Under the pieces are notes generated by a model. That model saw only the letters and a list, made by a program, of their open reading frames with translations, did not search any database and was not told where the DNA came from. The translations under genes and the position numbers were made by a program. From Verrucomicrobiota bacterium (lineage in GTDB: Bacteria > Verrucomicrobiota > Verrucomicrobiia > Limisphaerales > PALSA-1396): a stretch of 64,000 nucleotides of DNA. Shown here piece after piece: positions 1 through 64,000 of the stretch (the stretch's first letter is position 1; every line of letters starts with the position of its first letter). The stretch spans positions 62,001-126,000 of the forward strand of contig JACQFP010000026.1 of assembly GCA_016200005.1 (NCBI GenBank). The letters run 5' to 3'.

Positions 1-228
1 TTGACGGACGACCAAAAAGCCAAGGTCAAGCCGATCTTCCAGGACGAAGCGCAAAAGATGAAGGCCTTGCGCCAGGACACCAATCTCACCAAGCAGGACA
101 GAATGGCCAAGCTCAAGACGATCCACGAAGACGCGAACGCCAAAATCAAACCCATCCTGACGGCTGAACAGTTGGAGAAGTGGAACAAGATGCGCGAAGA
201 AGCGCCGCGGAAACATCGCAAGCAATAA
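1..228 (+). CDS. C-terminal part of an LTxxQ-repeat (Spy/CpxP-like) protein
   Basis: This reading frame is open at the left edge of the window, so the TTG at base 1 is probably an internal codon. The 75 visible residues are charged and helical, with two LTxxQ-type motifs (LTDDQ at residues 1-5 and LTAEQ near residue 55). That pattern is known from Spy/CpxP-like periplasmic proteins and their relatives. The tail is basic. A clear terminator follows 24 bases downstream, so this is the last gene of its transcript. The exact role is unknown; a periplasmic stress or metal-linked chaperone is only an analogy. Confidence 0.6.
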   Translation: MTDDQKAKVKPIFQDEAQKMKALRQDTNLTKQDRMAKLKTIHEDANAKIKPILTAEQLEKWNKMREEAPRKHRKQ

Positions 229-252
229 CCGCGGCGATCGACCTTTCAATTG

Positions 253-285
253 ATCAGGGACGGCGCGTGTCGTCCCTGATTTTTT
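253..285 (+). terminator. Rho-independent terminator
   Basis: A perfect 10-bp stem (ATCAGGGACG at 253-262 with CGTCCCTGAT at 271-280) encloses an 8-base loop and is followed directly by five T residues. It lies just after the stop codon of the LTxxQ protein and fits termination of that transcript. Confidence 0.85.
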
Positions 286-366
286 CCAGTAAATGGGATC
301 AACCAGCAGCCGTTCCTGCCAGCCACCGACAACTTCCGGGTAATTCAGATTGGTGACAAACGCTCG

Positions 367-515
367 CCCTCACCCCGGCCCTCTCCCCCAGGAGAGGGTG
401 AAACTTCGCCTAGGTTTGGTCCAGCTTGACGGCTTGCTGCATTCGCTGCACCGCATGTTCCAAACGCGACCCAGCAGAAACTCCCTCTCATGGGGGAGAG
501 GGGCCGGGGTGAGGG
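367..515. repeat. Inverted pair of CCCTCACCCCGG-type repeat units
   Basis: A unit at 367-400 begins CCCTCACCCCGGCCC, and its near-exact reverse complement ends at 515 (GGGCCGGGGTGAGGG). Each unit also contains a small internal CTCTCC/GGAGAG stem. The spacer between units is about 90 bases. A compact relative of the same family lies at 14099-14160. Such units are dispersed non-coding elements and appear here only between genes. Confidence 0.75.
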
Positions 516-638
516 CGGAAGTAAACTCTGACTTAAATCGCTAAACTACAGCAACTCTACGAGAGGAAAACGGTCAGGTGAAGGAGCACGACCAAACTTT
601 ATCATGCGGATTGTGCGGAGTATCCTGAGCGGATTGAA

Positions 639-1643
639 TTAAGGATTAGCGACGGCCACCACGACTCTGCCTCTCACTTTTCCCTGAAGGATGAGTTCGA
701 TCTTCGCGTCGAGTTGTTCCAACGAACATTCGGAAGCGATGGAGGCCAGTTTGTTTGATTTCCATTCACCGGAAAGTCTTTTCCAGATTTCATTTCGAAT
801 GGCTGGCGGACATTGCGACGTCTCGATTCCCAACAGGTTCACTCCCCGCAGAATGAATGGATAGACTGTCGTGTGCAGTTCAGGCGAGGCGACCAACCCG
901 CAACACGCCACGCTACCGCCATAACGGGTGGACTTGAGCGCTGTCGCCAGAATGTTCCCGCCGACTGTGTCGATCACCCCGGCCCATTGCTCTTTCAACA
1001 GCGGCTTTCCGGTCGCGTCGTTGGCTTCATCGCGAGTGATGACGCCGGTCGCTCCCAACTCGAGCAGGAATTCCTTTGCTTCTGCTTTGCCCGTGGCGGC
1101 AATCACCTGGTAACCGGCTTTCGCCAGAATCGCCACGGCGTTGCTGCCAACGCCGCCCGTGGCGCCACCGACCAGCACGGGGCCGTGCTCCGGAGACAAA
1201 CCATGCTCTTCGAGTTTGAGCAACGAAAGTGCGGCGGTGAATCCGCCCGTGCCGTAGATCATGCTTTCCTTCAAGGTGAGTTCCCTGGGCCGCTTCACCG
1301 GCCACGAAGCCGGGACGCGGACATATTCGGCGAAGCCACCCGCCGTGTTCATGCCCATATCAAATCCCGTGACGATTACTTCGTCGCCTGGCTTGAAGAG
1401 TTCGGATTGACTCGCGGCGACGACACCCGCCGCATCGATGCCTGGTGTCTGCGGGTATTTTTTGGTAACGCCGCGATTGCCGATGGCCGACAGCGCATCT
1501 TTGTAATTCAGCGCGGAGTAGGTGACTTTGATAAGAACTTCACCGGGCGGCAGGTCGTAAATGTGGCGCGTGACGATTTCCCGGACAAATTTCTTGTCGC
1601 CCGCTTCCCGGACGACCATTGCTTTGAAGGTTTGATTTTGCAT
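639..1643 (-). CDS. YhdH/AcuI-family NADPH-dependent quinone oxidoreductase
   Basis: A 334-residue zinc-independent medium-chain dehydrogenase of the YhdH/AcuI group, whose characterised members reduce acrylyl-CoA with NADPH. The N-terminal GroES-like half carries SALNYKDALS (about residues 44-53) and TPGIDAAG (about 68-75). The Rossmann half carries GGATGGVGSNAVA near residue 155. No structural zinc cysteine cluster is visible. The ATG at 1643 is preferred over an upstream in-frame start because AAAGGAATC sits just before it. The gene is transcribed in the same direction as the metal operon upstream, 99 bases after uspA, and could be read through from it. The physiological substrate cannot be deduced. 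Confidence 0.85.
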   Translation of the reverse strand: MQNQTFKAMVVREAGDKKFVREIVTRHIYDLPPGEVLIKVTYSALNYKDALSAIGNRGVTKKYPQTPGIDAAGVVAASQSELFKPGDEVIVTGFDMGMNTAGGFAEYVRVPASWPVKRPRELTLKESMIYGTGGFTAALSLLKLEEHGLSPEHGPVLVGGATGGVGSNAVAILAKAGYQVIAATGKAEAKEFLLELGATGVITRDEANDATGKPLLKEQWAGVIDTVGGNILATALKSTRYGGSVACCGLVASPELHTTVYPFILRGVNLLGIETSQCPPAIRNEIWKRLSGEWKSNKLASIASECSLEQLDAKIELILQGKVRGRVVVAVANP

Positions 1644-1742
1644 GATTCCTTTGTTGAGGCGCACACTATTGAAAAACACCGCACGATGACAAGCTCCGGT
1701 CGCGAATCATGAGCAACCGAACTGGGCTGGCGCTTGGTGGCG

Positions 1743-2174
1743 TCAGTGTTTCGCCGACGCGCGAACCAGCAACACGGGAATGGAAGACTTGTGGCGGACT
1801 TCATTAATGGTGCTGCCAAGAATTAAATCGCCGAGCAGACGATGGCCGTGAGTCGTCATGGCGATGAGGTCGCAATTCTCCTGCTCCGCCGTTTTGAGGA
1901 TTTCTTTGGGTGGATCGCCGAGCGCGAGGTGCGTCGTCACTTCCAGTCCGTCATCGCGCAGCCGCGTAGCCGTGGCTTCCAGATAGTCACGGTCGTTCTT
2001 CATCTCCTCGGATTCCGCCAGCTTGAGTTGATTAAAGTTGCGGGCAACCCAGCCATCCGCCACGTGCACCAGCAGCAGGCGCGAATGAAGGCGCTTCGCC
2101 AGTTCCGCGACGTGCGGCAGCAGGCTTTTGTCCGCGCGACTGTTTTCAAGGGCGACCAAGATTTTATGATACAT
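1743..2174 (-). CDS. Universal stress protein (UspA family)
   Basis: A 143-residue single-domain Usp protein. It starts MYHKILVALENS, the usual first beta strand, and ends with the nucleotide-loop pattern GDLILGSTINEV followed by SIPVLLVR, so it belongs to the ATP-binding type of the family. A longer in-frame extension to 2327 has no Usp character and runs into the upstream gene, so the ATG at 2174 is chosen. It is the last gene of the barrel-NRAMP-small membrane protein-Usp run and lies 23 bases after the membrane protein gene. Usp proteins act in the cytoplasm under stress; the operon suggests a link with metal supply. Confidence 0.9.
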   Translation of the reverse strand: MYHKILVALENSRADKSLLPHVAELAKRLHSRLLLVHVADGWVARNFNQLKLAESEEMKNDRDYLEATATRLRDDGLEVTTHLALGDPPKEILKTAEQENCDLIAMTTHGHRLLGDLILGSTINEVRHKSSIPVLLVRASAKH

Positions 2175-2197
2175 GGTATGTGTTGCGTGTTGCGTGA

Positions 2198-2458
2198 TCA
2201 GTCGCGGCCGGCGGCCAAATCGTTCCAGCCTCCCCAGGCGCGCGTCCAGGTTTTCGTTTTCAATCGGTAAAGAAGGTGCACCGACATTGCGACTATGAGG
2301 AGAACGGCCAGACACCACCAGAACCAAGCCCGGTCACGAAACAGCGCGGCACCAGTAAGAATGCCGGCCCATTTGATGGCGCGAAACCAGACCGGTTGGG
2401 CCCGCCGGGAGAAGGTAACCCGACATTCGCGACGAAAGATGGCGGCGAGACGATTCAT
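2198..2458 (-). CDS. Small basic membrane protein in NRAMP operon
   Basis: An 86-residue protein with a basic N-terminus (RRECRVTFSRRAQ), a hydrophobic stretch around residues 27-38 and a stronger transmembrane segment around 42-62 (WFWWCLAVLLIVAMSVHLLY), then a basic tail. It starts 14 bases after the NRAMP stop codon and ends 23 bases before uspA, which supports co-expression. I do not recognise a family. It could be a transporter accessory subunit or an unrelated small inner-membrane protein. No strong ribosome binding site precedes the ATG at 2458, so coupling to NRAMP translation is plausible. Confidence 0.6.
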   Translation of the reverse strand: MNRLAAIFRRECRVTFSRRAQPVWFRAIKWAGILTGAALFRDRAWFWWCLAVLLIVAMSVHLLYRLKTKTWTRAWGGWNDLAAGRD

Positions 2459-2472
2459 GCAAGGTCGGCTAT

Positions 2473-3852
2473 TTAGCCAAAGAGTTTCCTGATCCACGTG
2501 ATGACGCCGAAGAAATCTAACAGATATTTTACGTTGAGCGAAACAATGATGCCCGCCGTCAGCCAGGCCAGCACTTTGATCCACAACGGATTTACAAATT
2601 GGCCCATCTTGACACGGCTGCTGGTAAAAATGATCAACGGGATGACAGCGAACGAAAGCTGTAAACTCAGCACCACCTGGCTGAAGACCAGTAATTTAGC
2701 CGTACCGCTCTCACCGTACATCGCTGTGCAAATCACCGCCGGTATGATGGCGATCAACCGCGTGATGAGCCGCCGCAACCACGGACGCAGGCGGATGTTG
2801 AGGAAGCCTTCCATGACGATTTGCCCCGCCAGCGTGCCGGTGAGCGTGGAGTTTTGGCCGGAGGCCAGCAGCGCCACGGCAAAGAGCGCGCTGGCAACCG
2901 TGACACCGAGCGTCGGGCTGAGGAGTTGATAGGCGTTCTGAATTTCAGCCACGTCATTTTGCCCGCGTGTGTGGAACGTGGCCGCCGACACGATGAGAAT
3001 CGCAGCGTTGATGAACAACGCGAACATCAGTGCCAGCGTGGAATCTAGCGTCGCGTACTTGATCGCTTCCGTCTTTCCTTCCACGTTCTGTTCGTACTTG
3101 CGGGTTTGCACGATGGACGAGTGCAGGTAGAGATTGTGCGGCATCACGGTCGCGCCGAGAATACCGATGGCGACATAAAGCATCGACGGATTTGTAATGA
3201 CCTCAAAACGTGGCACGAAGCCACCCAGCACGGCGCGAATGTCTGGTCGAGAAAAAATTATCTCCGCCAGGAAGCAGCCACCGATGGTCAGGATGAGCGT
3301 AACAACGAGCGCTTCGATGTAACGAAAGCCTTTGTTTTGAAGAAACATCACCGCCAACACGTCGAGTGCGGTGATGCAGACGCCCCAGACCAGCGGAATT
3401 TTGAACAGCAGATTCAGCGCGATGGCTGATCCGATGACTTCCGCAAGGTCACAGGCGCAAATCGCGACTTCACACAGCAGCCACAAGACAATCGCGGTTG
3501 GCCTGGAATAGTGATCGCGGCAGGCTTGCGCGAGGTCGCGTCCCGTGACGATCCCGAGTTTCGCACAGAGCGATTGGAGAAGGATCGCCATCAAGTTGGA
3601 AATAAGGATGACGCTCAGCAGCGTGTAGCCAAACGCTGATCCACCGGCGAGGTCGGTCGCCCAGTTGCCCGGGTCCATGTAACCCACCGCCACGAGGTAG
3701 CCAGGCCCGGAAAACGCCCACAACTTGCGCCAGAAACTGAATCCCTTCGGCACGGGGATGGTGCGGTTGACTTCTTGAAGGCTGGGCGTCTGGCTGGAAA
3801 TCCGCCAGCCTTTGTCAGACGAAACCGGCTCGGTGGTTTTGTCGGTGTTCAT
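2473..3852 (-). CDS. mntH: NRAMP-family divalent metal transporter (MntH-like)
   Basis: A 459-residue inner-membrane protein with about eleven transmembrane segments. Both metal-site signatures are intact: DPGN at residues 60-63 in the first helix and MPHN at 237-240 in the sixth helix. In characterised NRAMP proteins these Asp, Asn and Met residues bind Mn2+ or Fe2+ during proton-coupled import. A cytoplasmic N-terminal extension of about 40 residues is longer than in E. coli MntH. The gene follows the outer-membrane barrel by six bases and shares its promoter and palindromic operator, the arrangement expected for metal-dependent repression. Mn2+ is the likeliest substrate; Fe2+ cannot be excluded. 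Confidence 0.92.
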
Positions 3853-3858
3853 GGATAA

Positions 3859-4776
3859 TTAAAAACGCATGGAGATTCCGAAAATCGGATTGATGTCATC
3901 GGCGGCGCGGGTGACACCGATGTTCACACCGGCATCCAGTTGGATGTCATCCATCAGTGCGTAGGTCAAACCGGCATCGACCGTGCCAATCCAAGCCGCG
4001 CCGCTCTCGGTGCTGACCAGACTAAAAAACTCCACGTAGCCACCTAGTTTGCCAACGATGTCATGACTGAAGGTGATCGAGTTGATGAATTCGGTGTGGA
4101 ATCCGCCGCCGGAGGAATCACGATTGAAATCGAATTCGGTCATCAACCCCATGGCCCATTCGCAAGCCAACTCCACCGCCAATGGCAGAATGAGGCCGCC
4201 TTCCACTGAATCATTTCCCAGTTCATCCTGATTGGTCGGCGGCTTTACAAATGGCATCACCGCGAACGCAGTCGGGCAGCCATCGTTACCCCAAAGATTC
4301 CATTTGATCCGGGCGACGATGTCGCCGAAGCCGCGTTGGTTCCGGATCGTGCCGGCGGAACGATCATGAGTGCGGACGGAGGTGTAAGGTTCGAGGATTA
4401 GCTGGAAATCCACGTTGTTGCGCAAACCCGCCTTGAGGTTAATCGGCGCAATGCTGACGGTTTCGACGCGTGTATTGTTGACATCGGAGTTGTAGCGGTC
4501 GAAAGAATAGCTCAGCACATCCATCTCAATCTGGAAATGGCCGGCATCGATGGTGTAAGGACTCTCCGTCTTGTCGGGCCGGTCGGTGCTCATCTCCCGC
4601 ATAAACTCGCGCGGCGTGGGATGGAACAAATTGTAGCGGCTTTTGTCCGGCTGCGACGATGTGGCCGACGAACCCTCAGCGTCCACCGACGCGCCAACGA
4701 AGTTGATCGCCCCCGCTAAAACGCTGAGGACTGCAACCACCCGCGTTTGATTCGGTTCACGTTTAATAAATTTCAT
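3859..4776 (-). CDS. Putative outer-membrane barrel (MetA/phenol-degradation transporter type)
   Basis: A 305-residue exported protein. A basic start and hydrophobic segment (about residues 10-28) form a signal peptide. The mature part opens with STDRPDKTESPYTIDAGHF, typical of the family annotated as 'transporter' or MetA-pathway outer-membrane proteins, followed by alternating strands and a C-terminal FGISMRF ending in aromatic Phe as in many barrels. It is the first gene of the metal operon, so it may let divalent metal cross the outer membrane for the NRAMP protein; this is inferred from context. The start is ATG 4776 or TTG 4779; a GGAG lies 11 or 8 bases upstream respectively. Confidence 0.75.
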   Translation of the reverse strand: MKFIKREPNQTRVVAVLSVLAGAINFVGASVDAEGSSATSSQPDKSRYNLFHPTPREFMREMSTDRPDKTESPYTIDAGHFQIEMDVLSYSFDRYNSDVNNTRVETVSIAPINLKAGLRNNVDFQLILEPYTSVRTHDRSAGTIRNQRGFGDIVARIKWNLWGNDGCPTAFAVMPFVKPPTNQDELGNDSVEGGLILPLAVELACEWAMGLMTEFDFNRDSSGGGFHTEFINSITFSHDIVGKLGGYVEFFSLVSTESGAAWIGTVDAGLTYALMDDIQLDAGVNIGVTRAADDINPIFGISMRF

Positions 4777-4789
4777 CAATCAATCAACT

Positions 4790-4819
4790 CCTATACAGCG
4801 AATGACTAATTAGTGTCAA
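4790..4819 (-). promoter_or_regulatory. Sigma70-type promoter of the metal operon
   Basis: On the minus strand a perfect TTGACA (-35; plus-strand 4814-4819) is followed after 18 bases by TATAGG (-10; 4790-4795). It lies just before the GGAG ribosome binding site and start codon of the barrel gene. Confidence 0.7.
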
Positions 4820-4823
4820 CTGT

Positions 4824-4847
4824 AAAAGTTAGATATGTCTAACTTTT
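4824..4847. promoter_or_regulatory. Palindromic operator, candidate MntR/DtxR-type site
   Basis: A perfect 10-bp inverted repeat, AAAAGTTAGA (4824-4833) and TCTAACTTTT (4838-4847), is separated by TATG. It sits five bases upstream of the -35 box of the barrel-NRAMP operon. TTAG...CTAA half sites resemble binding sites of DtxR/MntR-family metalloregulators. No such regulator gene is in the window. Confidence 0.65.
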
Positions 4848-4893
4848 TCTGCGTCGGGCCGATCTCTCGCCAAATCAGTGTCTTGGAGCTGTT

Positions 4894-5781
4894 TCAGTTG
4901 CCGCTGGCGCGGCCCAATCGCAACCAGGCCACAACCGGGAAATGGTCGCTGGGGTATTGCCCGTTCTCGGCGAACGTAACGATTTCCGTGGCGTCAGTCG
5001 TGAATGGGCCGCGCGACAGAATCCAGTCAATACGATGCCCGCTTCTTCCTGGCGTGTTGTAACCATGAAAAGTGTTATAGCCCTCATTCCCCCGCTTTGT
5101 GGTCGCGTTCCAGGTGTCGGTCAATCCACCATCGCGCACGAGAATGTCATAAACTTTGTTCGAGCCGGCGGTGGAGTTGAAGTCACCGACCAACAAAATC
5201 GGCAACGCGGATTTCAAAGACTGGATGCGTTGATTAATCAACAGCGCCGCTTTTTCGCGGGCTGGTTGGAGGGCGTGATCGAGGTGGGTGTTCCAAAAAT
5301 AGAATTCCTTTCCGGTATTTCGATCATGGAATCGAACCCATGTGACCATGCGGCGATTGTCGTTGCCCCACGTCGAGGACGCGATGACTTCCGGCGTGTC
5401 CGACAGCCAGAAGTGATCATATTCCAGCGGCTCAAACCGGTCCTTCCGATAAAACACCGCCATGAACTCGCCGCGGCTGCCGCCATCGCGACCGAGTCCG
5501 ATCCATTCGTACTGCGGCAAGTCCGACGCCAGATCCTTCAACTGCTGGTAGAGCCCTTCCTGCGTTCCAATCAAATCCGGCGACATCTTCTCGATGCAAT
5601 GACGCATGACCGGGCGGCGTTGCTGCCAGGCGTTGGGCGGTTTTGAACTGGCGTAACGAAGGTTGAAAGTCATCACACATAACGCGTCAGGCGGCGAGGC
5701 GGCGTTCTCCGCGCTTTGAGCGGACAATAGCGCACTGAGAGCAGCCAGGAGACTGCAAACGATTGTTTGAAATGAATTCAT
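4894..5781 (-). CDS. Secreted endonuclease/exonuclease/phosphatase-family hydrolase
   Basis: A 295-residue protein with a Sec signal peptide (about residues 1-24, ending near SAQSAE) and one EEP (DNase I-like) domain. The metal-site and catalytic residues are visible: N40 in MTFNLRY, E75 in GTQEG, the GDFN motif at 199-202, D252 in RIDWI and the D279-H280 pair in SDHFPV. Members cleave phosphodiester or phosphomonoester bonds in nucleic acids, sugars or lipids; periplasmic export favours a nutritional or lipid substrate. Its ATG overlaps the TGA of the upstream cytochrome gene (ATGA), so the two are translationally coupled, which is an odd pairing. Confidence 0.88.
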   Translation of the reverse strand: MNSFQTIVCSLLAALSALLSAQSAENAASPPDALCVMTFNLRYASSKPPNAWQQRRPVMRHCIEKMSPDLIGTQEGLYQQLKDLASDLPQYEWIGLGRDGGSRGEFMAVFYRKDRFEPLEYDHFWLSDTPEVIASSTWGNDNRRMVTWVRFHDRNTGKEFYFWNTHLDHALQPAREKAALLINQRIQSLKSALPILLVGDFNSTAGSNKVYDILVRDGGLTDTWNATTKRGNEGYNTFHGYNTPGRSGHRIDWILSRGPFTTDATEIVTFAENGQYPSDHFPVVAWLRLGRASGN

Positions 5782-7010
5782 TTTCTATTCTCCGCTTTGG
5801 GTTTGTTCCCTTCCTGGGGTGGCGCCAGAAGCCCTTGGTGAAAATCCCCAAGGTGCTCAGCGAATTGAGCGGGATTGAAGTCCGGCAGCGATTGGGCGTC
5901 TTTGAACAATCGCTTGAGCGCGGACTGGACTGGCTCGTTCTTGTCCAACTCTGGCAGCGCCGTGACCAGGCGGTCGAGGGCGAGCACCAGACGCTCGGCG
6001 CGACGGGCTTGGAGCGGCTGGGAAATGGAAGAGTCGCGGAACTCGCTGCTTGTGCTGGCCAGAGATGATAGAAAAACAGGTATGCCCTTATCCCGCAACA
6101 CATCAAATAAATACTTTGCTCCAGCATCGGTTGCCTGCTGAACAGATTTTGCGTCTCCGATTGCTGAAGGTATTATCCCGCCTTTTGGATTATTCATGTG
6201 GTTGAACAACCAGACCAATCCTTTCCAGCGGTTGATCTGATTTTCCGTCGGCGATTTTTCGCGCGCGAGTTGCCAGCTCATTTCACGCAAGGCTACTTGC
6301 TGGCCGACTAACCACGCTTGCGCGCCGTTCCAATTCGTCGATTCGCGCCAGTGCTTTGGTTCGGACACTGATTGGCCGTCGAGTTCGAAAATCAGTTCGG
6401 GATGACCCGCTTGCAGCAAATCGGCATCGACGTTTTGGTGGCACGCGACGCACGTGTTTGCGCGCACACAAAGATTCTTCAGGTCGCGCATCCCAGCATT
6501 GACCCGGTCCTGATGACTGAAGTCCGTTCGGGTGTGTGAGCGCAACCAATTCTCCGCCGGCCCGTGACAACTGCCGCAGGAAACACCTTCCTCGATGTCA
6601 ACGTCTTTAGCCAGTTGGGTCGCCGGCACGGTTTGGAACGGCGCATGGCAAACCGTGCAGCGCGCGTCCCGCGTCGGGTCGCCGATTTTCAATGCTTCGG
6701 CGATGCGAGCGGAGCGGGCCGTAGTCAGGGTTGTGTAGGAGCGGGAATGGAAATCGAGTTTCGACCAGATGGTGTATTGCTGCCGGTTTTCGCCTGCGCC
6801 GCCGTGGCAACTGGAGGAACTGCAGGACTGTGCGCCAAGAAATTTGGGGTGCGCTGATTCAGTTGGTTTCTCCTGGGCGTGTGTCGGAAGCATGGTGCAC
6901 AGCGAAAGCATCACTCCGAGGAAGTTCGTCGCATAGGCTGGAAGTTGACAGACCTCGTTGGCCGATGGCTGGTCAAGCCGTCGTCTTCGACTTAAACATT
7001 TGCCGGGCAC
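5778..7010 (-). CDS. Multihaem c-type cytochrome (cytochrome c554-like)
   Basis: A roughly 410-residue periplasmic protein with three canonical haem motifs (CTVCH, CGSCH, CVACH) and one unusual CX4CH motif (C63-C68-H69, CSSSSCH) close to the N-terminus. A variant first motif followed by GG is a recurring trait of cytochrome c554/HAO-related families. The second half (after about residue 250) has no haem motif and is helical. The N-terminus is uncertain: GTG 7010 gives a long leader with RRRR and a hydrophobic segment ending at PTHAQ, while the GTG/ATG around residue 33 leaves too short a leader. It diverges from the cNMP-ferredoxin gene with about 29 bases between starts. Confidence 0.8.
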   Translation of the reverse strand: MPGKCLSRRRRLDQPSANEVCQLPAYATNFLGVMLSLCTMLPTHAQEKPTESAHPKFLGAQSCSSSSCHGGAGENRQQYTIWSKLDFHSRSYTTLTTARSARIAEALKIGDPTRDARCTVCHAPFQTVPATQLAKDVDIEEGVSCGSCHGPAENWLRSHTRTDFSHQDRVNAGMRDLKNLCVRANTCVACHQNVDADLLQAGHPELIFELDGQSVSEPKHWRESTNWNGAQAWLVGQQVALREMSWQLAREKSPTENQINRWKGLVWLFNHMNNPKGGIIPSAIGDAKSVQQATDAGAKYLFDVLRDKGIPVFLSSLASTSSEFRDSSISQPLQARRAERLVLALDRLVTALPELDKNEPVQSALKRLFKDAQSLPDFNPAQFAEHLGDFHQGLLAPPQEGNKPKAENRK

Positions 7011-7039
7011 AAAAATCTGTTATAGTCTTTCCGCACTCA

Positions 7040-8878
7040 ATGCAACCAATTAACGAAAAGTTGGAAGTCGGTGAGCCTTTGTCCACCGATCAGCTTCTCG
7101 AATATCTCCCCGCGTTGAAAGAAGTTCCCCGCACCCAGGTGGACAATTGGGCCAAGGGCGCGGCGGTGTTGCATCGGTTCAAGGCAGGCGACGTCGTTTG
7201 CGAAGAAGGCGAGTTTGGTTCAACCGCGTTCTACATCATTTCCGGCAAGGTCGATATCTTCATCGCCAATCAGCTCGCTCACGTCAAAACCCGCTCCGCT
7301 GGCGGCACCGGGTTCTTTGGTCGCGGCGTCGCGCAGATGAAAAGTTTCATGGTCACGGACCGGGAGGAAAAGCGCGACCGTAAAGAGCGCAGTTTCATTC
7401 CCATCGACGCGTCGGTGGACCTTTCGATCACCAAACCGCTGGCTCAATTGGGACCGGGAGAACTATTCGGGGAAATGACCTGTCGCACTTTTTTGCCGCG
7501 CTCGGCCACCGTGCGGGCGGTGGAAGACTGCGTGATGATCGAAATGCTGCGCGTGATTCTCGACATGCTGGTGGGCACGCGCCAGATCGATACCACCACC
7601 AAAGCCACCACGAAGGTCAAAGCGCCCACGTTCAAGGGCACGTCGTTCAAAGCTGAAATGGACCGCAAATATCGCGAGCGCTCGTTGAACAATCATCTGC
7701 GAAGCGTGCCGTTGTTTGGGTCGCTGGACGAAACTTTTCTGAACCACCTCAACAAAAACGTGGAACTCGTTTCCTTCAACAAGGGCGACGTGATTTGCAA
7801 GCAGAACGATCCGGCCGACTCCTTTTATCTCATCCGACAAGGCATGGTCAAAGTCGCGCAATCGCTGGCCGGCGGTGAAATGGTTCGCACTTACCTGGGT
7901 CGTGGCGATTACTTTGGAGAAATTGGTTTGTTGCTGAACCAGCCTCGCATCGCCACCTGCTCGGCCCTGGACACCGTGGACGTGGTGCGCATTAAAGCCG
8001 GCGATTTTAATTTCATGCTCGGCCAGTTCCCTGACGTGCGCCAGTTGTTGACCCAGGTCGCCGAGGCGCGCCTGAAAACCGATCGCGACACCGGCTTGCC
8101 GGTTGGCTTGAACATGGACGAGTTTTTGAACCAGGGATTGTTCGAAGCGCAGAACCTGCTGCTGATCGACCTGGAGCATTGCACCCGCTGTGATCTTTGC
8201 GTGCGCGCCTGCGCCGACGCGCACGATGGCGTCACGCGTCTGCTCCGCGACGGATTGCGTTACGACAAATACCTGGTCGCGACCGCCTGCCGCACCTGTC
8301 GCGATCCGCTGTGCATGACGCAATGCCCCGTCAGTTCCATCCGCCGCAAGGACAATCTGGAGATCATCATCGAGGACTGGTGCATCGGCTGCGGCAAATG
8401 TTCAGAGCTTTGCCCCTACGGTAACATCAACATGCACCCGGTCGAGTTGATGGAAACGCGCAAACCCGAAACCACCGCCATCTCGGCTGCCAAGGCATCG
8501 GTTGCGCCCGTGACGGCGACCCTTGCCGCGCCCGCTGCCGTACCGCCTTCCACGCCCACCACGTCGCCGCCTGCGAAGACGGGCAACGGTGAAAAGCGCG
8601 CCAGCTTCAATCTCATGGAGTTTTTCGGATTGAAACGGGCGGCGAAAGAGGAAGGAAAAAAATCCTCGGCGCGCAAAGCCGCGACTTGCGATCTCTGCAC
8701 GGAATTGAACATGCCGAGTTGCGTTTATGCCTGTCCGCACGATGCGGCGATGCGGGTGGACCCGAGCGACTTTTTTGCGCGCCAACTGGCTGGCCGGCGC
8801 GACCTCGACATCGCCCGCTGGCAGCCGACCAAAAAATTCGACGCCCGCACAACGCACAAGGCCGAAACTGACTTTTGA
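7040..8878 (+). CDS. Tandem cNMP-binding domains fused to a four-cluster ferredoxin
   Basis: A 612-residue soluble protein. Domain 1 (about residues 40-185) and domain 2 (about 220-340) are cyclic-nucleotide-binding folds, both with intact phosphate cassettes (GELFGEM...PRSATV and YFGEIGLL...PRIATC, including the conserved Glu and Arg). From residue 380 a DmsB/NrfC-like iron-sulfur module follows, with four cysteine quartets: C381/384/387/391, C417/420/425/429, C448/451/454/458 and C550/553/561/565. An Ala/Pro-rich linker of about 80 residues splits the third and fourth quartets. It probably passes electrons between the cytochromes encoded around it, gated by a cyclic nucleotide; this is inference. 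The ATG at 7040 is chosen because the frame upstream is non-protein-like. Confidence 0.85.
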   Translation: MQPINEKLEVGEPLSTDQLLEYLPALKEVPRTQVDNWAKGAAVLHRFKAGDVVCEEGEFGSTAFYIISGKVDIFIANQLAHVKTRSAGGTGFFGRGVAQMKSFMVTDREEKRDRKERSFIPIDASVDLSITKPLAQLGPGELFGEMTCRTFLPRSATVRAVEDCVMIEMLRVILDMLVGTRQIDTTTKATTKVKAPTFKGTSFKAEMDRKYRERSLNNHLRSVPLFGSLDETFLNHLNKNVELVSFNKGDVICKQNDPADSFYLIRQGMVKVAQSLAGGEMVRTYLGRGDYFGEIGLLLNQPRIATCSALDTVDVVRIKAGDFNFMLGQFPDVRQLLTQVAEARLKTDRDTGLPVGLNMDEFLNQGLFEAQNLLLIDLEHCTRCDLCVRACADAHDGVTRLLRDGLRYDKYLVATACRTCRDPLCMTQCPVSSIRRKDNLEIIIEDWCIGCGKCSELCPYGNINMHPVELMETRKPETTAISAAKASVAPVTATLAAPAAVPPSTPTTSPPAKTGNGEKRASFNLMEFFGLKRAAKEEGKKSSARKAATCDLCTELNMPSCVYACPHDAAMRVDPSDFFARQLAGRRDLDIARWQPTKKFDARTTHKAETDF

Positions 8879-9840
8879 CAAACGCCCGACTCGTGATCAT
8901 CGACCGCCATCATCTACCGTGGGCCGTGTTTGTGGTTGTCGCAACCGCGGCGGCCATCGTCGTCTATCTCGCCAATTTCCATCCGGATTCGCTCCCGTTT
9001 CCTGTGACCCTGCCGGCGTTTCTTGGTCCGACGCCGCCGTTGCGCGGCACCGTGGGTGGCAGTCCGCTGGGATTGATCTTCGGCATCGCGTCCGCGCTGA
9101 TTTTTGTATTCGCGGCGATGCTCGGTGCCCGTCGCAAAAAGCCTGCTTGGCGCGTGGGCCGCGTCCAGCTTTGGCTGAAAGCGCACATCTGGCTGACGGT
9201 GCTGACGATTCCACTGGTACTGCTTCATTCCGGATTTTCCACTGGCGGACCGATGACGAAACTGCTGCTGGCGCTTTACGCTGTAGTGATGGTGAGCGGT
9301 TTCTATGGACTGGCGTTGCAACATTTTCTCCCGCGCTTGATGAAGGACGAACTCCCACAGGAAATAATCTTCGAACAAATCCCGCATATCCTGGAACAAT
9401 TGCGCGAAGCCGGGCAAAAGCTGCGTCAAAGCCTGGAGTCAGCCGCCGTGGCAGCGCCCGCGGTGACGGCTTCCGCAACGAGCGCACCCGCTGGGGCGTT
9501 GCCGAAAGCGGATCCTGCTGATGATTCAATTCTCATATTGAAAGCCTTCCTGGATCACGAAGCGTTGCCTTACTTGGGCGCGCGGCGGGGAGAGAAATTG
9601 CATCTCGGCAACCAGCGCACTTCCGACGAACTCTTTCGCACGTTGAAGATCAGCATTACCGCCAACTGGCACGCTGAAGCGGAACGTCTTCAAAGCTGGT
9701 GCGATGAGCGGCGCCAACTGGATCGCCAGACCCGGCTGCAACACTGGCTCCACGGCTGGCTGTTCGTGCACGCGCCGTTTTCGTTTCTGCTGCTGGTTTT
9801 GACCGCCTGGCACGCCGTCGTAACCTTGTTGCGCTATTAA
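8875..9840 (+). CDS. Membrane protein with haem-b-like helix histidines
   Basis: A 321-residue protein starting at TTG 8875, which overlaps the TGA of the ferredoxin fusion gene (GTG 8893 is an alternative). Hydrophobic segments lie near residues 14-33, 64-82, 101-118, 127-147 and 295-315. Histidines sit in or beside them (KAHIWL, LLHSGF, WLHGWLFVHAPF, TAWHAVV), as in cytochrome b-type ferric or ferredoxin:quinone reductases. Between segments four and five is a soluble helical insertion of about 140 residues rich in Ala and Glu. It lies between the iron-sulfur protein and the decahaem cytochrome, so a quinone-linked membrane electron carrier is likely. No named family is certain. Confidence 0.7.
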   Translation: MTNARLVIIDRHHLPWAVFVVVATAAAIVVYLANFHPDSLPFPVTLPAFLGPTPPLRGTVGGSPLGLIFGIASALIFVFAAMLGARRKKPAWRVGRVQLWLKAHIWLTVLTIPLVLLHSGFSTGGPMTKLLLALYAVVMVSGFYGLALQHFLPRLMKDELPQEIIFEQIPHILEQLREAGQKLRQSLESAAVAAPAVTASATSAPAGALPKADPADDSILILKAFLDHEALPYLGARRGEKLHLGNQRTSDELFRTLKISITANWHAEAERLQSWCDERRQLDRQTRLQHWLHGWLFVHAPFSFLLLVLTAWHAVVTLLRY

Positions 9841-9849
9841 ACTGACAAA

Positions 9850-11259
9850 ATGGCCCAACCCGACCGAACTCAGAAACAGGTTGCCGAACGGTACAAAGGC
9901 AATCTGGACTATTACAAAAAACCGCACTACTTGCGGCGCGGGAAGTTTTGGGTGGTAACCATTTTGGTGACGCTCGGCGTCGCGAGCATGTGCGCTTATC
10001 ACTGGTGGGGCGGCGAAAAGTTCTACAGCTCCGGCAGCATCTCCCGTCCGCACGCTCATTTCGCTAACAATTGCGGCGCCTGCCATGCCGGTGGCAGTTT
10101 GCTTCAGGAAATCAAATCCTCATCGCGCAACGCCATTGACACCGCCTGCCTGCAATGCCACCAGGGCCACGCCTTTCATCAACCGAACGTGGTGCAAGAC
10201 CATTCCTGCACCGCCTGTCACCACGAGCACAAGGGCCAAGGCCCGATGAAATCGCCTGACAACGCCAACTGCCTCGTCTGCCACGCGGACACAGCGATCT
10301 TGGAAGCGTCTTTTCAAAAGGGAAAAAATCTGCCGGCGGAAGCTTTTGACTATCGTCCGAGTCACGGCCTCGCGCTCTTCAAATCGCCGCGCCCATCGCG
10401 CGGTCACACGCAAGTCGTTCATGCCTTCGCCACCGACCATCCGGAATTTCAAGTTGTCGTTGAAAAACTCAAGGACCCGGACACGCTCAAGTTCAATCAT
10501 CAACTCCATCTGGCATCGCCCGACATTCCATCAGTGAACGGAAAAAAACTCGACTGCGCTGACTGTCACCAACCCAATGCCGCCGGCGTGTTCCACCAGA
10601 GAATCTCCTTTGAAGCCAACTGCAAGTCCTGCCACTCACTTCAATTTGACGCGAAGAATCCCGAATTGTTGATCCCGCACGGGAATCCGGAGTTCGTGCG
10701 CGCCTTCCTGCGCAGCCTGCCCGTTCAATACGCCGACCTGGCGCGCCGCAAGGGAATGAACGCCGAAGGTGACGTGGCGGATTTTGTCAAACGGCAGATG
10801 CTGCAAATTCGCGACGAGGTCTTGAGCGGTGAAAATCTGGAGCAGCAAGTTTTCTTCAGCGACGCCCGGACAGGCCCAGTTGGCCGGATTGGCCGGTTGG
10901 ATGATCAAGGCCGCGCCCGCTTTGCCGGCTGCGCCTATTGTCACGAAGTCAAACCGGTTGCGGAATCGTCGCCGACAATCACCAAGCCGATCATTCCAGA
11001 CCGCTGGTTGATTCGCGGTCGATTCAATCACGCCAAACACCTCACCGTGGGCTGTGTCAAATGCCACGATGTCAGCCACAGTCGGGAAACTTCAGACATC
11101 CTCCTGCCTTCTAAAGCTGCTTGCGTCACCTGCCACAGTCCGCAAGGCGGCGTGGCACACGATTGTTCGACGTGTCACAGGTATCATGCACAAAGTAAAA
11201 CCGGCGTCCCGCCTGTTCCGTTGGGGAAAGAGACTGCGGCGACTCATTTCGGTCGATGA
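9850..11259 (+). CDS. Membrane-anchored decahaem c-type cytochrome
   Basis: A 469-residue protein with a short cytoplasmic N-terminus, one membrane anchor (about residues 33-53) and ten CxxCH motifs: CGACH, CLQCH, CTACH, CLVCH, CADCH, CKSCH, CAYCH, CVKCH, CVTCH and CSTCH. The first four are closely packed, the next two are central and the last four cluster near the C-terminus, as in cytochrome c3/c7-type repeats. It follows the membrane protein by nine bases and completes the ferredoxin-membrane-cytochrome set. The expected role is periplasmic electron transfer between a membrane quinone site and an oxidase, reductase or external acceptor; the partner is not in the window. Confidence 0.88.
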   Translation: MAQPDRTQKQVAERYKGNLDYYKKPHYLRRGKFWVVTILVTLGVASMCAYHWWGGEKFYSSGSISRPHAHFANNCGACHAGGSLLQEIKSSSRNAIDTACLQCHQGHAFHQPNVVQDHSCTACHHEHKGQGPMKSPDNANCLVCHADTAILEASFQKGKNLPAEAFDYRPSHGLALFKSPRPSRGHTQVVHAFATDHPEFQVVVEKLKDPDTLKFNHQLHLASPDIPSVNGKKLDCADCHQPNAAGVFHQRISFEANCKSCHSLQFDAKNPELLIPHGNPEFVRAFLRSLPVQYADLARRKGMNAEGDVADFVKRQMLQIRDEVLSGENLEQQVFFSDARTGPVGRIGRLDDQGRARFAGCAYCHEVKPVAESSPTITKPIIPDRWLIRGRFNHAKHLTVGCVKCHDVSHSRETSDILLPSKAACVTCHSPQGGVAHDCSTCHRYHAQSKTGVPPVPLGKETAATHFGR

Positions 11260-11303
11260 ATGCGTACGTTGGCCGTCGAGCCGGCACAAGTACCTGTCCC
11301 GGT

Positions 11304-12872
11304 TTACAGCGACGGATTCCGCGGAAATTTTGCGTAAGGCAGGCGTGTACCGCGAAAAAACGAGCGGTCGGCTCGGATGGGGTCCGGCGGCAGGAATGCC
11401 ACCGTGCCGGATGCGGCGATGAGGTCGTCCTGATCCACGCCGTCGCCACTAACACCAATCGCCCCGATCAACACGCCGTTGCGATAGAGCGGAAAGCCGC
11501 CGGGAAAGATTGTGATGCCGTTCGGCAGGCTGGGATTCAGCGTCGGCGAGTTGGTGATGGCCGCGTTATTCAACGGGTTCGTGCCTTGAAACAGCGAGTA
11601 AATTTCCTGCCAGCCGAAGAACGGGCCGGGTGAAGTGTTCACAATGCCGGGCGGATACAGACTCTGCGCGAGAAAACCGACGGTGCGTGAGGAGTAAGCG
11701 CGATTGGTGTCGGAGAAAAACACGGCGGTGCGCGCCTTTTGCACCGAGACATCCCAACTGAACATTGTCGCGCCCGGCGTGCGCAATGTGCCCAGGACAC
11801 TTGGCGCGACACCGGCCGCGTTTGGATTGTTGACCACCGAGATGAATACTTGCGCCGGTTGCCCGTGCGGCAGACGAATACCCGCGCGCGTGATCGCGGC
11901 GCGTTGCGCGGCAAGTTTCAAAATGTTTGTAACTTCACTCGCTGTCAGGCGTGGCTGTCCGTCAATCGTACCGGGAATCGGGTCGTCGATGATCGGCGCG
12001 CGCAGTTCATTCGTGGTATCGCCAACAACGACCAGCGGATAGCTGACCAGTGGTGAATTGGTGATTGGAAATTCGGCAAGATTTGTGCCGATGCTGCCCA
12101 GCGGCGCCACGGCGTTCAGGTCGAGACGCGTCTTGGTGCGGACATACGGCACGCGTATCCCGTCGATGAACACATGCGAGCCAAGGATTTTTTTGGCCGG
12201 TTCAAAACCAATTTGTCCCGCCAGAGCCACGTCTTCATCCGTGTCCCGCTTCAAAACCGCCGCCGGCAGATTTTGAACTTCCACCGCGTCGGAGCCGTCA
12301 CCGGCCACACCGACACCGCCGATGAGTTTCCCATTCTTGAACAGCGGCACGCCGCCGGGAAAACCGTCCAGGCCGCCCAGCAGGGGAGTCGGCACCACAC
12401 CGCCATTCGTCCCACCGTTCATACCCGGAACGTAAGTGGTGGGGTTCTTGTAGCGGTTCACGTCCGTGAACGGCAGGTTGGAAAAGTTCACGCCTACCAG
12501 CGGGCCGGGCGGCTTGTTTTTCACACCGGGCGGAAAATTCTGCTGAACAATGAACAGCGCCGTGCGCGAGCTGAACGCGTGCTGGTCACTGCTTAGGAAT
12601 GAAGCCGTGCCCGCGCGAGCAATCGCTTCGGCGACGAGATTCGTGAACGCTGCCGTCGCCGGTGTGGCTCCATTCACGCTCCAGACGCCCAGCACAAAAC
12701 CTTCGCGATCCACCACGGCGATGACGCTGTTGGGGGAAACCTGGCTGGCGCGGGTGACGGCCTGGGCCATGACGGTCGCCACGTCGTTGGAGGTCATCTG
12801 ACCGAAGGCGGGAACCGCCGTCAGGAGCAAGAGGAGGAGCTGGCCGGTGCGTTGATTCACCCAACGAATCAT
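11304..12872 (-). CDS. Exported protein with two GlcG/HbpS (haem-degrading-type) domains
   Basis: A 522-residue exported protein. ATG 12872 gives a good signal peptide (RTGQLLLLLLTAVPAFGQ). Two related halves follow, each with the GlcG/HbpS pattern: a VSxNSVIAVVDREGFVLGVW-like start, an ARTAxFF...SSRT segment, then GGxPLFKNGxLIGGVGVAGDG in the first half and GGFPLYRNGVLIGAIGVSGDG in the second. Single GlcG/HbpS proteins are about 140 residues; here each domain is enlarged by insertions and the two are fused. HbpS binds haem, but ligands vary in the family. It converges on the decahaem gene, which makes haem binding an attractive but unproven idea. Confidence 0.8.
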   Translation of the reverse strand: MIRWVNQRTGQLLLLLLTAVPAFGQMTSNDVATVMAQAVTRASQVSPNSVIAVVDREGFVLGVWSVNGATPATAAFTNLVAEAIARAGTASFLSSDQHAFSSRTALFIVQQNFPPGVKNKPPGPLVGVNFSNLPFTDVNRYKNPTTYVPGMNGGTNGGVVPTPLLGGLDGFPGGVPLFKNGKLIGGVGVAGDGSDAVEVQNLPAAVLKRDTDEDVALAGQIGFEPAKKILGSHVFIDGIRVPYVRTKTRLDLNAVAPLGSIGTNLAEFPITNSPLVSYPLVVVGDTTNELRAPIIDDPIPGTIDGQPRLTASEVTNILKLAAQRAAITRAGIRLPHGQPAQVFISVVNNPNAAGVAPSVLGTLRTPGATMFSWDVSVQKARTAVFFSDTNRAYSSRTVGFLAQSLYPPGIVNTSPGPFFGWQEIYSLFQGTNPLNNAAITNSPTLNPSLPNGITIFPGGFPLYRNGVLIGAIGVSGDGVDQDDLIAASGTVAFLPPDPIRADRSFFRGTRLPYAKFPRNPSL

Positions 12873-13015
12873 GTTGCCGGAATCAGGGAGCGGCAAGTTC
12901 AAATTCCGTGGAGAAGCGGCGCCACGATTTTTGTTTCCCTTTTGCGCGACCGTTTCTATTATGGGCCACGGTCGCACCAATCTGCGATTTTTGGAATGAA
13001 TCGCACCCAAATATT

Positions 13016-13981
13016 ATGCCACTGACACATACCAAAGAATTGTTCGCCAAGGCCCTCAAGGGGAAATACGCGCTCGGCGCTTTCAACGTCAACAACATGG
13101 AATTGCTCCAGGCCATCGTCGAGGCGTGTGAGGAGGAAAAGGCCCCGGTCATGCTCCAGATTTCCAAGGGCGCGCGCCAGTACGCCAACCCGGTCTATCT
13201 CAAGAAATTGATTGAAGCTGCCATCAGCGTGACCAACATCCCCATCGCCGTCCATCTCGATCACGGCGATTCGTTCGAACTATGCAAGGAGTGCATCGAC
13301 GAGGGCTTTACCAGCGTGATGATCGATGCCAGCCACGAGCCGTTCGAAAAGAACGTTGAGATTTGCAAGAAGGTCGTGGACTACGCCCACAAGCACGACT
13401 GTGTTGTCGAGGGCGAACTCGGCATGTTGGTCGGCGCGCAGCACGACGACGGCGAGGAAGGCGGCGGCTATTCCAAGGGCGGCTGCTACACGCATCCCGA
13501 CGAGGCGGTGGATTTTGTGAAACGTTCCGGGGTCGATTCGCTCGCGGTCGCCATTGGCAATTCGCACGGCGCTTACAAGTTCAAGGGCGAACAGCACCTC
13601 GACTTGGAACGCCTCAAAGCCATCAAGAAGGCGCTCATGGATGCGGGTCTGGGCGATTATCCACTGGTGCTCCACGGCGCGTCAAGCGTCCCGAAAGAAC
13701 TCACCGAGGAGATCAACAAGTACGGCGGCAAGCTGGGCACCGAAACCGCCGGTGTGCCGGAGGCGGACATTGAGATCGCCCGCCGCGTTGGTTGCACCAA
13801 AGTGAACATCGACACCGACCTGCGCCTCGCCATGACCGCCGCCATCCGCAAGGTGTTTGCAGAGAATCCCAAGGAGTTTGATCCGCGCAAGTATCTCGGC
13901 CCGGCGCGCGCGCAGGTGAAGGAATTAGTCCGGCACAAGGTCAAGAACGTCCTCTGCTGCGCCGGTCACGCGTTTGACTGA
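13016..13981 (+). CDS. fba: Class II fructose-bisphosphate aldolase
   Basis: A 321-residue Zn2+-dependent aldolase of glycolysis and gluconeogenesis. It begins MPLTHTKELFAKALKGKYALGAFNVNN and shows the class II hallmarks: HLDHGDSF with the metal-binding His, SVMIDASHEPFEKN, VEGELGMLVG with the metal-binding Glu, the glycine-rich substrate loop GNSHGAYKF, LHGASSVP and the phosphate-binding NIDTDLR. The length fits the GatY/KbaY/FbaA family. ATG 13016 is chosen because sequence upstream is not conserved-looking. It stands alone, divergent from the GlcG gene, and is followed by a repeat hairpin. Confidence 0.93.
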   Translation: MPLTHTKELFAKALKGKYALGAFNVNNMELLQAIVEACEEEKAPVMLQISKGARQYANPVYLKKLIEAAISVTNIPIAVHLDHGDSFELCKECIDEGFTSVMIDASHEPFEKNVEICKKVVDYAHKHDCVVEGELGMLVGAQHDDGEEGGGYSKGGCYTHPDEAVDFVKRSGVDSLAVAIGNSHGAYKFKGEQHLDLERLKAIKKALMDAGLGDYPLVLHGASSVPKELTEEINKYGGKLGTETAGVPEADIEIARRVGCTKVNIDTDLRLAMTAAIRKVFAENPKEFDPRKYLGPARAQVKELVRHKVKNVLCCAGHAFD

Positions 13982-14098
13982 CGCACCCAGCACGGTTGAA
14001 AAGTTCAGCGGAGTTCGTTCGTAGCCGCCGAGGTAACGAGGCGGTTTCTGGGGTATAGACCAATTGCCAAAATAAATTTCCGGCTAAAACTACACAAA

Positions 14099-14160
14099 CC
14101 CCTCACCCGGCCTTCGGCCACCCTCTCCCCATCCGATGGGGAGAGCGACGGGGTGAGGGG
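14099..14160. repeat. Compact copy of the CCCTCACCC repeat, nested hairpin
   Basis: Outer arms CCCCTCACCC (14099-14108) and GGGTGAGGGG (14151-14160) enclose an inner stem CTCTCCCC/GGGGAGAG (14123-14130 with 14138-14145). It is the same family as 367-515 and lies in the 264-base gap between the convergent aldolase and sugar-isomerase genes. Confidence 0.75.
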
Positions 14161-14245
14161 CCAGCCGGAAATTACTTTTGGCAAGCAGTCTAACCGAATC
14201 GAGACTCCGCCTCCCTACCTCGGCGGCTACTTTCTCGACGAACTT

Positions 14246-15073
14246 TCAAGGTTCGTTTGCCTTGACGAATTCTATTGCGCTATCCACGTAGTGGTCGGGG
14301 CTTTTGGCGAACGCGTCGTTGTCGGTTTCGACGGCGAGCACGCCGTTCCAATTCGCGCGCTTTAATTCGGCAAACAAACCTTTGTAGTTGGCCTGGCCCG
14401 TCCCGATCTCCACATCGTGAATCGTTTCCTTCCCATCCACCTTTTCAACTTTCTTGTCCTTCAGATGAATGTCGAAAACTCGACCGTCGTATTCGCGGAA
14501 AACCTTGGCGATGTCAAAGCCCGCTCCGGTGGCGTGTCCGGCGTCGAGGCAGACCCCGATGCGTTTGTCGCGCGCATTGAGAATTTTCTTCACTGTTTCC
14601 GGGTTGCCGTAAGTGCTAGTCAGGCCGTGATTATGAATCGCCAGCTTGATATCGTACTCCTTGACCAACTCCTCCAGATTGTCCCACTGCGCCATTTGAC
14701 GGGGTTCGACCACGATGACTTTGATGCCCATGACCCTGGCGAACTCGAATAACTTCCGGTTGTCCTCCTTGTCCATGGAAGTCCCGTTCACACCAAAAGT
14801 GTAACAGACCAGGCCGTTCTTATCGAGGATCGCTTTCTTGCGCTTGGTTTCTTCAAGCGGACCTTTGGGGTTGATGTGTTTGTCGATCATCTGCACGTAT
14901 TTGATCTTGTGCTTCACGCAGAAATCCACCACCTGGTCGAAATCCATGTTGCGCAACGTCCAGGTCTGAATGCCGACCTGCATTGCGTGATCCGCGCCGC
15001 ACGTGGTGCCAGTGAGGAGCAACGACGAAGTGACAAACGCCAGCGAAAAGAAAAACAGCTTCGATGATTTCAT
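14246..15073 (-). CDS. Exported sugar phosphate isomerase/epimerase-like TIM barrel
   Basis: A 275-residue protein with a signal peptide (MKSSKLFFFSLAFVTSSLLL...CGA) followed by a xylose-isomerase-like/AP-endonuclease-2 TIM barrel. Visible motifs are GIQTWTLRNMDFDQVV, LAIHNHG, GVCLDAGHATGAG, DIHLKDK and LAVETDND, which supply the His, Glu and Asp residues of the metal site in this superfamily. Secreted members are abundant in Verrucomicrobia and Planctomycetes and are thought to act on sugars or sugar derivatives, but the reaction is unknown here. ATG 15073 is preferred over the frame start at 15097 because it gives a cleaner signal peptide. Confidence 0.85.
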   Translation of the reverse strand: MKSSKLFFFSLAFVTSSLLLTGTTCGADHAMQVGIQTWTLRNMDFDQVVDFCVKHKIKYVQMIDKHINPKGPLEETKRKKAILDKNGLVCYTFGVNGTSMDKEDNRKLFEFARVMGIKVIVVEPRQMAQWDNLEELVKEYDIKLAIHNHGLTSTYGNPETVKKILNARDKRIGVCLDAGHATGAGFDIAKVFREYDGRVFDIHLKDKKVEKVDGKETIHDVEIGTGQANYKGLFAELKRANWNGVLAVETDNDAFAKSPDHYVDSAIEFVKANEP

Positions 15074-15265
15074 AGTGATTCGCGATTTGACGACCATTCA
15101 ACCGGGAAAAGAAAGTCCGTCAATCACAAATCCATCTTCGGGCTTCGCGGACACAGCAATTGGCGTAGTATTCTGAATCCAACTTGTCTTGACTGCGTCT
15201 GCTTGTTATAGGTTATCGAAATTGCTACCGACAACAGGACGCTTCTGCGTCCGCGAGAAAAATGT

Positions 15266-16591
15266 ATGAATTGCTTGAATCAAAAAATCATGGCCCTGTT
15301 GATGGTCGGCAGCGTCGCCATTCTTGCGCCTGGTTTTTCTTCGGCGGAAAACTGGCCGCAATGGCGCGGGCCGTTTTTCAACGGCTCCTCCACGGAAACA
15401 AATTTGCCCGACAGATGGAGCGAAACCGAGAACATCGTCTGGAAAGTACCGTTGCCCGGACAAAGCGGCGCCACGCCTGCCATCTGGGGTGATTCAATTT
15501 TCGTCTCCAGCCCGGATGCACAAAAGAATCTACTCTTGATTTGCTTCGACCGCCGCGAGGGCAAAGTGCGCTGGCAAAAGCAGGTGGCCACGGGCGACCG
15601 CAAAGCGGGTAACAACAACATGGCTTCTCCCTCGCCCGTCACCGACGGCCAGAGCGTGTTTGTCATTTTCGGCACTGGCGACCTGACCGCCTTCGATTTT
15701 TCAGGCAACGAACTTTGGACACGCAATCTCGCCAGGGAATACGGCCGCTTCGCCAACATGTGGCAATACGGCGCCAGCCCGTTGCTGTTCAAAGGCAGAC
15801 TCTACATCCAGGTCCTGCAACGCAGCCCGCTGCCGCCGGATTACACCCACGCCATCGACGACAAGCCGGAGCGCGAATCGTTTATTCTCTGCCTTGATCC
15901 CAAGACGGGTAAAAATATTTGGCGGCACGTCCGCCCCACCGACGCAATCGGCGAGTCAAAGGAGGCATACACAACGCCAATTCCTTACGAGGGAAAGCAC
16001 GGCTCTGAAATCATAATCCTGGGCGGCGATTACGTTACCGCGCACGACGCTGCCACCGGGGATGAACTCTGGCGTTGTGGCGGGTTGAACTCCAAGAAGA
16101 ATATCTGGTGGCGGACGGTGCCCTCGCCGGTGGCCGCTGACGGATTCATTTACGTCTCCGCCCCCAAACGTGAACCGTTGCTGGCCGTCAAGGACGGCGG
16201 CGCCGGCCTCGTGACCGACACGCACATCGCGTGGAAACTGACGGAGTATTCGACCGACGTTTGCACGCCGCTCTACTATCAGAATAAACTATTCGTGCTG
16301 GACGGCGACCGGCAGATGATGACCTGTCTCAACCCCAAAACCGGCGAAAAAATCTGGCAAGGCAACCTGGGGCTGCGGGAAATCATCCGTGCTTCGCCCA
16401 CCGGCGCCGATGGCAAAATCTATTGCATCAGTGAAAAGGGGAACGTGGTGATACTGGACGCCGGTAACGAATTCAAAATCCTCGCTACAATTCCGATGGG
16501 TGGCGAACCGTGCCGGTCGTCCATTGTCGCGGCAGGCGGACAACTGTTCATCCGCACTGCTGAAAACCTTTACTGCCTTGGGAAGAAATGA
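15266..16591 (+). CDS. PQQ-type beta-propeller protein (outer-membrane-biogenesis/quinoprotein-like)
   Basis: A 441-residue exported protein. Its signal peptide spans roughly residues 1-28 (ending SSAENWPQWRGP). The mature part consists of propeller blades with repeated W/F-K/R and 'LDPKTGKNIW', 'HDAATGDELW' and 'LNPKTGEKIW' motifs, the tryptophan-docking pattern of PQQ-like repeats. The WPQWRGP opening is characteristic of the large family annotated as PQQ-binding-like repeat proteins in Verrucomicrobia and Planctomycetes. Catalytic Ca2+/PQQ residues of alcohol dehydrogenases are not recognisable, so a structural or redox role is open. It diverges from the isomerase-like gene. Confidence 0.88.
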   Translation: MNCLNQKIMALLMVGSVAILAPGFSSAENWPQWRGPFFNGSSTETNLPDRWSETENIVWKVPLPGQSGATPAIWGDSIFVSSPDAQKNLLLICFDRREGKVRWQKQVATGDRKAGNNNMASPSPVTDGQSVFVIFGTGDLTAFDFSGNELWTRNLAREYGRFANMWQYGASPLLFKGRLYIQVLQRSPLPPDYTHAIDDKPERESFILCLDPKTGKNIWRHVRPTDAIGESKEAYTTPIPYEGKHGSEIIILGGDYVTAHDAATGDELWRCGGLNSKKNIWWRTVPSPVAADGFIYVSAPKREPLLAVKDGGAGLVTDTHIAWKLTEYSTDVCTPLYYQNKLFVLDGDRQMMTCLNPKTGEKIWQGNLGLREIIRASPTGADGKIYCISEKGNVVILDAGNEFKILATIPMGGEPCRSSIVAAGGQLFIRTAENLYCLGKK

Positions 16592-16615
16592 AGGACGAGT
16601 GAGCTTGACTTGAAA

Positions 16616-16654
16616 TCCCACCTGCCACGTTTCGGCGGAGCTCCACAGGTGGGA
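16616..16654. repeat. Stem-loop after the propeller gene
   Basis: TCCCACCTG (16616-16624) pairs perfectly with CAGGTGGGA (16646-16654) around a 21-base loop. There is no T-run, so it is not a standard terminator. Confidence 0.5.
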
Positions 16655-16697
16655 ATGAAGTTTGGACTTCGAAACTCTTCCCTGTTTCACTCCCTTC

Positions 16698-17213
16698 ATG
16701 GCGCTGCCGTACAAAATTGCCTCATTGCTTTATTGTTTCAATGAGCGGGATGAAGTGTTGCTGTTGGAGCGCGCACAGGAACCTAATCGCGGCTTTTGGA
16801 GTCCTTGTGGCGGAAAACTTCACACCGACACCGGCGAATCGCCTTACGCCTGCGCCTGTCGCGAAGCGCAGGAAGAACTGGGTCTGATGATTCAGCCACG
16901 AGATTTGCATCTCACGGGTCTTGTAAGCGAGCACGGTTACGAAGGTCAGGCTCACTGGCTGATGTTTTTGTTCGAGGTCAAGCGACGACTGACAACTTTG
17001 CCGCCGCCAATTCGGGAAGGCAGATTTGAATTCTTTCCTGCCGGTGAACTGGGCAACGTGAATCTGCCGCAAACGGATCGCGAACAAATCTGGCCGTTGT
17101 TCTGGCGGCATCGTGGCGGTTTCTTTGCCGGGCATTCCCATTGCCATCCCGACGGGCGCGATGAATGGACGCTGGAACAATCCAGCGTGGCCGCCGATGT
17201 CAGTCGGCGATGA
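16698..17213 (+). CDS. NUDIX hydrolase with a lengthened Nudix box
   Basis: A 171-residue Nudix-fold protein that hydrolyses a nucleoside diphosphate linked to X; the substrate is unknown. The start MALPYKIASLLYCFNERDEVLLLERA is typical of MutT-like proteins, and ATG 16698 is preferred to an upstream in-frame ATG. The catalytic helix REAQEELGL is intact, with the glutamates that bind Mg2+. The loop before it reads GGKLHTDTGE instead of the usual GGKxExGE, so the canonical G-x5-E spacing is two residues longer. The C-terminus carries an extra His-rich segment (GHSHCHPDGRDEW). Confidence 0.85.
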   Translation: MALPYKIASLLYCFNERDEVLLLERAQEPNRGFWSPCGGKLHTDTGESPYACACREAQEELGLMIQPRDLHLTGLVSEHGYEGQAHWLMFLFEVKRRLTTLPPPIREGRFEFFPAGELGNVNLPQTDREQIWPLFWRHRGGFFAGHSHCHPDGRDEWTLEQSSVAADVSRR

Positions 17214-17317
17214 CATCAGACCCCATCATACTGCGCAGACTGACGTCCACGGCCACGAGGTTCACGGAGGGCGGTGACTTTCCGAATAATCAGGGTGCGC
17301 CGGTCCACGTCGCCGGA

Positions 17318-17384
17318 GCGCGGACAGCCTTGTCCGCGCGCTTCGTTCACGCGTTCGCGAATTTGCAGACCAGGCTGTCCGCGC
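17318..17384. repeat. GCGCGGACA hairpin repeat with inverted second copy
   Basis: GCGCGGACA (17318-17326), loop GCCT and TGTCCGCGC (17331-17339) form a perfect hairpin. The 13-base string GCGCGGACAGCCT then recurs as its reverse complement at 17372-17384, so the unit can also fold over a longer distance. Confidence 0.7.
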
Positions 17385-17554
17385 GCCGCAACGACGCGAA
17401 CACAATGCCCGGCAACAAACCGTGGTGATCTCCCCACGCCGGCCACGAAGGAGGCGGCGACAGAGACACGCCGTGATGTTTCATGATGTTGTCATTCTCC
17501 GCGCACTCTTTTACACTGCTCACAGGCCATCGACCCCTTTGACAATTTTAATAC

Positions 17555-17614
17555 ATGCTGCTCAAAAACAATTACGCCGTCAAGCTGATGCTCCGCTCGG
17601 TGTTCCTGCTCTGA
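17555..17614 (+). pseudogene. 19-codon ORF resembling a lipoprotein leader
   Basis: The ORF encodes MLLKNNYAVKLMLRSVFLL and stops. It closely matches the leader of the lipoprotein at 43916 (MFKNNYAANLQLYSVFLL after its first residues), both in peptide and DNA. A TTGACA lies just upstream. It is most simply the severed signal-peptide end of a former paralogous gene, although a short expressed peptide cannot be excluded. Confidence 0.4.
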
Positions 17615-17723
17615 CACCTGCCTGTCGTGATGGACGATGCCCCATAGGCGGCATAAAGGCTTGACCTGAATGATTTTGCCAGCATCATGTGATTCAGCAT
17701 TGCTGCGCTTGCGTCTCAATGCT

Positions 17724-17790
17724 CTTAAAGGGTTCGAGGTTGTGTAGCCTCGGAGGTCAACGAGGATGGTCGGGCCGCCATCCGATGAAC
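17724..17790 (-). repeat. GGATGG two-hairpin repeat, copy 1
   Basis: Read on the minus strand, GTTCATCGGATGG, then CGGCCCGA, then CCATCC (hairpin 1), followed by TTGACCTC and the second stem CGAGG-CTACACAA-CCTCG, ending in CCCTTT. The same layout occurs at 28772-28832 and 35448-35503. Confidence 0.6.
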
Positions 17791-17962
17791 TGCATTGCAT
17801 TGTCGGCAATGAAGCATCGGACACAACGCCCGGTCGTCAAACGCTTGCCCCTCTCCCGGTGGGTCAGCGTCTCCTTCCGTCCTCACGTCCGGCAAGCTTC
17901 CGCCGTCGCGCAGCGAGCGCGACTAGAATTGCTTCGGCAAAGCAAAGCCCCTCCTTCACACA

Positions 17963-18370
17963 ATGAACTCGAAAATGGCTCTTTATGTTCTGACGCATGG
18001 CGTCGGATTGATTGCTCTCGCTCTCCTCACACATCGCGTCGCTCCAGAAATGGCGCGGGTGACACTGATAACCGGTCTGGCGGGCGGTGGGTTCTGCGCG
18101 CTTTGGGGCGTGTTCGGTTTGCTCGGACACCGCCGCCGCGTTGGCGCGGTGCTAACCTTGATTCCAGTCTCTCTCGTGCTTCTCACCCAAGCTGTAAGCG
18201 GCTGGATGGAACGAGGCGCAGGCAAATCTGAAAGTCTGTTCGCACCCTCGCTGATGACCGTAATGCTGGTGACTTCCGTGGGCGTGCTGACTTACGTGCT
18301 TCATGCCGGCGAGAACTCGCCGGATACGCATGGGGCGAAAACCTCCGGGCCTCAACCCAAGTCCAAGTGA
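17963..18370 (+). CDS. Four-helix integral membrane protein
   Basis: A 135-residue hydrophobic protein with four predicted transmembrane segments (about residues 6-23, 34-52, 60-78 and 93-112) and a polar Pro/Lys-rich tail. No family is recognised. Its last bases overlap the GTG start of the next membrane-protein gene (GTGA), so the two are coupled. They stand 57 bases upstream of the MscS gene and may belong to the same transcript. Confidence 0.65.
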   Translation: MNSKMALYVLTHGVGLIALALLTHRVAPEMARVTLITGLAGGGFCALWGVFGLLGHRRRVGAVLTLIPVSLVLLTQAVSGWMERGAGKSESLFAPSLMTVMLVTSVGVLTYVLHAGENSPDTHGAKTSGPQPKSK

Positions 18371-18696
18371 GCGCAATGCGGCCCGTAAAAATCGCATCGG
18401 TGGTTGTAACTCTGCATTTGATCGTGCTGGGATTTTTCTTCTTCAAACCGCCCTTGAACTATTTCATGGTGACTTGCCTAAGCACGGTTATAGTTTGGTC
18501 GGCAGTGTTCTCGTGCGGCAAACGAAGGAAGTGGGCCGCCATCATCACTGGTTCCCTGCTCCAGCTTGCCATCCAACAAGTCGCTTATCACGCCTGGTTG
18601 TCCGACCAAGCCCGCGTCTGGTGGCCGTTGGCGCAATTCCTTTCCTTGCAATACGTGGTGGCGCTCAGCCTCGGCAGGTTGCCGGATGACCCATAA
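18367..18696 (+). CDS. Small integral membrane protein
   Basis: A 109-residue protein with hydrophobic segments around residues 8-26, 33-49, 57-74 and 85-103. GTG 18367 overlaps the preceding stop codon by four bases; ATG 18376 is an alternative start. It is unrecognised. The coupling with the preceding membrane protein suggests a two-component membrane complex. The neighbouring mechanosensitive channel hints at an envelope or osmotic role, by context only. Confidence 0.6.
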   Translation: MSAMRPVKIASVVVTLHLIVLGFFFFKPPLNYFMVTCLSTVIVWSAVFSCGKRRKWAAIITGSLLQLAIQQVAYHAWLSDQARVWWPLAQFLSLQYVVALSLGRLPDDP

Positions 18697-18753
18697 GTGA
18701 CGCGGCGCGAGATGATAGCTAGATAAAACCCAATCCCTTAAACTTGAAACACC

Positions 18754-20037
18754 ATGATGAAATTCTCCTTGGAAAAGTTTCTGAAACTGACGTTCCTCGG
18801 CCTCGTCGCGCTGCTTTGCTGGTCGCCCTGCGTGCAAGCTCAGCCCGCCACCAATGCCCTCACGGCGCTTGTCTCAGATATGTCCACCGTCCAAGCCCCG
18901 CCGAAGGTCTGGCTCACGTTCGGCCTCGACCGCCTCGCACCACTGCGATACGCGCCCTTCGCCGACATACCGCTCTGGCAGTATCTGAGTTCGCTCATCT
19001 ACATCTTCCTCGCGTTCTACGTGTCCAAGGCGCTCGACGCGCTCATCACCGGCCGGGTGAAGAAATGGGCGGAGAAGACCGCGACGAAGCTTGACGATCT
19101 GCTCGTTGATTTGCTGCGCGGGCCGGTGCGCATCGTCTCCTTCGTCATCCTCTTGCACATCGGCATGAAGGTCTATTCCTGGCCGGAGACGCTCGCCTCG
19201 TTCTTTTCCGCCGCGCTGAAAATCATCGTGGCGGTTTCCATCACCTACGTCCTGCTCAAAGCCGTTGACGCGCTGGTGCGTGTCTGGAAGGAGCGCACCA
19301 CGACGCCGGAGAACGAACAGTTCAGCCGCCAACTCCTCCCTCTCATCAGCAAGACCCTGAAAGTCTTCGTCGTCATCGTGGCGGCTTTGGTCACGTCGCA
19401 AAATCTCGGCCTCAACGTCACGGGCCTGATCGCCTCGCTCTCCATCGGCGGTCTGGCCATCGGCCTGGCGGCCCAGGACACGCTGGGCAATATCTTCGGC
19501 GCTGTAGCGGTGTTGATGGACAAGCCCTTCAAAGTCGGCGACCGCATCCAGCTCGACTCCCTGGATGGCACGGTGGAAACCATCGGTTTCCGCAGCACCC
19601 GCGTGCGCAACCTCGACGGCCATCTCGTCACCGTTCCGAACAAGACAATGGGCAACGCCACCATCACCAATGTCTCCGCGCGGCCGAACATCAAGACCGT
19701 GATGAACATTGGCGTGACGTATGACACGCCGGCGGAGAAGGTCGAACGCGCAATGCAAATCATCGAGGACATTTATCGGCCGCACCCGAAGACCGCCGAC
19801 CTCATCATCAGCTTCAACAAGTTCGAGAGTTCGTCGCTGAACATCCTCGTGGTGCACTGGTGGAACTCGACCGACTTCAAGGAATACCTGCTGCAATTTC
19901 AGAAGCTGAATCTCGAACTGAAGCGCCGCTTCGATGCCGAGGGCATCAGCTTTGCGTTCCCGACGCAGACGCTCTATCTCAAACAGGACTCCGAATGGAG
20001 CGTGGCCGGTCCTGACAACTCAGCGGCCCGAAACTGA
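18754..20037 (+). CDS. MscS-family mechanosensitive ion channel
   Basis: A 427-residue inner-membrane protein. A signal-like N-terminus (cut near VQAQ) is followed by extra transmembrane segments (about residues 78-95, 130-150 and 155-172), then the MscS core. The pore helix GLIASLSIGGLAIGLAAQDTLGN and the adjoining AVLMDKPFKVGDRIQLD beta domain are diagnostic. The C-terminal cytoplasmic vestibule ends with FPTQTLYL. Such channels release solutes during hypo-osmotic shock, which fits the sucrose-synthesis genes starting nine bases downstream. ATG 18754 or the adjacent ATG may be the start. Confidence 0.92.
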   Translation: MMKFSLEKFLKLTFLGLVALLCWSPCVQAQPATNALTALVSDMSTVQAPPKVWLTFGLDRLAPLRYAPFADIPLWQYLSSLIYIFLAFYVSKALDALITGRVKKWAEKTATKLDDLLVDLLRGPVRIVSFVILLHIGMKVYSWPETLASFFSAALKIIVAVSITYVLLKAVDALVRVWKERTTTPENEQFSRQLLPLISKTLKVFVVIVAALVTSQNLGLNVTGLIASLSIGGLAIGLAAQDTLGNIFGAVAVLMDKPFKVGDRIQLDSLDGTVETIGFRSTRVRNLDGHLVTVPNKTMGNATITNVSARPNIKTVMNIGVTYDTPAEKVERAMQIIEDIYRPHPKTADLIISFNKFESSSLNILVVHWWNSTDFKEYLLQFQKLNLELKRRFDAEGISFAFPTQTLYLKQDSEWSVAGPDNSAARN

Positions 20038-20046
20038 CCTCGTCCC

Positions 20047-21393
20047 ATGCGCGAAGACATGATTAACGCAAAGTCGGCGCTGCCGCGTATCGCGATGGTT
20101 TCCACCCACGGCTACGTGGCGGCGCAACCACCGTTGGGCGCGGCGGACACGGGCGCGCAGGTCGTGTATGTGCTGGAGCTTTCCAAGAAGCTGGCGCAAC
20201 TCGGCTACGAGGTGGACATCTGGACGAGACGTTTCGAGGACCAGCCGGAAATCGAACCCGTGGCCGAACAGGTGCGCATCATTCGCGCGCGTTGCGGCGG
20301 GCAAAACTTCATCCCCAAGGAGTATCTCTACGAGAAGCTGCCCGAATGGGGCGAAAACGCGCTGCGCTTCATCAAGAAGCGCGAATTGAAATACGAGTTC
20401 GTCAACAGCCATTACTGGGACGCCGGTGTGGCGGGCCAGCACTTGGGCGAAGTGCTGGGCGTGCCGCACGTTCACACGCCGCATTCGCTGGGCGTCTGGA
20501 AAAAGCGTCAGATGGAGAACGATTATCCAGGTGACGCGGCCAAGTTCGAGCAGCAATACAACTTCAGCAAACGCATTCATCACGAACGGTTGCTTTACGA
20601 ATCAGCGCACATGGTGCTGGCCACGACTCCGCCCCAACTGGAATTGCTCCTGAGCGATTACGAAGTGCCGCCGGAGAAGTGCCGGATGATTCCGCCCGGC
20701 TACGACGACAACCGGTTCTTCCCCGTGAGCGAGTCCACCGAGCGCGCGTTGCGCCAGAAGCTCGACTTCATCGGACCGGTCGTGATGGCGATCGGACGGC
20801 TGGCGCGCAACAAGGGATACGACCTGCTCATTCAGGGGTTCCAACTGGTGGCGCAGCGCAATCCGCAAGCGACCCTTTATCTGGCTGTGGGAGGCACAAG
20901 TCTGACACCGTTGGAGGAGAAGATTCTTGGAGGACTCAAGGAACTGGTCGCTGAACTGGGCCTGAACGACCGCGTCCGCTTCGGCAGCTTCATCCCCGAC
21001 GATCAACTCGCCGATTATTACCGCGCCGCAGATGTGTTTGTGCTGTCCAGCCGTTACGAGCCGTTCGGCATGACCGCGATTGAAGCGATGGCGTGCGGAA
21101 CGCCGACGGTCGTGACGGTTCACGGCGGGCTTTATCGCGCGGTCACCTTTGGGCGGCACGCGCTCTATGCTGATCCATTTGACCGCGAGGACCTGGGCAT
21201 TATGATACTCAAGGTGCTCAAGCATCCGCGTCTGCGCTTGCGCTTGGCGCGCATGGGAGCGCACAAGGCGCGGAGCTTGTTCACGTGGACGGGTGTCGCC
21301 CAGCAATTGGTCGCGTTGGTCGAACATCGGGCCACGGAAAGTTTCGCGTTAAGCGACACCGAATGGGACGAACCGTGGAATGATGCCGATTAA
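20047..21393 (+). CDS. GT4 glycosyltransferase, sucrose-phosphate synthase-like
   Basis: A 448-residue GT-B enzyme. The N-terminal domain has the sucrose-synthase/SPS-type loop PLGAADTGAQVVYVLELSKKL, and HTPHSLGVWKK follows near residue 155. The C-terminal domain carries the nucleotide-sugar site: IGRLARNKGYDLLI, and RYEPFGMTAIEAMACGTPTVV with the E-x7-E pattern. These features match bacterial sucrose-phosphate synthases, which join UDP- or ADP-glucose to fructose-6-phosphate. The gene overlaps a downstream HAD sucrose-phosphatase-like fusion by 14 bases, strengthening the assignment. Sucrose synthase or another GT4 specificity is less likely. Confidence 0.82.
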   Translation: MREDMINAKSALPRIAMVSTHGYVAAQPPLGAADTGAQVVYVLELSKKLAQLGYEVDIWTRRFEDQPEIEPVAEQVRIIRARCGGQNFIPKEYLYEKLPEWGENALRFIKKRELKYEFVNSHYWDAGVAGQHLGEVLGVPHVHTPHSLGVWKKRQMENDYPGDAAKFEQQYNFSKRIHHERLLYESAHMVLATTPPQLELLLSDYEVPPEKCRMIPPGYDDNRFFPVSESTERALRQKLDFIGPVVMAIGRLARNKGYDLLIQGFQLVAQRNPQATLYLAVGGTSLTPLEEKILGGLKELVAELGLNDRVRFGSFIPDDQLADYYRAADVFVLSSRYEPFGMTAIEAMACGTPTVVTVHGGLYRAVTFGRHALYADPFDREDLGIMILKVLKHPRLRLRLARMGAHKARSLFTWTGVAQQLVALVEHRATESFALSDTEWDEPWNDAD

Positions 21394-23464
21394 ACTTTTT
21401 TCCTCCGACCTGGATGGCACTTTGCTGGGCAATCCAGAATCCGCTCGTCGCTTCAAGCATACCTGGGAATCGCTCTCCCGCCGCCAGCGCCCGCTCTTGT
21501 GTTACAACTCCGGGCGCTTCGTGGACGACGTGCTCAATCTGCTGAAGACCGAGGAATTACCGTGGCCCGACTACATTCTCGGCGGAGTCGGCACGCAACT
21601 CTATGATGCCAAACGCAAGCGACACGTCGCGGAATTCGACGAGCAGTTCCGTGACGGTTGGGATCTGGTCAAGGTGGAGCAAATCCTTGCTGCCTTTCCC
21701 GGCATCACGCGGCAACCGCCGGAGTTTCTGCACCCCTACAAGTCGAGCTGGTATCTGCACCATGCCGCACCTGATACTCTGAACGCACTCCGCAAACAAC
21801 TGGCAGAGGCTGGCCTCAACATCTCGGTGATTTACTCCGGTGCTCGCGACTTGGACGTTTTGCCCGCCAACACAAGCAAAGGCCACTCGCTTCAGAGACT
21901 CTGCGAACGGATTGGCCTCCCGCTGAAACAAGTCCTCGTGGCTGGCGATACGGGCAATGACAGCAGCATGTTCCTTTTGCCGGAAGTGAAAGGCATCGTC
22001 GTGGAAAACGCGCAACCGGAACTCCACGAGGCCGTCGTGCATCTTCCCACCTACAGTGCGACTCGCGCATTTGCCGACGGCGTGCTGCAGGGATTGGCGC
22101 ATTTCGGAGTCATCACCGAAGCCCCTTCACTCGACCGCGCTATCGTGCCCGCGACGGAACTTGATCCTACGCTACGCCGACTGCTCAGCGATGAGTCGCT
22201 CAGTTCCCTCACCCAGACTGAGCGCGAATTGATTGCGGAAGGCTATCGGCGCGCATTGATCGCCTTGCGAAAGAACATCACTCCGATTGGTTTTTCGGCC
22301 TGCTCGCTGGCCGACAACGAAGTGACCGGGACGGACAACAACTACCGCGCGGTATGGGCGCGCGATGGCGCGATCACCATCGTCGGCACGATAGACCTGC
22401 CGGATGCGGACATCCACGCGGCCCAACTGGCCACATTGCGCACGCTCTTGGATCATCTCGCGTCCAACGGCCAGATTCCCGCCAACGTCAGCCTCGACAC
22501 CGGTGAGACAGACTACAGCGGTGTGGGCGGCATCTGCGCTATTGACGGCGGCTTCTGGGCGGTGCTGGCGTTTTATCTCTACGTGCGCAAGCATGAAGAT
22601 TGGGATTTGCTGGCGGAATACGCCGCTCCTTTGGACCGCATGATGAACTGGCTGCTTGGGCTGGACAGCAACAACGACGGTCTGCTCGAAATCCCGGAAG
22701 CCGGCGATTGGACAGACTTGTTCGGCCGCAGCTACCACATTCTCTACGACGAAGTGCTCTGGTATCGCGCCACCGTTGCTTATGGCCGGCTGCTGGAGTT
22801 TCAGAAAAAGTTCGAGGATGCCTCCGCGTGGTTGCGCCGCGCGCAGACCATCCGCAGCAAGATCCTCGCGGCCTTCTGGCCCTCAACGAAACCGCGCGAC
22901 CCGACCGCCCGCACCAGCTTTGCGGACCAACAGTTCGCCATCGGCGATGCGAGCTATCTGCTGGCCGAAATTACGCCCTTTGCCTTCAACTGGCGCTGCG
23001 ACGTGTTGGGCAACATCCAGGCGTTCATTGGAAATGTGCTCGACGTGGATCGGGCGCGCACGGCCTTCAAGTTCATGTGGGGCGTCGGCGTCAACGAACC
23101 CTATCCCGTCGCGAACCTGTATCCGCCCGTGCAAGCCGGCGACCCCGATTGGCGCGCCTACTACACCGTGAACCTGCTCAACCTGCCGGGCCATTATCAC
23201 AACGGCGGCATCTGGCCATTCATCGGCGGCATGTGGGTGCGCTTTATTCATCGGCTCGGTTTGCGCGACGTGGCCTGCCGGGAATTGCTCAAGCTTGCGC
23301 AGGTGAATCGCCTCGGCAAAAACCAGGATTGGGAGTTCAACGAATGGATTCACAGCCGCACCGGTCGTCCGATGGGCAAAGCGTTTCAAGCGTGGTCCGC
23401 CGCGTCGTTCATTCACGCCTGCCACGAGTTACAAATGAGCCCGGAAAGCCTTGCTCGTGAGTGA
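21380..23464 (+). CDS. Fusion: HAD sucrose-phosphate phosphatase plus (alpha/alpha)6 glycosidase
   Basis: A 694-residue two-domain protein. Residues 1-245 form a HAD-IIB phosphatase of the sucrose-phosphate phosphatase type: SSDLDGT with D10/D12, the conserved K167 and GDTGND at 189-194. Residues from about 275 form an (alpha/alpha)6 glycosidase resembling amylo-alpha-1,6-glucosidase or neutral invertase, with NYRAVWARDG near 321-330, IDGGFWAVLAFY, and LLEIPEAGDWTDLFG followed by HILYDEVLWY near 430-455. Thus one polypeptide may release sucrose from sucrose-6-phosphate and also cleave a glycoside. Start is ATG 21380 or 21383. It overlaps the SPS-like gene upstream and the kinase downstream. 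Confidence 0.82.
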   Translation: MMPIKLFSSDLDGTLLGNPESARRFKHTWESLSRRQRPLLCYNSGRFVDDVLNLLKTEELPWPDYILGGVGTQLYDAKRKRHVAEFDEQFRDGWDLVKVEQILAAFPGITRQPPEFLHPYKSSWYLHHAAPDTLNALRKQLAEAGLNISVIYSGARDLDVLPANTSKGHSLQRLCERIGLPLKQVLVAGDTGNDSSMFLLPEVKGIVVENAQPELHEAVVHLPTYSATRAFADGVLQGLAHFGVITEAPSLDRAIVPATELDPTLRRLLSDESLSSLTQTERELIAEGYRRALIALRKNITPIGFSACSLADNEVTGTDNNYRAVWARDGAITIVGTIDLPDADIHAAQLATLRTLLDHLASNGQIPANVSLDTGETDYSGVGGICAIDGGFWAVLAFYLYVRKHEDWDLLAEYAAPLDRMMNWLLGLDSNNDGLLEIPEAGDWTDLFGRSYHILYDEVLWYRATVAYGRLLEFQKKFEDASAWLRRAQTIRSKILAAFWPSTKPRDPTARTSFADQQFAIGDASYLLAEITPFAFNWRCDVLGNIQAFIGNVLDVDRARTAFKFMWGVGVNEPYPVANLYPPVQAGDPDWRAYYTVNLLNLPGHYHNGGIWPFIGGMWVRFIHRLGLRDVACRELLKLAQVNRLGKNQDWEFNEWIHSRTGRPMGKAFQAWSAASFIHACHELQMSPESLARE

Positions 23465-24356
23465 GGGCACTGCCAAACCAATCATCTGCTTCGGAGAAAT
23501 TCTGTGGGATTCACTCCCACGCGGCTTGTTTCCCGGCGGCGCGCCGATGAACGTGGCCTATCACCTGCAACAACTGGGCTCGCATCCAATCCCCGTCACC
23601 GCCGTGGGGCGCGATTCACTCGGCGAAGAATTGCTTCAACGACTGAAGACGTGGGGCGTGGACACCTCCGGCGTGAGCGTGCATCCCACCAAACCCACCG
23701 GCCTCGCCCGCGTCACCGTCGTTGACGGTGGCCCTCGATTTGAAATCGTGGAAGACGTGGCTTGGGACTGGATTGAATTGTCGGTGGAAGTAATGGAACA
23801 CGCGCCGCAAAGCGCCGCCGTGGTTTTCGGTTCGCTGGCTCAACGCTCCGAATACAACCGCCAGTCCCTCGCTGACTTGCTCGATCATTGCCCAACCGCC
23901 CTCAAAGTTTTCGATGTCAATTTGCGCCCGCCTTACCATTCCGCCGAACGCGTCTGGGCGTTGGCGCAGCGTGCCGACCTCATCAAGCTGAACGATCACG
24001 AACTCATTTCGCTGCTGAACGAATCTGCCCCGCCCGCGGATCTGGCGGAAGCGGTGCGGCGTTTTTCCAAACGGGCCGGGGTGGGCAAGGTCTGCCTCAC
24101 CGCCGGGGCGGCTGGGGCGGGATTGCTGCTCGACGGCGAGTGGTTTTGGGAATCGGCCAAGCCCGTGTCGGTTCGCGACACCGTGGGAGCGGGCGACTCT
24201 TTCCTGGCCGCACTCTTGTTTGGTCTGCTACAAGGGATCAATCCACCGGCGGAAATCCTCCGCCGAGCCTGCCGTCTGGCCGAGGTCGTCGTGACCCGGG
24301 ACGGTGCGACACCGGCATACCATTTGGATGAATTCGGCAATGTGAGGGTTCAATAA
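23457..24356 (+). CDS. PfkB-family sugar kinase, probable fructokinase
   Basis: A roughly 299-residue ribokinase-fold enzyme. The signatures are ICFGEILWDSLP at the start, FPGGAPMNVAYHLQQLG (substrate/ATP lid) and the catalytic DTVGAGDSFLAALLFG near the C-terminus with the general-base Asp. The opening GEILWDSLPRG...GGAPMNVA matches bacterial fructokinases. GTG 23457 overlaps the stop of the phosphatase-glycosidase fusion; TTG 23451 is an alternative. The context fits phosphorylation of fructose released from sucrose, which would feed fructose-6-phosphate back to the SPS-like enzyme. Confidence 0.87.
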   Translation: MSEGTAKPIICFGEILWDSLPRGLFPGGAPMNVAYHLQQLGSHPIPVTAVGRDSLGEELLQRLKTWGVDTSGVSVHPTKPTGLARVTVVDGGPRFEIVEDVAWDWIELSVEVMEHAPQSAAVVFGSLAQRSEYNRQSLADLLDHCPTALKVFDVNLRPPYHSAERVWALAQRADLIKLNDHELISLLNESAPPADLAEAVRRFSKRAGVGKVCLTAGAAGAGLLLDGEWFWESAKPVSVRDTVGAGDSFLAALLFGLLQGINPPAEILRRACRLAEVVVTRDGATPAYHLDEFGNVRVQ

Positions 24357-24364
24357 ACAGCGGC

Positions 24365-25546
24365 TCAATCAGGTGAGCCCGATATTCCTCCCAGCGCGTT
24401 TCCTTTCTCATTGAAGACATGCGCCTGGGAGACATCAAGCGCGAGTTCCATCGCCGCGCCGGGGACGGCGCGACAACGTGACGGCAGACGCGCGGCAAAC
24501 GCGGCGTTGGACAAAGGAACTTCGCCGGACTCGGCTGCCTTCGCCGTCGCGGTGAGAGGTTTTACTCCCGCGTCGAAATAAACTATCTGCTCGTGCCCCA
24601 TCGCTTCGACAGCGACCACGCGAACCTGAAGGCGCTGGCCGGATGCATCTTGTTCCGGCGCTCGGAACGCTTCCGGTCGCAAGCCGATGATGAGTTTGCC
24701 AATCTGCGACAGGCCGCTGGGCGAAAACCGTTTCGTAACTGCTTCGGGCAGCGGCAGCACTTCATTGCCAAAACGAAAGCCCGGCGCGCCGTTCGCGGTC
24801 GTGGCGCTCGCGTTTTCAAACAAGTTCATGCGCGGACTGCCGAGAAATGTCGCTACGAACACGTTCGCCGGACATTCGTAAAGTTCCTTCGGCGTTCCCG
24901 CTTGTTGCAACTGCCCGTGATGGAGCACTGCCAGCCGGTCGCCCATCGTCATCGCTTCGACCTGATCGTGGGTGACGTAAAGCGTCGTGGTGCGCAACCG
25001 CTTTTGCAGCGCGGTGATTTCGCGGCGCATTTGCACGCGAAGCTGGGCGTCAAGATTGGAGAGCGGCTCGTCCATCAGGAACACTGCCGGCTCGCGCCCC
25101 AGCGCGCGCCCCATCGCCACGCGCTGCCGCTGGCCGCCGGAAAGCTGGCCGGGCTTGCGTTCGAGCAGTGACTCCAATTCGAGCAGCCGCGCGACTTTCG
25201 TGACGCCCGCATTGATGCGGTCCTTCGCCCAGCCTGCCATCTGCAACGGAAACTCCAGATTCTTGCGCACGGTCTTGTGCGGGTAGAGCGCGTAATTCTG
25301 GAATACCATCGCGATGTCGCGCTGTTGCGGCGGCAGATCGTTGACGATGCGGTCGCCGATGCGGATTTCGCCCGAAGTTGTTTCTTCCAGGCCAGCCAGC
25401 ATTCGCAGGATGGTGGATTTGCCGCAACCACTTGGGCCGACGAGCACCATGAATTCGCCGTCGTTGATCGCGAGATTGAAATCGCGGACGGCGTGCGTGC
25501 CGTCGGCGAAGCTCTTGTTCACTTGATGAAATTCTATTGTTGCCAT
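24365..25546 (-). CDS. Sugar ABC transporter ATPase (MalK/UgpC type)
   Basis: A 393-residue ATPase. Nucleotide-binding motifs are complete: Walker A GPSGCGKST, Q-loop VFQNYALYPH, signature LSGGQRQR, Walker B VFLMDEPLSNLD and switch His in YVTHDQ. The C-terminal third is a TOBE/MalK-type regulatory domain. It is the last gene of a four-gene minus-strand importer (substrate-binding lipoprotein, two permeases, ATPase) that converges on the sucrose genes, ending eight bases from the kinase stop. The imported solute is probably an oligosaccharide or glycoside. Confidence 0.92.
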   Translation of the reverse strand: MATIEFHQVNKSFADGTHAVRDFNLAINDGEFMVLVGPSGCGKSTILRMLAGLEETTSGEIRIGDRIVNDLPPQQRDIAMVFQNYALYPHKTVRKNLEFPLQMAGWAKDRINAGVTKVARLLELESLLERKPGQLSGGQRQRVAMGRALGREPAVFLMDEPLSNLDAQLRVQMRREITALQKRLRTTTLYVTHDQVEAMTMGDRLAVLHHGQLQQAGTPKELYECPANVFVATFLGSPRMNLFENASATTANGAPGFRFGNEVLPLPEAVTKRFSPSGLSQIGKLIIGLRPEAFRAPEQDASGQRLQVRVVAVEAMGHEQIVYFDAGVKPLTATAKAAESGEVPLSNAAFAARLPSRCRAVPGAAMELALDVSQAHVFNEKGNALGGISGSPD

Positions 25547-25564
25547 GTCTGCTTGCGCTTCGGT

Positions 25565-26353
25565 TCAGCCTTTCACTCCCGTCATCGCGATGCCGCGCAC
25601 GAACCATTTTTGGAACACGAGGAACACTGCCAGAACGGGCACGACCATCAACGTGCCGAATGCCATGATGTCGCCCCATTGCACCGGCTTGTTCGACGAG
25701 AAGTAGCCGAGCGCCACGGGCAACGGTTGGTATTCCGGGCCGCGCGTCACCATCAACGGCCAGAGGAAGAATCCCCAGTGCAGCAGGAACGTCAGGATGG
25801 CGACGGCGGCGTAGGCGGGTTTGGCCAGTGGCGCGATGATGAAGAAAAACGTCCGCCACGGCCCTGCGCCGTCCACGCGCGCGGCTTCCTCCAGTTCGCG
25901 CGGCAGGCCGTTGAAGAATGTGTAGAACAGATAGATCGCGAACGGATTGGCGATGAAGGGCACGATCTGCGCGCGAAACGAATTCGTCCACCCGGCGAAG
26001 GTCATCTCGAAAAAGAGCGGCACGACGATGGCCTCGTAAGGAATGATCAGCAGCACGATCACCGCCGCGAGCACGGTCGCGCGTCCGCGCCAGCGCAAAC
26101 GCGCGAGCGCATAGCCGGCCATCGAATTGACGAGCAGCCCGGCCAAGACGACCGAACCGACGATGAGCAGCGAGTTCAGGAAGAAGTGGGTGAAGTCGAG
26201 TTGGCGGAAGACGGCGCGGTAATTATCCAGGGTCGCATCCATCGGCAGCATGGCCTGCCATCCGAGCGCCAGCACTTTTTCATTTGGCCGGAGACTGCCG
26301 GCGAGCATGAACCAAAGAGGTCCGAGAAAACTGATCGTCGCGAAGATGAGCAA
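25565..26353 (-). CDS. ABC sugar permease (MalG type)
   Basis: A carbohydrate ABC permease with six predicted helices and the EAA loop EEAARVDGAGPWRTFFFIIAPLAKP that docks the ATPase. The only usable start in this frame is TTG 26353, which lies inside the first helix. A natural ATG at 26405 overlaps the upstream stop codon (ATGA) but is out of frame by one base, so the true 5' end may be frameshifted. As read, the protein has 262 residues, slightly short for the family (usually 270-300). Confidence 0.83.
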   Translation of the reverse strand: MLIFATISFLGPLWFMLAGSLRPNEKVLALGWQAMLPMDATLDNYRAVFRQLDFTHFFLNSLLIVGSVVLAGLLVNSMAGYALARLRWRGRATVLAAVIVLLIIPYEAIVVPLFFEMTFAGWTNSFRAQIVPFIANPFAIYLFYTFFNGLPRELEEAARVDGAGPWRTFFFIIAPLAKPAYAAVAILTFLLHWGFFLWPLMVTRGPEYQPLPVALGYFSSNKPVQWGDIMAFGTLMVVPVLAVFLVFQKWFVRGIAMTGVKG

Positions 26354-26401
26354 CGCACCCGAAGTCCACGATGCGAAGCGTTCGGATTTCGGATTTTACT
26401 T

Positions 26402-27322
26402 TCATCTCATCTGCCTTTCCTGCCGCACCAGAAAGTGCTGCGCCAACGCCACGAGGCAGACGAGGGCGAAGAACACCACCGACATCGCCGCGCCCAACCC
26501 AACCTGGTTGCGTTCCCGCGCGGCCACAAACGATTCAAACATCACGGTTGTCGTCGCGTCCTGCGGGCCGCCCTGGGTGAGAATCCACACTTGATCGAAC
26601 AAACGAAATGAGAGAATGGTCGTGACCATGACGACGAAGATCAGAGTGTTGCGCAGTTGGGGCAGCGTGACATGCCAGAACTGATGCCGTCGGCCCGCAC
26701 GATCAATTGCCGCCGCCTCGTAAAGCTCGTGCGGAATCGCCTGCAAGCCCGCGAGCAGGATGACCATTTGATAACCCACGCCCTGCCAGATGGACATGAG
26801 CATGATCGCCGGCATCGCCAGCGCGGGATGCCGCAGGAAATCCGCCGGTTGCCACGCACCGAATGTGATCGTGTGAAGGAATTGGTTCATCATTCCCGAC
26901 GAGCCGGGTGCGAGGAGGAGCGCCCACACCACGGACACCAACGCCATCGGATAAATCACCGGCATGAAAAACACGGTGCGGAAAAACACCATTCGTTTGA
27001 ACGGACGATTTACGAGCAGCGCCAACCCCAACGCGAGCGCCGTTTGCAGCGGCACGACCACGGCGGCGAAGCAGAGGTTGTTCAACAACGCCCGCTGAAA
27101 ACCGGAGTCGGCGAACATTCGCGCGTAATTCTCCCATCCGATCCAGCGCGTGGGCAGCGGTGAGTTGAAGCGAAAGTTCGTGAAGCTCAACCCCACGGCG
27201 AGAACAAACGGCAGCAGCAGAAACAACAACAACCCCGCGAGCGCCGGACTCGCCATGCCCCACGCGGCAAGCGTTTCGCGGTGACGGCTCGCGCTGACTT
27301 TACTTGGTCGCGTAGCCGTCAT
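26402..27322 (-). CDS. ABC sugar permease (MalF/UgpA type)
   Basis: A 306-residue inner-membrane permease with six helices (first at about residues 22-44) and an EAA-like loop YEAAAIDRAGRRHQFWHVTLPQLRN. LTQGGPQDATTT is a recurrent motif in this subfamily. ATG 27322 is chosen; it overlaps the substrate-binding protein gene by 23 bases, and its own stop overlaps the next permease's presumed ATG. It forms the membrane channel with the following permease. Confidence 0.9.
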   Translation of the reverse strand: MTATRPSKVSASRHRETLAAWGMASPALAGLLLFLLLPFVLAVGLSFTNFRFNSPLPTRWIGWENYARMFADSGFQRALLNNLCFAAVVVPLQTALALGLALLVNRPFKRMVFFRTVFFMPVIYPMALVSVVWALLLAPGSSGMMNQFLHTITFGAWQPADFLRHPALAMPAIMLMSIWQGVGYQMVILLAGLQAIPHELYEAAAIDRAGRRHQFWHVTLPQLRNTLIFVVMVTTILSFRLFDQVWILTQGGPQDATTTVMFESFVAARERNQVGLGAAMSVVFFALVCLVALAQHFLVRQERQMR

Positions 27323-28712
27323 TGTCGCGAATGTCTTGGTCAATCGTTTTCACCGCGCCGTCTAGCGCGCTTTTCACATCGCCGCCTTCGATCACCTTCG
27401 CCATGACTTCCTGAAACGCGGAGGTGATGACCGGATACGCAGGCGTCACGGGCCGGGCCACAGCGGATTGATTGAGTTGCTCGGCGTAAAGGTGCAGCGG
27501 GCCGCCGGCGCGATAGAGTTCGGATCGTTCGATCACCGAACGGCGGGCGGGAACAGCGCCGTTCGCGGCGACGATGGCTTCGATTTCTTCCGGTCGCAGG
27601 AGGAACTCGATGAATCGCAACGCGGCTTCCGGGTTGCGGCATTCCCGCGTCACGCCCCAAGCCCACGAACCCATGCCCGTGCGTGAGCCTTGGCCGAAGT
27701 TCGGAAGTGGCAGCAAAACCAGTTGTTCGCCGAACGCCTGCCGGTAGCGCGGATATTCCCAATGGCCAACCCACGAAATCGCGGCGCGGCCATCCACAAA
27801 TGCGCGCCCATCGGTGTTCGGGTCAACGTAACCAGCCTTGAACCATTGCCGCACATGGGCGAGCGCCTCGACTGCTTTGGACGAGTTCAACACGCCATCG
27901 GCGGATTGGTATTTCGTGCGGTCAATCAAGTCCGCGCCCGCACTCACGAGGCTGGCGTAAAATCCATACGTCCACCACTCACCGCGATAATCGCGCTTCA
28001 AGTCGAGTACCTGGCTGTCGCCGCCGGAACGCTTTTCCTGTTCGGCCAACCGCGCGAGCAACGAGTTGAATTCGTCAGTCGTCCATGCGCTGGCCGCGTT
28101 CGTTGGGACGCGCGCATTGACCTGTTCAAGCAAACGGCGGTTGGCAAACAGGCCCAACCCGGAATCAAACGTCCCCACCGCGTAGAACTTCCCGCCATAC
28201 GTGCCCTGCTGCACAATGGACGGCAGCAAGTCCGATTGAACTTCAGCGGACAAACCTTCCAGCGGCTTGAGGTAACCTTTCCACACGTAGTTGGCGAGCA
28301 GCGGCCCGTCGAATTCCAGCACGTCCGGCAACTGGCCGCTGGCGGCTGCGGATTGCACCTGCGTGTCGTAGTTCGCCTCGGCGATTTCCACCAGCCGCGC
28401 CGAAACATTGGTCTGACTCTCGTTGAACCGTTTCACCTGATCCTGAACGGTCTTCCATTCCTCCGGCTTGCCGTGGTGTGCCCAAACCGTGATCGGGGCG
28501 CGTCCGTCGGCGGTTTTCCCGCCTGCATCTGGCTTCCGGCCGCACCCCGCAGACAGGCACAGGGCAAACGCCAGTCCGATGGCGACCCAAGTTTCATTGC
28601 GCGGGCCGGACCCATAACGAGGCCGGACGTGTCCGAGATTGGTTTCGATATCTTGGATCTCGTTGGTTGCTCGTTCAGCCTGTGAATCATGCGAAGATGC
28701 CGTTGACTTCAT
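27300..28712 (-). CDS. ABC transporter sugar-binding lipoprotein
   Basis: A 470-residue extracytoplasmic solute-binding protein of the carbohydrate class. A hydrophobic segment ending in LCLSAGC (Cys about residue 57) is a lipobox, so the protein is a lipoprotein. The mature domain begins APITVWAHHGKPEEW and shows LPDVLEFDGPLLANYV, AVGTFDSGLGLFANRRLLE and AISWVGHWE, typical of this fold. The sequence before the lipobox is unusually long (56 residues) and the start may lie further in. The hairpin repeat copy 2 sits upstream. Ligand unknown; sucrose or a related glycoside is suggested by neighbours. Confidence 0.87.
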   Translation of the reverse strand: MKSTASSHDSQAERATNEIQDIETNLGHVRPRYGSGPRNETWVAIGLAFALCLSAGCGRKPDAGGKTADGRAPITVWAHHGKPEEWKTVQDQVKRFNESQTNVSARLVEIAEANYDTQVQSAAASGQLPDVLEFDGPLLANYVWKGYLKPLEGLSAEVQSDLLPSIVQQGTYGGKFYAVGTFDSGLGLFANRRLLEQVNARVPTNAASAWTTDEFNSLLARLAEQEKRSGGDSQVLDLKRDYRGEWWTYGFYASLVSAGADLIDRTKYQSADGVLNSSKAVEALAHVRQWFKAGYVDPNTDGRAFVDGRAAISWVGHWEYPRYRQAFGEQLVLLPLPNFGQGSRTGMGSWAWGVTRECRNPEAALRFIEFLLRPEEIEAIVAANGAVPARRSVIERSELYRAGGPLHLYAEQLNQSAVARPVTPAYPVITSAFQEVMAKVIEGGDVKSALDGAVKTIDQDIRDNDGYATK

Positions 28713-29107
28713 TCGGGCCTTTGCGACGGAGAGTCGAAGCGATGCGGCAGTCGGTTCGCCGCATAATGCTGTTCATTGGATGGCGGCCCGACCACCCTGT
28801 TTGCCTCCGGGAGAGCGCTCTCCCGGACCCTTTGTTGCGAGAGGCAATCATAGCCCGCAATGCCTTCAATTCGCAAGCAGCACTCTGCGCAGTTTTCACT
28901 CACTACCGCTAAACACCCATTACAATCTCCACCGGAATCCGCAGCGTTCGCCACACCGCACCTCGTCGCACATTCGCCAGGGAGTCTGCCCATCCAGCGC
29001 GAGACAGGCGAAGCTGTTCCCCGGGCAGGCGGCCCTCCAGCAAGGAACTTCAGTGCAGCAGCCAGAAGAAAAGGATCGTCACCGGAGTGGGCGGACACGG
29101 GACGCCT
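28713..29107. other. Intergenic region with repeat copy 2
   Basis: About 395 bases between the substrate-binding protein start and the CorC/HlyC gene end. It contains the GGATGG two-hairpin repeat at 28772-28832. I see no gene, clear promoter or T-run terminator in the rest. Confidence 0.6.
28772..28832 (+). repeat. GGATGG two-hairpin repeat, copy 2
   Basis: GTTCATTGGATGG, CGGCCCGA, CCACCC, then TTTGCCT, then the perfect palindrome CCGGGAGAGCGCTCTCCCGG, then ACCCTTT. It differs from copy 3 (35448-35503) at about six of 60 positions. Confidence 0.75.
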
Positions 29108-30535
29108 TCATCTTGGGGCTGAAAGCAGTCGGTCTTGATCAACGGTTTCGGACTTAGGCAGACGCGGACTGGCTGGGCCGATTAGCGTGTCGGTTTCGGT
29201 GAACGTTCGTTCGCCGCTTTCGGCCCGCCGGATTAGTTTCATTCGCAGCACCCGCGTTCCGGCCATTTTCTCGACGCGCAAATCCCATTCGCCAAATGTC
29301 ACGGCATCGCCGACTCGTGGAAATCGGCCCAGCCGCTGAGTCATCAAACCCGACACGGTGCAAACCTCCGCCTCCTCGTCGAATCGTTCGCCGACCAACT
29401 CGCCCAATTTGTGCGCGGGCAAAGAACCGTTCAGTTCCCAAGAATCTTCGCCCGTTCGTCGGACGAGCGGTTCTTCCTGATCGAATTCATCTTCAATCGG
29501 ACCAACCAGTTCCTCCAGCACGTTTTCCAAGGTCACCAATCCAACCGTGCCGCCGTATTCGTCCACGACCAGCGCGAAATGCAGTTTGCGCTGGAGGAAA
29601 AGCGTGAGGAGCTTTTCCAATCGTGCGGTTTCCGGGATGAAGATGATTTTACGGGCTGCTACTGCCAGGTCACGACCGCACTTTGCCTCGTGCCGCAAGG
29701 CCACAATGTCCTTGGAGTTGACGACGCCGAGTGTCTTGTCCAAGTCGCCTCCTTCGCACAGCGGGAAACGCGAATAACGAGTTCGCTGGGCCAGGGCCAG
29801 GCACTCGCCGATGCTGGCCTCGGTGTCCATTCCGACAATTTCGTGCCGTGGTCGCATCACTTCGCGCGCGCGACGTTGTCGCAGGGTGAAGGCATTCAGT
29901 GCGATGTCCTGTCCCATCGTTGGACCGTCGGCGTGGCGTCGCGATTCGCCGAGGATCAAGCGGATTTCCTCCTCGGAATGGATCAACTCAGACTCGTTGA
30001 CCGGCTGAAGCCCACAGCGCCGTAACAGCCAAAAGGCGGCGTGGTTGAGAAGCCAGATGACGGGATAAAATAGTTTGTAAAAACATTGCAGCGGTGTCGC
30101 GACCCACAGGGAGGTCGCCAGTGGCTTTTGAATAGCCAGCGATTTGGGCGCGAGTTCGCCCACGACAATGTGCAGGAAGGTGATGACCGTGAAGCCGACT
30201 GCGAAGGCGAGCCAGTCCGCTTGCGCCGGGTCAACGCTGAAGTATTTCAGCACTGGCGCTAACAGGGACGCGAACACCGGCTTGCCCACCCAGCCGAGAC
30301 CCAAGCTGGCCAGCGTGATGCCGAGTTGAGTAGAGCTAAGGGCCGCGTCGAGATTCCGCACAATGCGCCGCGCGACCTTCGCCCGACGATGGCCTTTGGC
30401 CACCAAGGTTTCGAGCTGGGTATCGCGGATTTTGACCAGGGCGAACTCCGCCGCGACGAAAAAGCCATTGAGCAGAACCAGCAACGGCACTGCCGCCAGT
30501 TGCAGGATTGTCATTGGAATTTCGTTGGCGTTCAT
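29108..30535 (-). CDS. CorC/HlyC (CNNM-like) membrane protein with CBS domains
   Basis: A 475-residue protein. The N-terminal DUF21 membrane domain (about residues 8-190) starts LLVLLNGFFVAAEFALVKIR and contains SLGLGWVGKP. A CBS pair follows (about 215-340, including REVMRPRHEIVGMD and FALVVDEYGGTVGLVTLENVLEELVG), then a C-terminal CorC_HlyC domain. Families of this architecture are linked to Mg2+/Co2+ or Na+ homeostasis; the old 'haemolysin' label is historical. Cation transport fits the neighbouring ion-homeostasis genes. Confidence 0.9.
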   Translation of the reverse strand: MNANEIPMTILQLAAVPLLVLLNGFFVAAEFALVKIRDTQLETLVAKGHRRAKVARRIVRNLDAALSSTQLGITLASLGLGWVGKPVFASLLAPVLKYFSVDPAQADWLAFAVGFTVITFLHIVVGELAPKSLAIQKPLATSLWVATPLQCFYKLFYPVIWLLNHAAFWLLRRCGLQPVNESELIHSEEEIRLILGESRRHADGPTMGQDIALNAFTLRQRRAREVMRPRHEIVGMDTEASIGECLALAQRTRYSRFPLCEGGDLDKTLGVVNSKDIVALRHEAKCGRDLAVAARKIIFIPETARLEKLLTLFLQRKLHFALVVDEYGGTVGLVTLENVLEELVGPIEDEFDQEEPLVRRTGEDSWELNGSLPAHKLGELVGERFDEEAEVCTVSGLMTQRLGRFPRVGDAVTFGEWDLRVEKMAGTRVLRMKLIRRAESGERTFTETDTLIGPASPRLPKSETVDQDRLLSAPR

Positions 30536-30614
30536 GTGTGCTGGTTGCCTTCCTGCCGCTGGCGACGCGGAGTTTCGCGGACGTTCCCACGCCAGTCGGC
30601 GCGGTTTTCGAGAC

Positions 30615-30938
30615 TTAGCCGCCGTTGCCCACCTTGCGAACCGGGTTCACGCCGCCGAATGGATTGGGCACGGCCTCCGCAGCCTGTGGATCGGGCGTCC
30701 ATTGGCCGTCCACCACCAGACAATACTCGTAGTCGCCGGGCGGCAAGGCCAAGTCCTTTGCCCATCGGCCCTGGCCCAACGCGATCATGGGTGTCGCGTT
30801 CGGCTGCCACTCGTTAAAAGTGCCGGCGATGGCAACCGACTCGGCGGTGGGAGAGGCGAATTCAAAATGAATCCGCTTCGATTCGTGCTTGCCACCATTG
30901 TTTTTGTTCCTCTTGTTCTTGTTCGTTTCATTTTTCAT
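30615..30938 (-). CDS. Stand-alone CBM48/AMPK-type glycogen-binding protein
   Basis: A 107-residue protein consisting of a lysine/asparagine-rich N-terminus (about 20 residues) and one isoamylase-N/CBM48 beta-sandwich: RIHFEFASPTAESVAIAGTFNEWQ, GRWAKDLALPPGDYEYCLVVDGQWTPDP. No enzyme domain is attached, which is unusual since CBM48 normally fuses to branching or debranching enzymes. ATG 30938 is preferred because GAAAGG lies seven bases upstream. It probably binds glycogen or alpha-glucan and may recruit a partner. It lies between the CorC/HlyC and HPF-like genes on the same strand. Confidence 0.85.
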   Translation of the reverse strand: MKNETNKNKRNKNNGGKHESKRIHFEFASPTAESVAIAGTFNEWQPNATPMIALGQGRWAKDLALPPGDYEYCLVVDGQWTPDPQAAEAVPNPFGGVNPVRKVGNGG

Positions 30939-30996
30939 GCTTCGACCTTTCTTCATTTGTTTGTTTATGCGACGCGGAAACGGGGATTGGCCGGCC

Positions 30997-31359
30997 TCAC
31001 ACCCGCCCGGCGACCGGCGCGCCAGACCAGCGGCCGGCCGTCAACGGATGCTGGCCGTGGCCCTTGTGCCGGAGTTGCTGACCGGTCTTGCGCCGCTCGA
31101 TTTGCTGGCGCAGGGCGGTGGTGACTTTGAGCCAGGCCGCTTCCAGCGTGTGGTCGCGCGCTTCGGCATGGATGTCCGGTCCGGGCACGGCCAGCGATAC
31201 AAACGCGCGGTAGGCCGGTGCGTCGCCCCGCCGCTGTTCGAGCACCACCGCAGCGGCGGTAACCGAAATGAGGTTCTGCAACCCTTCGAGCGGTTGCTCC
31301 AGCCAATGGCGCGAACTGGCGTTGAGATTGAGACCGAGAATGTGGAATTGGATTTTCAT
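30997..31359 (-). CDS. HPF/RaiA-like ribosome hibernation factor
   Basis: A 120-residue protein matching the short S30AE (sigma-54 modulation/HPF) pattern: an N-terminal MKIQFHILGLNLNAS strand, a central strand AYRAFVSLAVPGPDIHAEARDHTLEAAWLKVTTALRQQIERRK, and a basic, Gly/His-rich tail. Short HPF proteins bind the 30S decoding centre and inactivate ribosomes in stress or stationary phase. The beta-alpha order is right but divergent, so confidence is moderate. Confidence 0.7.
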   Translation of the reverse strand: MKIQFHILGLNLNASSRHWLEQPLEGLQNLISVTAAAVVLEQRRGDAPAYRAFVSLAVPGPDIHAEARDHTLEAAWLKVTTALRQQIERRKTGQQLRHKGHGQHPLTAGRWSGAPVAGRV

Positions 31360-31381
31360 GGATTTCGATGGGTTGTGTGTT

Positions 31382-31483
31382 TCATTGCGCTCTTCCCGCT
31401 GGCTTTTCCGCGCCGCCTGTCCTTCGGTCTTGCAACAACAAAAACAGCATGGACGCCGAAACCGCGAGCATCAGAGTAATCAT
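31382..31483 (-). CDS. Possible 33-residue membrane peptide
   Basis: The ORF encodes MITLMLAVSASMLFLLLQ followed by a charged tail (DRRTGGAEKPAGRAQ). It fills the gap upstream of the HPF-like gene. The hydrophobic N-terminus could be a single transmembrane helix. No good ribosome binding site is present and an overlapping 53-codon ORF exists in another frame, so the call is tentative. Confidence 0.25.
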   Translation of the reverse strand: MITLMLAVSASMLFLLLQDRRTGGAEKPAGRAQ

Positions 31484-31541
31484 TACCGACGGGTTGGAAT
31501 GTGGTGATCGTTTTCATCGCAGTGCGTTTGCACCTTTCGCA

Positions 31542-31781
31542 TCACTCGTTTAGCCCCCAGCGGTGGTAAGGAATCGCGCTCACGAACGGAGCGGTGTAGC
31601 GTCGGTGCAGGAGCTCGTGAATACTTGTGTCACTTCCATCCGTCGGAACATGGAAACCCTGGATGCTCTCCGGCGTCGGCTGCGCTGACGACTCTGGGAT
31701 TGCCGGCGCGGTTGCGTGTTTGACCTGGACCGTGCCTGACGACAAGGCACTGAACTCTTTCAAGGTGATTGTAGTTTTCAT
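31542..31781 (-). CDS. Hypothetical 79-residue protein
   Basis: A small soluble protein beginning MKTTITLKEFSALSSGTVQVKHA, followed by a Pro/Ser/Glu-rich middle and an ELLHRRYTAPFVSAIPYHRWG tail. I recognise no domain. It is the first ORF of the minus-strand series HPF-CBM48-CorC and lies 84 bases from the divergent nhaR-like gene. Composition is reasonable for a real gene but the evidence is only the open frame and the position. Confidence 0.4.
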   Translation of the reverse strand: MKTTITLKEFSALSSGTVQVKHATAPAIPESSAQPTPESIQGFHVPTDGSDTSIHELLHRRYTAPFVSAIPYHRWGLNE

Positions 31782-31865
31782 CTTGTCAGAATAAAGGCGG
31801 CGTCACCCTTAGCCTATTACGACTTTTGGAATGGACTGAAAGGTTAAAGCGAATACCATCTTCGT

Positions 31866-32765
31866 GTGGAATTCTTGAACTTCCATCATCTGCGTTACTT
31901 CTGGGTGGTCGCCAAGGAAGGCGGCTTGCGGAAGGCGGCGGAAAAACTACACGTCTCCCAGCCCACCATCAGCGCGCAGATTGCAGCGCTCGAAGGCGTG
32001 TTTGGAGAAAGACTTTTCCGGCGCGGCGGACGCGCATTGGCGCTCACCGAAGCTGGCCAGCACGTGTTCATCTATGCGGAGGAGATTTTTTCGATCGGTC
32101 AGGACTTGTTGGACTCGGTGAAGCAGCGGCCCACTTCACGCCCGTTGCGGCTGCGTCTCGGCGTTGCCGACGCGCTGCCCAAACTGGTCACCTACCAAAT
32201 CATTAAGCGGATCTTCCGCCTTCCACAACCGGTGCAAGTTTCCTGCTGGGAAACCAAAGTCTCGGACATGCTGGTCGAACTCACTGCGTATCGCCTCGAC
32301 CTCGTGCTTGCGGACGAACCGGCCTCCAGCAGCGTCACAGCCAATGTGTTCAATCATTTCCTGGGCGAATGCGGCGTGACGTTTTGCGCAGAGCCGCGAC
32401 TGGCGGCGAAGCTCCGGCGCGGCTTTCCCAAATCATTGAATGGCGCGCCAGCACTGTTGCCAATGTCAAACAGCGGGTTGCGCCGATCGCTGGAAAAGTG
32501 GTTTCATGCCATCGGCCTCCGCCCGCAGTTGGTTGGAGAAATCGAGGACCCGGCCCTCGTGCACATCCTCGCGCTCCACGGCTTGGGCTTCATGGCGGTG
32601 CCGACGCTGGTCGCGAAGGAAACCGTCACCCGGTTTGGCTTTCGCGTGATTGGGCGAACAGATGACTGCAAGCAGCAATTCTATGCGATCACCCCCGAGC
32701 GCAAGCTCACGCATCCTGCCGTAGTCGCCATCACGTCCGGAGCGAAAGAGGCACTGTCAGACTGA
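31866..32765 (+). CDS. nhaR: LysR-family regulator, NhaR-like
   Basis: A 299-residue LysR regulator. The winged helix-turn-helix spans about residues 5-64 (NFHHLRYFWVVAKEGGLRKAAEKLHVSQPTISAQIAALE). The phrases HHLRYFW, AKEGG and LFRRGGRALALTEAGQHVFIYAEEIFSIG are characteristic of NhaR, the Na+-responsive activator of Na+/H+ antiporters. The start is GTG 31866. A predicted Na+/H+ antiporter gene follows five bases later, so the regulator and its probable target are in one operon. It would sense Na+ or the solute state in the cytoplasm. Confidence 0.88.
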   Translation: MEFLNFHHLRYFWVVAKEGGLRKAAEKLHVSQPTISAQIAALEGVFGERLFRRGGRALALTEAGQHVFIYAEEIFSIGQDLLDSVKQRPTSRPLRLRLGVADALPKLVTYQIIKRIFRLPQPVQVSCWETKVSDMLVELTAYRLDLVLADEPASSSVTANVFNHFLGECGVTFCAEPRLAAKLRRGFPKSLNGAPALLPMSNSGLRRSLEKWFHAIGLRPQLVGEIEDPALVHILALHGLGFMAVPTLVAKETVTRFGFRVIGRTDDCKQQFYAITPERKLTHPAVVAITSGAKEALSD

Positions 32766-32769
32766 AAGC

Positions 32770-34077
32770 ATGATGCCACCCACCATGCTTGCCGCCGCCA
32801 CCGCCGACCCGCATCCGGCGATGATCTTGCCGTTTGCGTTGATGCTGCTGTGCATCGCGCTCATGCCCTTCATCAATCTGCATTGGTGGGAGCGGCATTT
32901 TCCAAAAGTCGCGGTGGGTTTGAGCGCGGTGACGACAGTTTACTACGTGTTCTTTCTCGGCAATGCCGCGCGGATGCTGCACGTCGCGCACGAATACGCG
33001 AGCTTCATGGCGCTCATCGGCTCTCTGTTCATAGTGGCGGGTGGGATTCACATTGAGGTGAAGGGCGAAGCCAAGCCGTGGGTCAACTGCCTGTTCCTGT
33101 TCATCGGCGCGGTGCTGGCGAATCTCATCGGCACGACCGGCGCGTCCATGCTGCTCATCCGCCCGTGGATGCGGATGAACGAGTATCGCATCACGGCGTT
33201 TCATATCGTCTTTTTCATCTTCATCGTCAGCAACGTGGGTGGTTGCCTCACGCCCATTGGCGACCCGCCGCTGTTCCTCGGCTACATCAAAGGCGTGCCG
33301 TTCTGGTGGGTGTTGCAGAAATGCTGGGTGGCCTGGGCCATCGCCGTCGCGGGTTTGATTGCGATTTTCTATGCCCTCGACCGCCGCAATTTTCTCCGTG
33401 CACCGCAAGAAGTTCGGGAAGTCGAAACCCGGCAGGAGATTTGGAGAATCGACGGCTGGCGCAATGTCGGTTTCCTGGCGGTGATTCTGGCGGCAGTGTT
33501 CATTAAGCAGCCCGTTGGGTTGAGTGAAGCCTTGATGGTCGCAGCGGCGGTCGGTTCGTGGTTCGCTACACCCAAGCGCATCCACGAAGCCAACGCGTTC
33601 AATTTTCATCCCATCCGCGAAGTGGCGTGGCTGTTCGTCGGGATTTTCGCCACGATGGTACCGGCGTTGGATTATTTGGAAATTCACGCGGGGCAACTGG
33701 GTCTCGATTCGGAGATGAAATTCTTCTGGCTCACCGGCCTGCTGTCGGGCGCGTTGGATAATGCGCCGACCTACCTTACGTTTCTCGCCGCAGCGATGGG
33801 ACTGCACGACTTGAGCTTGAACAACCCGGAACACGTCCGCCAACTCGTCGCCGCGCACGACCATGAACTCATCGCCATTTCGCTGGGCGCGGTCTTCTTC
33901 GGCGCGCTGACCTACATCGGCAACGGCCCGAACTTCATGGTCAAATCCATTGCCGAACAGGCCAGGGTGAAGACGCCCAGCTTCTTCGCCTACCTGCTCA
34001 AATACGCGCTGCCGATTTTGATTCCGCTCATGGTCGTCATCTCGCTGTTGTTCTTTTCCAGGTGGCGGATGTTCTGA
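32770..34077 (+). CDS. Na+/H+ antiporter of the IT superfamily (NhaD/ArsB-like)
   Basis: A 435-residue inner-membrane protein with about eleven helices. Motifs include IGTTGASMLLIRPWMRMNEYR, FIFIVSNVGGCLTPIGDPPLFLGY and GALDNAPTYLTFLAAAMG, matching the family annotated as sodium:proton antiporters in the NhaD/CitM ion-transporter superfamily. Re-entrant loops with TPIGDPPL in the first half and NAPTY in the second fit the two-repeat fold. It is preceded by NhaR, which strongly supports Na+ export. ATG 32770 or 32773 is the start. Confidence 0.85.
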   Translation: MMPPTMLAAATADPHPAMILPFALMLLCIALMPFINLHWWERHFPKVAVGLSAVTTVYYVFFLGNAARMLHVAHEYASFMALIGSLFIVAGGIHIEVKGEAKPWVNCLFLFIGAVLANLIGTTGASMLLIRPWMRMNEYRITAFHIVFFIFIVSNVGGCLTPIGDPPLFLGYIKGVPFWWVLQKCWVAWAIAVAGLIAIFYALDRRNFLRAPQEVREVETRQEIWRIDGWRNVGFLAVILAAVFIKQPVGLSEALMVAAAVGSWFATPKRIHEANAFNFHPIREVAWLFVGIFATMVPALDYLEIHAGQLGLDSEMKFFWLTGLLSGALDNAPTYLTFLAAAMGLHDLSLNNPEHVRQLVAAHDHELIAISLGAVFFGALTYIGNGPNFMVKSIAEQARVKTPSFFAYLLKYALPILIPLMVVISLLFFSRWRMF

Positions 34078-34170
34078 TGAATCAAGTGTGAACCCTGTTG
34101 GCCGCCCTTGGTCAAACTCAAGCGGCCGGACACACAATTATCGTTAAGGTGGCTGAGGACGGTCGCGCCG

Positions 34171-35379
34171 CTATTCGTTATCCGCCCGCACCGCTTCGTT
34201 CAGTTCATCGAGGAACCTCGGTAGCGCAGATTCCACGCGATTCCAGTTGGGAATCAGCGGCCAGAACATCGGGTCTTCGACGTGCCGCCGTGCCGCTTCG
34301 CGAATGCTGACACCGAACGTAGCCACGGCGGTCTCCTCCTCGTGGCGCGGAAAAGTCAATCCATTCATCGCGGCATCCACGCCGTAAGCCCGTAACGTGT
34401 CCTCCGCCTGACGTATGTAGGCAAATTGCAGGGTCTCGAACAATCCCTGATCGAGTTTGATTCCTTCGCTGGCCATACGGCGAAAAATGGAGCGCATGAT
34501 GTCCACGGCCATTCGGTTCAAACCCTTCTCGGGATCGCGCGCAGAGAGTTCCTGGTGTTTATGATCGTAGTTGTCGCAGAGTTCCGCCTGACAAATGGCG
34601 CGCGGAGCAGAATTACGGAAGACTTCCGCTAACATTCCCACTTCGAGTCCCCAATCGTAGGGAATTCGATTGCGGCGCACGAGGTCCACGTCCATCGAGA
34701 CTTCGCCGGACAACGGATAACGGAACGTGTCCAGATAGACCAGAAACGGATGCGGCCCGAGGATGCTCTTCAAAGCGCGGAGCAGCGGCGTGACAAACAG
34801 CCGCATCACGCGGCCGTTGAGTTTGGTCGAGACGCGTGCGTAATAGCCCTTGCAAAAGTCGAAGCCAAACGCAGGATGCGCCACGGGATAGCACAACCGC
34901 GCCAGTAGTTCGCGGTTGTAAGTGATGATGTCGCAGTCATGGACAGCCACCATGCGCGCCTTTTCGCTGGCGAGCACGTATCCGAAGGACAACCACACGT
35001 TGCGCCCTTTTCCACCCGGGCCGGTGGGTAACTCGGCCTCATCAAGTTGCTTGAGCGACTTTTGCAATCGCGGGCCATCGTTCCAAAGCAGCGTCGGCTT
35101 TTGCGGTAGCTGGGAGAAAATCTTACGCGCGCGACGCCATTCCCGCGCATTCGCGCCATCCACACCCACCACAATCTGCTTGAGATAACGAATGTGTTTC
35201 AGTTCACGCACAATCCCGCGCAATGCGGGCGAGCCCAGTTCGCGGACGTGACAGGGGAGGACCAGCGCGATGGGTGTTTCCTTCGCGAATTCCTCCAGCT
35301 CACGCTCCAGCCGCGGCGTGTCGAGTTTGCCGAGGCGGTGCAACGTGGCCACAGCGCCGGTTTGAAAAAAGTCTGGCAT
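34171..35379 (-). CDS. Glucosyl-3-phosphoglycerate synthase-like GT81
   Basis: A 402-residue GT-A glycosyltransferase. ETPIALVLPCHVRE at 34-47, GKGRNVWLSFGYVLA at 123-137 and the metal-binding DCD at 148-150 (AVHDCDIITYN) match GpgS/GT81 enzymes, which transfer glucose from an NDP-glucose to D-3-phosphoglycerate. The later segments FPLSGE-like (YPLSGEVSMD) and DWGLEVGMLAEV are also family traits. The product, glucosyl-3-phosphoglycerate, is the precursor of the compatible solute glucosylglycerate. Neighbouring GT4, HAD and GH13_18 genes fit a glucosylglycerate pathway. It diverges from the GT4 gene. Confidence 0.8.
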   Translation of the reverse strand: MPDFFQTGAVATLHRLGKLDTPRLERELEEFAKETPIALVLPCHVRELGSPALRGIVRELKHIRYLKQIVVGVDGANAREWRRARKIFSQLPQKPTLLWNDGPRLQKSLKQLDEAELPTGPGGKGRNVWLSFGYVLASEKARMVAVHDCDIITYNRELLARLCYPVAHPAFGFDFCKGYYARVSTKLNGRVMRLFVTPLLRALKSILGPHPFLVYLDTFRYPLSGEVSMDVDLVRRNRIPYDWGLEVGMLAEVFRNSAPRAICQAELCDNYDHKHQELSARDPEKGLNRMAVDIMRSIFRRMASEGIKLDQGLFETLQFAYIRQAEDTLRAYGVDAAMNGLTFPRHEEETAVATFGVSIREAARRHVEDPMFWPLIPNWNRVESALPRFLDELNEAVRADNE

Positions 35380-35447
35380 GAGTTTGGGCGGTCAATTGAC
35401 CGGGTTGTTTTCGTCCACCGGCCAAAGCCGGGGACGAATTCGTTTGT

Positions 35448-35503
35448 GGATGGCGGCCCGACCATCCCGTTTGCCTCCAGGAGAACGCTCTCCCAGACCC
35501 TTT
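35448..35503 (+). repeat. GGATGG two-hairpin repeat, copy 3
   Basis: GGATGG-CGGCCCGA-CCATCC (perfect stem), then CGTTTGCCTCC, then GGAGA-ACGC-TCTCC, then CAGACCCTTT. It lies between the divergent gpgS-like and GT4 genes, upstream of the chosen GT4 start. Confidence 0.75.
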
Positions 35504-35569
35504 GCTGCTAGGTCCGCAGCTTACATGGCAGTCATTGCAGAGCGCAAGCCATCGCTCAAAAAAGTTCGC

Positions 35570-37189
35570 ATGGATAAAAGCAAACGATTGACCATCGCGT
35601 GGCGTTGGCGACACTGCAATCCAGTGAAGCTGGTCATCGTCCATTATCACCTTCGACCCGGCGGCATCCGGCGCATCATCGAACTCGCCACGCCGCACCT
35701 GGTGCGCGAAGCCCCGCGCCCCATCACGCGCATCGTGCTCGCGACGGGCCAGTGCGCGGATCGCTCATGGCACGATCACTTCGCACAACAACTGCCCGGC
35801 GTGCCGGTCAAAGTGTTCGTTGAGCGCGCGTTCAATTATCTTTCTGAACAGCGAGCTTCACCCCGGCGCATCACGGCGCATTTGCGCCGCGCGCTGGAAA
35901 AACTTTTCACCGATGCTGATGCCGGGAACTGTCTCGTCTGGGCCCACAATCTTGGCGTCGGACGCAATCTGCTCCTCGCGCGCGAACTGGCCTTCGTCTG
36001 TGCCGCGCGCGACATCCCGCTCGTCGCTCATCATCACGATTGGTGGTTTGACAACCGCTGGGCGCGCTGGCCGGAAATGCGCCGGTTTGGCTTCCGCACG
36101 CTGGCCGCGTCTGCGCGCGCTGTTTTCCCTCAAACGGACAATGTCATTCACGTCGCCATCAATCATGCTGACGCGGCCGTTCTCGCCCGGCATTTCGACA
36201 AATGCGCGCTCTGGCTACCGAACCTGACTGAACCGGCACCACCACCGCCGGCGGCGACCGTTCGTAACACGCGCCGCTGGCTGCGGAATAACCTCGCCCA
36301 TGATGACGCGCCCGTATGGCTTTTACCGTGTCGCTCCCTCCGACGAAAGAACATCGCCGAAGCCTTGTTGCTTACACGCTGGCTGCGGCCCGAAGCGTGG
36401 CTGGTGGTTACCGGCGCGGCCAGTTCCGCCGACGAAGTGCCTTACTTCAAAGCGTTGGAACGAGCGGCGCATCAACATCACTGGCGCTTGCGGCTTGGCG
36501 TGCTGGCCGGTGACGAATCTCGCATGCCGAGCGTCCCGGAGTTGCTCGCGGCGAGCGAAGCCGTGCTGCTCACTTCGATTCAGGAAGGCTTTGGCCTGCC
36601 TTACCTCGAAGCCGCCGCCGCGCACCGACCGCTGATCGCGCGCCGCCTTTCCAACATCGCTCCCGATCTCAACCGCTTCGGGTTTCACTTTCCGCAGGCA
36701 TACGACGAAATTCTCGTGACACCGGATTTGTTCAACTGGCGCTCCGAGCGTGCGAGGCAGGCAAAACTGTTGCGCGACTGGCGCGCAATGATGCCTTCGC
36801 TCGCTCGCGAACTCGTCTCCCTGCCGCCAGTGCTTGCAGCGGAACGCCCGTGCCCTGTGCCGTTCAGTCGTCTCAGCTTGACCGCGCAAATCGAGGTGCT
36901 GGCGCGTCCCATCCGCGAGTCGTGGGAAGCGTGCTTGCCCTTGAATCCATTTCTCGAAGCGTGGCACAAACGGGCGGAGGCGGGGCGATTGCGCGTGACG
37001 CTGTGGCCGCGCGGGGCGAATCGCTGGCTGGGCGGCGAGGCTTACGCGCAAAAGTTTTTCGACGCGCTCGCAGCGAGGTCCAAGCCGCGCGGCGCGACGA
37101 TTTCGCCGGTGAAAGTTCAAACTGATTTCATCGAGAAAAAACTGGCGATGGTTAATCTTTATCCGCTGTTATGGAACACAAGAACCTGA
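35570..37189 (+). CDS. GT4-family glycosyltransferase
   Basis: A GT-B glycosyltransferase of about 539 residues from ATG 35570; GTG 35624 (VKLVIVHYHLRPGGIRR) may be the real start. The longer open frame from 35378 passes through the hairpin repeat and is rejected. Key parts are the first Rossmann strand with HYHLRPGGIRRII, the motif AHHHDWWFD, a second-domain strand LLPCRSLRRKNIAEAL and QEGFGLPYLEAAAAHRPLIA, the nucleotide-sugar site. The HHHD motif is shared with the GT4 at 42614, so the two are related. It is probably a transferase acting on glucosylglycerate-type acceptors; this is inferred from context. Confidence 0.75.
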   Translation: MDKSKRLTIAWRWRHCNPVKLVIVHYHLRPGGIRRIIELATPHLVREAPRPITRIVLATGQCADRSWHDHFAQQLPGVPVKVFVERAFNYLSEQRASPRRITAHLRRALEKLFTDADAGNCLVWAHNLGVGRNLLLARELAFVCAARDIPLVAHHHDWWFDNRWARWPEMRRFGFRTLAASARAVFPQTDNVIHVAINHADAAVLARHFDKCALWLPNLTEPAPPPPAATVRNTRRWLRNNLAHDDAPVWLLPCRSLRRKNIAEALLLTRWLRPEAWLVVTGAASSADEVPYFKALERAAHQHHWRLRLGVLAGDESRMPSVPELLAASEAVLLTSIQEGFGLPYLEAAAAHRPLIARRLSNIAPDLNRFGFHFPQAYDEILVTPDLFNWRSERARQAKLLRDWRAMMPSLARELVSLPPVLAAERPCPVPFSRLSLTAQIEVLARPIRESWEACLPLNPFLEAWHKRAEAGRLRVTLWPRGANRWLGGEAYAQKFFDALAARSKPRGATISPVKVQTDFIEKKLAMVNLYPLLWNTRT

Positions 37190-37923
37190 AAATCCGGGCC
37201 GTGGTCTTTGACGTGTACGGCACGCTGCTGGAAGTGGGCGCGCCCCCATGCGACGCCGACGCGCGTTGGCTGAAACTGTTTGAGGAAATGCTGGGAACGC
37301 CGCCGCCGCTCAACCGGATGGAGTTCTCCGTGCAAACCAGCAAGCTCATAGCGCGGCGTCACGCTGAAGCGAAGGTGCGCGGAATTCGATGGCCGGAGAT
37401 CGTCTGGCCTATAGTCGTGTTGGAAGCGTTGCCGAACCTCGCGCGGCTGTCGGCGGAGCAGCTCGACGAATTCCTGCTTCGCCAGATGCAAATTGGCCGC
37501 ACGCTCCGGTTCGCCAACCACGCGGCGGAGTGTTTGCGCCAAATGACCAATCACCGGAAACTGCTCGGCATCGCTTCCAATTCCCAAGCCTACACGTTGC
37601 GCGAACTCGACACGTCACTGCGGGGTGATGGACTGAATCTGTCCATGTTCGATCCCGAGCTGCGGTTCTGGTCATTTGAAAACGGCTTCAGCAAACCCGA
37701 CCCGCATGTGTTCCGCATCCTGACCGCGCGGCTCGAAGCTCGCGGCATCAGACCGGCGGAGACCCTCATGGTCGGTGACCGTCTCGACAACGACATCGAG
37801 CCGGCGCGCGCAGAAGGGTGGAAAACCTGGCGATATACAGAATCGAATCTTTCCACAACGGAAGTGGGCGGCGATTGGAAAGCGTTGCAAGTGTGGATGA
37901 CGGAGACAGACAATTTTGCATGA
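37171..37923 (+). CDS. HAD-superfamily (type IA) hydrolase
   Basis: A 250-residue haloacid-dehalogenase-like phosphatase. Motif I is VVFDVYGTLLE (residues about 10-20), motif II ASNSQ near 135, motif III KPDPHVF and motif IV GDRLDNDIEPA. The second position of motif I is Tyr (DVYGT), as in dehalogenase-like and pyrophosphatase-like relatives. Its start overlaps the GT4 stop by 19 bases, so it is coupled to it. A phosphatase is required to convert glucosyl-3-phosphoglycerate to glucosylglycerate, and this is the best local candidate; no sequence feature proves that substrate. Confidence 0.82.
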   Translation: MEHKNLKIRAVVFDVYGTLLEVGAPPCDADARWLKLFEEMLGTPPPLNRMEFSVQTSKLIARRHAEAKVRGIRWPEIVWPIVVLEALPNLARLSAEQLDEFLLRQMQIGRTLRFANHAAECLRQMTNHRKLLGIASNSQAYTLRELDTSLRGDGLNLSMFDPELRFWSFENGFSKPDPHVFRILTARLEARGIRPAETLMVGDRLDNDIEPARAEGWKTWRYTESNLSTTEVGGDWKALQVWMTETDNFA

Positions 37924-38028
37924 CCGAAATGGTTCGCAATGGGCGTTCCATAAACTTTGTGTGAACGTTGGCTCGAAAAACGGAGTCAAAGACTTGGCGA
38001 CAAAAAACACAAAAGCAGGAGACGAGTT

Positions 38029-38391
38029 ATGGCGATTACATTGAACGAGAAGAACACCAGTAACGTGCTGGAAGTCCGGGTGAGTGGCAAGCTGACGCAT
38101 GAAGATTATCAACGCTTCATTCCTGAGTTTGAGCGGCTTGTCAAACAACACGGTAAAATTCGCGTGCTGTTCGAAATGGTCGATTTCCACGGCTGGAAAG
38201 CAGGCGCGCTCTGGGACGACGTGAAGTTCGACGTCAAACATTTTTCAGACCTCGAGCGGCTCGCGATGGTGGGCGACAAGAAATGGGAGGAAGGGATGAG
38301 CGTCTTCTGTCGGCCATTCACCACCGCCAAGATTCGTTATTTTGACCATGATGCCATTGCTCAGGCTCGCGACTGGATCAACGGAAATTGA
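38029..38391 (+). CDS. SpoIIAA-like (STAS/SEC14-type) protein
   Basis: A 120-residue protein matching the SpoIIAA-like family: EVRVSGKLTHEDYQRFIPEFERLVKQHGKIRVLFEMVDFHGW, then DDVKFDVKHFSDLERLAMVGDKKWEEGM and a C-terminal RYFDHDAIAQARDWI. These small cytoplasmic proteins are often stress-associated; the function is poorly known. ATG 38029 follows a good AGGAGA ribosome binding site, better than the frame start upstream. It stands alone between the HAD gene and the convergent phosphorylase gene. Confidence 0.85.
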   Translation: MAITLNEKNTSNVLEVRVSGKLTHEDYQRFIPEFERLVKQHGKIRVLFEMVDFHGWKAGALWDDVKFDVKHFSDLERLAMVGDKKWEEGMSVFCRPFTTAKIRYFDHDAIAQARDWINGN

Positions 38392-38518
38392 ACGACCGGT
38401 GGGCTAATTTTCCAACCAGAACTGGGCGGATGACGGGTTGAAATCAAAAGCTGGTTTGACAAATCTCATGAGCCGTCACCAGTTCGTCATACATTCTTAA
38501 AGTTCCGTTGTGCATGTC

Positions 38519-40291
38519 TTATTCGAAACGTGCCCACACGACCTGATAAGCGGACAATTCTGTTGACGCGCTTCCGCCGACCGTAAATTCGAACGATTGC
38601 TCCCCCAACAGCGCCGTCAAGCTATCCTCCGATCCGGCACCGGGCAACTCAAATCTGCATTGCACGGTTTCGTTGGCGACATTGTGCAAACAGAGCACCC
38701 GTTCTTCGCCGTCTGGCGAAACGCGGATAACGGCAAAAACGCGTTCGTCGGAGGAAATCACTTCCTGCCTGCCGCAGGGATGAAACGCCGAATGCGCGCG
38801 CCGCACTTGGAACACCTTTTTAAGTTCGGAAAATACGCGCGACCGCAATGACCGCGGGCTGGACAACTCATCTTCCAATTGATCGCGCTTCAGTTTCTCG
38901 CGGTTGATGCGCCGCGGAATTCCGGTGGCGTCGGCGCCGGCACGGTCGCTGCGCGAGCCGAAGAGCGAGTGAAAGTATAAGGCCGGTACGCCAGCAAGCG
39001 CGAGCAGGACTGCGTGCGCGACGATGAAGCGGTCAACCTGCGTTTCCAACGATTCGTCCGCCGCCGGATTCGAGAGCGCGTCAAAATAGTTAATGTTCAT
39101 TTCGTATGGACTCTTTGAACCATCTCGATTTTGTTTGTACGAAACAAATCCTCCATGCCTCTGCGCGCGTTCAACCAGCGCTGCGATTTCCACTTCAGTG
39201 AGAATGCCGCGCGCGGGATTTACGCCAATGCCATCGTGCGATGCGAGGAAATTGAAGAAAGCGACTCGGTCGGACGGCAGCGGGAGTGATTGCGCCCAAC
39301 GCGTGAGTTTCACCGAGTTGCCGGTGGCCAGTGAATGCAGCACCAACGGCGGCAGGGCAAAGTTGTAAACCAGTTGCGCTTCATTGGTGCCGTCGCCGAA
39401 ATAAGAGATGTTGTCGGCGTGCGGCACGTTGGTTTCCGTGATCAGCAACACATCCGGAGCGACTTCATCGAGCACGGCCCGCATCAGTTGGATGACACGA
39501 TGCGTCTGCGGCAGATGGATGCACGACGTGCCGATTTCCTTCCACAGATACGCGATGGCATCCAACCGGATGAAGCGCGCGCCGTGTGCCACGTAAAACA
39601 GCAGCGCGTCCATCACGGCAAGTAATACGTCTGGATTTTTGAAATTCAAATCCACCTGGTCGGCGCTGAACGTCGTCCAAACCTTTTTCGGCCCGGCCGC
39701 GGTTTGGAATTCCGTCAGCAAGGGTAACGCGCGCGGGCGGACAACTTGCGACAGATCAGGAATTCCTTCGACCGTGATAAAAAAATCCCGGAATTGCGGG
39801 TCGCCTTGGAGGAAGCATTGAAACCATTTTCCCTGAGCCGACATGTGATTAAAGACGGCGTCGAACATAAGGTCAAAACGTTGACCGAGCCGGTCAATGT
39901 CGGTCCAATCGCCAAGCACCGGATCAACCGCGAAAAAATCCTTCACCGAAAATCCATCATCCGAGGACCACGGATAGAACGGCAGGATGTGAATGCCGCT
40001 GAAAACGTCGGCAAGTTGATTCTCGCAAAACGACGCGAGGGTTCGCAGCGGGGCGATGCCGTCCTCGCGTACTTGATCCGCGTAGGTGATGAGCAGGGCG
40101 TCGCGCTCAGAAAGCGCGGCGGTTTTTCGCGGCGACTCTTGTTTGGTGCGTTTGCCAGCGATCAAGTCCGCGAGTTGCGCGGCGATGTGCCCGCCGACCG
40201 ATTCGCCATAAAGCAAACGCAGCAGAGCGTCTATTCTCGGCCGTGGCGAGGCTGTGTCCGGCACTGAATTCACATCTTGAATTCTAGCCAA
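38519..40291 (-). CDS. GH13_18 sucrose/glucosylglycerate phosphorylase-like enzyme
   Basis: A 590-residue alpha-amylase-fold enzyme of the GH13_18 type. Residues visible: HILPFYPWSSDDGFSV at 101-116, the nucleophile D244 in FIRLDAIAYLWKE, the acid/base E286 in LITETNVPHADN, and the transition-state His-Asp pair at 352-353 (ASHDGIG). GH13_18 members phosphorolyse sucrose, sucrose-6-phosphate or glucosylglycerate to glucose-1-phosphate. With GpgS nearby, glucosylglycerate phosphorylase is favoured, although the sucrose genes make sucrose possible. The start seems to be TTG 40291 with no clear ribosome binding site. Confidence 0.87.
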   Translation of the reverse strand: MARIQDVNSVPDTASPRPRIDALLRLLYGESVGGHIAAQLADLIAGKRTKQESPRKTAALSERDALLITYADQVREDGIAPLRTLASFCENQLADVFSGIHILPFYPWSSDDGFSVKDFFAVDPVLGDWTDIDRLGQRFDLMFDAVFNHMSAQGKWFQCFLQGDPQFRDFFITVEGIPDLSQVVRPRALPLLTEFQTAAGPKKVWTTFSADQVDLNFKNPDVLLAVMDALLFYVAHGARFIRLDAIAYLWKEIGTSCIHLPQTHRVIQLMRAVLDEVAPDVLLITETNVPHADNISYFGDGTNEAQLVYNFALPPLVLHSLATGNSVKLTRWAQSLPLPSDRVAFFNFLASHDGIGVNPARGILTEVEIAALVERAQRHGGFVSYKQNRDGSKSPYEMNINYFDALSNPAADESLETQVDRFIVAHAVLLALAGVPALYFHSLFGSRSDRAGADATGIPRRINREKLKRDQLEDELSSPRSLRSRVFSELKKVFQVRRAHSAFHPCGRQEVISSDERVFAVIRVSPDGEERVLCLHNVANETVQCRFELPGAGSEDSLTALLGEQSFEFTVGGSASTELSAYQVVWARFE

Positions 40292-40396
40292 CAGCCACGC
40301 GGCGTAAAGGCTCGGATTGAAATTCGTCAGCCGGTGTGCATTGCCAACCGCCGCCTGCGCCGGCTAATCTGTCAGCGCGTTGGCCGCCACCACTCA

Positions 40397-40489
40397 ATGA
40401 GTAACATTGAAATCATCATCGGTCTGCTGCTGCTGCTCATGGCCGTGCCGGATGTTTGTCGCAAACTTGGCCTGCCCGCGCTCGTGTAA
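40397..40489 (+). pseudogene. N-terminal remnant of a CPA2 (Kef-type) cation:proton antiporter
   Basis: Thirty codons read MSNIEIIIGLLLLLMAVPD and then VCRKLGLPALV before a TAA. This is the first transmembrane helix and following 'RKLGxPALV' motif with which Kef-type monovalent cation:proton antiporters begin; the rest of such a protein (about 370 residues) is missing. The ktrB-like gene starts ten bases after the stop. A short functional membrane peptide is possible but a deletion remnant is simpler. Confidence 0.55.
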
Positions 40490-40498
40490 TCTAAATCA

Positions 40499-41908
40499 AT
40501 GTCACAAGCAAACGATCATGCCGCTCCTTTCGTTCCGGCGCAGCGCCGCAAGGAAGTGGACTTGCGCCTCGTGCCGATGGGCTTCGCCACGATTATTCTC
40601 GTGGGCGCGATGCTATTGACGCTTCCATGGGCGCAGAAGCCCGGCCATTCCCTGAGTTGGTTGGACTCTTTGTTCTTGGCCACGTCGGCAACGTGTGTGA
40701 CCGGCCTGACCACGGTGAACGTGGCGGCGACATTCAACGGATTCGGACAAGCCGTGCTGATGCTACTCATCCAGGTTGGCGGCCTCGGCATTTTCACGGC
40801 GAGCATTTCACTCGTTCTCCTCAGTGGCAATCGGCTGTCGCTTTCCGATGAGCAAACTATTCACGCGACCGTGGGCCGGTTGCGCCAGGTGCGAGCACTG
40901 GACGTATTCGTCTACGCCTGTGTGTTCGTCCTAGTCTTGGAACTGGCTGGGGCGGTGGTGTTGTTCACGCTGATGTCGCAGGCGCAGCCGGAAACAAATG
41001 ACTGGCAGACGCTGTGGGAAGCCGTGTTCCATTCGGTGAGCGCGTTCTGCAACGCCGGCATCTCGATCTACCCGGAAGGCATGGCCCGCTGGCGGGCGTA
41101 TCCCGGCGTGCTGGCTATAATTTCCGCGCTCGTCATCGCGGGCGGCATCGGCCTGATGACACTGATCAATCTGCGCTATTACTATTTTTGGCGGCGCGAT
41201 CCGCGTCGGCGCGGACGGCTCACCATGCAGACCCGGCTCTCAATCCTCTCGGCAGTGGCGTTGCTGCTGGTGGGCGGCATCGCAGCCTGGGTGTTTGAAT
41301 CCAACGATACCCTCAAGCACGCCACGGTGGGCGAACAGGCGTCCTGGTCCTTCTTTCATTCCGCGATGTCGCGCACGGCTGGGTTCAATGTCGTGGACGT
41401 GGGGCAGATGAATCCACCCACCTTGCTGGCCACGCTGGGATTGATGTTCATCGGCGGTGCGCCCGGCTCAATGGCGGGCGGCATTAAGACCGTGACGTTC
41501 GTGGTGCTGCTCCTGACCGCCTGGTCGGCGTTGCGGCGGCGTGGCGAAATTCAGTTCTGGAATCGTCGATTGCCACCCAAGGTTTCATTCGTTGCCACGA
41601 TGCTGGCACTGCTCGGGATCGCTTGCGTGGTGACGGGCGTGGCATTATTGATGGTCTTCGAGGACGCACGTCCGGCATCACAGACAAACCAACACTGGCT
41701 GGCGTTGGTGTTCGAGGCTGTGTCCGCGTTCGGCACAGTCGGGTTGAGCACGGGGGTGACACCGCTTTTGACTGCCGCGGGAAAGGTCGTTATCATCGCG
41801 CTCATGTTCGTGGGCCGCATTGCGCCGCTGGTGCTGGGGGTGTATCTGGCGCGTCCGGCTAACCCGCTGCTGGTCCGGCAGCCGCGCGAGGAACTGTCGC
41901 TCGGTTGA
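40499..41908 (+). CDS. KtrB/TrkH-family K+ transporter subunit
   Basis: A 469-residue inner-membrane K+ uptake subunit with four pore repeats: TSATCVTGLTTV, SVSAFCNAGIS, AMSRTAGFNVV and AVSAFGTVGLSTG, each with the selectivity Gly. The intramembrane gating loop is Gly/Ala-rich (GGAPGSMAGGIKT), as in KtrB. The downstream RCK protein starts 15 bases later, so the pair forms a Ktr-like system. K+ import is the first response to osmotic upshift, matching neighbouring solute-synthesis genes. Confidence 0.92.
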   Translation: MSQANDHAAPFVPAQRRKEVDLRLVPMGFATIILVGAMLLTLPWAQKPGHSLSWLDSLFLATSATCVTGLTTVNVAATFNGFGQAVLMLLIQVGGLGIFTASISLVLLSGNRLSLSDEQTIHATVGRLRQVRALDVFVYACVFVLVLELAGAVVLFTLMSQAQPETNDWQTLWEAVFHSVSAFCNAGISIYPEGMARWRAYPGVLAIISALVIAGGIGLMTLINLRYYYFWRRDPRRRGRLTMQTRLSILSAVALLLVGGIAAWVFESNDTLKHATVGEQASWSFFHSAMSRTAGFNVVDVGQMNPPTLLATLGLMFIGGAPGSMAGGIKTVTFVVLLLTAWSALRRRGEIQFWNRRLPPKVSFVATMLALLGIACVVTGVALLMVFEDARPASQTNQHWLALVFEAVSAFGTVGLSTGVTPLLTAAGKVVIIALMFVGRIAPLVLGVYLARPANPLLVRQPREELSLG

Positions 41909-41923
41909 AGAAGGAAAAATCTC

Positions 41924-42610
41924 ATGGCACAACGCATTTTTATCATTGGCGCAGGCCGGTTCGGAGCGCATCTGGCCACGCGGCTGTCCGAGTTCGGCAG
42001 CGAAATCGTGCTGGCCGACAAGAACCCCGATCGCGTGGAGGACTTGGTGCAGGACGGTTTTCACGCGGTCGAAATGGACGCGGAAGACCAGCACGCACTC
42101 AAGGAAGCCGGTGTGCAGGACGCCGATGCCGTGGTCGTGAGCATCGGCGAGAACATGCAGGGCAGCATCCTGACCACGCTCTTGCTCAAGGAACTCAAGG
42201 TGAAGAAACTCATCTGCCGCGCGCTCGACGCCCGGCACGCCACGGTGCTCGAAAAGCTCGGCGCGGACCTCGTGGTGTTGCCCACCCGCGATATGGCTTA
42301 CCGGCTGGCGGAACGGTTGCGTGACAATGCCGGCAGCGACCGGCAGCAGTTGTGCGGCGATCATCAACTGGCACAAATCCGGGTTGGCCCGCCACTGCAC
42401 AGCAAGACTCTGGCGGAAGCTGCGCTGCGCGACCACTATCGCGTGAATGTTGTCCTCCTGACGCGCACCGATGCGAGGGGTGAGACGATGGCAATCGAAC
42501 CGACGCCCGACCGTGCGATACTCCGGGGCGACATGTTGTTCGTTTCCGGACGGCGCGAGAACTTGAACCGCTTTGAGCGTGAATGCGGAGAGGAATCAGC
42601 CGCGACTTGA
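41924..42610 (+). CDS. KtrA/TrkA-type RCK regulatory subunit
   Basis: A 228-residue cytoplasmic protein. The Rossmann RCK_N domain starts RIFIIGAGRFGAHLATRL (GxGxxG at about 9-14) and includes VVSIGENMQGSILTTLLLKEL. The RCK_C domain covers the last 80 residues. It binds nucleotide (ATP/ADP or NAD) to gate the K+ channel formed by the preceding gene. GAAGGAAAAA precedes ATG 41924. The GT4 gene begins four bases after its stop, so K+ uptake and glycoside synthesis are in one operon. Confidence 0.92.
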   Translation: MAQRIFIIGAGRFGAHLATRLSEFGSEIVLADKNPDRVEDLVQDGFHAVEMDAEDQHALKEAGVQDADAVVVSIGENMQGSILTTLLLKELKVKKLICRALDARHATVLEKLGADLVVLPTRDMAYRLAERLRDNAGSDRQQLCGDHQLAQIRVGPPLHSKTLAEAALRDHYRVNVVLLTRTDARGETMAIEPTPDRAILRGDMLFVSGRRENLNRFERECGEESAAT

Positions 42611-42613
42611 CTC

Positions 42614-43903
42614 ATGAGCACCAGCATTCCAACCACCGGCGCACCGAAGCGCATCGGCTTCATCTCAACGCGCTTTCAAGGCACGGATGGCGTGACTCTC
42701 GAAGCGCGTAAATGGGCGGACATCCTTTCGGGTTTGGGCCACTCGTGCTTTTGGATGGCCGGCATGCTCGACGTGCCGCCGGAAGTCAGTCTTCTTGCTC
42801 CTCTCGCCTACTTCAACCGTCCCGCAGTGGCGGAGGTTCAGGCCAAACTCTTTGGCGTCGCCTTCCGCACACGTGCCATCACCAATCAAATCCAGAGTTT
42901 GAAGGAACAACTCAAGGACGACCTTTACCGCTTCATCGAGAAATTCCAGTTGGAAGTCTTGATTCCCGAAAACATCCTCGCGATTCCCATGCACGTTCCG
43001 CTCGGCCTCGCCATGACCGAGGTCATCGCCGAAACCACGCTCCCCGTCATCGCCCACCATCACGACTTCGCGTGGGAACGCGAACGGTTCACGCTCAACG
43101 CCGTCAACGACTACCTCCAGGCGGCGTTCCCGCCCTTGCTTTACGGGATGGAGCACGTCGTCATCAATTCGATGGCGCAGAAGGAACTCGCCCGCCGTTA
43201 TGGCATTCCCTCCCAGGTCATCCCCAACGTGCTGGATTTTGAAACGCCGCCCCGCGGCTTCGACGACTACAACCGCGACCTCCGCCGGGAAATCGGCCTC
43301 AAAGAGGATGACTGGTTCATCTTGCAACCGACGCGCGTAGTGCAGCGCAAAGGCATCGAGCACGCCATTGAACTGGTGCGCCGCCTCAAAGACCCGCGCG
43401 CCAAGCTCGTCATTTCCCATCCCGCTGGCGACGAAGGCAGCGCCTACATGGCCATGCTCAACGACCGCATCACCGATGCGGGCATTGATGTGCGCTTCAT
43501 TGCGGACCGCGTGGGCGAAACGCGGGGCACGAACGCCGAAGGGAGGAAGGTTTACACGCTATTCGACATTTACCCGCACGCAGACCTCGTGACGTATCCC
43601 AGCCATTACGAGGGTTTCGGCAATGCCTTTCTCGAAGCCATCTATTTCGGAAAGCCGGTGGTGGTAAACCTGTATGCCGTTTATGCCCGCGACATTGACC
43701 CACTAGGTTTCAAGACCATCGAAATGACGCAACTGGTCACCAAAGACATCGTTGAGCAGACACAGGAGATTCTCCAGAACGCCGCATTGCGTGAGGAATG
43801 GGCAAAGACGAACCACGGACTGGGCGTCAAGTATTTCTCCTACTCGGTCGCCCGACGCAAACTCGTTGCGCGATTGGCAAACCTCTTCGGCGAAGGCGTG
43901 TGA
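42614..43903 (+). CDS. GT4 glycosyltransferase, possible mannosylglucosylglycerate-synthase-like
   Basis: A 429-residue GT-B enzyme. It opens KRIGFISTRFQGTDGVTLEARKW, a signature I associate with the group including mannosylglucosylglycerate synthases, then shows IPENILAIPMHVPLG, AHHHDFAWERERF, PTRVVQRKGIEHAIELVRRL and SHYEGFGNAFLEAIYFGKPVVV (donor site). It is related to the GT4 at 35570 through the HHHD motif. It sits directly after the K+ uptake genes. A role in extending glucosylglycerate or a related glycoside is inferred from family resemblance and context; donor and acceptor are unproven. Confidence 0.75.
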   Translation: MSTSIPTTGAPKRIGFISTRFQGTDGVTLEARKWADILSGLGHSCFWMAGMLDVPPEVSLLAPLAYFNRPAVAEVQAKLFGVAFRTRAITNQIQSLKEQLKDDLYRFIEKFQLEVLIPENILAIPMHVPLGLAMTEVIAETTLPVIAHHHDFAWERERFTLNAVNDYLQAAFPPLLYGMEHVVINSMAQKELARRYGIPSQVIPNVLDFETPPRGFDDYNRDLRREIGLKEDDWFILQPTRVVQRKGIEHAIELVRRLKDPRAKLVISHPAGDEGSAYMAMLNDRITDAGIDVRFIADRVGETRGTNAEGRKVYTLFDIYPHADLVTYPSHYEGFGNAFLEAIYFGKPVVVNLYAVYARDIDPLGFKTIEMTQLVTKDIVEQTQEILQNAALREEWAKTNHGLGVKYFSYSVARRKLVARLANLFGEGV

Positions 43904-43915
43904 AACACCGCTAAC

Positions 43916-44410
43916 ATGCGCAATATGTTCAAAAACAATTACGCTGCCAATCTCCAGCTTTACTCTGTTTTCCTGCTCGGGGTGGCCGGCCTGACAGGTT
44001 GCCAGTCCACGATGCGGTTGCCTCCCGCCAATTTAGCGGCGGCGGGTTGGACAACGCGCCAGGGACAGGCCGTTTGGCGCGCTCGAACTAACGCTCCGGA
44101 AATCTCCGGCGAACTGCTCGTCGCCACCCACATCGACGGACGCAGCTTCGTGCAGTTCACGAAAACTCCCCTGCCGTTCGTCGTCGCCCAGACCGGCACC
44201 AACTCTTGGCAGGCTCAATTCGTGCCCAACAACAAAACGTATTCCGGCCACGGCAACCCGCCACTGCGATTAATCTGGTTACAGTTACCGCGCTGCCTTT
44301 CGGGAATGGCGCCGCCCAAACCGTGGTCCTGGCAACGTCTGGAAAATCACCGCTGGCGATTGGAAAACCGCGCATCGGGCGAGTTGTTGGAAGGTTACTT
44401 CACCGAATGA
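43916..44410 (+). CDS. Lipoprotein upstream of MMPL exporter
   Basis: A 164-residue lipoprotein. The signal peptide runs MRNMFKNNYAANLQLYSVFLLGVAGLTGC, with lipobox LTGC. The mature domain (PPANLAAAGWTTRQGQAVWRAR..., LVATHIDGRSFVQFTKTPLPFVVAQT, SWQRLENHRWRLENRASGELLEGYF) resembles small lipoproteins next to LolA and MMPL genes in aryl-polyene-like clusters. It begins the operon lipoprotein-MMPL-acyltransferase-LolA; its stop overlaps the MMPL start (ATGA). It probably acts at the outer membrane in lipid or glycolipid transport. Confidence 0.75.
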   Translation: MRNMFKNNYAANLQLYSVFLLGVAGLTGCQSTMRLPPANLAAAGWTTRQGQAVWRARTNAPEISGELLVATHIDGRSFVQFTKTPLPFVVAQTGTNSWQAQFVPNNKTYSGHGNPPLRLIWLQLPRCLSGMAPPKPWSWQRLENHRWRLENRASGELLEGYFTE

Positions 44411-46845
44411 CCCGCAAGTCGCGCCACTGGCTCTGGTTATTCATGCTCATCCCGATCGGCATCGGCCTGGTCCGCCTTCGGTTTGATGTCGAAGTGCTTG
44501 ACCTCCTGCCTGGTAAATCCCCGGTCGTTCAAGGACTCAAACTTTACCAGCAAAACTTTTCGAATGCCCGCGAACTGATCGTCACCATAAAATCGGCCGA
44601 TGCCGAACAAGCCGAATCCTCCGCCCGCGCCATCACCACCGCATTGCGAGCAGCGACCAATCTGGTTGCCGATGCCAACTGGCAACCGCCGTGGCTGGAA
44701 AGTCCCGGTCAGTCTGCCGAGCTGGTCGCCTTCCTCTGGCTCAATCAACCACCCGACATTTTCGGCCAACTTACCAACCGCCTCGCCGGCGAAAACCTGA
44801 CTAACATCTTAAACGAAGCCCGTGATGCCCTTGCCACGTCGCTTTCGCCCAATGAAATCGCTCTGCGCGGTTACGATCCTTACAATTTGATGCAACTGCC
44901 GGATGGTGCGATGGCATCCACTCCTTCGCTGGGCTCGGGTCAGGAATTCTTTTCCTCCGGGGACGGCACCTTTCGTATCGTTTTTGTCGAAGCCACCACT
45001 GAACTCGCCAGCTATCGCGAATGCCTGGCTTGGTTGAATTCGATCAAGGTCATTGTCGCCAACACTCGCGCCGCGGGACAACTGGCGGACGATGTGGTGG
45101 TGCGTTACACGGGCCGGCCGGCGTTCGTAGCCGAGATCGCGGGCGGCATGGAGCACGACATGCTCGCTTCCGTGGGCGGGACGATGGTGATCATTGCGCT
45201 GCTGTTCTGGTGGGCGCACCGGCGTTGGCGTCCGTTGCTATGGTTGTTGACTCTGCTTGCCTTGATTCTCGGCGACACGACGGCATTGGGCGGTTTGCTT
45301 TTCCGAACAATTAACGTCGTCAGCATGGGATTTGCCGCCATCTTGCTCGGCCTGGCGGTGGACTACGGACTGGTGCTTTATCAGGAAGCGCAGTCTGACC
45401 GAAACGCGACCGCGCAAAAGCTGCGTCGCGACATTGCTCCGAGCATCCTCTGGTCGGCGGTCACGACGGCCGGCGCGTTTCTGATTTTGAATCTCAGCGG
45501 TTTGCCCGGATTGGCGCAACTGGGTTCGCTGGTTGCCATCGGCGTTGCGCTGGCGGCCGTGGTCATGCTCTTTGCGTATCTGCCGCCCTTGTTGGGAACG
45601 CGTGGCGAACTTGGTCAACCGCCGTCAGAAGCCATTTCCCATCAGACACAGCCCGCCGGCCGGAACGCCATTTCCTTCGCCTTGAATTCCCCGTGGGTCA
45701 TTTGGGGAATCACCGGCTTGATTCTGCTCATCGCCATTTTGGTGTTGGCGAAAGAGCGACCGGCCTTCGACCATACCGCCGACGCGCTGCGACCTCGCAA
45801 CAGTCCGGCTTACGCCGCCCTTGAAGAAATCAAAGCGAACCTGGGCCGCGCGCAAGAACCGCTTTGGATTCTCGTTCCGGGGCGAAGCGAAACTGAAGTC
45901 GCTCGCCGACTGGAGCAGGCGAAAACTGTTCTGACCGGCGCCGTTTCGAACCAACTCATCCGCAGTTTCACGCTGGCCACCACACTCTGGCCGCGCCCTG
46001 AATACCAACAAGCCAATCGCGCCGCCGCCGAACATTTGCTTCGCCAAAAGGAAACGCTTCGCAACGCCGCGCTGGCTCACGGATTCACCAGCAATTCCTT
46101 CGCGTTGACTGAAAACCTTTTTGACACCTGGCAGCAAGCCCTTTCGCAAACCAATGTTTTCTGGCCGACAAATCACAGCAGCCATTGGGTGTTGAGCAAA
46201 TTGACCGCCCGCCGCCCGGACGAATTGCTTGCGCTGGGATTGGTTTATCCCGCGACTAACATCTCCACCGCCGCCAACTCTCAACTCTCCACTCTCAACT
46301 CTCAACTTTTCCGCGACGGCATCCTGCTTTCCGGCTGGGAACTGCTCGGCGCATCGATGTTCGACCTCGTCAAAGCCGATTTGCCAAAAGTTCTTCTGCC
46401 GATGTTGGCGCTGCTGTTGATTTCGTTGTGGCTGGCGTATCGTCGGTTTAGCGAAGTCGTGTTGAGTCTGGGCACGCTGTTATTCAGCGGGCTTTGTCTC
46501 TACGTCGTCATGGATCTGGCGGGTTGGTCATGGAATTTGCTGAACCTGATGGCGCTGCCGTTGCTTCTTGGCGCCGGAGTGGATTACAGTATTCACATGC
46601 AACTGGCCTTGCGACGACACGGCGGCGACATCCGATTGGTGCGCCACAGCATCGGGCGCGCTTTGTTTCTCTGCGGCGGCACGACGGTAGCCGGGTTTGG
46701 TTCGCTGTCGTGGTCCAACAACGCCGGGTTGGCAAGTCTCGGTCAGGTTTGTTCAATCGGCATCCTCTGCGCGATGCTCACGGCGATTTATCTCCTGCCG
46801 GTTTGGTGGCGGTCCATCGCGGGCCGGAAAAAGATCGGACGGTAA
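44407..46845 (+). CDS. MMPL/RND-family lipid exporter
   Basis: An 812-residue transporter with two halves, each with one helix, a periplasmic domain and a five-helix bundle. Starts MTRKSRHWLWLFMLIPIGIGLVRLRFDVEVLDLLPG. Sterol-sensing-like helices include LGLAVDYGLVLYQEA in half 1 and LGAGVDYSIHMQLALRR in half 2, with the GxxxDY proton-relay motif. ATG 44407 overlaps the lipoprotein stop. HpnN- and APE-cluster exporters share this form. It likely moves a lipid or polyketide-like acyl chain across the envelope, working with the acyltransferase and LolA encoded downstream. Confidence 0.87.
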   Translation: MTRKSRHWLWLFMLIPIGIGLVRLRFDVEVLDLLPGKSPVVQGLKLYQQNFSNARELIVTIKSADAEQAESSARAITTALRAATNLVADANWQPPWLESPGQSAELVAFLWLNQPPDIFGQLTNRLAGENLTNILNEARDALATSLSPNEIALRGYDPYNLMQLPDGAMASTPSLGSGQEFFSSGDGTFRIVFVEATTELASYRECLAWLNSIKVIVANTRAAGQLADDVVVRYTGRPAFVAEIAGGMEHDMLASVGGTMVIIALLFWWAHRRWRPLLWLLTLLALILGDTTALGGLLFRTINVVSMGFAAILLGLAVDYGLVLYQEAQSDRNATAQKLRRDIAPSILWSAVTTAGAFLILNLSGLPGLAQLGSLVAIGVALAAVVMLFAYLPPLLGTRGELGQPPSEAISHQTQPAGRNAISFALNSPWVIWGITGLILLIAILVLAKERPAFDHTADALRPRNSPAYAALEEIKANLGRAQEPLWILVPGRSETEVARRLEQAKTVLTGAVSNQLIRSFTLATTLWPRPEYQQANRAAAEHLLRQKETLRNAALAHGFTSNSFALTENLFDTWQQALSQTNVFWPTNHSSHWVLSKLTARRPDELLALGLVYPATNISTAANSQLSTLNSQLFRDGILLSGWELLGASMFDLVKADLPKVLLPMLALLLISLWLAYRRFSEVVLSLGTLLFSGLCLYVVMDLAGWSWNLLNLMALPLLLGAGVDYSIHMQLALRRHGGDIRLVRHSIGRALFLCGGTTVAGFGSLSWSNNAGLASLGQVCSIGILCAMLTAIYLLPVWWRSIAGRKKIGR

Positions 46846-46847
46846 TT

Positions 46848-47864
46848 TTGAACGTCGAACCCATATCTTCGAACGCCCATCTGCGAACCCAGCCGGCCCC
46901 GTCGCTCCCCGCGAACGGGCCAGTCAGGAGCGATTCGCCATTGGTCCGCCCTTCCTTTCTCTACCGCGCAGGATTGTGGCGGCTCGGTTTGATGCTGGCG
47001 CGCGCGCTGCCGCACGCCTTCTGCGCCGGCCTTGCTCAAACGGTGATGCGAATTTATGCCTTCGTCCGTCCCGAGCGACGCGAGATTGTCGTTCAAAACC
47101 TCCTGCCGGCGTTGCACAACGACCGCGCTGCTGCGGAACGAATGAGTCGCGCACTGTTTCAACAATTTGCCTTGAAACTCACCGACCTTTTGCGTTTCGA
47201 AGCCGGTCTCCCTGTGGCAGACATGTTTACTGAGTTGACCGGGTGGGAACACTTTGTTGATGCGCAGAAAGAAAAACGCGGCGTGCTGTTGCTCACCCCG
47301 CATCTGGGCAATTGGGAATTCGGCGCGCCGCTGCTGACCCAACGCGGTTACCAGCTTCAGGTCATCACCCTCGTCGAGCCGGGAAGCGGATTGACTGAAA
47401 TGCGTCAGGCGTCGCGGGCCAGGTGGGGCATCGAGACACTGGTGATTGGTGAAGACCCATTTGCGATTGTGGATGTGATCCGTCGGTTGGAAGGCGGTGC
47501 CACCGTGGCTCTGCTGGTGGACCGTCCGCCCCCAACAAGCGCCGTGACGGTGGAACTATTTGGCCGGCCATTTGCGGCTTCGATTGCCGCGGCCGAACTG
47601 GCGCGCGCTTCGGGCTGCCTCTTGTTGCCGGTCTATCTGCCACGCAATGAACGAGGGTATGCTGCGAATATTTTGCCGACAATTCCTTACGAGCGCGCCG
47701 CGCTTCGGGAACGCGACGCGCGCCGGCAATTGACCCAGGAAATCATGCGTGCTTTTGAACCCGCCATTCGCCAACATGTCGATCAATGGTATCACTTTGT
47801 TCCCATCTGGCCGACGTTGGAGTCCAGCCTTCAGGCTGCCACGCCAACCGTTTTGACACGCTGA
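46848..47864 (+). CDS. LpxL/HtrB-like lysophospholipid acyltransferase
   Basis: A 338-residue membrane-associated acyltransferase. The catalytic H-x4-E motif is TPHLGNWEFG near residue 145-150. Further matches: VRPERREIVVQNLLPAL at the start of the domain, and LLVDRPPPTSAVTVELFGRPF, all typical of the LpxL/HtrB family that adds acyl chains to lipid A precursors or similar lipids. TTG 46848 is the plausible start, three bases after the MMPL stop. The TGA stop is supplied by the repeat unit at 47855-47880. Its acceptor here is unknown. Confidence 0.83.
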   Translation: MNVEPISSNAHLRTQPAPSLPANGPVRSDSPLVRPSFLYRAGLWRLGLMLARALPHAFCAGLAQTVMRIYAFVRPERREIVVQNLLPALHNDRAAAERMSRALFQQFALKLTDLLRFEAGLPVADMFTELTGWEHFVDAQKEKRGVLLLTPHLGNWEFGAPLLTQRGYQLQVITLVEPGSGLTEMRQASRARWGIETLVIGEDPFAIVDVIRRLEGGATVALLVDRPPPTSAVTVELFGRPFAASIAAAELARASGCLLLPVYLPRNERGYAANILPTIPYERAALRERDARRQLTQEIMRAFEPAIRQHVDQWYHFVPIWPTLESSLQAATPTVLTR

Positions 47865-47880
47865 AGCGTGAACTCCAGCG
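47816..47880. repeat. GGAGTTCA-hairpin repeat pair, copy A
   Basis: Forward unit TTGGAGTCCAGCC-TTCA-GGCTG (47817-47838) is followed by a reverse unit at 47855-47880, whose complement reads CTGGAGTTCACGC-TTCA-GCGTG. Both have the shape GGAGTyCA plus a five-bp stem closed by TTCA. The pair spans the end of the acyltransferase gene and the start of the LolA gene. Confidence 0.75.
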
Positions 47881-48550
47881 CCTAGGCTGGACCGCCGCCG
47901 CCTTATTTGTTGCAGGCATGATGTCGGCCCGAGCTGCTGACACGAATTCGCTGCTAAACGCCTGGTTCAATGCCCAAACCAACATTCAAACCTGGATGGC
48001 GGATTTCATTCAAACGCGCACGCTGAAATCGTTGACCCAGCCTTTGACTGCCACCGGTCACGTCTGGTTCGCCGCGCCAAATCGCTTCCGCTGGGAACTC
48101 GGCAACCCCGCACAAACCATCGCCGTCCGCCAGCCTGAACAAATGCTGGTAATCTACCCGCGCCTGAAACGCGCCGAGCGTTATCCGCTCACGAGCAATC
48201 AAACCGGCCCATGGCGTGACGCACTCGCCTTGCTCGAAGCCGGTTTCCCGCGCAGCAAAGCCGAAATGGAATTCCAGTTTCGGATTCTGTCGCAAGTCTC
48301 GACGAATGAAATCTACGAACTCACCCTGCAACCCAAATCCGCTGCCGCGCGCCGCATGATGCCCCAAATCAAGATCGCCTTTGCCACAAACGATTTTGCT
48401 TTGCGCGCCACAGAACTCGAATTTGCCGACCACTCGACCATGCGCAACGATTTCCAGAACCCAAAGTTAAACGAAAAAGTGGACGAAGGGTTGTTCGCGC
48501 CCAAGCTCAATGAGGATTACAAAATCGTCGAACCTCTGAAGCAAAAGTAA
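47861..48550 (+). CDS. LolA-like outer-membrane lipoprotein carrier
   Basis: A roughly 229-residue periplasmic protein of the LolA family. Mature pattern: NTQTNIQTWMADFIQTRTLKSLTQPLTATGHVWFAAPNRFRWELGNPAQTIAVRQPEQMLVIYP, then the strands to DEGLFAPKLNEDYKIVEPLK. CTG 47861 gives LKRELQRLGWTAAALFVAGMMSARAA, a good signal peptide, but CTG is a rare start; the only upstream ATG (47786) lies well inside the acyltransferase and adds a non-signal extension. The 5' end lies in a repeat unit. LolA carries lipoproteins between membranes; LolA paralogues in acyltransferase/MMPL operons carry other lipids. Confidence 0.78.
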   Translation: MKRELQRLGWTAAALFVAGMMSARAADTNSLLNAWFNAQTNIQTWMADFIQTRTLKSLTQPLTATGHVWFAAPNRFRWELGNPAQTIAVRQPEQMLVIYPRLKRAERYPLTSNQTGPWRDALALLEAGFPRSKAEMEFQFRILSQVSTNEIYELTLQPKSAAARRMMPQIKIAFATNDFALRATELEFADHSTMRNDFQNPKLNEKVDEGLFAPKLNEDYKIVEPLKQK

Positions 48551-48705
48551 CGTTGGGAGTGTTGGCGAATGACGTCCGGCTGCGGCATACCGCTCGTGGG
48601 CAACCGGTCATTAATGCGCAGGAAATTCCGGATGTGGTTAAATGTAATATTACGTCGACCTAACTGATTGCGTCCGGTGGGGCGAGGTTACCGACAGGCC
48701 GAAAC

Positions 48706-49758
48706 TCAAGGGTTGAATAAATCTGGCTGGCCGTCCGGCTTCTTGTCATCAAAGCCAACTCGCTTAACATCCTCCAACCAATCCAGAACAGTTTCGCGGT
48801 CGGACGGGTTCTTGAATTCAAAGATTATTGTCTTCGTTGCGAAGCGGACTTTGTTTGGCAATCTCTCTTTCCAGTATTCAAAGATTCGTCGGAAAATGTT
48901 CTCAGTAATGACGCGCTCCATGCTCTTCTGTCGTCCGCGTCCCAAGAAGTCAAAAACTCCGATGGTAGTCAGCTTCAACAATTCTTGGGCGCTGATTTCA
49001 AGAGTTTGCTCATCAGTTCTGCGATGTAAAATGCACAGCAAATTAGCCACAGCTTGATTCTGCAACACTCGACGGTAATACCCGGCTCGCGCGCTGTCGG
49101 GGCAGTCTTCATCCGAATAGACAAGCAACAACGGGCTTGGGTCTGTTTCTTGGTCCAGACCCTTCATCACGGCGACCTCTTTTTCAGATGTTGATAGGAG
49201 CGCGCGGATCGGTTTGTCTAGGTGATATACCAGTTCAGCGCCGCGAATGGACAACCCATCTACCGCAAAATCTCCGGCCTCAAGTTTTGCTGATTTAAGT
49301 CCAACCTTCAGCGCGCTCAAGCAGTTGCGCATCGAATCCACGTCTTCGGATGGCACGACGTAGTCGAGCAGCGCGCCGGCAAGCGGTTTGTAAACTTCCG
49401 CGAACGACGGCCCACAAGCCAGCAGATGTCCGCGCGCCTGTCTTGAATTTGAACTTGCCTGCGAAAAGCCCTGTGTTTTGGCTTCGAAGTAAATCGCCCG
49501 TCCGTCCGTGTGCCGCAGAACTGTCAACTCCGGCTCTGGGTTCAGATTGATTTCAAGTGATAGAGTCTGTGCAATAGATTCGATCTGGTTTCTCGCTTCC
49601 GTTGGGAATGGGAATGGTTGCTCAATGTAATGCAGTTGAAAGCCGTGCTCGTGGAAAAACGCGCGGACTCGGAAGCCATTTTGCGGCTGCTCTTTGGCCA
49701 TCCAGACCAGCAGATTCAACTGGAAAACTGGGTCGCGGATGGCTTCTTCAGGATTCAT
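48706..49758 (-). CDS. Unrecognised protein with candidate PD-(D/E)XK nuclease core
   Basis: A 350-residue protein, no named family recognised. PELTVLRHTDGRAIYFEAK gives E77...E92-A93-K94, the spacing of PD-(D/E)XK nuclease active sites, in a beta-hairpin context. A second, weaker IIFEFKNPSD lies at 311-320. The middle part is helical. ATG 49758 overlaps the upstream gene's stop by 11 bases (49748-49758), implying coupling. The DNA looks more A+T-rich than the flanks. Together with the upstream gene it could be a defence or DNA-processing pair; this is inference. Confidence 0.5.
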   Translation of the reverse strand: MNPEEAIRDPVFQLNLLVWMAKEQPQNGFRVRAFFHEHGFQLHYIEQPFPFPTEARNQIESIAQTLSLEINLNPEPELTVLRHTDGRAIYFEAKTQGFSQASSNSRQARGHLLACGPSFAEVYKPLAGALLDYVVPSEDVDSMRNCLSALKVGLKSAKLEAGDFAVDGLSIRGAELVYHLDKPIRALLSTSEKEVAVMKGLDQETDPSPLLLVYSDEDCPDSARAGYYRRVLQNQAVANLLCILHRRTDEQTLEISAQELLKLTTIGVFDFLGRGRQKSMERVITENIFRRIFEYWKERLPNKVRFATKTIIFEFKNPSDRETVLDWLEDVKRVGFDDKKPDGQPDLFNP

Positions 49759-51028
49759 TGTTGGCCGCTTTGAGATCCATTTTGTCGAGGAACGCTTCGA
49801 AGCGTTTACTGCCCAGCCATGCATCAATCTTGGGACAAACGTAGCGCTGAATGTTCGTCACAAGGCGATGAAACGTGTTGCCACAAGTTCCATGTGGTAG
49901 AATTGCAACCACTCCACGTTCCGTGAGTTCCATATTGATTGGCTGCCACAGATGACGATCCGCTCCGTAAACGTGAACCTTTGTTGGGCCGAGGCGAAGT
50001 GGCTCTCCCCAAAGTTTGAAAAGGCCATTCTTGCGAAACGCTCTGGAAATCCAAAAATCAAATGTTGGTTTCGACAGCGGCTCATCGAGAAAAGTGACAA
50101 TGAGCGGAACACCGCCCCAACCTACAACCTTGCCCTGGTTCGCCTGCGGCTCTCCCCAAGCATGATCCTCGGTTGTCTCCAAGACGGACTTATAGATGCG
50201 GTAAAGATAGCGAGCGGTATTCCGGTGATCCTCAAAATTGTCTGCGCGATTTGTCACCTGGCCATGTTGAAACAACTCGTGACCACCTCGGCCAAGGTGA
50301 GATGGAATCCGAACAGAGAAAAGAGCGTTGAGAGGCGAGTAGCTGTCTTGCAAGGCGTCTAAAGATTTGCGGATGCGCCCGATGCAGTCTCCCATTTCGG
50401 AGCGGAACTTGCGCCTCTCCAATTCTGGAGACTCATCCGTCTCTGGTTCTTCGGCGAGAGCAGTTGCCTCTTCATCTTCTACTGCGTCCACAGCATCCTC
50501 TGGCAACTCGAACACGCTTTCATGCCTAAAAACCAGTTTGCCAAAGCGAAGATCCCCACGCAGCGATACATCCCTGTCCCAAAGCGCCTTTAGCAGTGGG
50601 CTGGTAAACCAAGCAAAGTCCAAATCGGGCGAACGCGTCGCCCATTTTGTGACTCGCTTTCGCGCGTTCAAGCTGTCCTCGGTTGTGTAGTAAGCGAAGA
50701 ACCGTTCGTCGTATCGCTCCAAGTAACCGGTGATTGTCCGCATTGGCACTGCAGTTTCAGATTCTTTCACCAAATCCTCGACTGAGAAAAAGCTTTCGTC
50801 TATCTGAGTTGGCTCGGTATGCAAGTCCCTCCAGATTTCGGTGAGTGGTCTGACCTTCGCGCCGTTTCTTGAACTCACGTGCTCCAGCAAAAAAGTTTTA
50901 ACCAGCGGAACACGCATACGCCCACGCTCAAGCCCTTCCTTCCCTTCAGCCGACAAACCGTTGAAAACACGATAAACCTCAAAGCGGTTTTTCGGCTTCT
51001 TCGGTAGTTTTGTCAGTGCGTTGGACAC
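49748..51028 (-). CDS. Unrecognised 426-residue partner of the candidate nuclease
   Basis: A soluble protein, start GTG 51028 (MSNALTKLPKKPKNRFEVYRVFNGLS). No family is recognised. The N-terminal 175 residues are mixed alpha/beta, an acidic linker rich in Glu, Asp and Ala follows (about residues 178-205), and the C-terminal half has GKVVGWGGVPLIVTFLDEPLSKPTFDFWISRAF and HVYGADRHLWQPINMELTERGVVAILPHGTCGN. It has no transmembrane segment. It is followed, with an 11-base overlap, by the candidate nuclease. Function cannot be given. Confidence 0.5.
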   Translation of the reverse strand: MSNALTKLPKKPKNRFEVYRVFNGLSAEGKEGLERGRMRVPLVKTFLLEHVSSRNGAKVRPLTEIWRDLHTEPTQIDESFFSVEDLVKESETAVPMRTITGYLERYDERFFAYYTTEDSLNARKRVTKWATRSPDLDFAWFTSPLLKALWDRDVSLRGDLRFGKLVFRHESVFELPEDAVDAVEDEEATALAEEPETDESPELERRKFRSEMGDCIGRIRKSLDALQDSYSPLNALFSVRIPSHLGRGGHELFQHGQVTNRADNFEDHRNTARYLYRIYKSVLETTEDHAWGEPQANQGKVVGWGGVPLIVTFLDEPLSKPTFDFWISRAFRKNGLFKLWGEPLRLGPTKVHVYGADRHLWQPINMELTERGVVAILPHGTCGNTFHRLVTNIQRYVCPKIDAWLGSKRFEAFLDKMDLKAANNES

Positions 51029-51083
51029 ATGAACAAGTTAGCAGGTCATCGCAGCGACGAGAAGTGATGATTTTGTAGCCCGT

Positions 51084-51257
51084 TCAATCCAGCCGGCAAT
51101 ACGCCGCCAGGCCTTGCAATTCGCCCTCGCGACCGAAGCCGCTTTCCTTGTAGCCGCCGAACGGACTCGTCGGGTCGAACTTCTTATAGGTGTTCGCCCA
51201 GACGCCGCCGGCGCGCAGCTTGTTGACCATCTTGAATATCTTGCTGCCCTTGTCGGG
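51084..51257 (-). pseudogene. C-terminal fragment of an aldehyde dehydrogenase
   Basis: The frame encodes VNKLRAGGVWANTYKKFDPTSPFGGYKESGFGREGELQGLAAYCRLD, the last 50-60 residues of an aldehyde dehydrogenase, with the FGGxKxSGxGRE motif. The remaining 430 residues, including the catalytic Cys and Glu, are absent. The homology ends just where the DUF2442 gene ends (51263), which suggests that an insertion or deletion destroyed the gene. Confidence 0.8.
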
Positions 51258-51262
51258 CAGTT

Positions 51263-51574
51263 TCACCTGGCCTTGCGCTTGCCGCGTTTTTCCAACCAAC
51301 GCGCAAAAGACTGCTGGCTTTCGCCCGATGGTTTGCCCAGCACCAGCCCTTCAATGCTGATGTCCTCGTCCAAGTCCGGCCAGTGGATGCCTTCGCCGCG
51401 ACCGATGAAGCGCCAGTGGTTGCGTTCCTTGGCCGTGCCGTGCAACAGCCGCGGAAACCAAGCGAGCGGCGCGGTGATGGTGCGTCCGTCGGAAAGTGTC
51501 ACCATCAGCGTGTCCGCGGTCACTTTTACGTTTTCGCCCGCGACAGCCCGTGGTTCATCCACCAAAGTATTCAT
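51263..51574 (-). CDS. DUF2442-domain protein
   Basis: A 103-residue protein with the DUF2442 pattern: NVKVTADTLMVTLSDGRTITAPLAWFPRL and GRGEGIHWPDLDEDISIEGLVLGKPSGESQQSFARWL. It is encoded directly after a DUF4160 gene (20-base overlap). DUF4160/DUF2442 pairs are common small modules on chromosomes and accessory elements and resemble toxin-antitoxin cassettes in arrangement, but function is not established. The basic tail ends EKRGKRKAR. Confidence 0.85.
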   Translation of the reverse strand: MNTLVDEPRAVAGENVKVTADTLMVTLSDGRTITAPLAWFPRLLHGTAKERNHWRFIGRGEGIHWPDLDEDISIEGLVLGKPSGESQQSFARWLEKRGKRKAR

Positions 51575-51791
51575 TCCATTCCTCTAACAGTTCTTCGCGG
51601 TGCTTTTCAAGCAACCGCTGAATTCGATTGAGTTCAACGCTACCAAATCCACCGCTCCTTTGCAACCGCACCGGGTTGAGCCAGAACTTGGCGTTGCTCC
51701 GGTCGCGCTCGACGTGGATATGGGGCGGCTCGTCGCGATCGCCCGCGTAAAAGAAAAAACGATACGGCCCAATGCGCAAAACCGTCGGCAT
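51555..51791 (-). CDS. DUF4160-domain protein
   Basis: A 78-residue protein of the DUF4160 family: MPTVLRIGPYRFFFYAGDRDEPPHIHVERDRSNAKFWLNPVRL, then an RIQRLLEKHREELLEEWNEYF helix. The PPHIHVE histidines are the family hallmark. It overlaps the DUF2442 gene by 20 bases, so the two are expressed together. A mobile or toxin-antitoxin-like cassette is suspected from the family's distribution. Confidence 0.87.
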   Translation of the reverse strand: MPTVLRIGPYRFFFYAGDRDEPPHIHVERDRSNAKFWLNPVRLQRSGGFGSVELNRIQRLLEKHREELLEEWNEYFGG

Positions 51792-51918
51792 ATAAATTTA
51801 CACAACCATACGTTTTCAACTCTTGAACGCCGCCTTCCTAATCAACTGGTTCTTCCCGCAGCGGCCGAATGCACTGCGCGCTGTCTCGCCAGCCAACTGC
51901 AAACCGACTAACTCCACT

Positions 51919-52749
51919 TCAGCGTTTTCCACCCGCCATCGACTTGTCGGCGCTGGGATTCCAGAACTCCGCGTTCTCTGCGAAGAGTTTCGCGCCCATT
52001 TCCTTGAGCCGCGAGTCCGGGACTTTCTCCAGTTTCTCGTAGCAGGGATGGTGACTGGCTTTGTACGGATTGTTGTGTTTCGTGTTGTAGCAACAGATGA
52101 AGGACCAGCGAGGGTGCGGCGATTTGTTCTGGTCGGAAGCGTGCAGCGTGTTGCTGTGGAAGAACAACACGTCACCGGGATCAATTTCCACATAAACCAA
52201 CTCCATGACTTTCTTCGCCTGCTCGACGCGTTCGGGGTCCGCCCCAGTCTGGTCGCCGTATTTGCCGTGCTCGATGCGGCCAAGTTTATGCGAGCCGCGC
52301 AACACCTGCATGCAACCGTTCTCGCGCGTGTTCGGATCGACCGCGATGAACGCCGACCCTAGATCGGGGAAGAGACAACCGTTCATGTACCAGTAGCCGT
52401 AATCCTGATGCCAATTCCACGCGCCGCCAGTGAACGGTTCCTTGATGCTCATCTTGGAGTGATAGTGATAAACTTCGTCGCCGAGCAATTGCTCCATCGT
52501 GTCCACGATGCGAGGACAGCGTGCCACCGAGCCATAAATATCCTCGCCGGCCTTGTTCCAGAGCACGAGTCTGATGGCCGCGCCCTGGCCGTCAGCGACT
52601 TCGTAGGCGTTCTTCTTCATCGCCGCGTCGGCCTTGGCCGCCGAGCGCAGGATGTCCATCTCTTCAGCGTCGAAGAGTGAGCGGAGAATTACATAGCCAT
52701 CGCGATGGAATTGAGCGATCTGCTCGTCGGAAAGATTTTTCTTTGGCAT
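51919..52749 (-). CDS. Phytanoyl-CoA dioxygenase (PhyH) family protein
   Basis: A 276-residue Fe(II)/2-oxoglutarate-dependent dioxygenase. The start MPKKNLSDEQIAQFHRDGYVILRSLFDAEEMD is typical. The iron triad is visible: H and D in WHQDYGYW and H in LFFHSNTLHAS. ARG in the later strand binds 2-oxoglutarate. ATG 52749 is chosen; the longer open frame to 53049 runs through a repeat. Members hydroxylate varied small molecules; the substrate is unknown. It is transcribed divergently from the methyltransferase at 53107. Confidence 0.88.
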   Translation of the reverse strand: MPKKNLSDEQIAQFHRDGYVILRSLFDAEEMDILRSAAKADAAMKKNAYEVADGQGAAIRLVLWNKAGEDIYGSVARCPRIVDTMEQLLGDEVYHYHSKMSIKEPFTGGAWNWHQDYGYWYMNGCLFPDLGSAFIAVDPNTRENGCMQVLRGSHKLGRIEHGKYGDQTGADPERVEQAKKVMELVYVEIDPGDVLFFHSNTLHASDQNKSPHPRWSFICCYNTKHNNPYKASHHPCYEKLEKVPDSRLKEMGAKLFAENAEFWNPSADKSMAGGKR

Positions 52750-53106
52750 AAGCTTGGGATGTTGAGTTCTGGCTTCCAAGATAAGGTTTCTGTCTCGAAC
52801 TACAAGGTTGGATTTGCGTGCATCTGGAATTCCACATTTGCGCGATGCGCTCGGTTCCCCTTGGCTCACCGGACACGCTAAAGCGTGAACTCCAGCGTCG
52901 CGCACAGACCGTCTTCGTTGGAGTTCAACCTTCAGGTTGTTCCAGTCGGCAGCATGGTGAATCAAGTGCATTGCCCGATACGAGATTTCCAACGGCCCAA
53001 CACTGGAGGCTCTCTTTTTTTGAGCGACTTGCGAGGTCGCAGTGTCCAACGAACTACCGAGCCGTAAACCACGTGCGGCGAGTCATCGATTGAGGAAAGG
53101 AATCTT
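52750..53106. other. Intergenic region with hairpin repeat copy B
   Basis: About 357 bases between divergent genes. It contains the repeat pair at 52873-52940; the remaining sequence shows no gene. The AGGAAAGGA at about 53092 is the ribosome binding site of the methyltransferase. Confidence 0.6.
52873..52940. repeat. GGAGTTCA-hairpin repeat pair, copy B
   Basis: Reverse unit at 52873-52895 (its complement reads CTGGAGTTCACGC-TTTA-GCGTG), then forward unit TTGGAGTTCAACC-TTCA-GGTTG at 52918-52939. Order is the opposite of copy A at 47816-47880. Confidence 0.75.
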
Positions 53107-53697
53107 ATGCCTGAAGACGTTAATTTTGTTGAGCGATATGCCCGGGCGGAAACGCCGTGGGATTCCGGCAGACCGAGCGAGGAGTTGCTCCGGGTGTTGA
53201 ACGCCGGGAAGCTGACGGGGAAAACGGTTCTGGAAATTGGCTGCGGCACGGGAACGAACGCCCTCGAACTGGCCCGGCGCGGATACACAGTGACGGCGGT
53301 GGATTACGTCGAGCAGCCGATCTTGGCGGCGCGCGAAAAGGCCAGGCAGGCCGGGGTGACGGTGGATTTCCGCGTGGCCGATGTGTTGAAGGACGACCTG
53401 GGCGGGCTGTATGATATTCTGTTCGACCGCGGCGTTTATCATCATCTCCGCACGGAGGACTTGAAGGGATTTCAAGAATTCCTCAAGCGCGCCACTCGTC
53501 AGGGCAGTTGGTGGTTGAGTCTGGCCGGCAACGCCAAGGAGAAGATTGAGAATGGCCCGCCGGTCGTTCAGGAAAACGAAATCCGTGCGGAGCTTGGACC
53601 GCTGTTTGAAATACTCGAGCTGCGCGAGTTCCGGTTCTCCACCGGTCAGAGTAATTTCCGTCCGCTCGCTTGGTCCATCCTCATGCGCCGCAAGTAG
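53107..53697 (+). CDS. SAM-dependent methyltransferase (TehB-like class I)
   Basis: A 196-residue class I methyltransferase. Motif I is VLEIGCGTGTNALELARRG (about residues 41-59), followed by VTAVDYVEQPILAAREKA (motif II, acidic residue binding SAM ribose) and FRVADVLKDD; DILFDRGVYHHL is the motif IV region. It resembles TehB/thiopurine-type small methyltransferases. A strong AGGAAAGGA precedes ATG 53107. Substrate unknown. Confidence 0.88.
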   Translation: MPEDVNFVERYARAETPWDSGRPSEELLRVLNAGKLTGKTVLEIGCGTGTNALELARRGYTVTAVDYVEQPILAAREKARQAGVTVDFRVADVLKDDLGGLYDILFDRGVYHHLRTEDLKGFQEFLKRATRQGSWWLSLAGNAKEKIENGPPVVQENEIRAELGPLFEILELREFRFSTGQSNFRPLAWSILMRRK

Positions 53698-53731
53698 GGT
53701 GATGCTGGGTTCGAGCGGAGTTCCTCGCCCG

Positions 53732-54808
53732 TCACCCCATCCAATGTGGATTGCGCGCCGTCCCATCGAAGCGTTCGGTCGTCTTGAACTGTTCATAGCG
53801 CCCGGTCGCGGCGGCGGCCGATGTGCGAGCGAGCAATGCTGAAATCTCCGTCTTGCTCATCGGTTTGAACGTGCGCGCGGCCTCAAACGCCTGATCGAGA
53901 ATTTTCATGCTGTCGATGCCGGTGATCACCGTCGAGGTCGGGAGGTTCATGGCATAGTGCAGGCACTCGATGGCCGAAGCCGTGTTGCTTCTCAGAATCG
54001 CCCCGCTGCCCATCGATTTCATTCCCAACACGCCGATCTGTTCCTTCACCAGCACGGGAAGAACTTTGTGCTCGAAACTCCGGAAGTGCGCGTCCATCAC
54101 GTTCAATGGCATCTGCGCGGCATCGAAATGGAACTTGTGGTCGGCGGCGATCTCCAGCATCCGCAGATGTACGAGCGGATCCTTGTGCCCGGTAAAACCG
54201 ATGTAGCGAATCTTGCCGGCCTTCTTCGCTTCCAACATGGCTTCGTGCGCGCCGCCTTCCGCGAAGACGCGGTCCGGGTCTTCGAGCCGGATGATTTCGT
54301 GATGCTGCATCAGGTCGATGCGGTCCGTATGCAACCGTTGGAGGCATTCATCGATTTGCTTCGCCGCCGCCGCTTTGCCGCGGCCGTCGATCTTGGTCAT
54401 CAGAAAGACCTTGTCGCGATAGCCGTCGCGCAACGCCTTGCCCATGCGGATTTCACTGCCGCCGTCGTGATAATCCCAGCAGTTGTCCATGAAATTGATC
54501 CCGCGATCAATGGCGGTGCGAATGATGCGAATGCCTTCCTGCTCTTCTCTTGGCACGCCGATGTGATAGCCGCCCAAGCCGATGGCCGAAACCTTCTCGC
54601 CCGTGCGCCCCAATGTGCGGTAAGGCATTTCGCTTCTTGTTTCAACGGCCCAGCCGCGAGGATCGGCGGCAACGGCCACGCTGGTTGCGACCGCCAACTT
54701 GACGAACTCTCGTCGGGTGACACCGGCACCGCCGGCAGTTCGCTGTGTGTTACTGTCGAACGCGGTCGCTTGCAGAGACGGGGTGACTTCGAGCAAAGAT
54801 TTTTTCAT
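53732..54808 (-). CDS. Tat-exported aldo/keto reductase
   Basis: A 358-residue protein. A Tat signal (TRREFVKLAVATSVAVAADPRGWA) at about residues 31-55 marks export to the periplasm. The AKR barrel follows: MPYRTLGRTGEKVSAIGLGG, the catalytic Asp/Tyr region NFMDNCWDYHDGGSEIRMG, Lys in FLMTKIDGR and His in DLMQHHEI. It reduces carbonyls with NAD(P)H or acts on sugars. The start is preceded by a strong GGAGG. The next minus-strand gene upstream is a DUF1080 protein, 25 bases away. Such pairs are typical of Verrucomicrobia and Planctomycetes. Confidence 0.9.
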   Translation of the reverse strand: MKKSLLEVTPSLQATAFDSNTQRTAGGAGVTRREFVKLAVATSVAVAADPRGWAVETRSEMPYRTLGRTGEKVSAIGLGGYHIGVPREEQEGIRIIRTAIDRGINFMDNCWDYHDGGSEIRMGKALRDGYRDKVFLMTKIDGRGKAAAAKQIDECLQRLHTDRIDLMQHHEIIRLEDPDRVFAEGGAHEAMLEAKKAGKIRYIGFTGHKDPLVHLRMLEIAADHKFHFDAAQMPLNVMDAHFRSFEHKVLPVLVKEQIGVLGMKSMGSGAILRSNTASAIECLHYAMNLPTSTVITGIDSMKILDQAFEAARTFKPMSKTEISALLARTSAAAATGRYEQFKTTERFDGTARNPHWMG

Positions 54809-54833
54809 CGGACTCCTCCATTAGGTTCATGGT

Positions 54834-55475
54834 TCACTTTCCCGTTAACAAATTGGTTCCCCCTTGCGGGACGATTCTCAACGCTCCCGGAGCTTGCGGC
54901 GGCCCCAGCAGGCGAATGCGGCGATACTCCATTTGACCGCGGTCAGCCTCGAGACCGATGGGGCCGGTGGCCGGAAGTTGGAGCGCATCTTCCAGCACTT
55001 CCCCGTTGCAGGTGCAATGGGCGACATTCTTCCGCACCGTGATCTGGATTTCGTTCCAGTCTTGCGGTTTGTATTTCTTAAGTTCCTTGTAAGGGCCGGC
55101 GACGAGGTAATCGCGACACTGAAGCTGCGGTCCGCGGATGAAAATGCCGCTGTCCGCATTCACGCCAGCGCGGAATTCCAGCTTGAGATTGAAATCCCTT
55201 GGGAACTCGCGCGTTGTCCACAACGCCTGCTCCAGACGGGGAGTTTTGGGATTTACCACCAGGACGCCGTCCCTCACCGTGAAACGCCCGTCATCGCTTT
55301 GCGTCTTGCCGTCGAAATTATTCGTCTTGTAACCCCAGCCGGTGAGGTCCTTGCCGTTGAACAAACTGATGTAGCCAGGTTCGGGCTTGAAGTCGTCCGC
55401 GCGCGCCACGGTCAAGGCAGCCGAGGCGATAAACCACCCGACGATGCCGACACCAAAAGAAAGTGTTGAGGTCAT
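54834..55475 (-). CDS. Exported DUF1080 (3-keto-disaccharide hydrolase-type) protein
   Basis: A 213-residue secreted protein. MTSTLSFGVGIVGWFIASAALTVARAD is a signal peptide; the mature domain begins PEPGYISLFNGKDLTGWG, the signature of the DUF1080 beta-jelly-roll family, with LWTTREFPRDFNLKLEFRAGVNADSGIFIRG and LQLPATGPIGLEADRGQMEYRRIRLL later. Some members hydrolyse 3-keto-glycosides. Its gene directly precedes the aldo/keto reductase, so it may share a sugar pathway. Start ATG 55475. Confidence 0.9.
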   Translation of the reverse strand: MTSTLSFGVGIVGWFIASAALTVARADDFKPEPGYISLFNGKDLTGWGYKTNNFDGKTQSDDGRFTVRDGVLVVNPKTPRLEQALWTTREFPRDFNLKLEFRAGVNADSGIFIRGPQLQCRDYLVAGPYKELKKYKPQDWNEIQITVRKNVAHCTCNGEVLEDALQLPATGPIGLEADRGQMEYRRIRLLGPPQAPGALRIVPQGGTNLLTGK

Positions 55476-55594
55476 AACTTTTGGAACTGGTCGCCACCGA
55501 CACTGTGCGCGCGAGTCAGCCCGGGAGCAAGCGCGAAAAAAACCGAAATAAGCGTTGCCAACCCGGAGAGAATTCTCTAAATGGAACAACGCCT

Positions 55595-57661
55595 ATGAGA
55601 ACAATCCAATCGATTCTTTCGCTCGCGGTGTTGTCACTCTGCGGTGGTCTGCTTCACACCGAGGCGGCTCCCGTGGGACAACCGTCAATCACTCCTGAAT
55701 TTAGCGCCGTTCTGCGCAGCGGCGATGTGCGCCGGCTCCGCGACGCGCTGGACCACGGTTCGCCCGCCAACGCCCGGGACGCACAGGGCAACACACCCCT
55801 GATGCTGGCTGCCGTCTATGCCGATTCTGCCTGCGTCAAGCTGCTGTTGGATCGTGGCGCGGAAGTCAACGTCTCCAATGCGGCGGGCGCGACTCCTTTG
55901 ATGCGCGCTGCGTTCGATTACGAGAAGCTCCGCTTGCTTTTGGAACGTCGAGCGGACATCAACGCGCAATCGACGCTGGGCAATACCGCGTTGATGCTCG
56001 CTGCCCGTCCGGCAAATTCCCATCGTGCGGTCGAACTGCTGCTCGCGCACGGCGCGAACCCCAATGCCACGAACAATTGGGGCGCCACGGCCTTGATGGC
56101 GGCGGCGGCCAGCGGCGACGACACCTCTGTCCGCCTGCTGCTGAAGCATGGCGCCAACGCGAATGCCCAACCCGTCGTTGATCATGTGGCTTTTATCTTT
56201 GGCGGCGGCCGTAGCGCGCTGATGTGGGCCGCCTACCGTGGCAACACCGCGATCATGAAACAGCTGATTGACGCTGGCGCGGACGTTAACGGGGAAGGAT
56301 TCCTCGGCACACCGCTGTCGCAAACCGCGTGGGCCAACCACACGGAGGCGGCGCGGTTCCTGATCGATCGCGGCGCGCAAGTGAATCAGGCCGGGCACGG
56401 CGATGGCTACACGCCGTTGCACTGGGCGGCCTCGTCAGAACAGCGCGACGCCTCGCTCGTGAAACTCCTGCTCAGTCGCGGTGCCGACCCCAATCTCGGC
56501 GGCGGTGAGAATGTGGACGCGTTCATGAGCGTACCGCAAACACCATTGATGCTGGCCCGGCGGCGCGGGGAGACGCCGATTCTCGCGGCGCTGCTGGCTG
56601 CCGGCGCCACCAATGAAACCCCGGACCGCCTGCCTTCGCTGGCGGCGCCGGCCCGCGCTCTTCCAGATCGACTCGACAGCGCGACCTTGCGTTCGGCGAT
56701 CGGCCGTGCGCTGCCGCCACTTCAAGAAAGCTCGTTGCAATCCAAGCAAGCCTTCGTGAATCACGCCTCGCACCAGGACTGCATCTCCTGTCACCAGCAA
56801 TCCCTGCCGCTGGCCGCGATTGGTTTCGCGAAACGACAACAGGTCAAGGTGGACACCGACGCCGAGCGGCAACTGGAGGAACTAATGCACAAAGGCGAAC
56901 TGAAGAACATCGAAGCCGACTGGCAGGCGCTCTTTCACCCTGACCCGGTGCAGACCAAGGGTTACTCACTTTTTGGTTATGCGGCGGACGGACTACCCGC
57001 CGATGAATTCACCGATTCCTGGGTGCATCATCTGTCCGCGATTCAAGGTGAGGACGGACGATGGTTCAACAATCTGCCCCGGCCTCCCCTTCAAACCGGC
57101 GACATCGGCGCCACGGCGCTCGCCATCCATGCGCTGCAGCGCTATCCGCTGCCCGGACGCAAAGCCGAATTCGCAAAACGCGTCGAGCGCGCACGCCAAT
57201 GGTTGTGGTCGGTGAAACCGGAGAACAACAGCGGCCGCGTATTCCAGATTCTCGGGCTGGCCTGGGCCGGCGAACCGGCGCGCCGACTGCAACCGCTGGC
57301 CAAAGCCCTGCTCGCCGAGCAACACAGTGACGGCGGCTGGTCGCAATTGCCAACGCTCAAGAGCGACGCCTTCGCCACCGGACAAAGCGTGTACGCGTTG
57401 CGCATCGGGGCGGGAATTGCCGGTTCGCATCCCGCTCTTGACCACGCCCGGCGATACCTGCTCCAGACCCAGCTCGACGACGGCACATGGTTTGTTCGTC
57501 GCCGCGCGTTTCCTTTCCAACCGACGATGAAGAGTGGCTTCCCGCATGGCCGGGACTCGTGGATCTCCGCCGCCGCGACGAGTTGGGCGGTGCTGGCCTT
57601 GAGTCTCCCGGAAGAAACCAAAGTCACAGCCAGTGCGACGGACGCCGTCGCGCGCCGCTGA
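55595..57661 (+). CDS. Exported ankyrin-repeat protein with CxxCH and alpha-toroid domain
   Basis: A 688-residue exported protein from ATG 55595 (signal peptide to about residue 25). Residues about 35-370 are eight or so ankyrin repeats (NTPLMLAAVYADSACVKLLLDRGAEVN and similar). A single haem motif CISCH stands at 396-400 in NHASHQDCISCHQQSLPLAAIGFA. The C-terminal 290 residues have alpha-alpha-toroid (prenyltransferase/squalene-cyclase-like) repeats: QGEDGRWFNNLPRPPL, SDGGWSQLPTLKSDAFATGQ and LDDGTWFVRRR. The combination is unusual. Function unknown; possibly a periplasmic scaffold or redox-sensing protein. Confidence 0.8.
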   Translation: MRTIQSILSLAVLSLCGGLLHTEAAPVGQPSITPEFSAVLRSGDVRRLRDALDHGSPANARDAQGNTPLMLAAVYADSACVKLLLDRGAEVNVSNAAGATPLMRAAFDYEKLRLLLERRADINAQSTLGNTALMLAARPANSHRAVELLLAHGANPNATNNWGATALMAAAASGDDTSVRLLLKHGANANAQPVVDHVAFIFGGGRSALMWAAYRGNTAIMKQLIDAGADVNGEGFLGTPLSQTAWANHTEAARFLIDRGAQVNQAGHGDGYTPLHWAASSEQRDASLVKLLLSRGADPNLGGGENVDAFMSVPQTPLMLARRRGETPILAALLAAGATNETPDRLPSLAAPARALPDRLDSATLRSAIGRALPPLQESSLQSKQAFVNHASHQDCISCHQQSLPLAAIGFAKRQQVKVDTDAERQLEELMHKGELKNIEADWQALFHPDPVQTKGYSLFGYAADGLPADEFTDSWVHHLSAIQGEDGRWFNNLPRPPLQTGDIGATALAIHALQRYPLPGRKAEFAKRVERARQWLWSVKPENNSGRVFQILGLAWAGEPARRLQPLAKALLAEQHSDGGWSQLPTLKSDAFATGQSVYALRIGAGIAGSHPALDHARRYLLQTQLDDGTWFVRRRAFPFQPTMKSGFPHGRDSWISAAATSWAVLALSLPEETKVTASATDAVARR

Positions 57662-57721
57662 TCGCCGAGTATCGCAAAACCCGACTTGCTCCAAATAAAC
57701 ATCCCGGTTAATATTTCCACC

Positions 57722-57943
57722 ATGAGCACGGCGACAGAAATTGAAACCGCCATTCGCAACCTTCCGACATCGGAAGCGCGCGCCGTCGCAAAATGGCTGC
57801 ACGAGTATCTCGTTCGTGAGGTTGACACGCCGCTGCCGCTCGCCGGAGACGCCTTGGCCAAATGGCGCGGACGCGGGCGGCTGCCAGTTGGCCGCAACGC
57901 CGACGCCTACCTGCAAGTGACTCGCGATGGCAACGGCAGTTGA
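57722..57943 (+). CDS. Putative antitoxin of a VapBC-type module
   Basis: A 73-residue protein: MSTATEIETAIRNLPTSEARAVAKWLHEYLVREV followed by a basic, disordered tail GDALAKWRGRGRLPVGRNADAYLQVTRDGNGS. The short N-terminal helical part, with a basic toxin-binding tail, is typical of antitoxins paired with PIN-domain toxins. It overlaps the toxin ORF start (57927) by 17 bases. The downstream toxin is frameshifted, so the module may be degenerate. Confidence 0.7.
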   Translation: MSTATEIETAIRNLPTSEARAVAKWLHEYLVREVDTPLPLAGDALAKWRGRGRLPVGRNADAYLQVTRDGNGS

Positions 57944-58338
57944 CACCTCGGTGTTGCTTGATGTGCTGCTGGCAGACCCACTGCACGCGGCACGCTCGGA
58001 AGCTGCTCTGCGCAATGCTTCATCCCGAAGGTGGTTTGATCGTTTGCGAAATAGTCGTTGCCGAAATTGTTCCTGTGCTCACGCCTGCTTCCGTCCAGGA
58101 GTTTCTCGCCGACTGGCACCTCGCTTTTCTTCCTTCATCCGCAGAAAGCTCCGTGCTTGCGGGACGCATGTTTCATCGTTATTTGGAGCGCGGCGGCAAA
58201 CGCGGCCGGGTCGTGCCGGACTTCCTTGTTGCCGCCCACGCGCAACTTCATGCCGACGGTCTTTTAGCCCGCGACCGGGGTTATTACCGGGATTATTTTC
58301 AAGACCTGAAACTTCTTGATCCGAGCCGCCCGGCATAA
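57927..58338 (+). pseudogene. Frameshifted VapC (PIN-domain) toxin
   Basis: The first frame gives MATAVDTSVLLDVLLADPLHAARSEAALRNASS with the first PIN Asp; the following VapC sequence EGGLIVCEIVVAEIVPVL...VPDFLVAAHA...LLARDRGYYRDYF, with the remaining Glu and Asp residues, lies in the +1 frame. A single-base insertion in the CCC run at 58024-58026 would explain it, since removing one C joins both frames smoothly. All four acidic PIN positions remain across the two frames. It may be a pseudogene or a sequencing error. Confidence 0.85.
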
Positions 58339-58531
58339 ACTCGCCGCCATTGCCACGCCGAAACGGAGTCAAGGCGGGAGACGCAGATCGGAGAGGTTGA
58401 CGCGAATTTCACGAATCTCCGCCAATTTCCAGAACTGAAAGTCACTAAGATAAAATCCCATAATTTCAACCGTGGCTAAACTGTCTAAATAAATTCTCCA
58501 AGTCTCCTTGGTTGACTGGATTTCCCGCAAT

Positions 58532-61500
58532 CTAGACCAGCGCCTCGCTGCAAACGATTCTCGGGACTGGTCGACCTGTGGGATGGAGGCTTCGCCGGTC
58601 AAGCCAGTCACGGAGATTATGCTGGTCGTAAATGCGGGCGAGCGCCTTCAGAAGCGGTTCACCGCTCATGCCGTTCCGCCGCAGAAGCACCACTTCGCGG
58701 TTGACGGCTCGTGTTATTGGCCCTCGGAAAGATTTTTCGAGCACGTTGATCATTGCCTTCTGATCTTCATCCGTGCTGGCCCCAAACAGCACGCGCAACT
58801 CGCGCAAGACATAATTCTGCCCGTGGCTCAAAGACAAGGTATGCGTACGCTCGGCTTGGCGGTGCTTCACTTCTTCGGCGAACTGCCGTTGCACTCGCAT
58901 CACGGACACGTTGTAATCTTTCGGCAGCGCTTGGCTCTTCAATTCCGGTCCGCACTTGATCGCGCTAAGAATCTTTGGAATGTCTTTCGACACGACCGCG
59001 CCGTTTGCATCGAGCAGAAACAATTGCTGGTATCCCTTCGAGGATTCACGTTCGGGATACGACGCCTCGCAAAAAACAAATTGTCCCTTGAGCGTGGATG
59101 ACTTTGCCGCGCGGATGCCGTCGCGCAAATCAGCGATCCTCCCGTATTCTGCCGGGTTCTCCTTCCGCAACTGCCGCAAGATTTCTTCCGCCTCATTCAG
59201 GTCGAGGAACTCGTCTTCCTCATCTTCAAACAGACTCAACTGGCCGCCATGCTTTTCCTCGTAAATGGCATACATGGCGTCTTCGTTCAGCCGCTCGGTG
59301 CGGTCGAGAATTTCCGAGTCCTCACCAATGGTGTCGTGAATTTCTTGAATGCGGTTGTGAAGCTTCTGCTTCAACCCCAGGTTCTTGTCCAAGCCGGTTT
59401 CCGGCAGGAAATTAAATCCGTAAACCACATCGTGGTCGCTGCCAATGCGGTCAATGCGCCCGAAGCGCTGAATGAGCCGGACTGGATTCCAGTGAAGGTC
59501 ATAATTGAGGATGTTGTCGCAGTCCTGAAGGTTCAATCCTTCCGCCAGCACGTCCGTCGCCACCACCGTGAACAACTCTTTCTCACCTGCCGTGGATTTG
59601 TACTCCGGGTTTGCTTTCGGCGCGAACCGCCCCACAACTCGCGCCTTGCTTTTATCGCCGCTGAAAATCACGTCAATGTCGTCCCGTTTGCCGCCGGGAT
59701 TCAGATTGTCGTGGAGGTATCTCGCTGTGTCGGCGTACTGCGTGAAGATCAACCGCTTCCCATCCTTCAGCGGCTTTTTCCCCAGGTATTCTTTCAACTT
59801 TTGCAACTTGGCATCCTGCTCCGGCGTGATCGGCTTGACGCACTCCAGGATTTTTCTCAACAGCTTCACGTCGTGCTCGATGGCCGCTTTCAGGCGCGAC
59901 AAATCAAAGTCACCAATGTCGTATCGGCCTGACACCTGCCGCAGCGCGTCCATCAAATCTTGTTCCTCGGCCTGGTTCGGTTCGTAAAGAATCGCTTGTG
60001 CCTCGTCGCCCGCAGGAACAAAGCCTAGCTCCAGTGCTTGCAAGAATCGCTCATGGACCAGAAGCAGTCGGCGGACAGTCTCCTTGAACGCAAAGACGCT
60101 CGACTCGAACCGTTTGAAGAGAAGAATGCGGATTAGGCCGCGCAGCGTTGCGCCAGCGCGGTGCAAGCTGGCGTAAGGCTCACGCCTTTGTTTCTCGGCA
60201 GGCACGTAGTTGTACAGTCCATACCGGGCGTAGGTGAGTTCCTCGCCGGTAGGTTGGATGATGCGTCGCGGCGTTTTCTTTTTTGAGGGCTTGCCGATAT
60301 AGCCGAGCAATTCCTGGTACAACCCGCGGTAAGTGTCCTCGATGCTGTATTCAATCGTCTCCAACTCGCGCTTGGGGAAAAACTGGTGACGCCCGCCGAC
60401 GAACACATACGCCCGCTTTCTGCCGTCGAGATAATCCCGGAACTGTGACGGGTCAACCTGCTGGTGCGTCTCGGAATCAAAACCATACCAGCGCAAAATA
60501 TGATTGCGCGTCCGGCGGATGAGAATATTCGCCAGCAAGTCCGGTAGCTTCCGTTGGCCATCCTCAATCAATTTGAAGTATTGCTTCAAGTCTGGCGGAT
60601 CAACTGGCAAATCCGTTTTGTCATCCGGATGGAACAACTTGATTTGGGAATAAACATCCCACGCACTTTTGTTGCGCGGCGTGGCCGTCAGGAGACAGCA
60701 ACGCCGGCCAGTGCTCAAAAACGCCTCCACCACCTTGTATCGCTGCGTGTCGCGATGCCGAAGGTTGTGGCTCTCATCAATCAGCACGAAATCACGGTCC
60801 TTGTAGAGCACGTTTTCCAGCAGCGTATTCACCGCGCCATCGTCGTCCTCGCGCAGAAACCCCATCGAAAGCACCCGGGCGTTCAATTGATACACCTCGT
60901 TGTATCGCTCCCACATCTCCACCAGTGGAGCGGGGCAGATGATGAGCGCACGCGCGTGATCCGTGCGCTCAAAATGCTTCACGATGGCCGCGCCGATGTA
61001 GCTCTTGCCCAAGCCAACCACGTCCGCCACGAACGCGCCGCCGTAATCCTTGATGATCTGCACCCCCTGCCGCACCGCCACTTTCTGAAAATCCGCCAGC
61101 CGCTTCGTGATTTCGTCATCCCACAAAATATCCTTGTCGTTTTCGCCTTCGAGCCGGTCGCGCACCAGCGTGTAGAGCGTCTTCATGTACACGTCATACG
61201 GGCGCACGGACGCGACCGCCCAGGACTGCTTCATCTCCTGCATCAACGCTTCGTCAAAGTCCTGCGACTCCTTCCACAATTCATCAAACCAATCGCCGAG
61301 GAACTTGTGATTATCATTCCCCTGCACACACACGTTTAACTCTGTGTTGTGGGTGACGCCCGACAGCGTGAGATTCGACGAGCCGACTACGGCGATACCT
61401 TTTTCCTGCCGTTCAAGTTCTTTTCCCTGCTTGTCATAGATTTTCCCGTAATTGAAAATGTAAGCCTTCGCGTGTAACCGGCCTTTGGTATAGACCTTCA

Positions 61501-61906
61501 CCTTGAGCCGTTTCTCCTCGACCATCCGCACCAGCGTCGTCACCACCGCCTGCGCTTCATCCGTCTGATCCATCAGTTCGATGGCCGACCGGATGTTGCC
61601 CGCCGTTTCACCGGCCATGCGTTTCGTATCCGTGCGCTTGGGATACGCTTCGGCTTCCGCCGCTTCCGCCACCAAGTCCAGCCGCCGATAGCCCTCGGCC
61701 AATTGCTCCAACGTCTCGCGGTTCGTCGTGTTCCCGATGAGCAACCGCAACTCCTTCACACCTGCCAGTCGTTGCGCGATGCTCTCCAGCCCGGAAAGGA
61801 AAAAATATCCGACCGCAAACCGCGCCGACTCCGTTGACGACAGGATGCGGTTGATGTGGTCAACCAGCTTTTCCTTGCGGTTATCTATGATGTCGTGAGT
61901 GGGCAT
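58532..61906 (-). CDS. Phospholipase D-like/SF2 helicase fusion protein
   Basis: An 1124-residue protein. Residues about 20-225 form a PLD-nuclease-like domain with a single HxK (LHAKAYIF, H145/K147) and GSSN (175-178), so one HKD half-site per chain. From about 270 a Snf2/DEAD-like helicase follows: Walker A GLGKS at 298-302, DESH at 377-380, TATP at 407-410 and the C-terminal RecA-like motif VI QRFGRIDRIGS. The length and order resemble helicase-nuclease proteins of phage-defence systems (DISARM/BREX-like neighbourhoods). It follows the DNA methyltransferase gene by four bases in the same operon, supporting restriction or defence. Confidence 0.85.
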   Translation of the reverse strand: MPTHDIIDNRKEKLVDHINRILSSTESARFAVGYFFLSGLESIAQRLAGVKELRLLIGNTTNRETLEQLAEGYRRLDLVAEAAEAEAYPKRTDTKRMAGETAGNIRSAIELMDQTDEAQAVVTTLVRMVEEKRLKVKVYTKGRLHAKAYIFNYGKIYDKQGKELERQEKGIAVVGSSNLTLSGVTHNTELNVCVQGNDNHKFLGDWFDELWKESQDFDEALMQEMKQSWAVASVRPYDVYMKTLYTLVRDRLEGENDKDILWDDEITKRLADFQKVAVRQGVQIIKDYGGAFVADVVGLGKSYIGAAIVKHFERTDHARALIICPAPLVEMWERYNEVYQLNARVLSMGFLREDDDGAVNTLLENVLYKDRDFVLIDESHNLRHRDTQRYKVVEAFLSTGRRCCLLTATPRNKSAWDVYSQIKLFHPDDKTDLPVDPPDLKQYFKLIEDGQRKLPDLLANILIRRTRNHILRWYGFDSETHQQVDPSQFRDYLDGRKRAYVFVGGRHQFFPKRELETIEYSIEDTYRGLYQELLGYIGKPSKKKTPRRIIQPTGEELTYARYGLYNYVPAEKQRREPYASLHRAGATLRGLIRILLFKRFESSVFAFKETVRRLLLVHERFLQALELGFVPAGDEAQAILYEPNQAEEQDLMDALRQVSGRYDIGDFDLSRLKAAIEHDVKLLRKILECVKPITPEQDAKLQKLKEYLGKKPLKDGKRLIFTQYADTARYLHDNLNPGGKRDDIDVIFSGDKSKARVVGRFAPKANPEYKSTAGEKELFTVVATDVLAEGLNLQDCDNILNYDLHWNPVRLIQRFGRIDRIGSDHDVVYGFNFLPETGLDKNLGLKQKLHNRIQEIHDTIGEDSEILDRTERLNEDAMYAIYEEKHGGQLSLFEDEEDEFLDLNEAEEILRQLRKENPAEYGRIADLRDGIRAAKSSTLKGQFVFCEASYPERESSKGYQQLFLLDANGAVVSKDIPKILSAIKCGPELKSQALPKDYNVSVMRVQRQFAEEVKHRQAERTHTLSLSHGQNYVLRELRVLFGASTDEDQKAMINVLEKSFRGPITRAVNREVVLLRRNGMSGEPLLKALARIYDQHNLRDWLDRRSLHPTGRPVPRIVCSEALV

Positions 61907-61910
61907 AATT

Positions 61911-64000
61911 TCATGCGTTCCTGCCAGCCCAGACGAATTTCCCGGTGGACGTCAGGTTAAATCGTTCGCGCGGCACATTGAGTTTGCCGCGAATGGCCCG
62001 GACTTTGGCGGGGATTTTCTGTTTCTTTTCCAATTCTTCCCACGAGACTGCGGGCGGGATGCCTGCGGGGACGGTTTCGTCGGCAACGGTTTCTTTGAGA
62101 AATTTGGAGAAGGATTCGTAGCTGGCGTCGAGGGCGAGCAATTTCTTGCTCTCGTTTTCGCTAGCGTCAAATTTGAACTGCCTGACCTGATGAACCGCAT
62201 CAGCTACGACCGGCCATGCGGCTTGGATGCGTTTGTCTTTCCACAGCGCGGGCGTCCAGCCGCCGAGTTCCACCGGGCCGCCATCGGCCTTGTGTTCGAG
62301 CAGCCACTCGGCTTTCTCGGCGAGCCACCAGCGGAAGGCGTCCACGAATTCCTGAGCGTAGGCGACCGGGCCGGCCATCCAACGGTTGCTCACCTTCCAT
62401 TGCTCGTCCCAGCGGCGTTTATAGACCGGCTGCTCAATGCGGCGGATGTGTTCGTTGTCGCGGATGGCGGCGAGGCGCGCTTCCCATAATGTGCGGCGCG
62501 GCTTCGGCCAGTCTGCGGGAATCAGCGTAATGGCTTTGTCGAAATCGCCACCGGTGGATTCCCATAGACGGAAAGGGCGTTGCGCCTGATTGAGCGGCGC
62601 GGGTTCGGCTTCAACTTGCGCGGCGGAATGATCGGCGAGCAACAGGCCGTAAGCGGCATAGACCAGCCAGTCCATTTCTTCCTGCCGGGCGACCATCCCG
62701 GCGCCCAACTGCTCGCGCAGGGACACGGCGCGGGCGAAACGCTCCTGCAACTCGGGGGTGGTGGCGAAGGCCGCTGCGAGTTTGGCGTGCGGCGCCACAT
62801 GGCCGGGCAACGCGGCGTTCCAGGCGTGATACGCCTCGCCGGATTTCTCGAACAACTTCCGCAACGCCAGCGACGGCAACACGCGCCCGCGTTCCCAGCA
62901 GGCGCGCGACAACGCGGTCAATCGCTCCGCCAGCGCGTTCGGTTTGCCGCGCAGGGCGTCGGCAATTGATCGTGCTAGAGGCAACCGCTGAAGCTTCTTG
63001 CCAGCAAATTCAAAATATGTGTCCTTATCTCCGTCTTCAGACTCCCGCTTGCTAAAGCACTCGTGCTTTAACCAGAAAAGCGCAGTCGAGGAGTTGAGTT
63101 CTGAAGCAAGCAAATGATAATCACCCGGCTCGGCTTTTGCCGGGAGTTTTACCAGCGGGGCTTTCTCATTGAATGCGCAACCGTCAAAATCCACGACGAA
63201 ATGACCGTGCGTCGAGATTTGAGAAAGCGCAATGGACTTTGGATTTTTGGCACGTTCGACCGGCATCTGGTGAAACTGGTAGGGCTTTCGGCCCGCTTCT
63301 TTGAAGCTCCCCTTGAATGTTGGCCTGTTCGATAGCTCTTCGGAAAATAACTCGAAGTATTTACCCATCGGCGACGTGTTGCTCAATTCAAGCAAACGAA
63401 TCGAAGATTGGTCATACGGAAAAATCAAAAACGCGTCGCCGCATAGCTGCCAGTCCCTAACCTCATCGCCAACATTGAGCCGTTTTAAGCTTGCCGGCGG
63501 TATCTCCTGCCGCCGCACATGGTCGGCAGTGCTCATAAAAATATCATTCCGGCCAAGAATGAACATAAATCCCACATCGTCGCCCAAAGTATCCCGCAAC
63601 GGGTCTGAATCTGACCGGTTCAACACATCCAATGTCGGCCAATCGTAGAAGCTTAAAAGCGCCGGGTGGCGCAACATTCTTTTCCGGTCACAATCACCAA
63701 CTGCAATTCGGGTGTCTTCAAACAGCTTGCGGAATCCGACGGTCTGCTCTGCGTTGTTCAACTCTTGAATTGGAATGGGTTCTTGCTGGGATTCGATTGT
63801 ATGCCAAAGTGGACTCTCCTCTGGAGTAGTTCGGAGATCACCGCCGCTCGGCAGAATAGCGACAACGCGAACAGGCAACCGCATCCAGTCGGCATCTTGC
63901 GGACTTGAAACCTGCCTCCCATAAACGATGCACGTAGGCGTGCCATGACCGGGAAACATTAGTCCCGAGCAATCCACTATTTTCTGAACATGTACAGTCT
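61911..64000 (-). CDS. C-terminal part of a PglX/type IIG-like adenine methyltransferase
   Basis: The frame is open to the right edge, so at least 696 residues are seen and the N-terminus is outside the window. Close to the visible beginning, CSGLMFPGHGTPTCIVYGR matches the post-catalytic motif of PglX/type IIG N6-adenine methyltransferases (SGxYxPGHGTPTxIxxGR). The SAM and NPPY motifs would lie further right. The rest is a target-recognition-like region with helical repeats (WSTGGDFDKAI-like, RRIEQPVYKRRWDEQW) and ends KGKFVWAGRNA-like. The helicase gene follows after four bases, so both act together, most likely in DNA modification-dependent defence. Confidence 0.75.
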   Translation of the reverse strand, partial: TVHVQKIVDCSGLMFPGHGTPTCIVYGRQVSSPQDADWMRLPVRVVAILPSGGDLRTTPEESPLWHTIESQQEPIPIQELNNAEQTVGFRKLFEDTRIAVGDCDRKRMLRHPALLSFYDWPTLDVLNRSDSDPLRDTLGDDVGFMFILGRNDIFMSTADHVRRQEIPPASLKRLNVGDEVRDWQLCGDAFLIFPYDQSSIRLLELSNTSPMGKYFELFSEELSNRPTFKGSFKEAGRKPYQFHQMPVERAKNPKSIALSQISTHGHFVVDFDGCAFNEKAPLVKLPAKAEPGDYHLLASELNSSTALFWLKHECFSKRESEDGDKDTYFEFAGKKLQRLPLARSIADALRGKPNALAERLTALSRACWERGRVLPSLALRKLFEKSGEAYHAWNAALPGHVAPHAKLAAAFATTPELQERFARAVSLREQLGAGMVARQEEMDWLVYAAYGLLLADHSAAQVEAEPAPLNQAQRPFRLWESTGGDFDKAITLIPADWPKPRRTLWEARLAAIRDNEHIRRIEQPVYKRRWDEQWKVSNRWMAGPVAYAQEFVDAFRWWLAEKAEWLLEHKADGGPVELGGWTPALWKDKRIQAAWPVVADAVHQVRQFKFDASENESKKLLALDASYESFSKFLKETVADETVPAGIPPAVSWEELEKKQKIPAKVRAIRGKLNVPRERFNLTSTGKFVWAGRNA

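Follow-up and report, generated by a model that had tools for sequence, protein, structure and literature searches.

Inner-membrane entries to extracellular electron transfer are known to work from the quinone pool, according to the passages of PMC6295460 that treat them, where CymA, ImcH and CbcL/MtrH/MtoC are each a single polypeptide acting as a quinol oxidase or quinone reductase. Like these proteins, a trio of genes from a Verrucomicrobiota genome appears to specify an inner-membrane module that feeds multihaem c cytochromes, and, as in CbcL, a two-haem b part (here a predicted one) is paired with c haems. The construction clearly differs, however. Compared with CbcL/MtrH/MtoC, the b and c parts lie in separate genes (8875-9840 and 9850-11259), and compared with CbcL, CymA and ImcH, there are three genes, a cytoplasmic protein that combines sensors with four [4Fe-4S] clusters, and, in relatives, NAD(P)H flavoproteins nearby.

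Within the same phylum, extracellular electron transfer has been proposed for the porin-multihaem clusters of freshwater Verrucomicrobia (He et al. 2017, PMC5615132). As the main text of that paper presents them, these systems pair an octahaem cytochrome with a porin of at least 20 transmembrane motifs, whereas 5- or 10-haem proteins accompany the porin-like partners considered in this analysis. The inner-membrane step is labelled there just "ET in IM", and the terms "cyclic nucleotide", "ferredoxin" and "Fe-S" are absent from that main text. The trio is a candidate for this step in Verrucomicrobiota, and would provide a pointer to function in phyla common in soil and sediment. A literature search, with subscription journals and bioRxiv outside its coverage, returned, among the papers listed, no description of a CNB-ferredoxin fusion or of the module.

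A conserved three-gene locus

The window (the whole stretch of DNA analysed, 64,000 nucleotides) carries the trio on its forward strand. Gene 1 (7040..8878, P0001, 612 aa) has an ATG start at 7040 and a stop ending at 8878, where the TTG start of gene 2 (8875..9840, P0002, 321 aa) overlaps it by 4 bases (TTGA); a further 9 bases separate gene 2 from gene 3 (9850..11259, P0003, 469 aa). An earlier, sequence-only reading had the genes following one another without a gap, and the overlap and spacing suggest that all three may be co-transcribed. A sigma-70 promoter scan gave 0 sites, and terminator-like sites showed no excess over shuffled sequence.

The loci drawn from genome contigs are the best 80 of 467 relatives, so all proportions given for loci describe nearer relatives, not the whole family. 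Four duplicate loci (L054, L056, L061 and L093) were dropped before counting. The complete trio occurs in 88 of the 97 distinct loci, with gene order and strand identical in 86 of the 88 (the exceptions are L100 and L102); of the nine loci where the trio is incomplete, six stop at a contig end and three (L075, L107 and L117) do not. The hosts include Verrucomicrobiota, Acidobacteriota, Planctomycetota, Rokubacteria and others, as named in MAG records that may be wrong. Since the trio is conserved over phyla, chance can be ruled out as its explanation. An independent draw, in which 288 genomes of the phylum were searched with the membrane protein, gave 20 matching genomes at E<=1e-8; in 14 of these the match reached E<=1e-36, and all 14 possess the CNB-FeS gene (adjacent in 13, on another contig in 1). 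Co-occurrence in genomes, which the sequence-only reading had named as a check, is evidently very strong. Six weakly matching Verrucomicrobiota genomes were considered as trio members and rejected as other systems with more distant b cytochromes: the stretch examined in each held no CNB-FeS gene, nor did a genome-wide search of three of them at E<=1e-15, and all six were left out of the counts. One other genome of the window's genus (82% complete) gave no match. In one genome (G159), genes 1 and 2 occur a second time, as a broken copy (locus L157).

The CNB-ferredoxin fusion

P0001 has no obvious export signal and is probably cytoplasmic. It matches cNMP_binding (PF00027) at E 1.6e-36 over three stretches, as well as several 4Fe-4S families; among the 25 of its 78 NCBIfam matches that were listed, none lay above cut-off. 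A longer ORF of 715 aa was rejected as the true gene 1, its start being too early, since most near relatives align from about residue 1 of the protein starting at 7040. The first cassette, GELFGEMTCRTFLPRSATV, spans residues 140-158 (7457..7513, forward strand) and includes Glu145 and Arg154; the second, RGDYFGEIGLLLNQPRIAT, spans residues 287-306 (7898..7957, forward strand) and includes the phosphate-binding Arg. Phosphate-binding cassettes of this kind have a Glu and an Arg, and both cassettes are canonical, so that the two intact cyclic-nucleotide cassettes claimed from sequence are indeed there. In structure comparison, the model of the CNB part matched CNB-B of PKG II (5bv6) with Z 21.9 over 145 residues at rmsd 2.1, and PKA (1cx4) with Z 20.7 over 252 residues at rmsd 16.4. 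The PKA regulatory subunit and PKG accordingly share with P0001 tandem CNBs with the same cassette and a structural match of Z about 20, but their output is a kinase, whereas that of P0001 would be an Fe-S relay.

That relay consists of four [4Fe-4S] cysteine quartets in a DmsB/HycB-like arrangement (residues 381-565; 8180..8734, forward strand), the fourth being preceded by a long insert. All 16 of the 16 expected cysteines are present, as first described, and all are kept in 97 of 100 family rows (3 of the rows being duplicates); Ser replaces one cluster Cys in L072, L075 and L076. The cysteine pattern is that of four-cluster Fe-S subunits of the DmsB/FdhB/HycB type, the best Fe-S matches being FDH3 beta, HydN, DmsB and HycB3. 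P0001 differs from these in the two CNB domains at its front, in the insert, and in its lack of a molybdopterin partner on the contig. The absence of such a subunit, remarked on from the window, extends to the whole 209-kb contig, where no molybdopterin oxidoreductase match was found, and the trio was for this reason rejected as a molybdopterin oxidoreductase relic.

The membrane protein and the decahaem cytochrome

P0002 is a five-helix membrane protein that ends after TM5; a long helical domain in the cytoplasm separates TM4 from TM5. The helix histidines originally pointed out are real, and the conserved ones can now be narrowed to H104/H118 and H299/H313, two pairs spaced 14 residues that are candidate haem ligands. 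H104 and H118 are present in 96 of 96 proteins; H299 is found in 92 of the 93 that align at its position and H313 in 90 of the 90 that align at its own (3 rows being duplicates). In the AlphaFold model (pLDDT 90) the pairs lie in helices. Pairs of His some 13-14 residues apart on two helices mark the two-haem b group (b561/FdnI/ferric reductase), and the four His that the family keeps in this way are those expected of a two-haem b wire. The positive loop before TM3 and the long charged loop before TM5 fit a topology with H104 and H299 inside and H118 and H313 outside. Matches to known families are weak: cytochrome b561 in 4, DUF4405 in 8 and ferric reductase in 2 of 66 relatives. P0002 itself matched no Pfam family, a profile search of solved structures with it gave no credible match, and a Foldseek search returned nothing below E 0.83, a second look being dominated by long helical bundles. 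Comparison with STEAP1 (Z 6.8, 151 residues, rmsd 4.5) and STEAP2 (Z 6.3) was not decisive. From the histidine pattern and the weak family matches, P0002 is predicted to be a two-haem b membrane cytochrome.

P0003 has one N-terminal TM anchor and exactly 10 CXXCH motifs, a number shared by 73 of 82 uncut nearer relatives, in agreement with its initial description as a decahaem c-type cytochrome. Neither P0002 nor P0003 had an above-cut-off match among the NCBIfam matches listed.

A proposed electron conduit

Domains, cofactor motifs and the conserved trio together support the original idea, a module for electron transfer that includes a CNB-ferredoxin fusion. We think it reasonably likely that the trio is a transmembrane electron conduit with a regulatory CNB input, fed by NAD(P)H in relatives, and one that may bypass quinones. 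The four [4Fe-4S] clusters of P0001 would pass electrons in the cytoplasm to P0002, where two b haems would be stacked across the inner membrane, ligated by H104-H299 on the cytoplasmic side and H118-H313 on the periplasmic side. From there, electrons would move to the membrane-anchored periplasmic decahaem P0003 and on to other envelope cytochromes and, in loci that have one, to an outer-membrane porin-cytochrome unit. In many relatives, NAD(P)H electrons would enter through a linked flavoprotein. The tandem CNBs, with their PKA/PKG-like build, may bind cAMP or cGMP and in this way control docking or the transfer of electrons. Since a pump-free NADH route outward would waste energy, it would be reasonable for a signal to control it like a valve, NADPH oxidases being a parallel.

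Enzymes of the NOX/FRE/STEAP kind carry electrons from cytoplasmic NAD(P)H to an outside acceptor through haem b helices, under the regulation of signals, and the route proposed for the trio, from cytoplasmic NAD(P)H to the outside through membrane haem b, is similar. Unlike NOX, P0002 is without a C-terminal FAD/NADPH domain, and the trio has a separate Fe-S relay and a decahaem cytochrome; the sequence link is weak, with 2 of 66 members matching Ferric_reduct.

A bolder formulation, put forward tentatively, is that of a cyclic-nucleotide-gated "electron channel": an allosteric wire that leads from NADH to the cell exterior independently of quinones, present in many phyla, with an exchangeable sensor (CNB or FHA) and flavoprotein around a fixed core of Fe-S protein, two-haem b and decahaem cytochromes. 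If this were true, a second messenger would switch respiration at the protein level, as ion channels are switched. A module apparently running from NAD(P)H with a fused second-messenger sensor would also be a different link between metabolism and the outside from the quinone-pool entries, and it would become directly testable whether cyclic nucleotides control respiration post-translationally.

A possible cyclic-nucleotide input

CNB (PF00027) domains are expected to bind cAMP or cGMP and not c-di-GMP, and the latter was rejected as a ligand of P0001 on this basis. Of the 94 loci in which CNB1 could be assessed, 76 retain its Arg (three, L066, L101 and L108, being unreadable there and excluded), and the CNB2 cassette is intact in 58 of 97, where L108 was scored as lacking it solely through truncation. 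State follows clade: the window's clade has both cassettes in intact form, a second clade the first only, and a third neither. In 38 relatives the two sites are not both intact.

Direct gating of electron flow by a nucleotide, as first suggested from gene order, is plausible. At 56 of the 97 loci, across several phyla, neither site has lost its ligand residues, and four class III cyclase matches occur elsewhere in the window's genome; gating is, however, not universal, given the 18 loci without the Arg at either CNB. The same loci feed a somewhat unlikely alternative, in which the conduit is real and the CNBs are no gate, serving as dimerisation or docking scaffolds or as sensors of another ligand. 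The family is still kept in those 18 loci and in 20 with a degenerate CNB2 (no proper second site), and the trio is intact in most of them. Against it stand the 56 loci in several phyla that retain both sets of ligand residues. Moreover, a CNB is found in the NDH-2-like partner as well, and FHA domains serve in other clades, which suggests a need for signal input.

Probable outer-membrane partners

Beside the trio lies a divergent c554-like cytochrome (5778..7010, reverse strand) with 3 CXXCH and 1 CX4CH; its start is uncertain and probably falls inside the ORF. Members of this family occur at 63 of 97 loci and are thus commoner among the nearer relatives than porin-like genes (25 of 97), which lends something to an unlikely reading in which the trio feeds a periplasmic reductase or detoxification cytochrome, such as a c554-like protein, and not extracellular electron transfer. 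Contrary to this, L144-L147, from four Verrucomicrobiota genomes, have a single run of HbpS-like, c554-like, flavoprotein, trio, porin-like and LVIVD decahaem genes, so that the run with the trio also takes in a porin-like gene and a gene for a secreted decahaem cytochrome. A C-terminal aromatic residue is the rule for outer-membrane barrels, and the porin-like proteins end in F in 12 of 12 of one family and in Y or F in 17 of 17 unbroken, uncut members of another, a count that omits fam10 of L088 (three fragments) and of L038 (cut by the contig end). These partners are therefore probably outer-membrane barrels. The window's genome has a matching porin-like/decahaem pair (G000:C2:7150-14223), unlinked to the trio.

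Electron donor, direction of flow and a recurrent neighbour

Four unrelated types of NAD(P)H flavoprotein adjoin the trio at 53 of the 97 nearer loci: NqrF-like (18), a NuoE-NuoF-like fusion (18), FHA-flavoprotein (13) and NDH-2-like with its own CNB (6). In one genome (G295), the CNB-FeS protein itself has a NuoG-like N-terminus, with NuoEF adjoining. The window's own locus has no linked NAD(P)H flavoprotein. Queries of its genome gave one weak NqrF-like match with an internal stop and no FHA-flavoprotein match, its NuoEF-like genes are in other gene clusters, and none of five other CNB proteins read there is an NDH-2 fusion. The donor in this genome may be NAD(P)H, as the linkage in relatives suggests.

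This linkage bears on a distinctly unlikely reading, a quinone-linked trio whose two-haem b protein would either take electrons from quinol, as CbcL does, or hand them to quinone, as formate dehydrogenase gamma does. The trio would then be either a quinol:cytochrome c oxidoreductase or else a branched complex. The relevant passages of PMC6295460 give the CymA, CbcL and ImcH entries as quinol oxidases and liken the membrane part of CbcL to the two-haem b cytochromes HydC and FdnI. A quinol oxidase would, however, find a four-cluster cytoplasmic Fe-S protein needless, and in relatives the trio is linked to a variety of NAD(P)H flavoproteins. Electron uptake, in which the membrane potential would drive electrons inward from periplasmic cytochromes to NAD+ or ferredoxin and a nucleotide would control the flow, is improbable, since electron transfer from NADH to multihaem c cytochromes is downhill, even if the parts list is identical, conduits are reversible in principle and direction is unfixed by sequence.

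Downstream of the trio, an HbpS-like double-domain protein (11304..13010, reverse strand) is a recurrent neighbour, found at 18 of the 97 nearer loci.

Gene content and conservation of the trio

The trio is a real, conserved combination of known parts, apparently undescribed so far, and it likely works as an electron conduit. It lies on contig C26 of a 6.54-Mb genome (G000). As the sequence-only reading had claimed, the first gene (7040–8878) encodes a 612-aa protein (CNB-FeS) in which two cyclic-nucleotide-binding (CNB) domains precede four [4Fe-4S] quartets. The membrane protein gene (8875–9840) starts four bases within the first gene's end, and nine bases past it comes a decahaem cytochrome gene (9850–11259) whose product has ten CXXCH motifs and one N-terminal membrane segment. 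The trio is flanked by a divergent c554-like cytochrome gene (5778–7010) and an HbpS-like gene (11304–13010), whose two-domain product adjoins the module repeatedly (18 of 97 loci); an Nramp-type metal transporter gene lies upstream (2473–3852). In line with the missing catalytic molybdopterin subunit of that reading, no molybdopterin enzyme was matched anywhere on the contig.

The CNB-FeS gene was matched in 9 of 194 genomes of the phylum (E≤1e-30). Among 39 near-relative genomes, 13 matched the membrane protein at E≤0.001, a cut-off that may also admit distant b cytochromes. Across named genomes of bacteria and archaea, a scan found 467 relatives. The best 80 of these were retained, and their records label them as Verrucomicrobiota, Acidobacteriota, Rokubacteria, Planctomycetota, Zixibacteria, Riflebacteria, Wallbacteria, Ignavibacteria, and others. 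Pooled with earlier loci and the window, these 80 gave 97 distinct loci. Co-occurrence, proposed earlier as a check, was borne out, with the trio complete in 88 of the 97 and its gene order and strand the same in 86 of those 88; six of the nine incomplete loci stop at contig ends and three do not. An independent draw using the membrane protein alone gave strong matches in 14 of 288 genomes (20 at a looser E≤1e-8), and all 14 carried the CNB-FeS gene, adjacent in 13.

Predicted wiring

All 16 cluster cysteines are retained in 97 of 100 aligned rows of the CNB-FeS family. H104 and H118 are present in every one of 96 membrane protein sequences, and H299 and H313 in all but one of those aligning there. 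Each pair is spaced 14 residues apart in a single predicted helix, just as in two-haem b cytochromes. Judging from charges, H104 and H299 would lie near the cytoplasm and H118 and H313 near the periplasm. Fold searches gave no deciding match; the two-haem b reading is consistent with the weak matches that some family members show to the b561, DUF4405, and ferric reductase families. Exactly ten CXXCH motifs occur in one frame in 73 of the 82 decahaem genes uncut by a contig end, or in 78 when split frames are summed, with two of the remainder exceeding ten.

Electron donor

According to PMC6295460, the inner-membrane entries known so far are quinol-linked, and PMC5615132, an earlier study of Verrucomicrobia, leaves the inner-membrane step open. 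At 53 of 97 loci the trio has an NAD(P)H flavoprotein linked to it, and these flavoproteins are of unrelated types. They comprise an NqrF-like flavoprotein (18 loci; one Verrucomicrobiota clade plus L133), a NuoE-NuoF-like fusion (18 loci; Acidobacteriota/Rokubacteria), an FHA-bearing Pyr_redox protein (13 loci; a 2Fe-2S domain in two of three examples run), and an NDH-2-like protein that itself bears a CNB domain (six loci, two shared with NuoEF). In genome G295, the CNB-FeS protein itself has a NuoG-like N-terminus, and a NuoEF-like gene adjoins. Mainly because different NADH enzymes have been repeatedly recruited to one core, NAD(P)H likely feeds the conduit in relatives. Counting against this donor, however, no linked flavoprotein occurs at the window's locus or in its nearest relatives, and searches of the window's genome for NqrF-like, FHA-flavoprotein, and NuoEF-like partners identified none.

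The NDH-2-like NADH dehydrogenase sits beside the trio at L096:4816–6477, L094, L097, L099, L076, and L088, its C-terminal CNB domain being confirmed by Pfam for L096. At L160:5704–10243 (G295:C49), the NuoEF-like gene is followed by the NuoG-N-terminal/CNB/CNB/4x[4Fe-4S] fusion; the membrane protein and decahaem genes of G295 are on another contig.

Signal input

The CNB tandem resembles those of PKA/PKG in sequence and predicted model. Ligand sites could be scored in all but three loci. Both are intact in 56 (the window, Acidobacteriota, Rokubacteria, Planctomycetota), whereas another 20 keep site 1 alone, namely L091, L092, and 18 that have the NqrF-like partner. A further 18 lack both sites, and most of these are paired with the FHA-flavoprotein. 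Groups in the CNB-FeS tree largely track ligand residues and partner type; L114 and L117, with neither site intact, branch apart from the other 16. FHA domains also occur on the decahaem of L100 and, by Pfam, within the NqrF-like flavoprotein of L046. Read from these residues and domains, the ligand-site losses and FHA domains indicate that some signal input is common among modules of this kind, and that nucleotide control cannot be general. Since the window's genome holds four class III cyclase matches, its organism can probably make cAMP or cGMP. Gating of electron flow by nucleotide-bound CNB domains is possible.

In the same stretch of L046 (8642–12507), the CNB-FeS protein carries, by eye, an FHA-like N-terminal extension. 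Many of the versions that bear FHA domains also have a cluster of apparent Ser/Thr protein kinase-like genes nearby, as read by eye in one example; the loci are L100, L102, L111, L116, L117, L119, L125, and L038.

Proposed electron exit and related gene sets

One of two porin-like families is present in 25 of 97 loci. The C-terminal residue is F in 12 of 12 members of one family and Y/F in all 17 unbroken, uncut members of the other, and by inference these proteins are outer-membrane barrels. In L144–L147, 13-kb loci of four Verrucomicrobiota genomes, the run reads HbpS-like, c554-like, flavoprotein (NqrF-like), CNB-FeS, membrane protein, decahaem, porin-like, and LVIVD-repeat decahaem. G000 carries the porin-like/LVIVD decahaem pair unlinked to its trio, and its LVIVD decahaem is 55% identical to a Zixibacteria protein, that is, across phyla. 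There (L137:7150–14223, G000:C2), a 260-aa gene lies between the two, and the pair adjoins, by eye, succinate-dehydrogenase-like genes.

A different three-gene set, without CNB domains, occurs at L149–L153: an FNR-type flavoprotein of about 600–700 aa (split in L151), a 250-aa b cytochrome, and a seven-haem cytochrome.

Follow-up and report, generated by a model that had tools for sequence, protein, structure and literature searches.

The two overlapping genes described here, A and B, are probably an undescribed defence module, and we put at roughly 0.6 the probability that they form a mobile two-gene anti-invader module with A as its nucleic-acid-recognising part and B as its nuclease. They lie in a stretch of 64,000 nucleotides from a Verrucomicrobiota genome (contig JACQFP010000026.1, positions 62,001 to 126,000), referred to below as the window. 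The genes form a pair of constant order that is co-inherited, carries an invariant catalytic motif and is found in defence and mobile-element contexts, and a role in defence would follow from this genomic context.

Both of the open reading frames originally predicted are present, as is the overlap of 11 bases between them (Table 1), from which translational coupling is likely. Alignment of homologues favours the GTG start for A, and the ATG start over a longer TTG frame for B, and an overlapping or nearly abutting arrangement is seen in most homologous loci. With two long overlapping frames, and with pairing, order and motifs that recur across phyla, the pair exceeds chance. Each gene is single-copy in the genome. 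The higher A+T content noticed earlier holds on measurement, the 2.3-kb A+B stretch having a G+C content of 51.4%, where the window as a whole has 58.0% (2.3-kb windows, sd 2.3%), which is essentially the window minimum, and the GC3 of A and B being 0.55-0.57 against 0.62-0.74 in other genes checked. The flanks, judged by sequence, consist of a LolA-like gene, an aldehyde dehydrogenase fragment and DUF2442/DUF4160-like genes; the last two had been named as neighbours beforehand and are recognisable by eye, the dehydrogenase through ...FGGYKESGFGREG... in particular. Directly upstream of A (51084-51791, minus strand), the C-terminal dehydrogenase fragment is overlapped by the DUF2442-like gene, which in turn is overlapped by the DUF4160-like gene. 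This cassette was not seen adjacent to the pair in homologous loci and is not part of the conserved unit.

Table 1. Genes and predicted features of the A-B locus and its surroundings, in window coordinates.
Feature	Position	Strand	Basis
Gene B, 350 aa, ATG start	49758-48706	(-)	ORF calling
QPDLF, candidate sliding-clamp-binding motif (QxxLF), B residues 344-348	48715..48729	(-)	disordered tail
C-terminal helical/winged-helix-like region, B residues 222-334	48757..49095	(-)	DSSP of model
PD-(D/E)XK core P76-E77 ... E92-A-K94 ... Q107, B residues 76-107	49438..49533	(-)	alignment
Overlap of A and B, 11 bp	49748-49758	(-)	
Gene A, 426 aa, GTG start	51028-49748	(-)	ORF calling
TBP-like unit 3 (beta-alpha-beta4-alpha), A residues 307-396	49841..50110	(-)	DSSP + alignment
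TBP-like unit 2 (one strand fewer), A residues 204-292	50153..50419	(-)	DSSP + alignment
Acidic disordered linker, A residues 178-203	50420..50497	(-)	pLDDT <50
TBP-like unit 1 (beta-alpha-beta4-alpha), A residues 44-132	50633..50899	(-)	DSSP + alignment
Broken aldehyde dehydrogenase	51084-51299	(-)	recognised by eye
DUF2442-like + DUF4160-like cassette	51263-51574, 51555-51791	(-)	recognised by eye from sequence
HKD(PLD)-SNF2 helicase, 1124 aa (context only)	58532..61906	(-)	PADLOC C3a139 HKD+Snf2 1.9e-77, assigned by sequence
PglX/type IIG-like methyltransferase, 1520 aa (context only)	61911..64000	(-)	PADLOC PglX 5.3e-77

Neither A nor B matched any model in Pfam-A, NCBIfam 2026 or PADLOC-DB (2023 version), even at an E-value of 10, and searches of profiles of the two against PDB sequences returned chance matches only. 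This agrees with the original prediction that neither belongs to a recognised family, and no housekeeping family was matched by either protein. In the literature no paper naming the pair was found, a description in subscription journals remaining possible, and together with the lack of a family model this upholds its standing as a candidate undescribed system.

The assignment of B as a PD-(D/E)XK nuclease is strong. The residues first proposed as its core, E77, E92 and K94, are at the positions claimed, and none of the 29 homologues checked has lost the core: each has an acidic residue (D or E) at positions 77 and 92, K at 94 and the overall D/E..(D/E)xK..Q pattern. This count includes the B protein of L002, although the A and B proteins of L002 are identical to those of L015 (apparently the same genome) and it was not treated as a separate locus. 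Within the alignment of 22 B proteins N15, P76, E92, K94 and Q107 are invariant and residue 77 is always acidic (D or E); the archaeal and Lysinibacillus copies additionally carry QxxxY, which is typical of RecB/Cas4 nucleases. The AF2 model of B (pLDDT 90.5, pTM 0.87) contains, by DSSP, a helix, strands at 78-82 and 87-93, and a further helix at 104-114. Foldseek returned nothing for it at E<=0.001, the top of the list being occupied by Can2, Cdn1, BstEII, CdiA-CT toxins, Lassa endonuclease and LmuA (weak, best E 0.04); this weak retrieval of several different PD-(D/E)XK nucleases is in line with the nuclease-like fold that had been expected. Members of the B family also gave weak matches to the Pfam models HSDR_N_2, PDDEXK_1 and PDDEXK_11. 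The activity of B would presumably be that of a DNase.

In the model, B appears to end in a winged helix, as the part after residue 220 gave weak Foldseek matches to the wHTH proteins SqrR, HlyU, Orc1 and Csa3. The last ~16 residues are disordered (pLDDT <50 at 339-347), and it is in this exposed segment that QPDLF, a candidate clamp-binding motif, is located. The bacterial clamp-binding consensus is QL[S/D]LF, or more generally QxxLF, and the motif of B. subtilis PolC is QLSLF (PMC12309361). Of 22 B tails, six have a Q..LF within the last 25 residues, whereas none of 129 neighbouring proteins does (Fisher p 5e-6, relatedness ignored) and 0.19 are expected in shuffles. The tails vary by lineage: those of L040 and Lysinibacillus contain QLSLF, most in Acidimicrobiia have ..LFD alone, those of Bacillales are mostly QxTIDxF and the motif is absent in archaea; the archaeal and Acidimicrobiia tails are mostly without the full QxxLF. 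By its sequence, the tail may couple B to the sliding clamp.

Gene A encodes a conserved family (24 aligned members), more conserved than B, and its AF2 model (pLDDT 83.9, pTM 0.86) weakly suggests three helix-grip units like those of the TATA-binding protein (TBP). The beta-alpha-beta4-alpha succession is the order of the TBP repeat. K44, E49 and R109 are invariant in unit 1 and G256, T259, Y279 and E287 in unit 2. The strongest conservation is a family signature in unit 3, G-x-D-x-H ... LPxGTCGNTxxR, where G341, D357, H359, L377-P378, G380, C382-T385, R388 and Q394 are invariant. The C-x5-R within it (C382-R388) recalls a tyrosine-phosphatase signature, a reading rejected because the model helix begins right at G383. 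An acidic linker had been attributed to the larger partner, and it is indeed present as a disordered segment whose length varies across the alignment. Against the PDB, TBPs, AdoMetDC and RnlA lead a non-significant Foldseek list for A (best E 0.014), and against BFVD the TBPs and TBP-like viral proteins are prominent, again weakly (best E 0.003), with nothing at E<=0.001; comparison within A by hhalign found no sequence similarity among the three units. TBP-like domains bind nucleic acid in TBP itself and RNA-DNA hybrids in RNase HIII. They are also present in some RNase LS proteins (PMC3710099).

The pair recurs widely. Searching plasmids with A by tblastn recovered loci in Metabacillus, Lysinibacillus and Halobacterium and on the 58-kb element of M. 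jannaschii, each of the four having a second gene that overlaps the end of A and whose product contains the B motif. A scan of 84,980 species genomes for A yielded 30 loci in at least 8 phyla, a lower bound from a scan that relied on two short peptide patterns. Adjacent pairs were found in Verrucomicrobiota, Acidobacteriota, Planctomycetota, Acidimicrobiia, Chloroflexota, Bacillota and archaea, with B directly 3' of A in most loci and the two co-occurring in almost every one. Pairwise distances of A and B are correlated (Mantel r 0.94, p 1e-4), and therefore the two genes move together. Within its own phylum the intact pair is present in 2/388 genomes, and the copies nearest to that of the window are planctomycete, acidobacterial and lentisphaeral (55-59% for A), suggesting acquisition by horizontal transfer. 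Fragments in G042 (L012), G077 (L004), G280 (L005) and G046 (L048) were judged decayed or chance and were left out of the counts. The first of these belongs to a genome in the same class; there, a fragment from the C-terminus of A is fused in frame to a TnpB-like zinc-ribbon sequence (L012 1417-1908). Searches of annotated phage genomes gave no match to A-B, and a scan of viral contigs gave none with the full A alignment and one contig with B.

Recurrence of the pair near defence genes, which had been anticipated, was observed with DISARM, Gabija, Hma/HEC-01-like and type I R-M neighbours. Class-1 DISARM operons hold A-B in four loci, three of them in Acidimicrobiia (L023, L025, L034) with the order DrmD-DrmMI-(~3 kb)-A-B-DrmA-DrmB-DrmC on one strand, and the fourth (L019) with A-B-DrmA-DrmB-DrmC; DrmA and DrmB occur together only in these. 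The ~3-kb interval between DrmMI and A-B (L025 6554-9689 and its equivalents in L023 and L034) holds variable, partly opposite-strand genes, one of which, in L025, encodes 382 aa and has a phospholipase-D-like stretch, HPKGFLF...SANLS. GajA and GajB adjoin A alone in L022 and the pair in L026, and GajB plus remnants lie near A in L024. Locus L040 reads HmaC - ASCH/DUF7680 - A - B - HEC-01A - HEC-01B - HmaB. Elsewhere a weak PglZ-like gene overlaps A (L042), a DUF6094-methyltransferase/helicase lies upstream (L035), type I R-M genes are near the pair (L027 and L032), and an OLD/GajA-like ATPase is near that of M. jannaschii. Defence context is absent or unrecorded in several loci (e.g. L014, L015, L017, L020), and related loci, for example those of Acidimicrobiia, are non-independent cases; the variety of neighbouring defence systems is the stronger argument for a defence role. 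The original prediction had likened a coupled nuclease and large partner to the layout of small defence systems, and the conservation of the pair in immune and mobile contexts agrees with this.

The window itself contains a second candidate, absent from the earlier account. At its right edge, starting 7.5 kb from A-B, an HKD(PLD)-SNF2 helicase and a PglX/type IIG-like methyltransferase form a candidate R-M-like defence system, the methyltransferase extending past the window end (full ORF, L044 3912-8474). The helicase also holds QLSLF (EEKHGGQLSLFEDEEDEF), the same clamp-binding consensus. Nearby, at 57862-58338 on the plus strand, a PIN/VapC-like sequence appears to be divided between two frames (the one starting at 57927 containing the N-terminal part, MATAVDTSVLLDVLL) and is probably a frameshifted toxin gene. 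Among the window proteins, one has matches of ~1e-20 to PADLOC models for PycTIR/TIR effectors and one has a match to PDC-M72A.

As an anti-invader module, the pair may work as follows. B would be a PD-(D/E)XK DNase with a core resembling those of RecB/Cas4-type nucleases, and A would be the partner that B cannot do without: a TBP-like protein of three units, whose most likely role is to bind nucleic acid. If TBP and RNase HIII are a guide, the ligand of A could be a DNA structure or an RNA-DNA hybrid. A would position or license B, presumably in a complex, and in many bacterial versions the QxxLF tail may tether B to the sliding clamp, biasing cutting towards replicating DNA. The module could act against phages on its own, as in the window genome, or plug into larger systems such as class-1 DISARM. 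A more specific version is possible though doubtful: a replication-coupled module of bacteria and archaea, clamp-tethered in the former, in which A senses a feature of the invading replicon and activates B, and which DISARM and other systems have recruited as an auxiliary effector.

Patterns of decay bear on the alternatives. Beside an intact A, B is truncated in three loci of Acidimicrobiia (29 aa left in L021, 71 aa in L023 and 166 aa in L034) and missing in two more (L022, L024), and A is frameshifted in L016 and internally deleted in L037. In the last, A without its middle part is followed by an OLD/AAA_21-like ATPase in place of B (9767-10994), which is either a remnant or an alternative pairing. 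This decay fits a costly nuclease and leaves room for a toxin-antitoxin pair, an unlikely explanation in which B is a self-toxic nuclease that the first-encoded A holds inactive until infection or element loss. The partner-first gene order with overlap, the five Acidimicrobiia loci with A but no complete B, and the fact that no intact B was seen without A, for example among the 388 genomes of the phylum, would suit such a pair, as would a homologous PemK/MazF gene that lies upstream of A in six loci from Bacillales and on one IMG/VR contig. The genome loci were, however, collected through A, and for that reason loss of A is poorly sampled; moreover, A is large, is more conserved than its partner and has invariant polar residues, which is unusual for an antitoxin, and a position between DISARM core genes better suits an effector module. 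The PemK/MazF-family gene (~240 aa) forms a three-gene array with A-B in L006, L027, L028, L029, L030, L032 and L043.

Less likely again is that A-B serves mobile elements (plasmids, prophages or integrative elements) and not host defence, with a selfish or maintenance role in their replication, their recombination or the exclusion of competitors. One plasmid each of Metabacillus and Lysinibacillus, a Halobacterium megaplasmid and the M. jannaschii extrachromosomal element carry A-B, and on the IMG/VR contig (L043) the array is in the lysogeny region, with cI-like repressors on one side and an ImmA-like/integrase region on the other (phage-type genes by eye); the clamp-like tail of B would also suit replication-linked work. 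The pair is, however, also chromosomal and occurs within immune loci such as the DISARM and Hma/HEC-01-like operons, and exclusion between elements would itself count as defence. On the IMG/VR contig PemK is separated from A by a transposase gene, with A and B intact (L043 3154-4722). It is very improbable that A-B is a horizontally spread host DNA repair or recombination complex with a housekeeping role, since the RecB/Cas4-like motif order and clamp-binding-like tail do occur in replication and repair proteins but the rarity of the intact pair in its own phylum, the A+T-rich patch, decay in several loci and recurrent defence neighbours oppose it.

If the mobile anti-invader reading is correct, it adds a small immune module for which the libraries searched contain no family model and which is common to bacteria and archaea, the long-unexplained extrachromosomal element of M. 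jannaschii being among its carriers. It would also represent a pairing of a TBP-type domain and a nuclease without the remaining TOTE/TALON parts, account for unannotated genes within DISARM operons, and suggest that some defence nucleases locate their target via the replication clamp.

In comparison with known systems, B shares the D/E ... (D/E)xK ... Q core of the PD-(D/E)XK superfamily (RecB/Cas4-like, HSDR_N and PDDEXK_1 relatives), but no Pfam, NCBIfam or PADLOC model covers it, and a specific winged-helix-like C-terminus and QxxLF tail set it apart. With class-1 DISARM (DrmD-DrmMI-DrmA-DrmB-DrmC) the likeness is one of position, A-B following DrmMI and preceding DrmA on one strand in L023, L025 and L034; however, neither gene matches a Drm family, these loci have a DrmC as well, and most pairs, that of the window included, are without DISARM genes. 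Among the 25 families listed for the window there was no DrmB, the only DISARM-type matches being those of SNF2/DrmD-type helicases, of which the 3e-20 match to the DrmA model is one. As for the BREX-related DUF499/DUF1156 systems (Hma, BR), HmaC- and HmaB-like genes surround A-B in L040, where the combination of BrxC/DUF499 ATPase, methyltransferase and helicase with A-B is partly present. BREX and BR systems are known to recruit auxiliary PD-(D/E)XK nucleases (PMC12839542), but a TBP-like partner goes unmentioned in that paper. No DUF499/BrxC was among the families listed for the window, whose pair lies outside any BREX/Hma-type operon.

TOTE comprises TPR, OB, TBP and effector components, to which TALON adds a NERD PD-(D/E)XK nuclease, and A-B would resemble these in combining, within a single operon, a putative TBP-type protein with a PD-(D/E)XK nuclease (PMC12458937). 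Unlike them, A has three divergent units of weak TBP similarity, and among the flanking genes, judged by sequence, neither a TPR-cold-shock nor a YprA gene lies beside the window pair. The weak Foldseek match of A to RnlA recalls RNase LS and RnlAB, but no HEPN RNase domain is recognised in A, which is partnered by a PD-(D/E)XK-like protein. In the window genome, A-B is no member of DISARM, BREX, Hma, TOTE or TALON, and would instead work like an R-M-type or auxiliary nuclease module.
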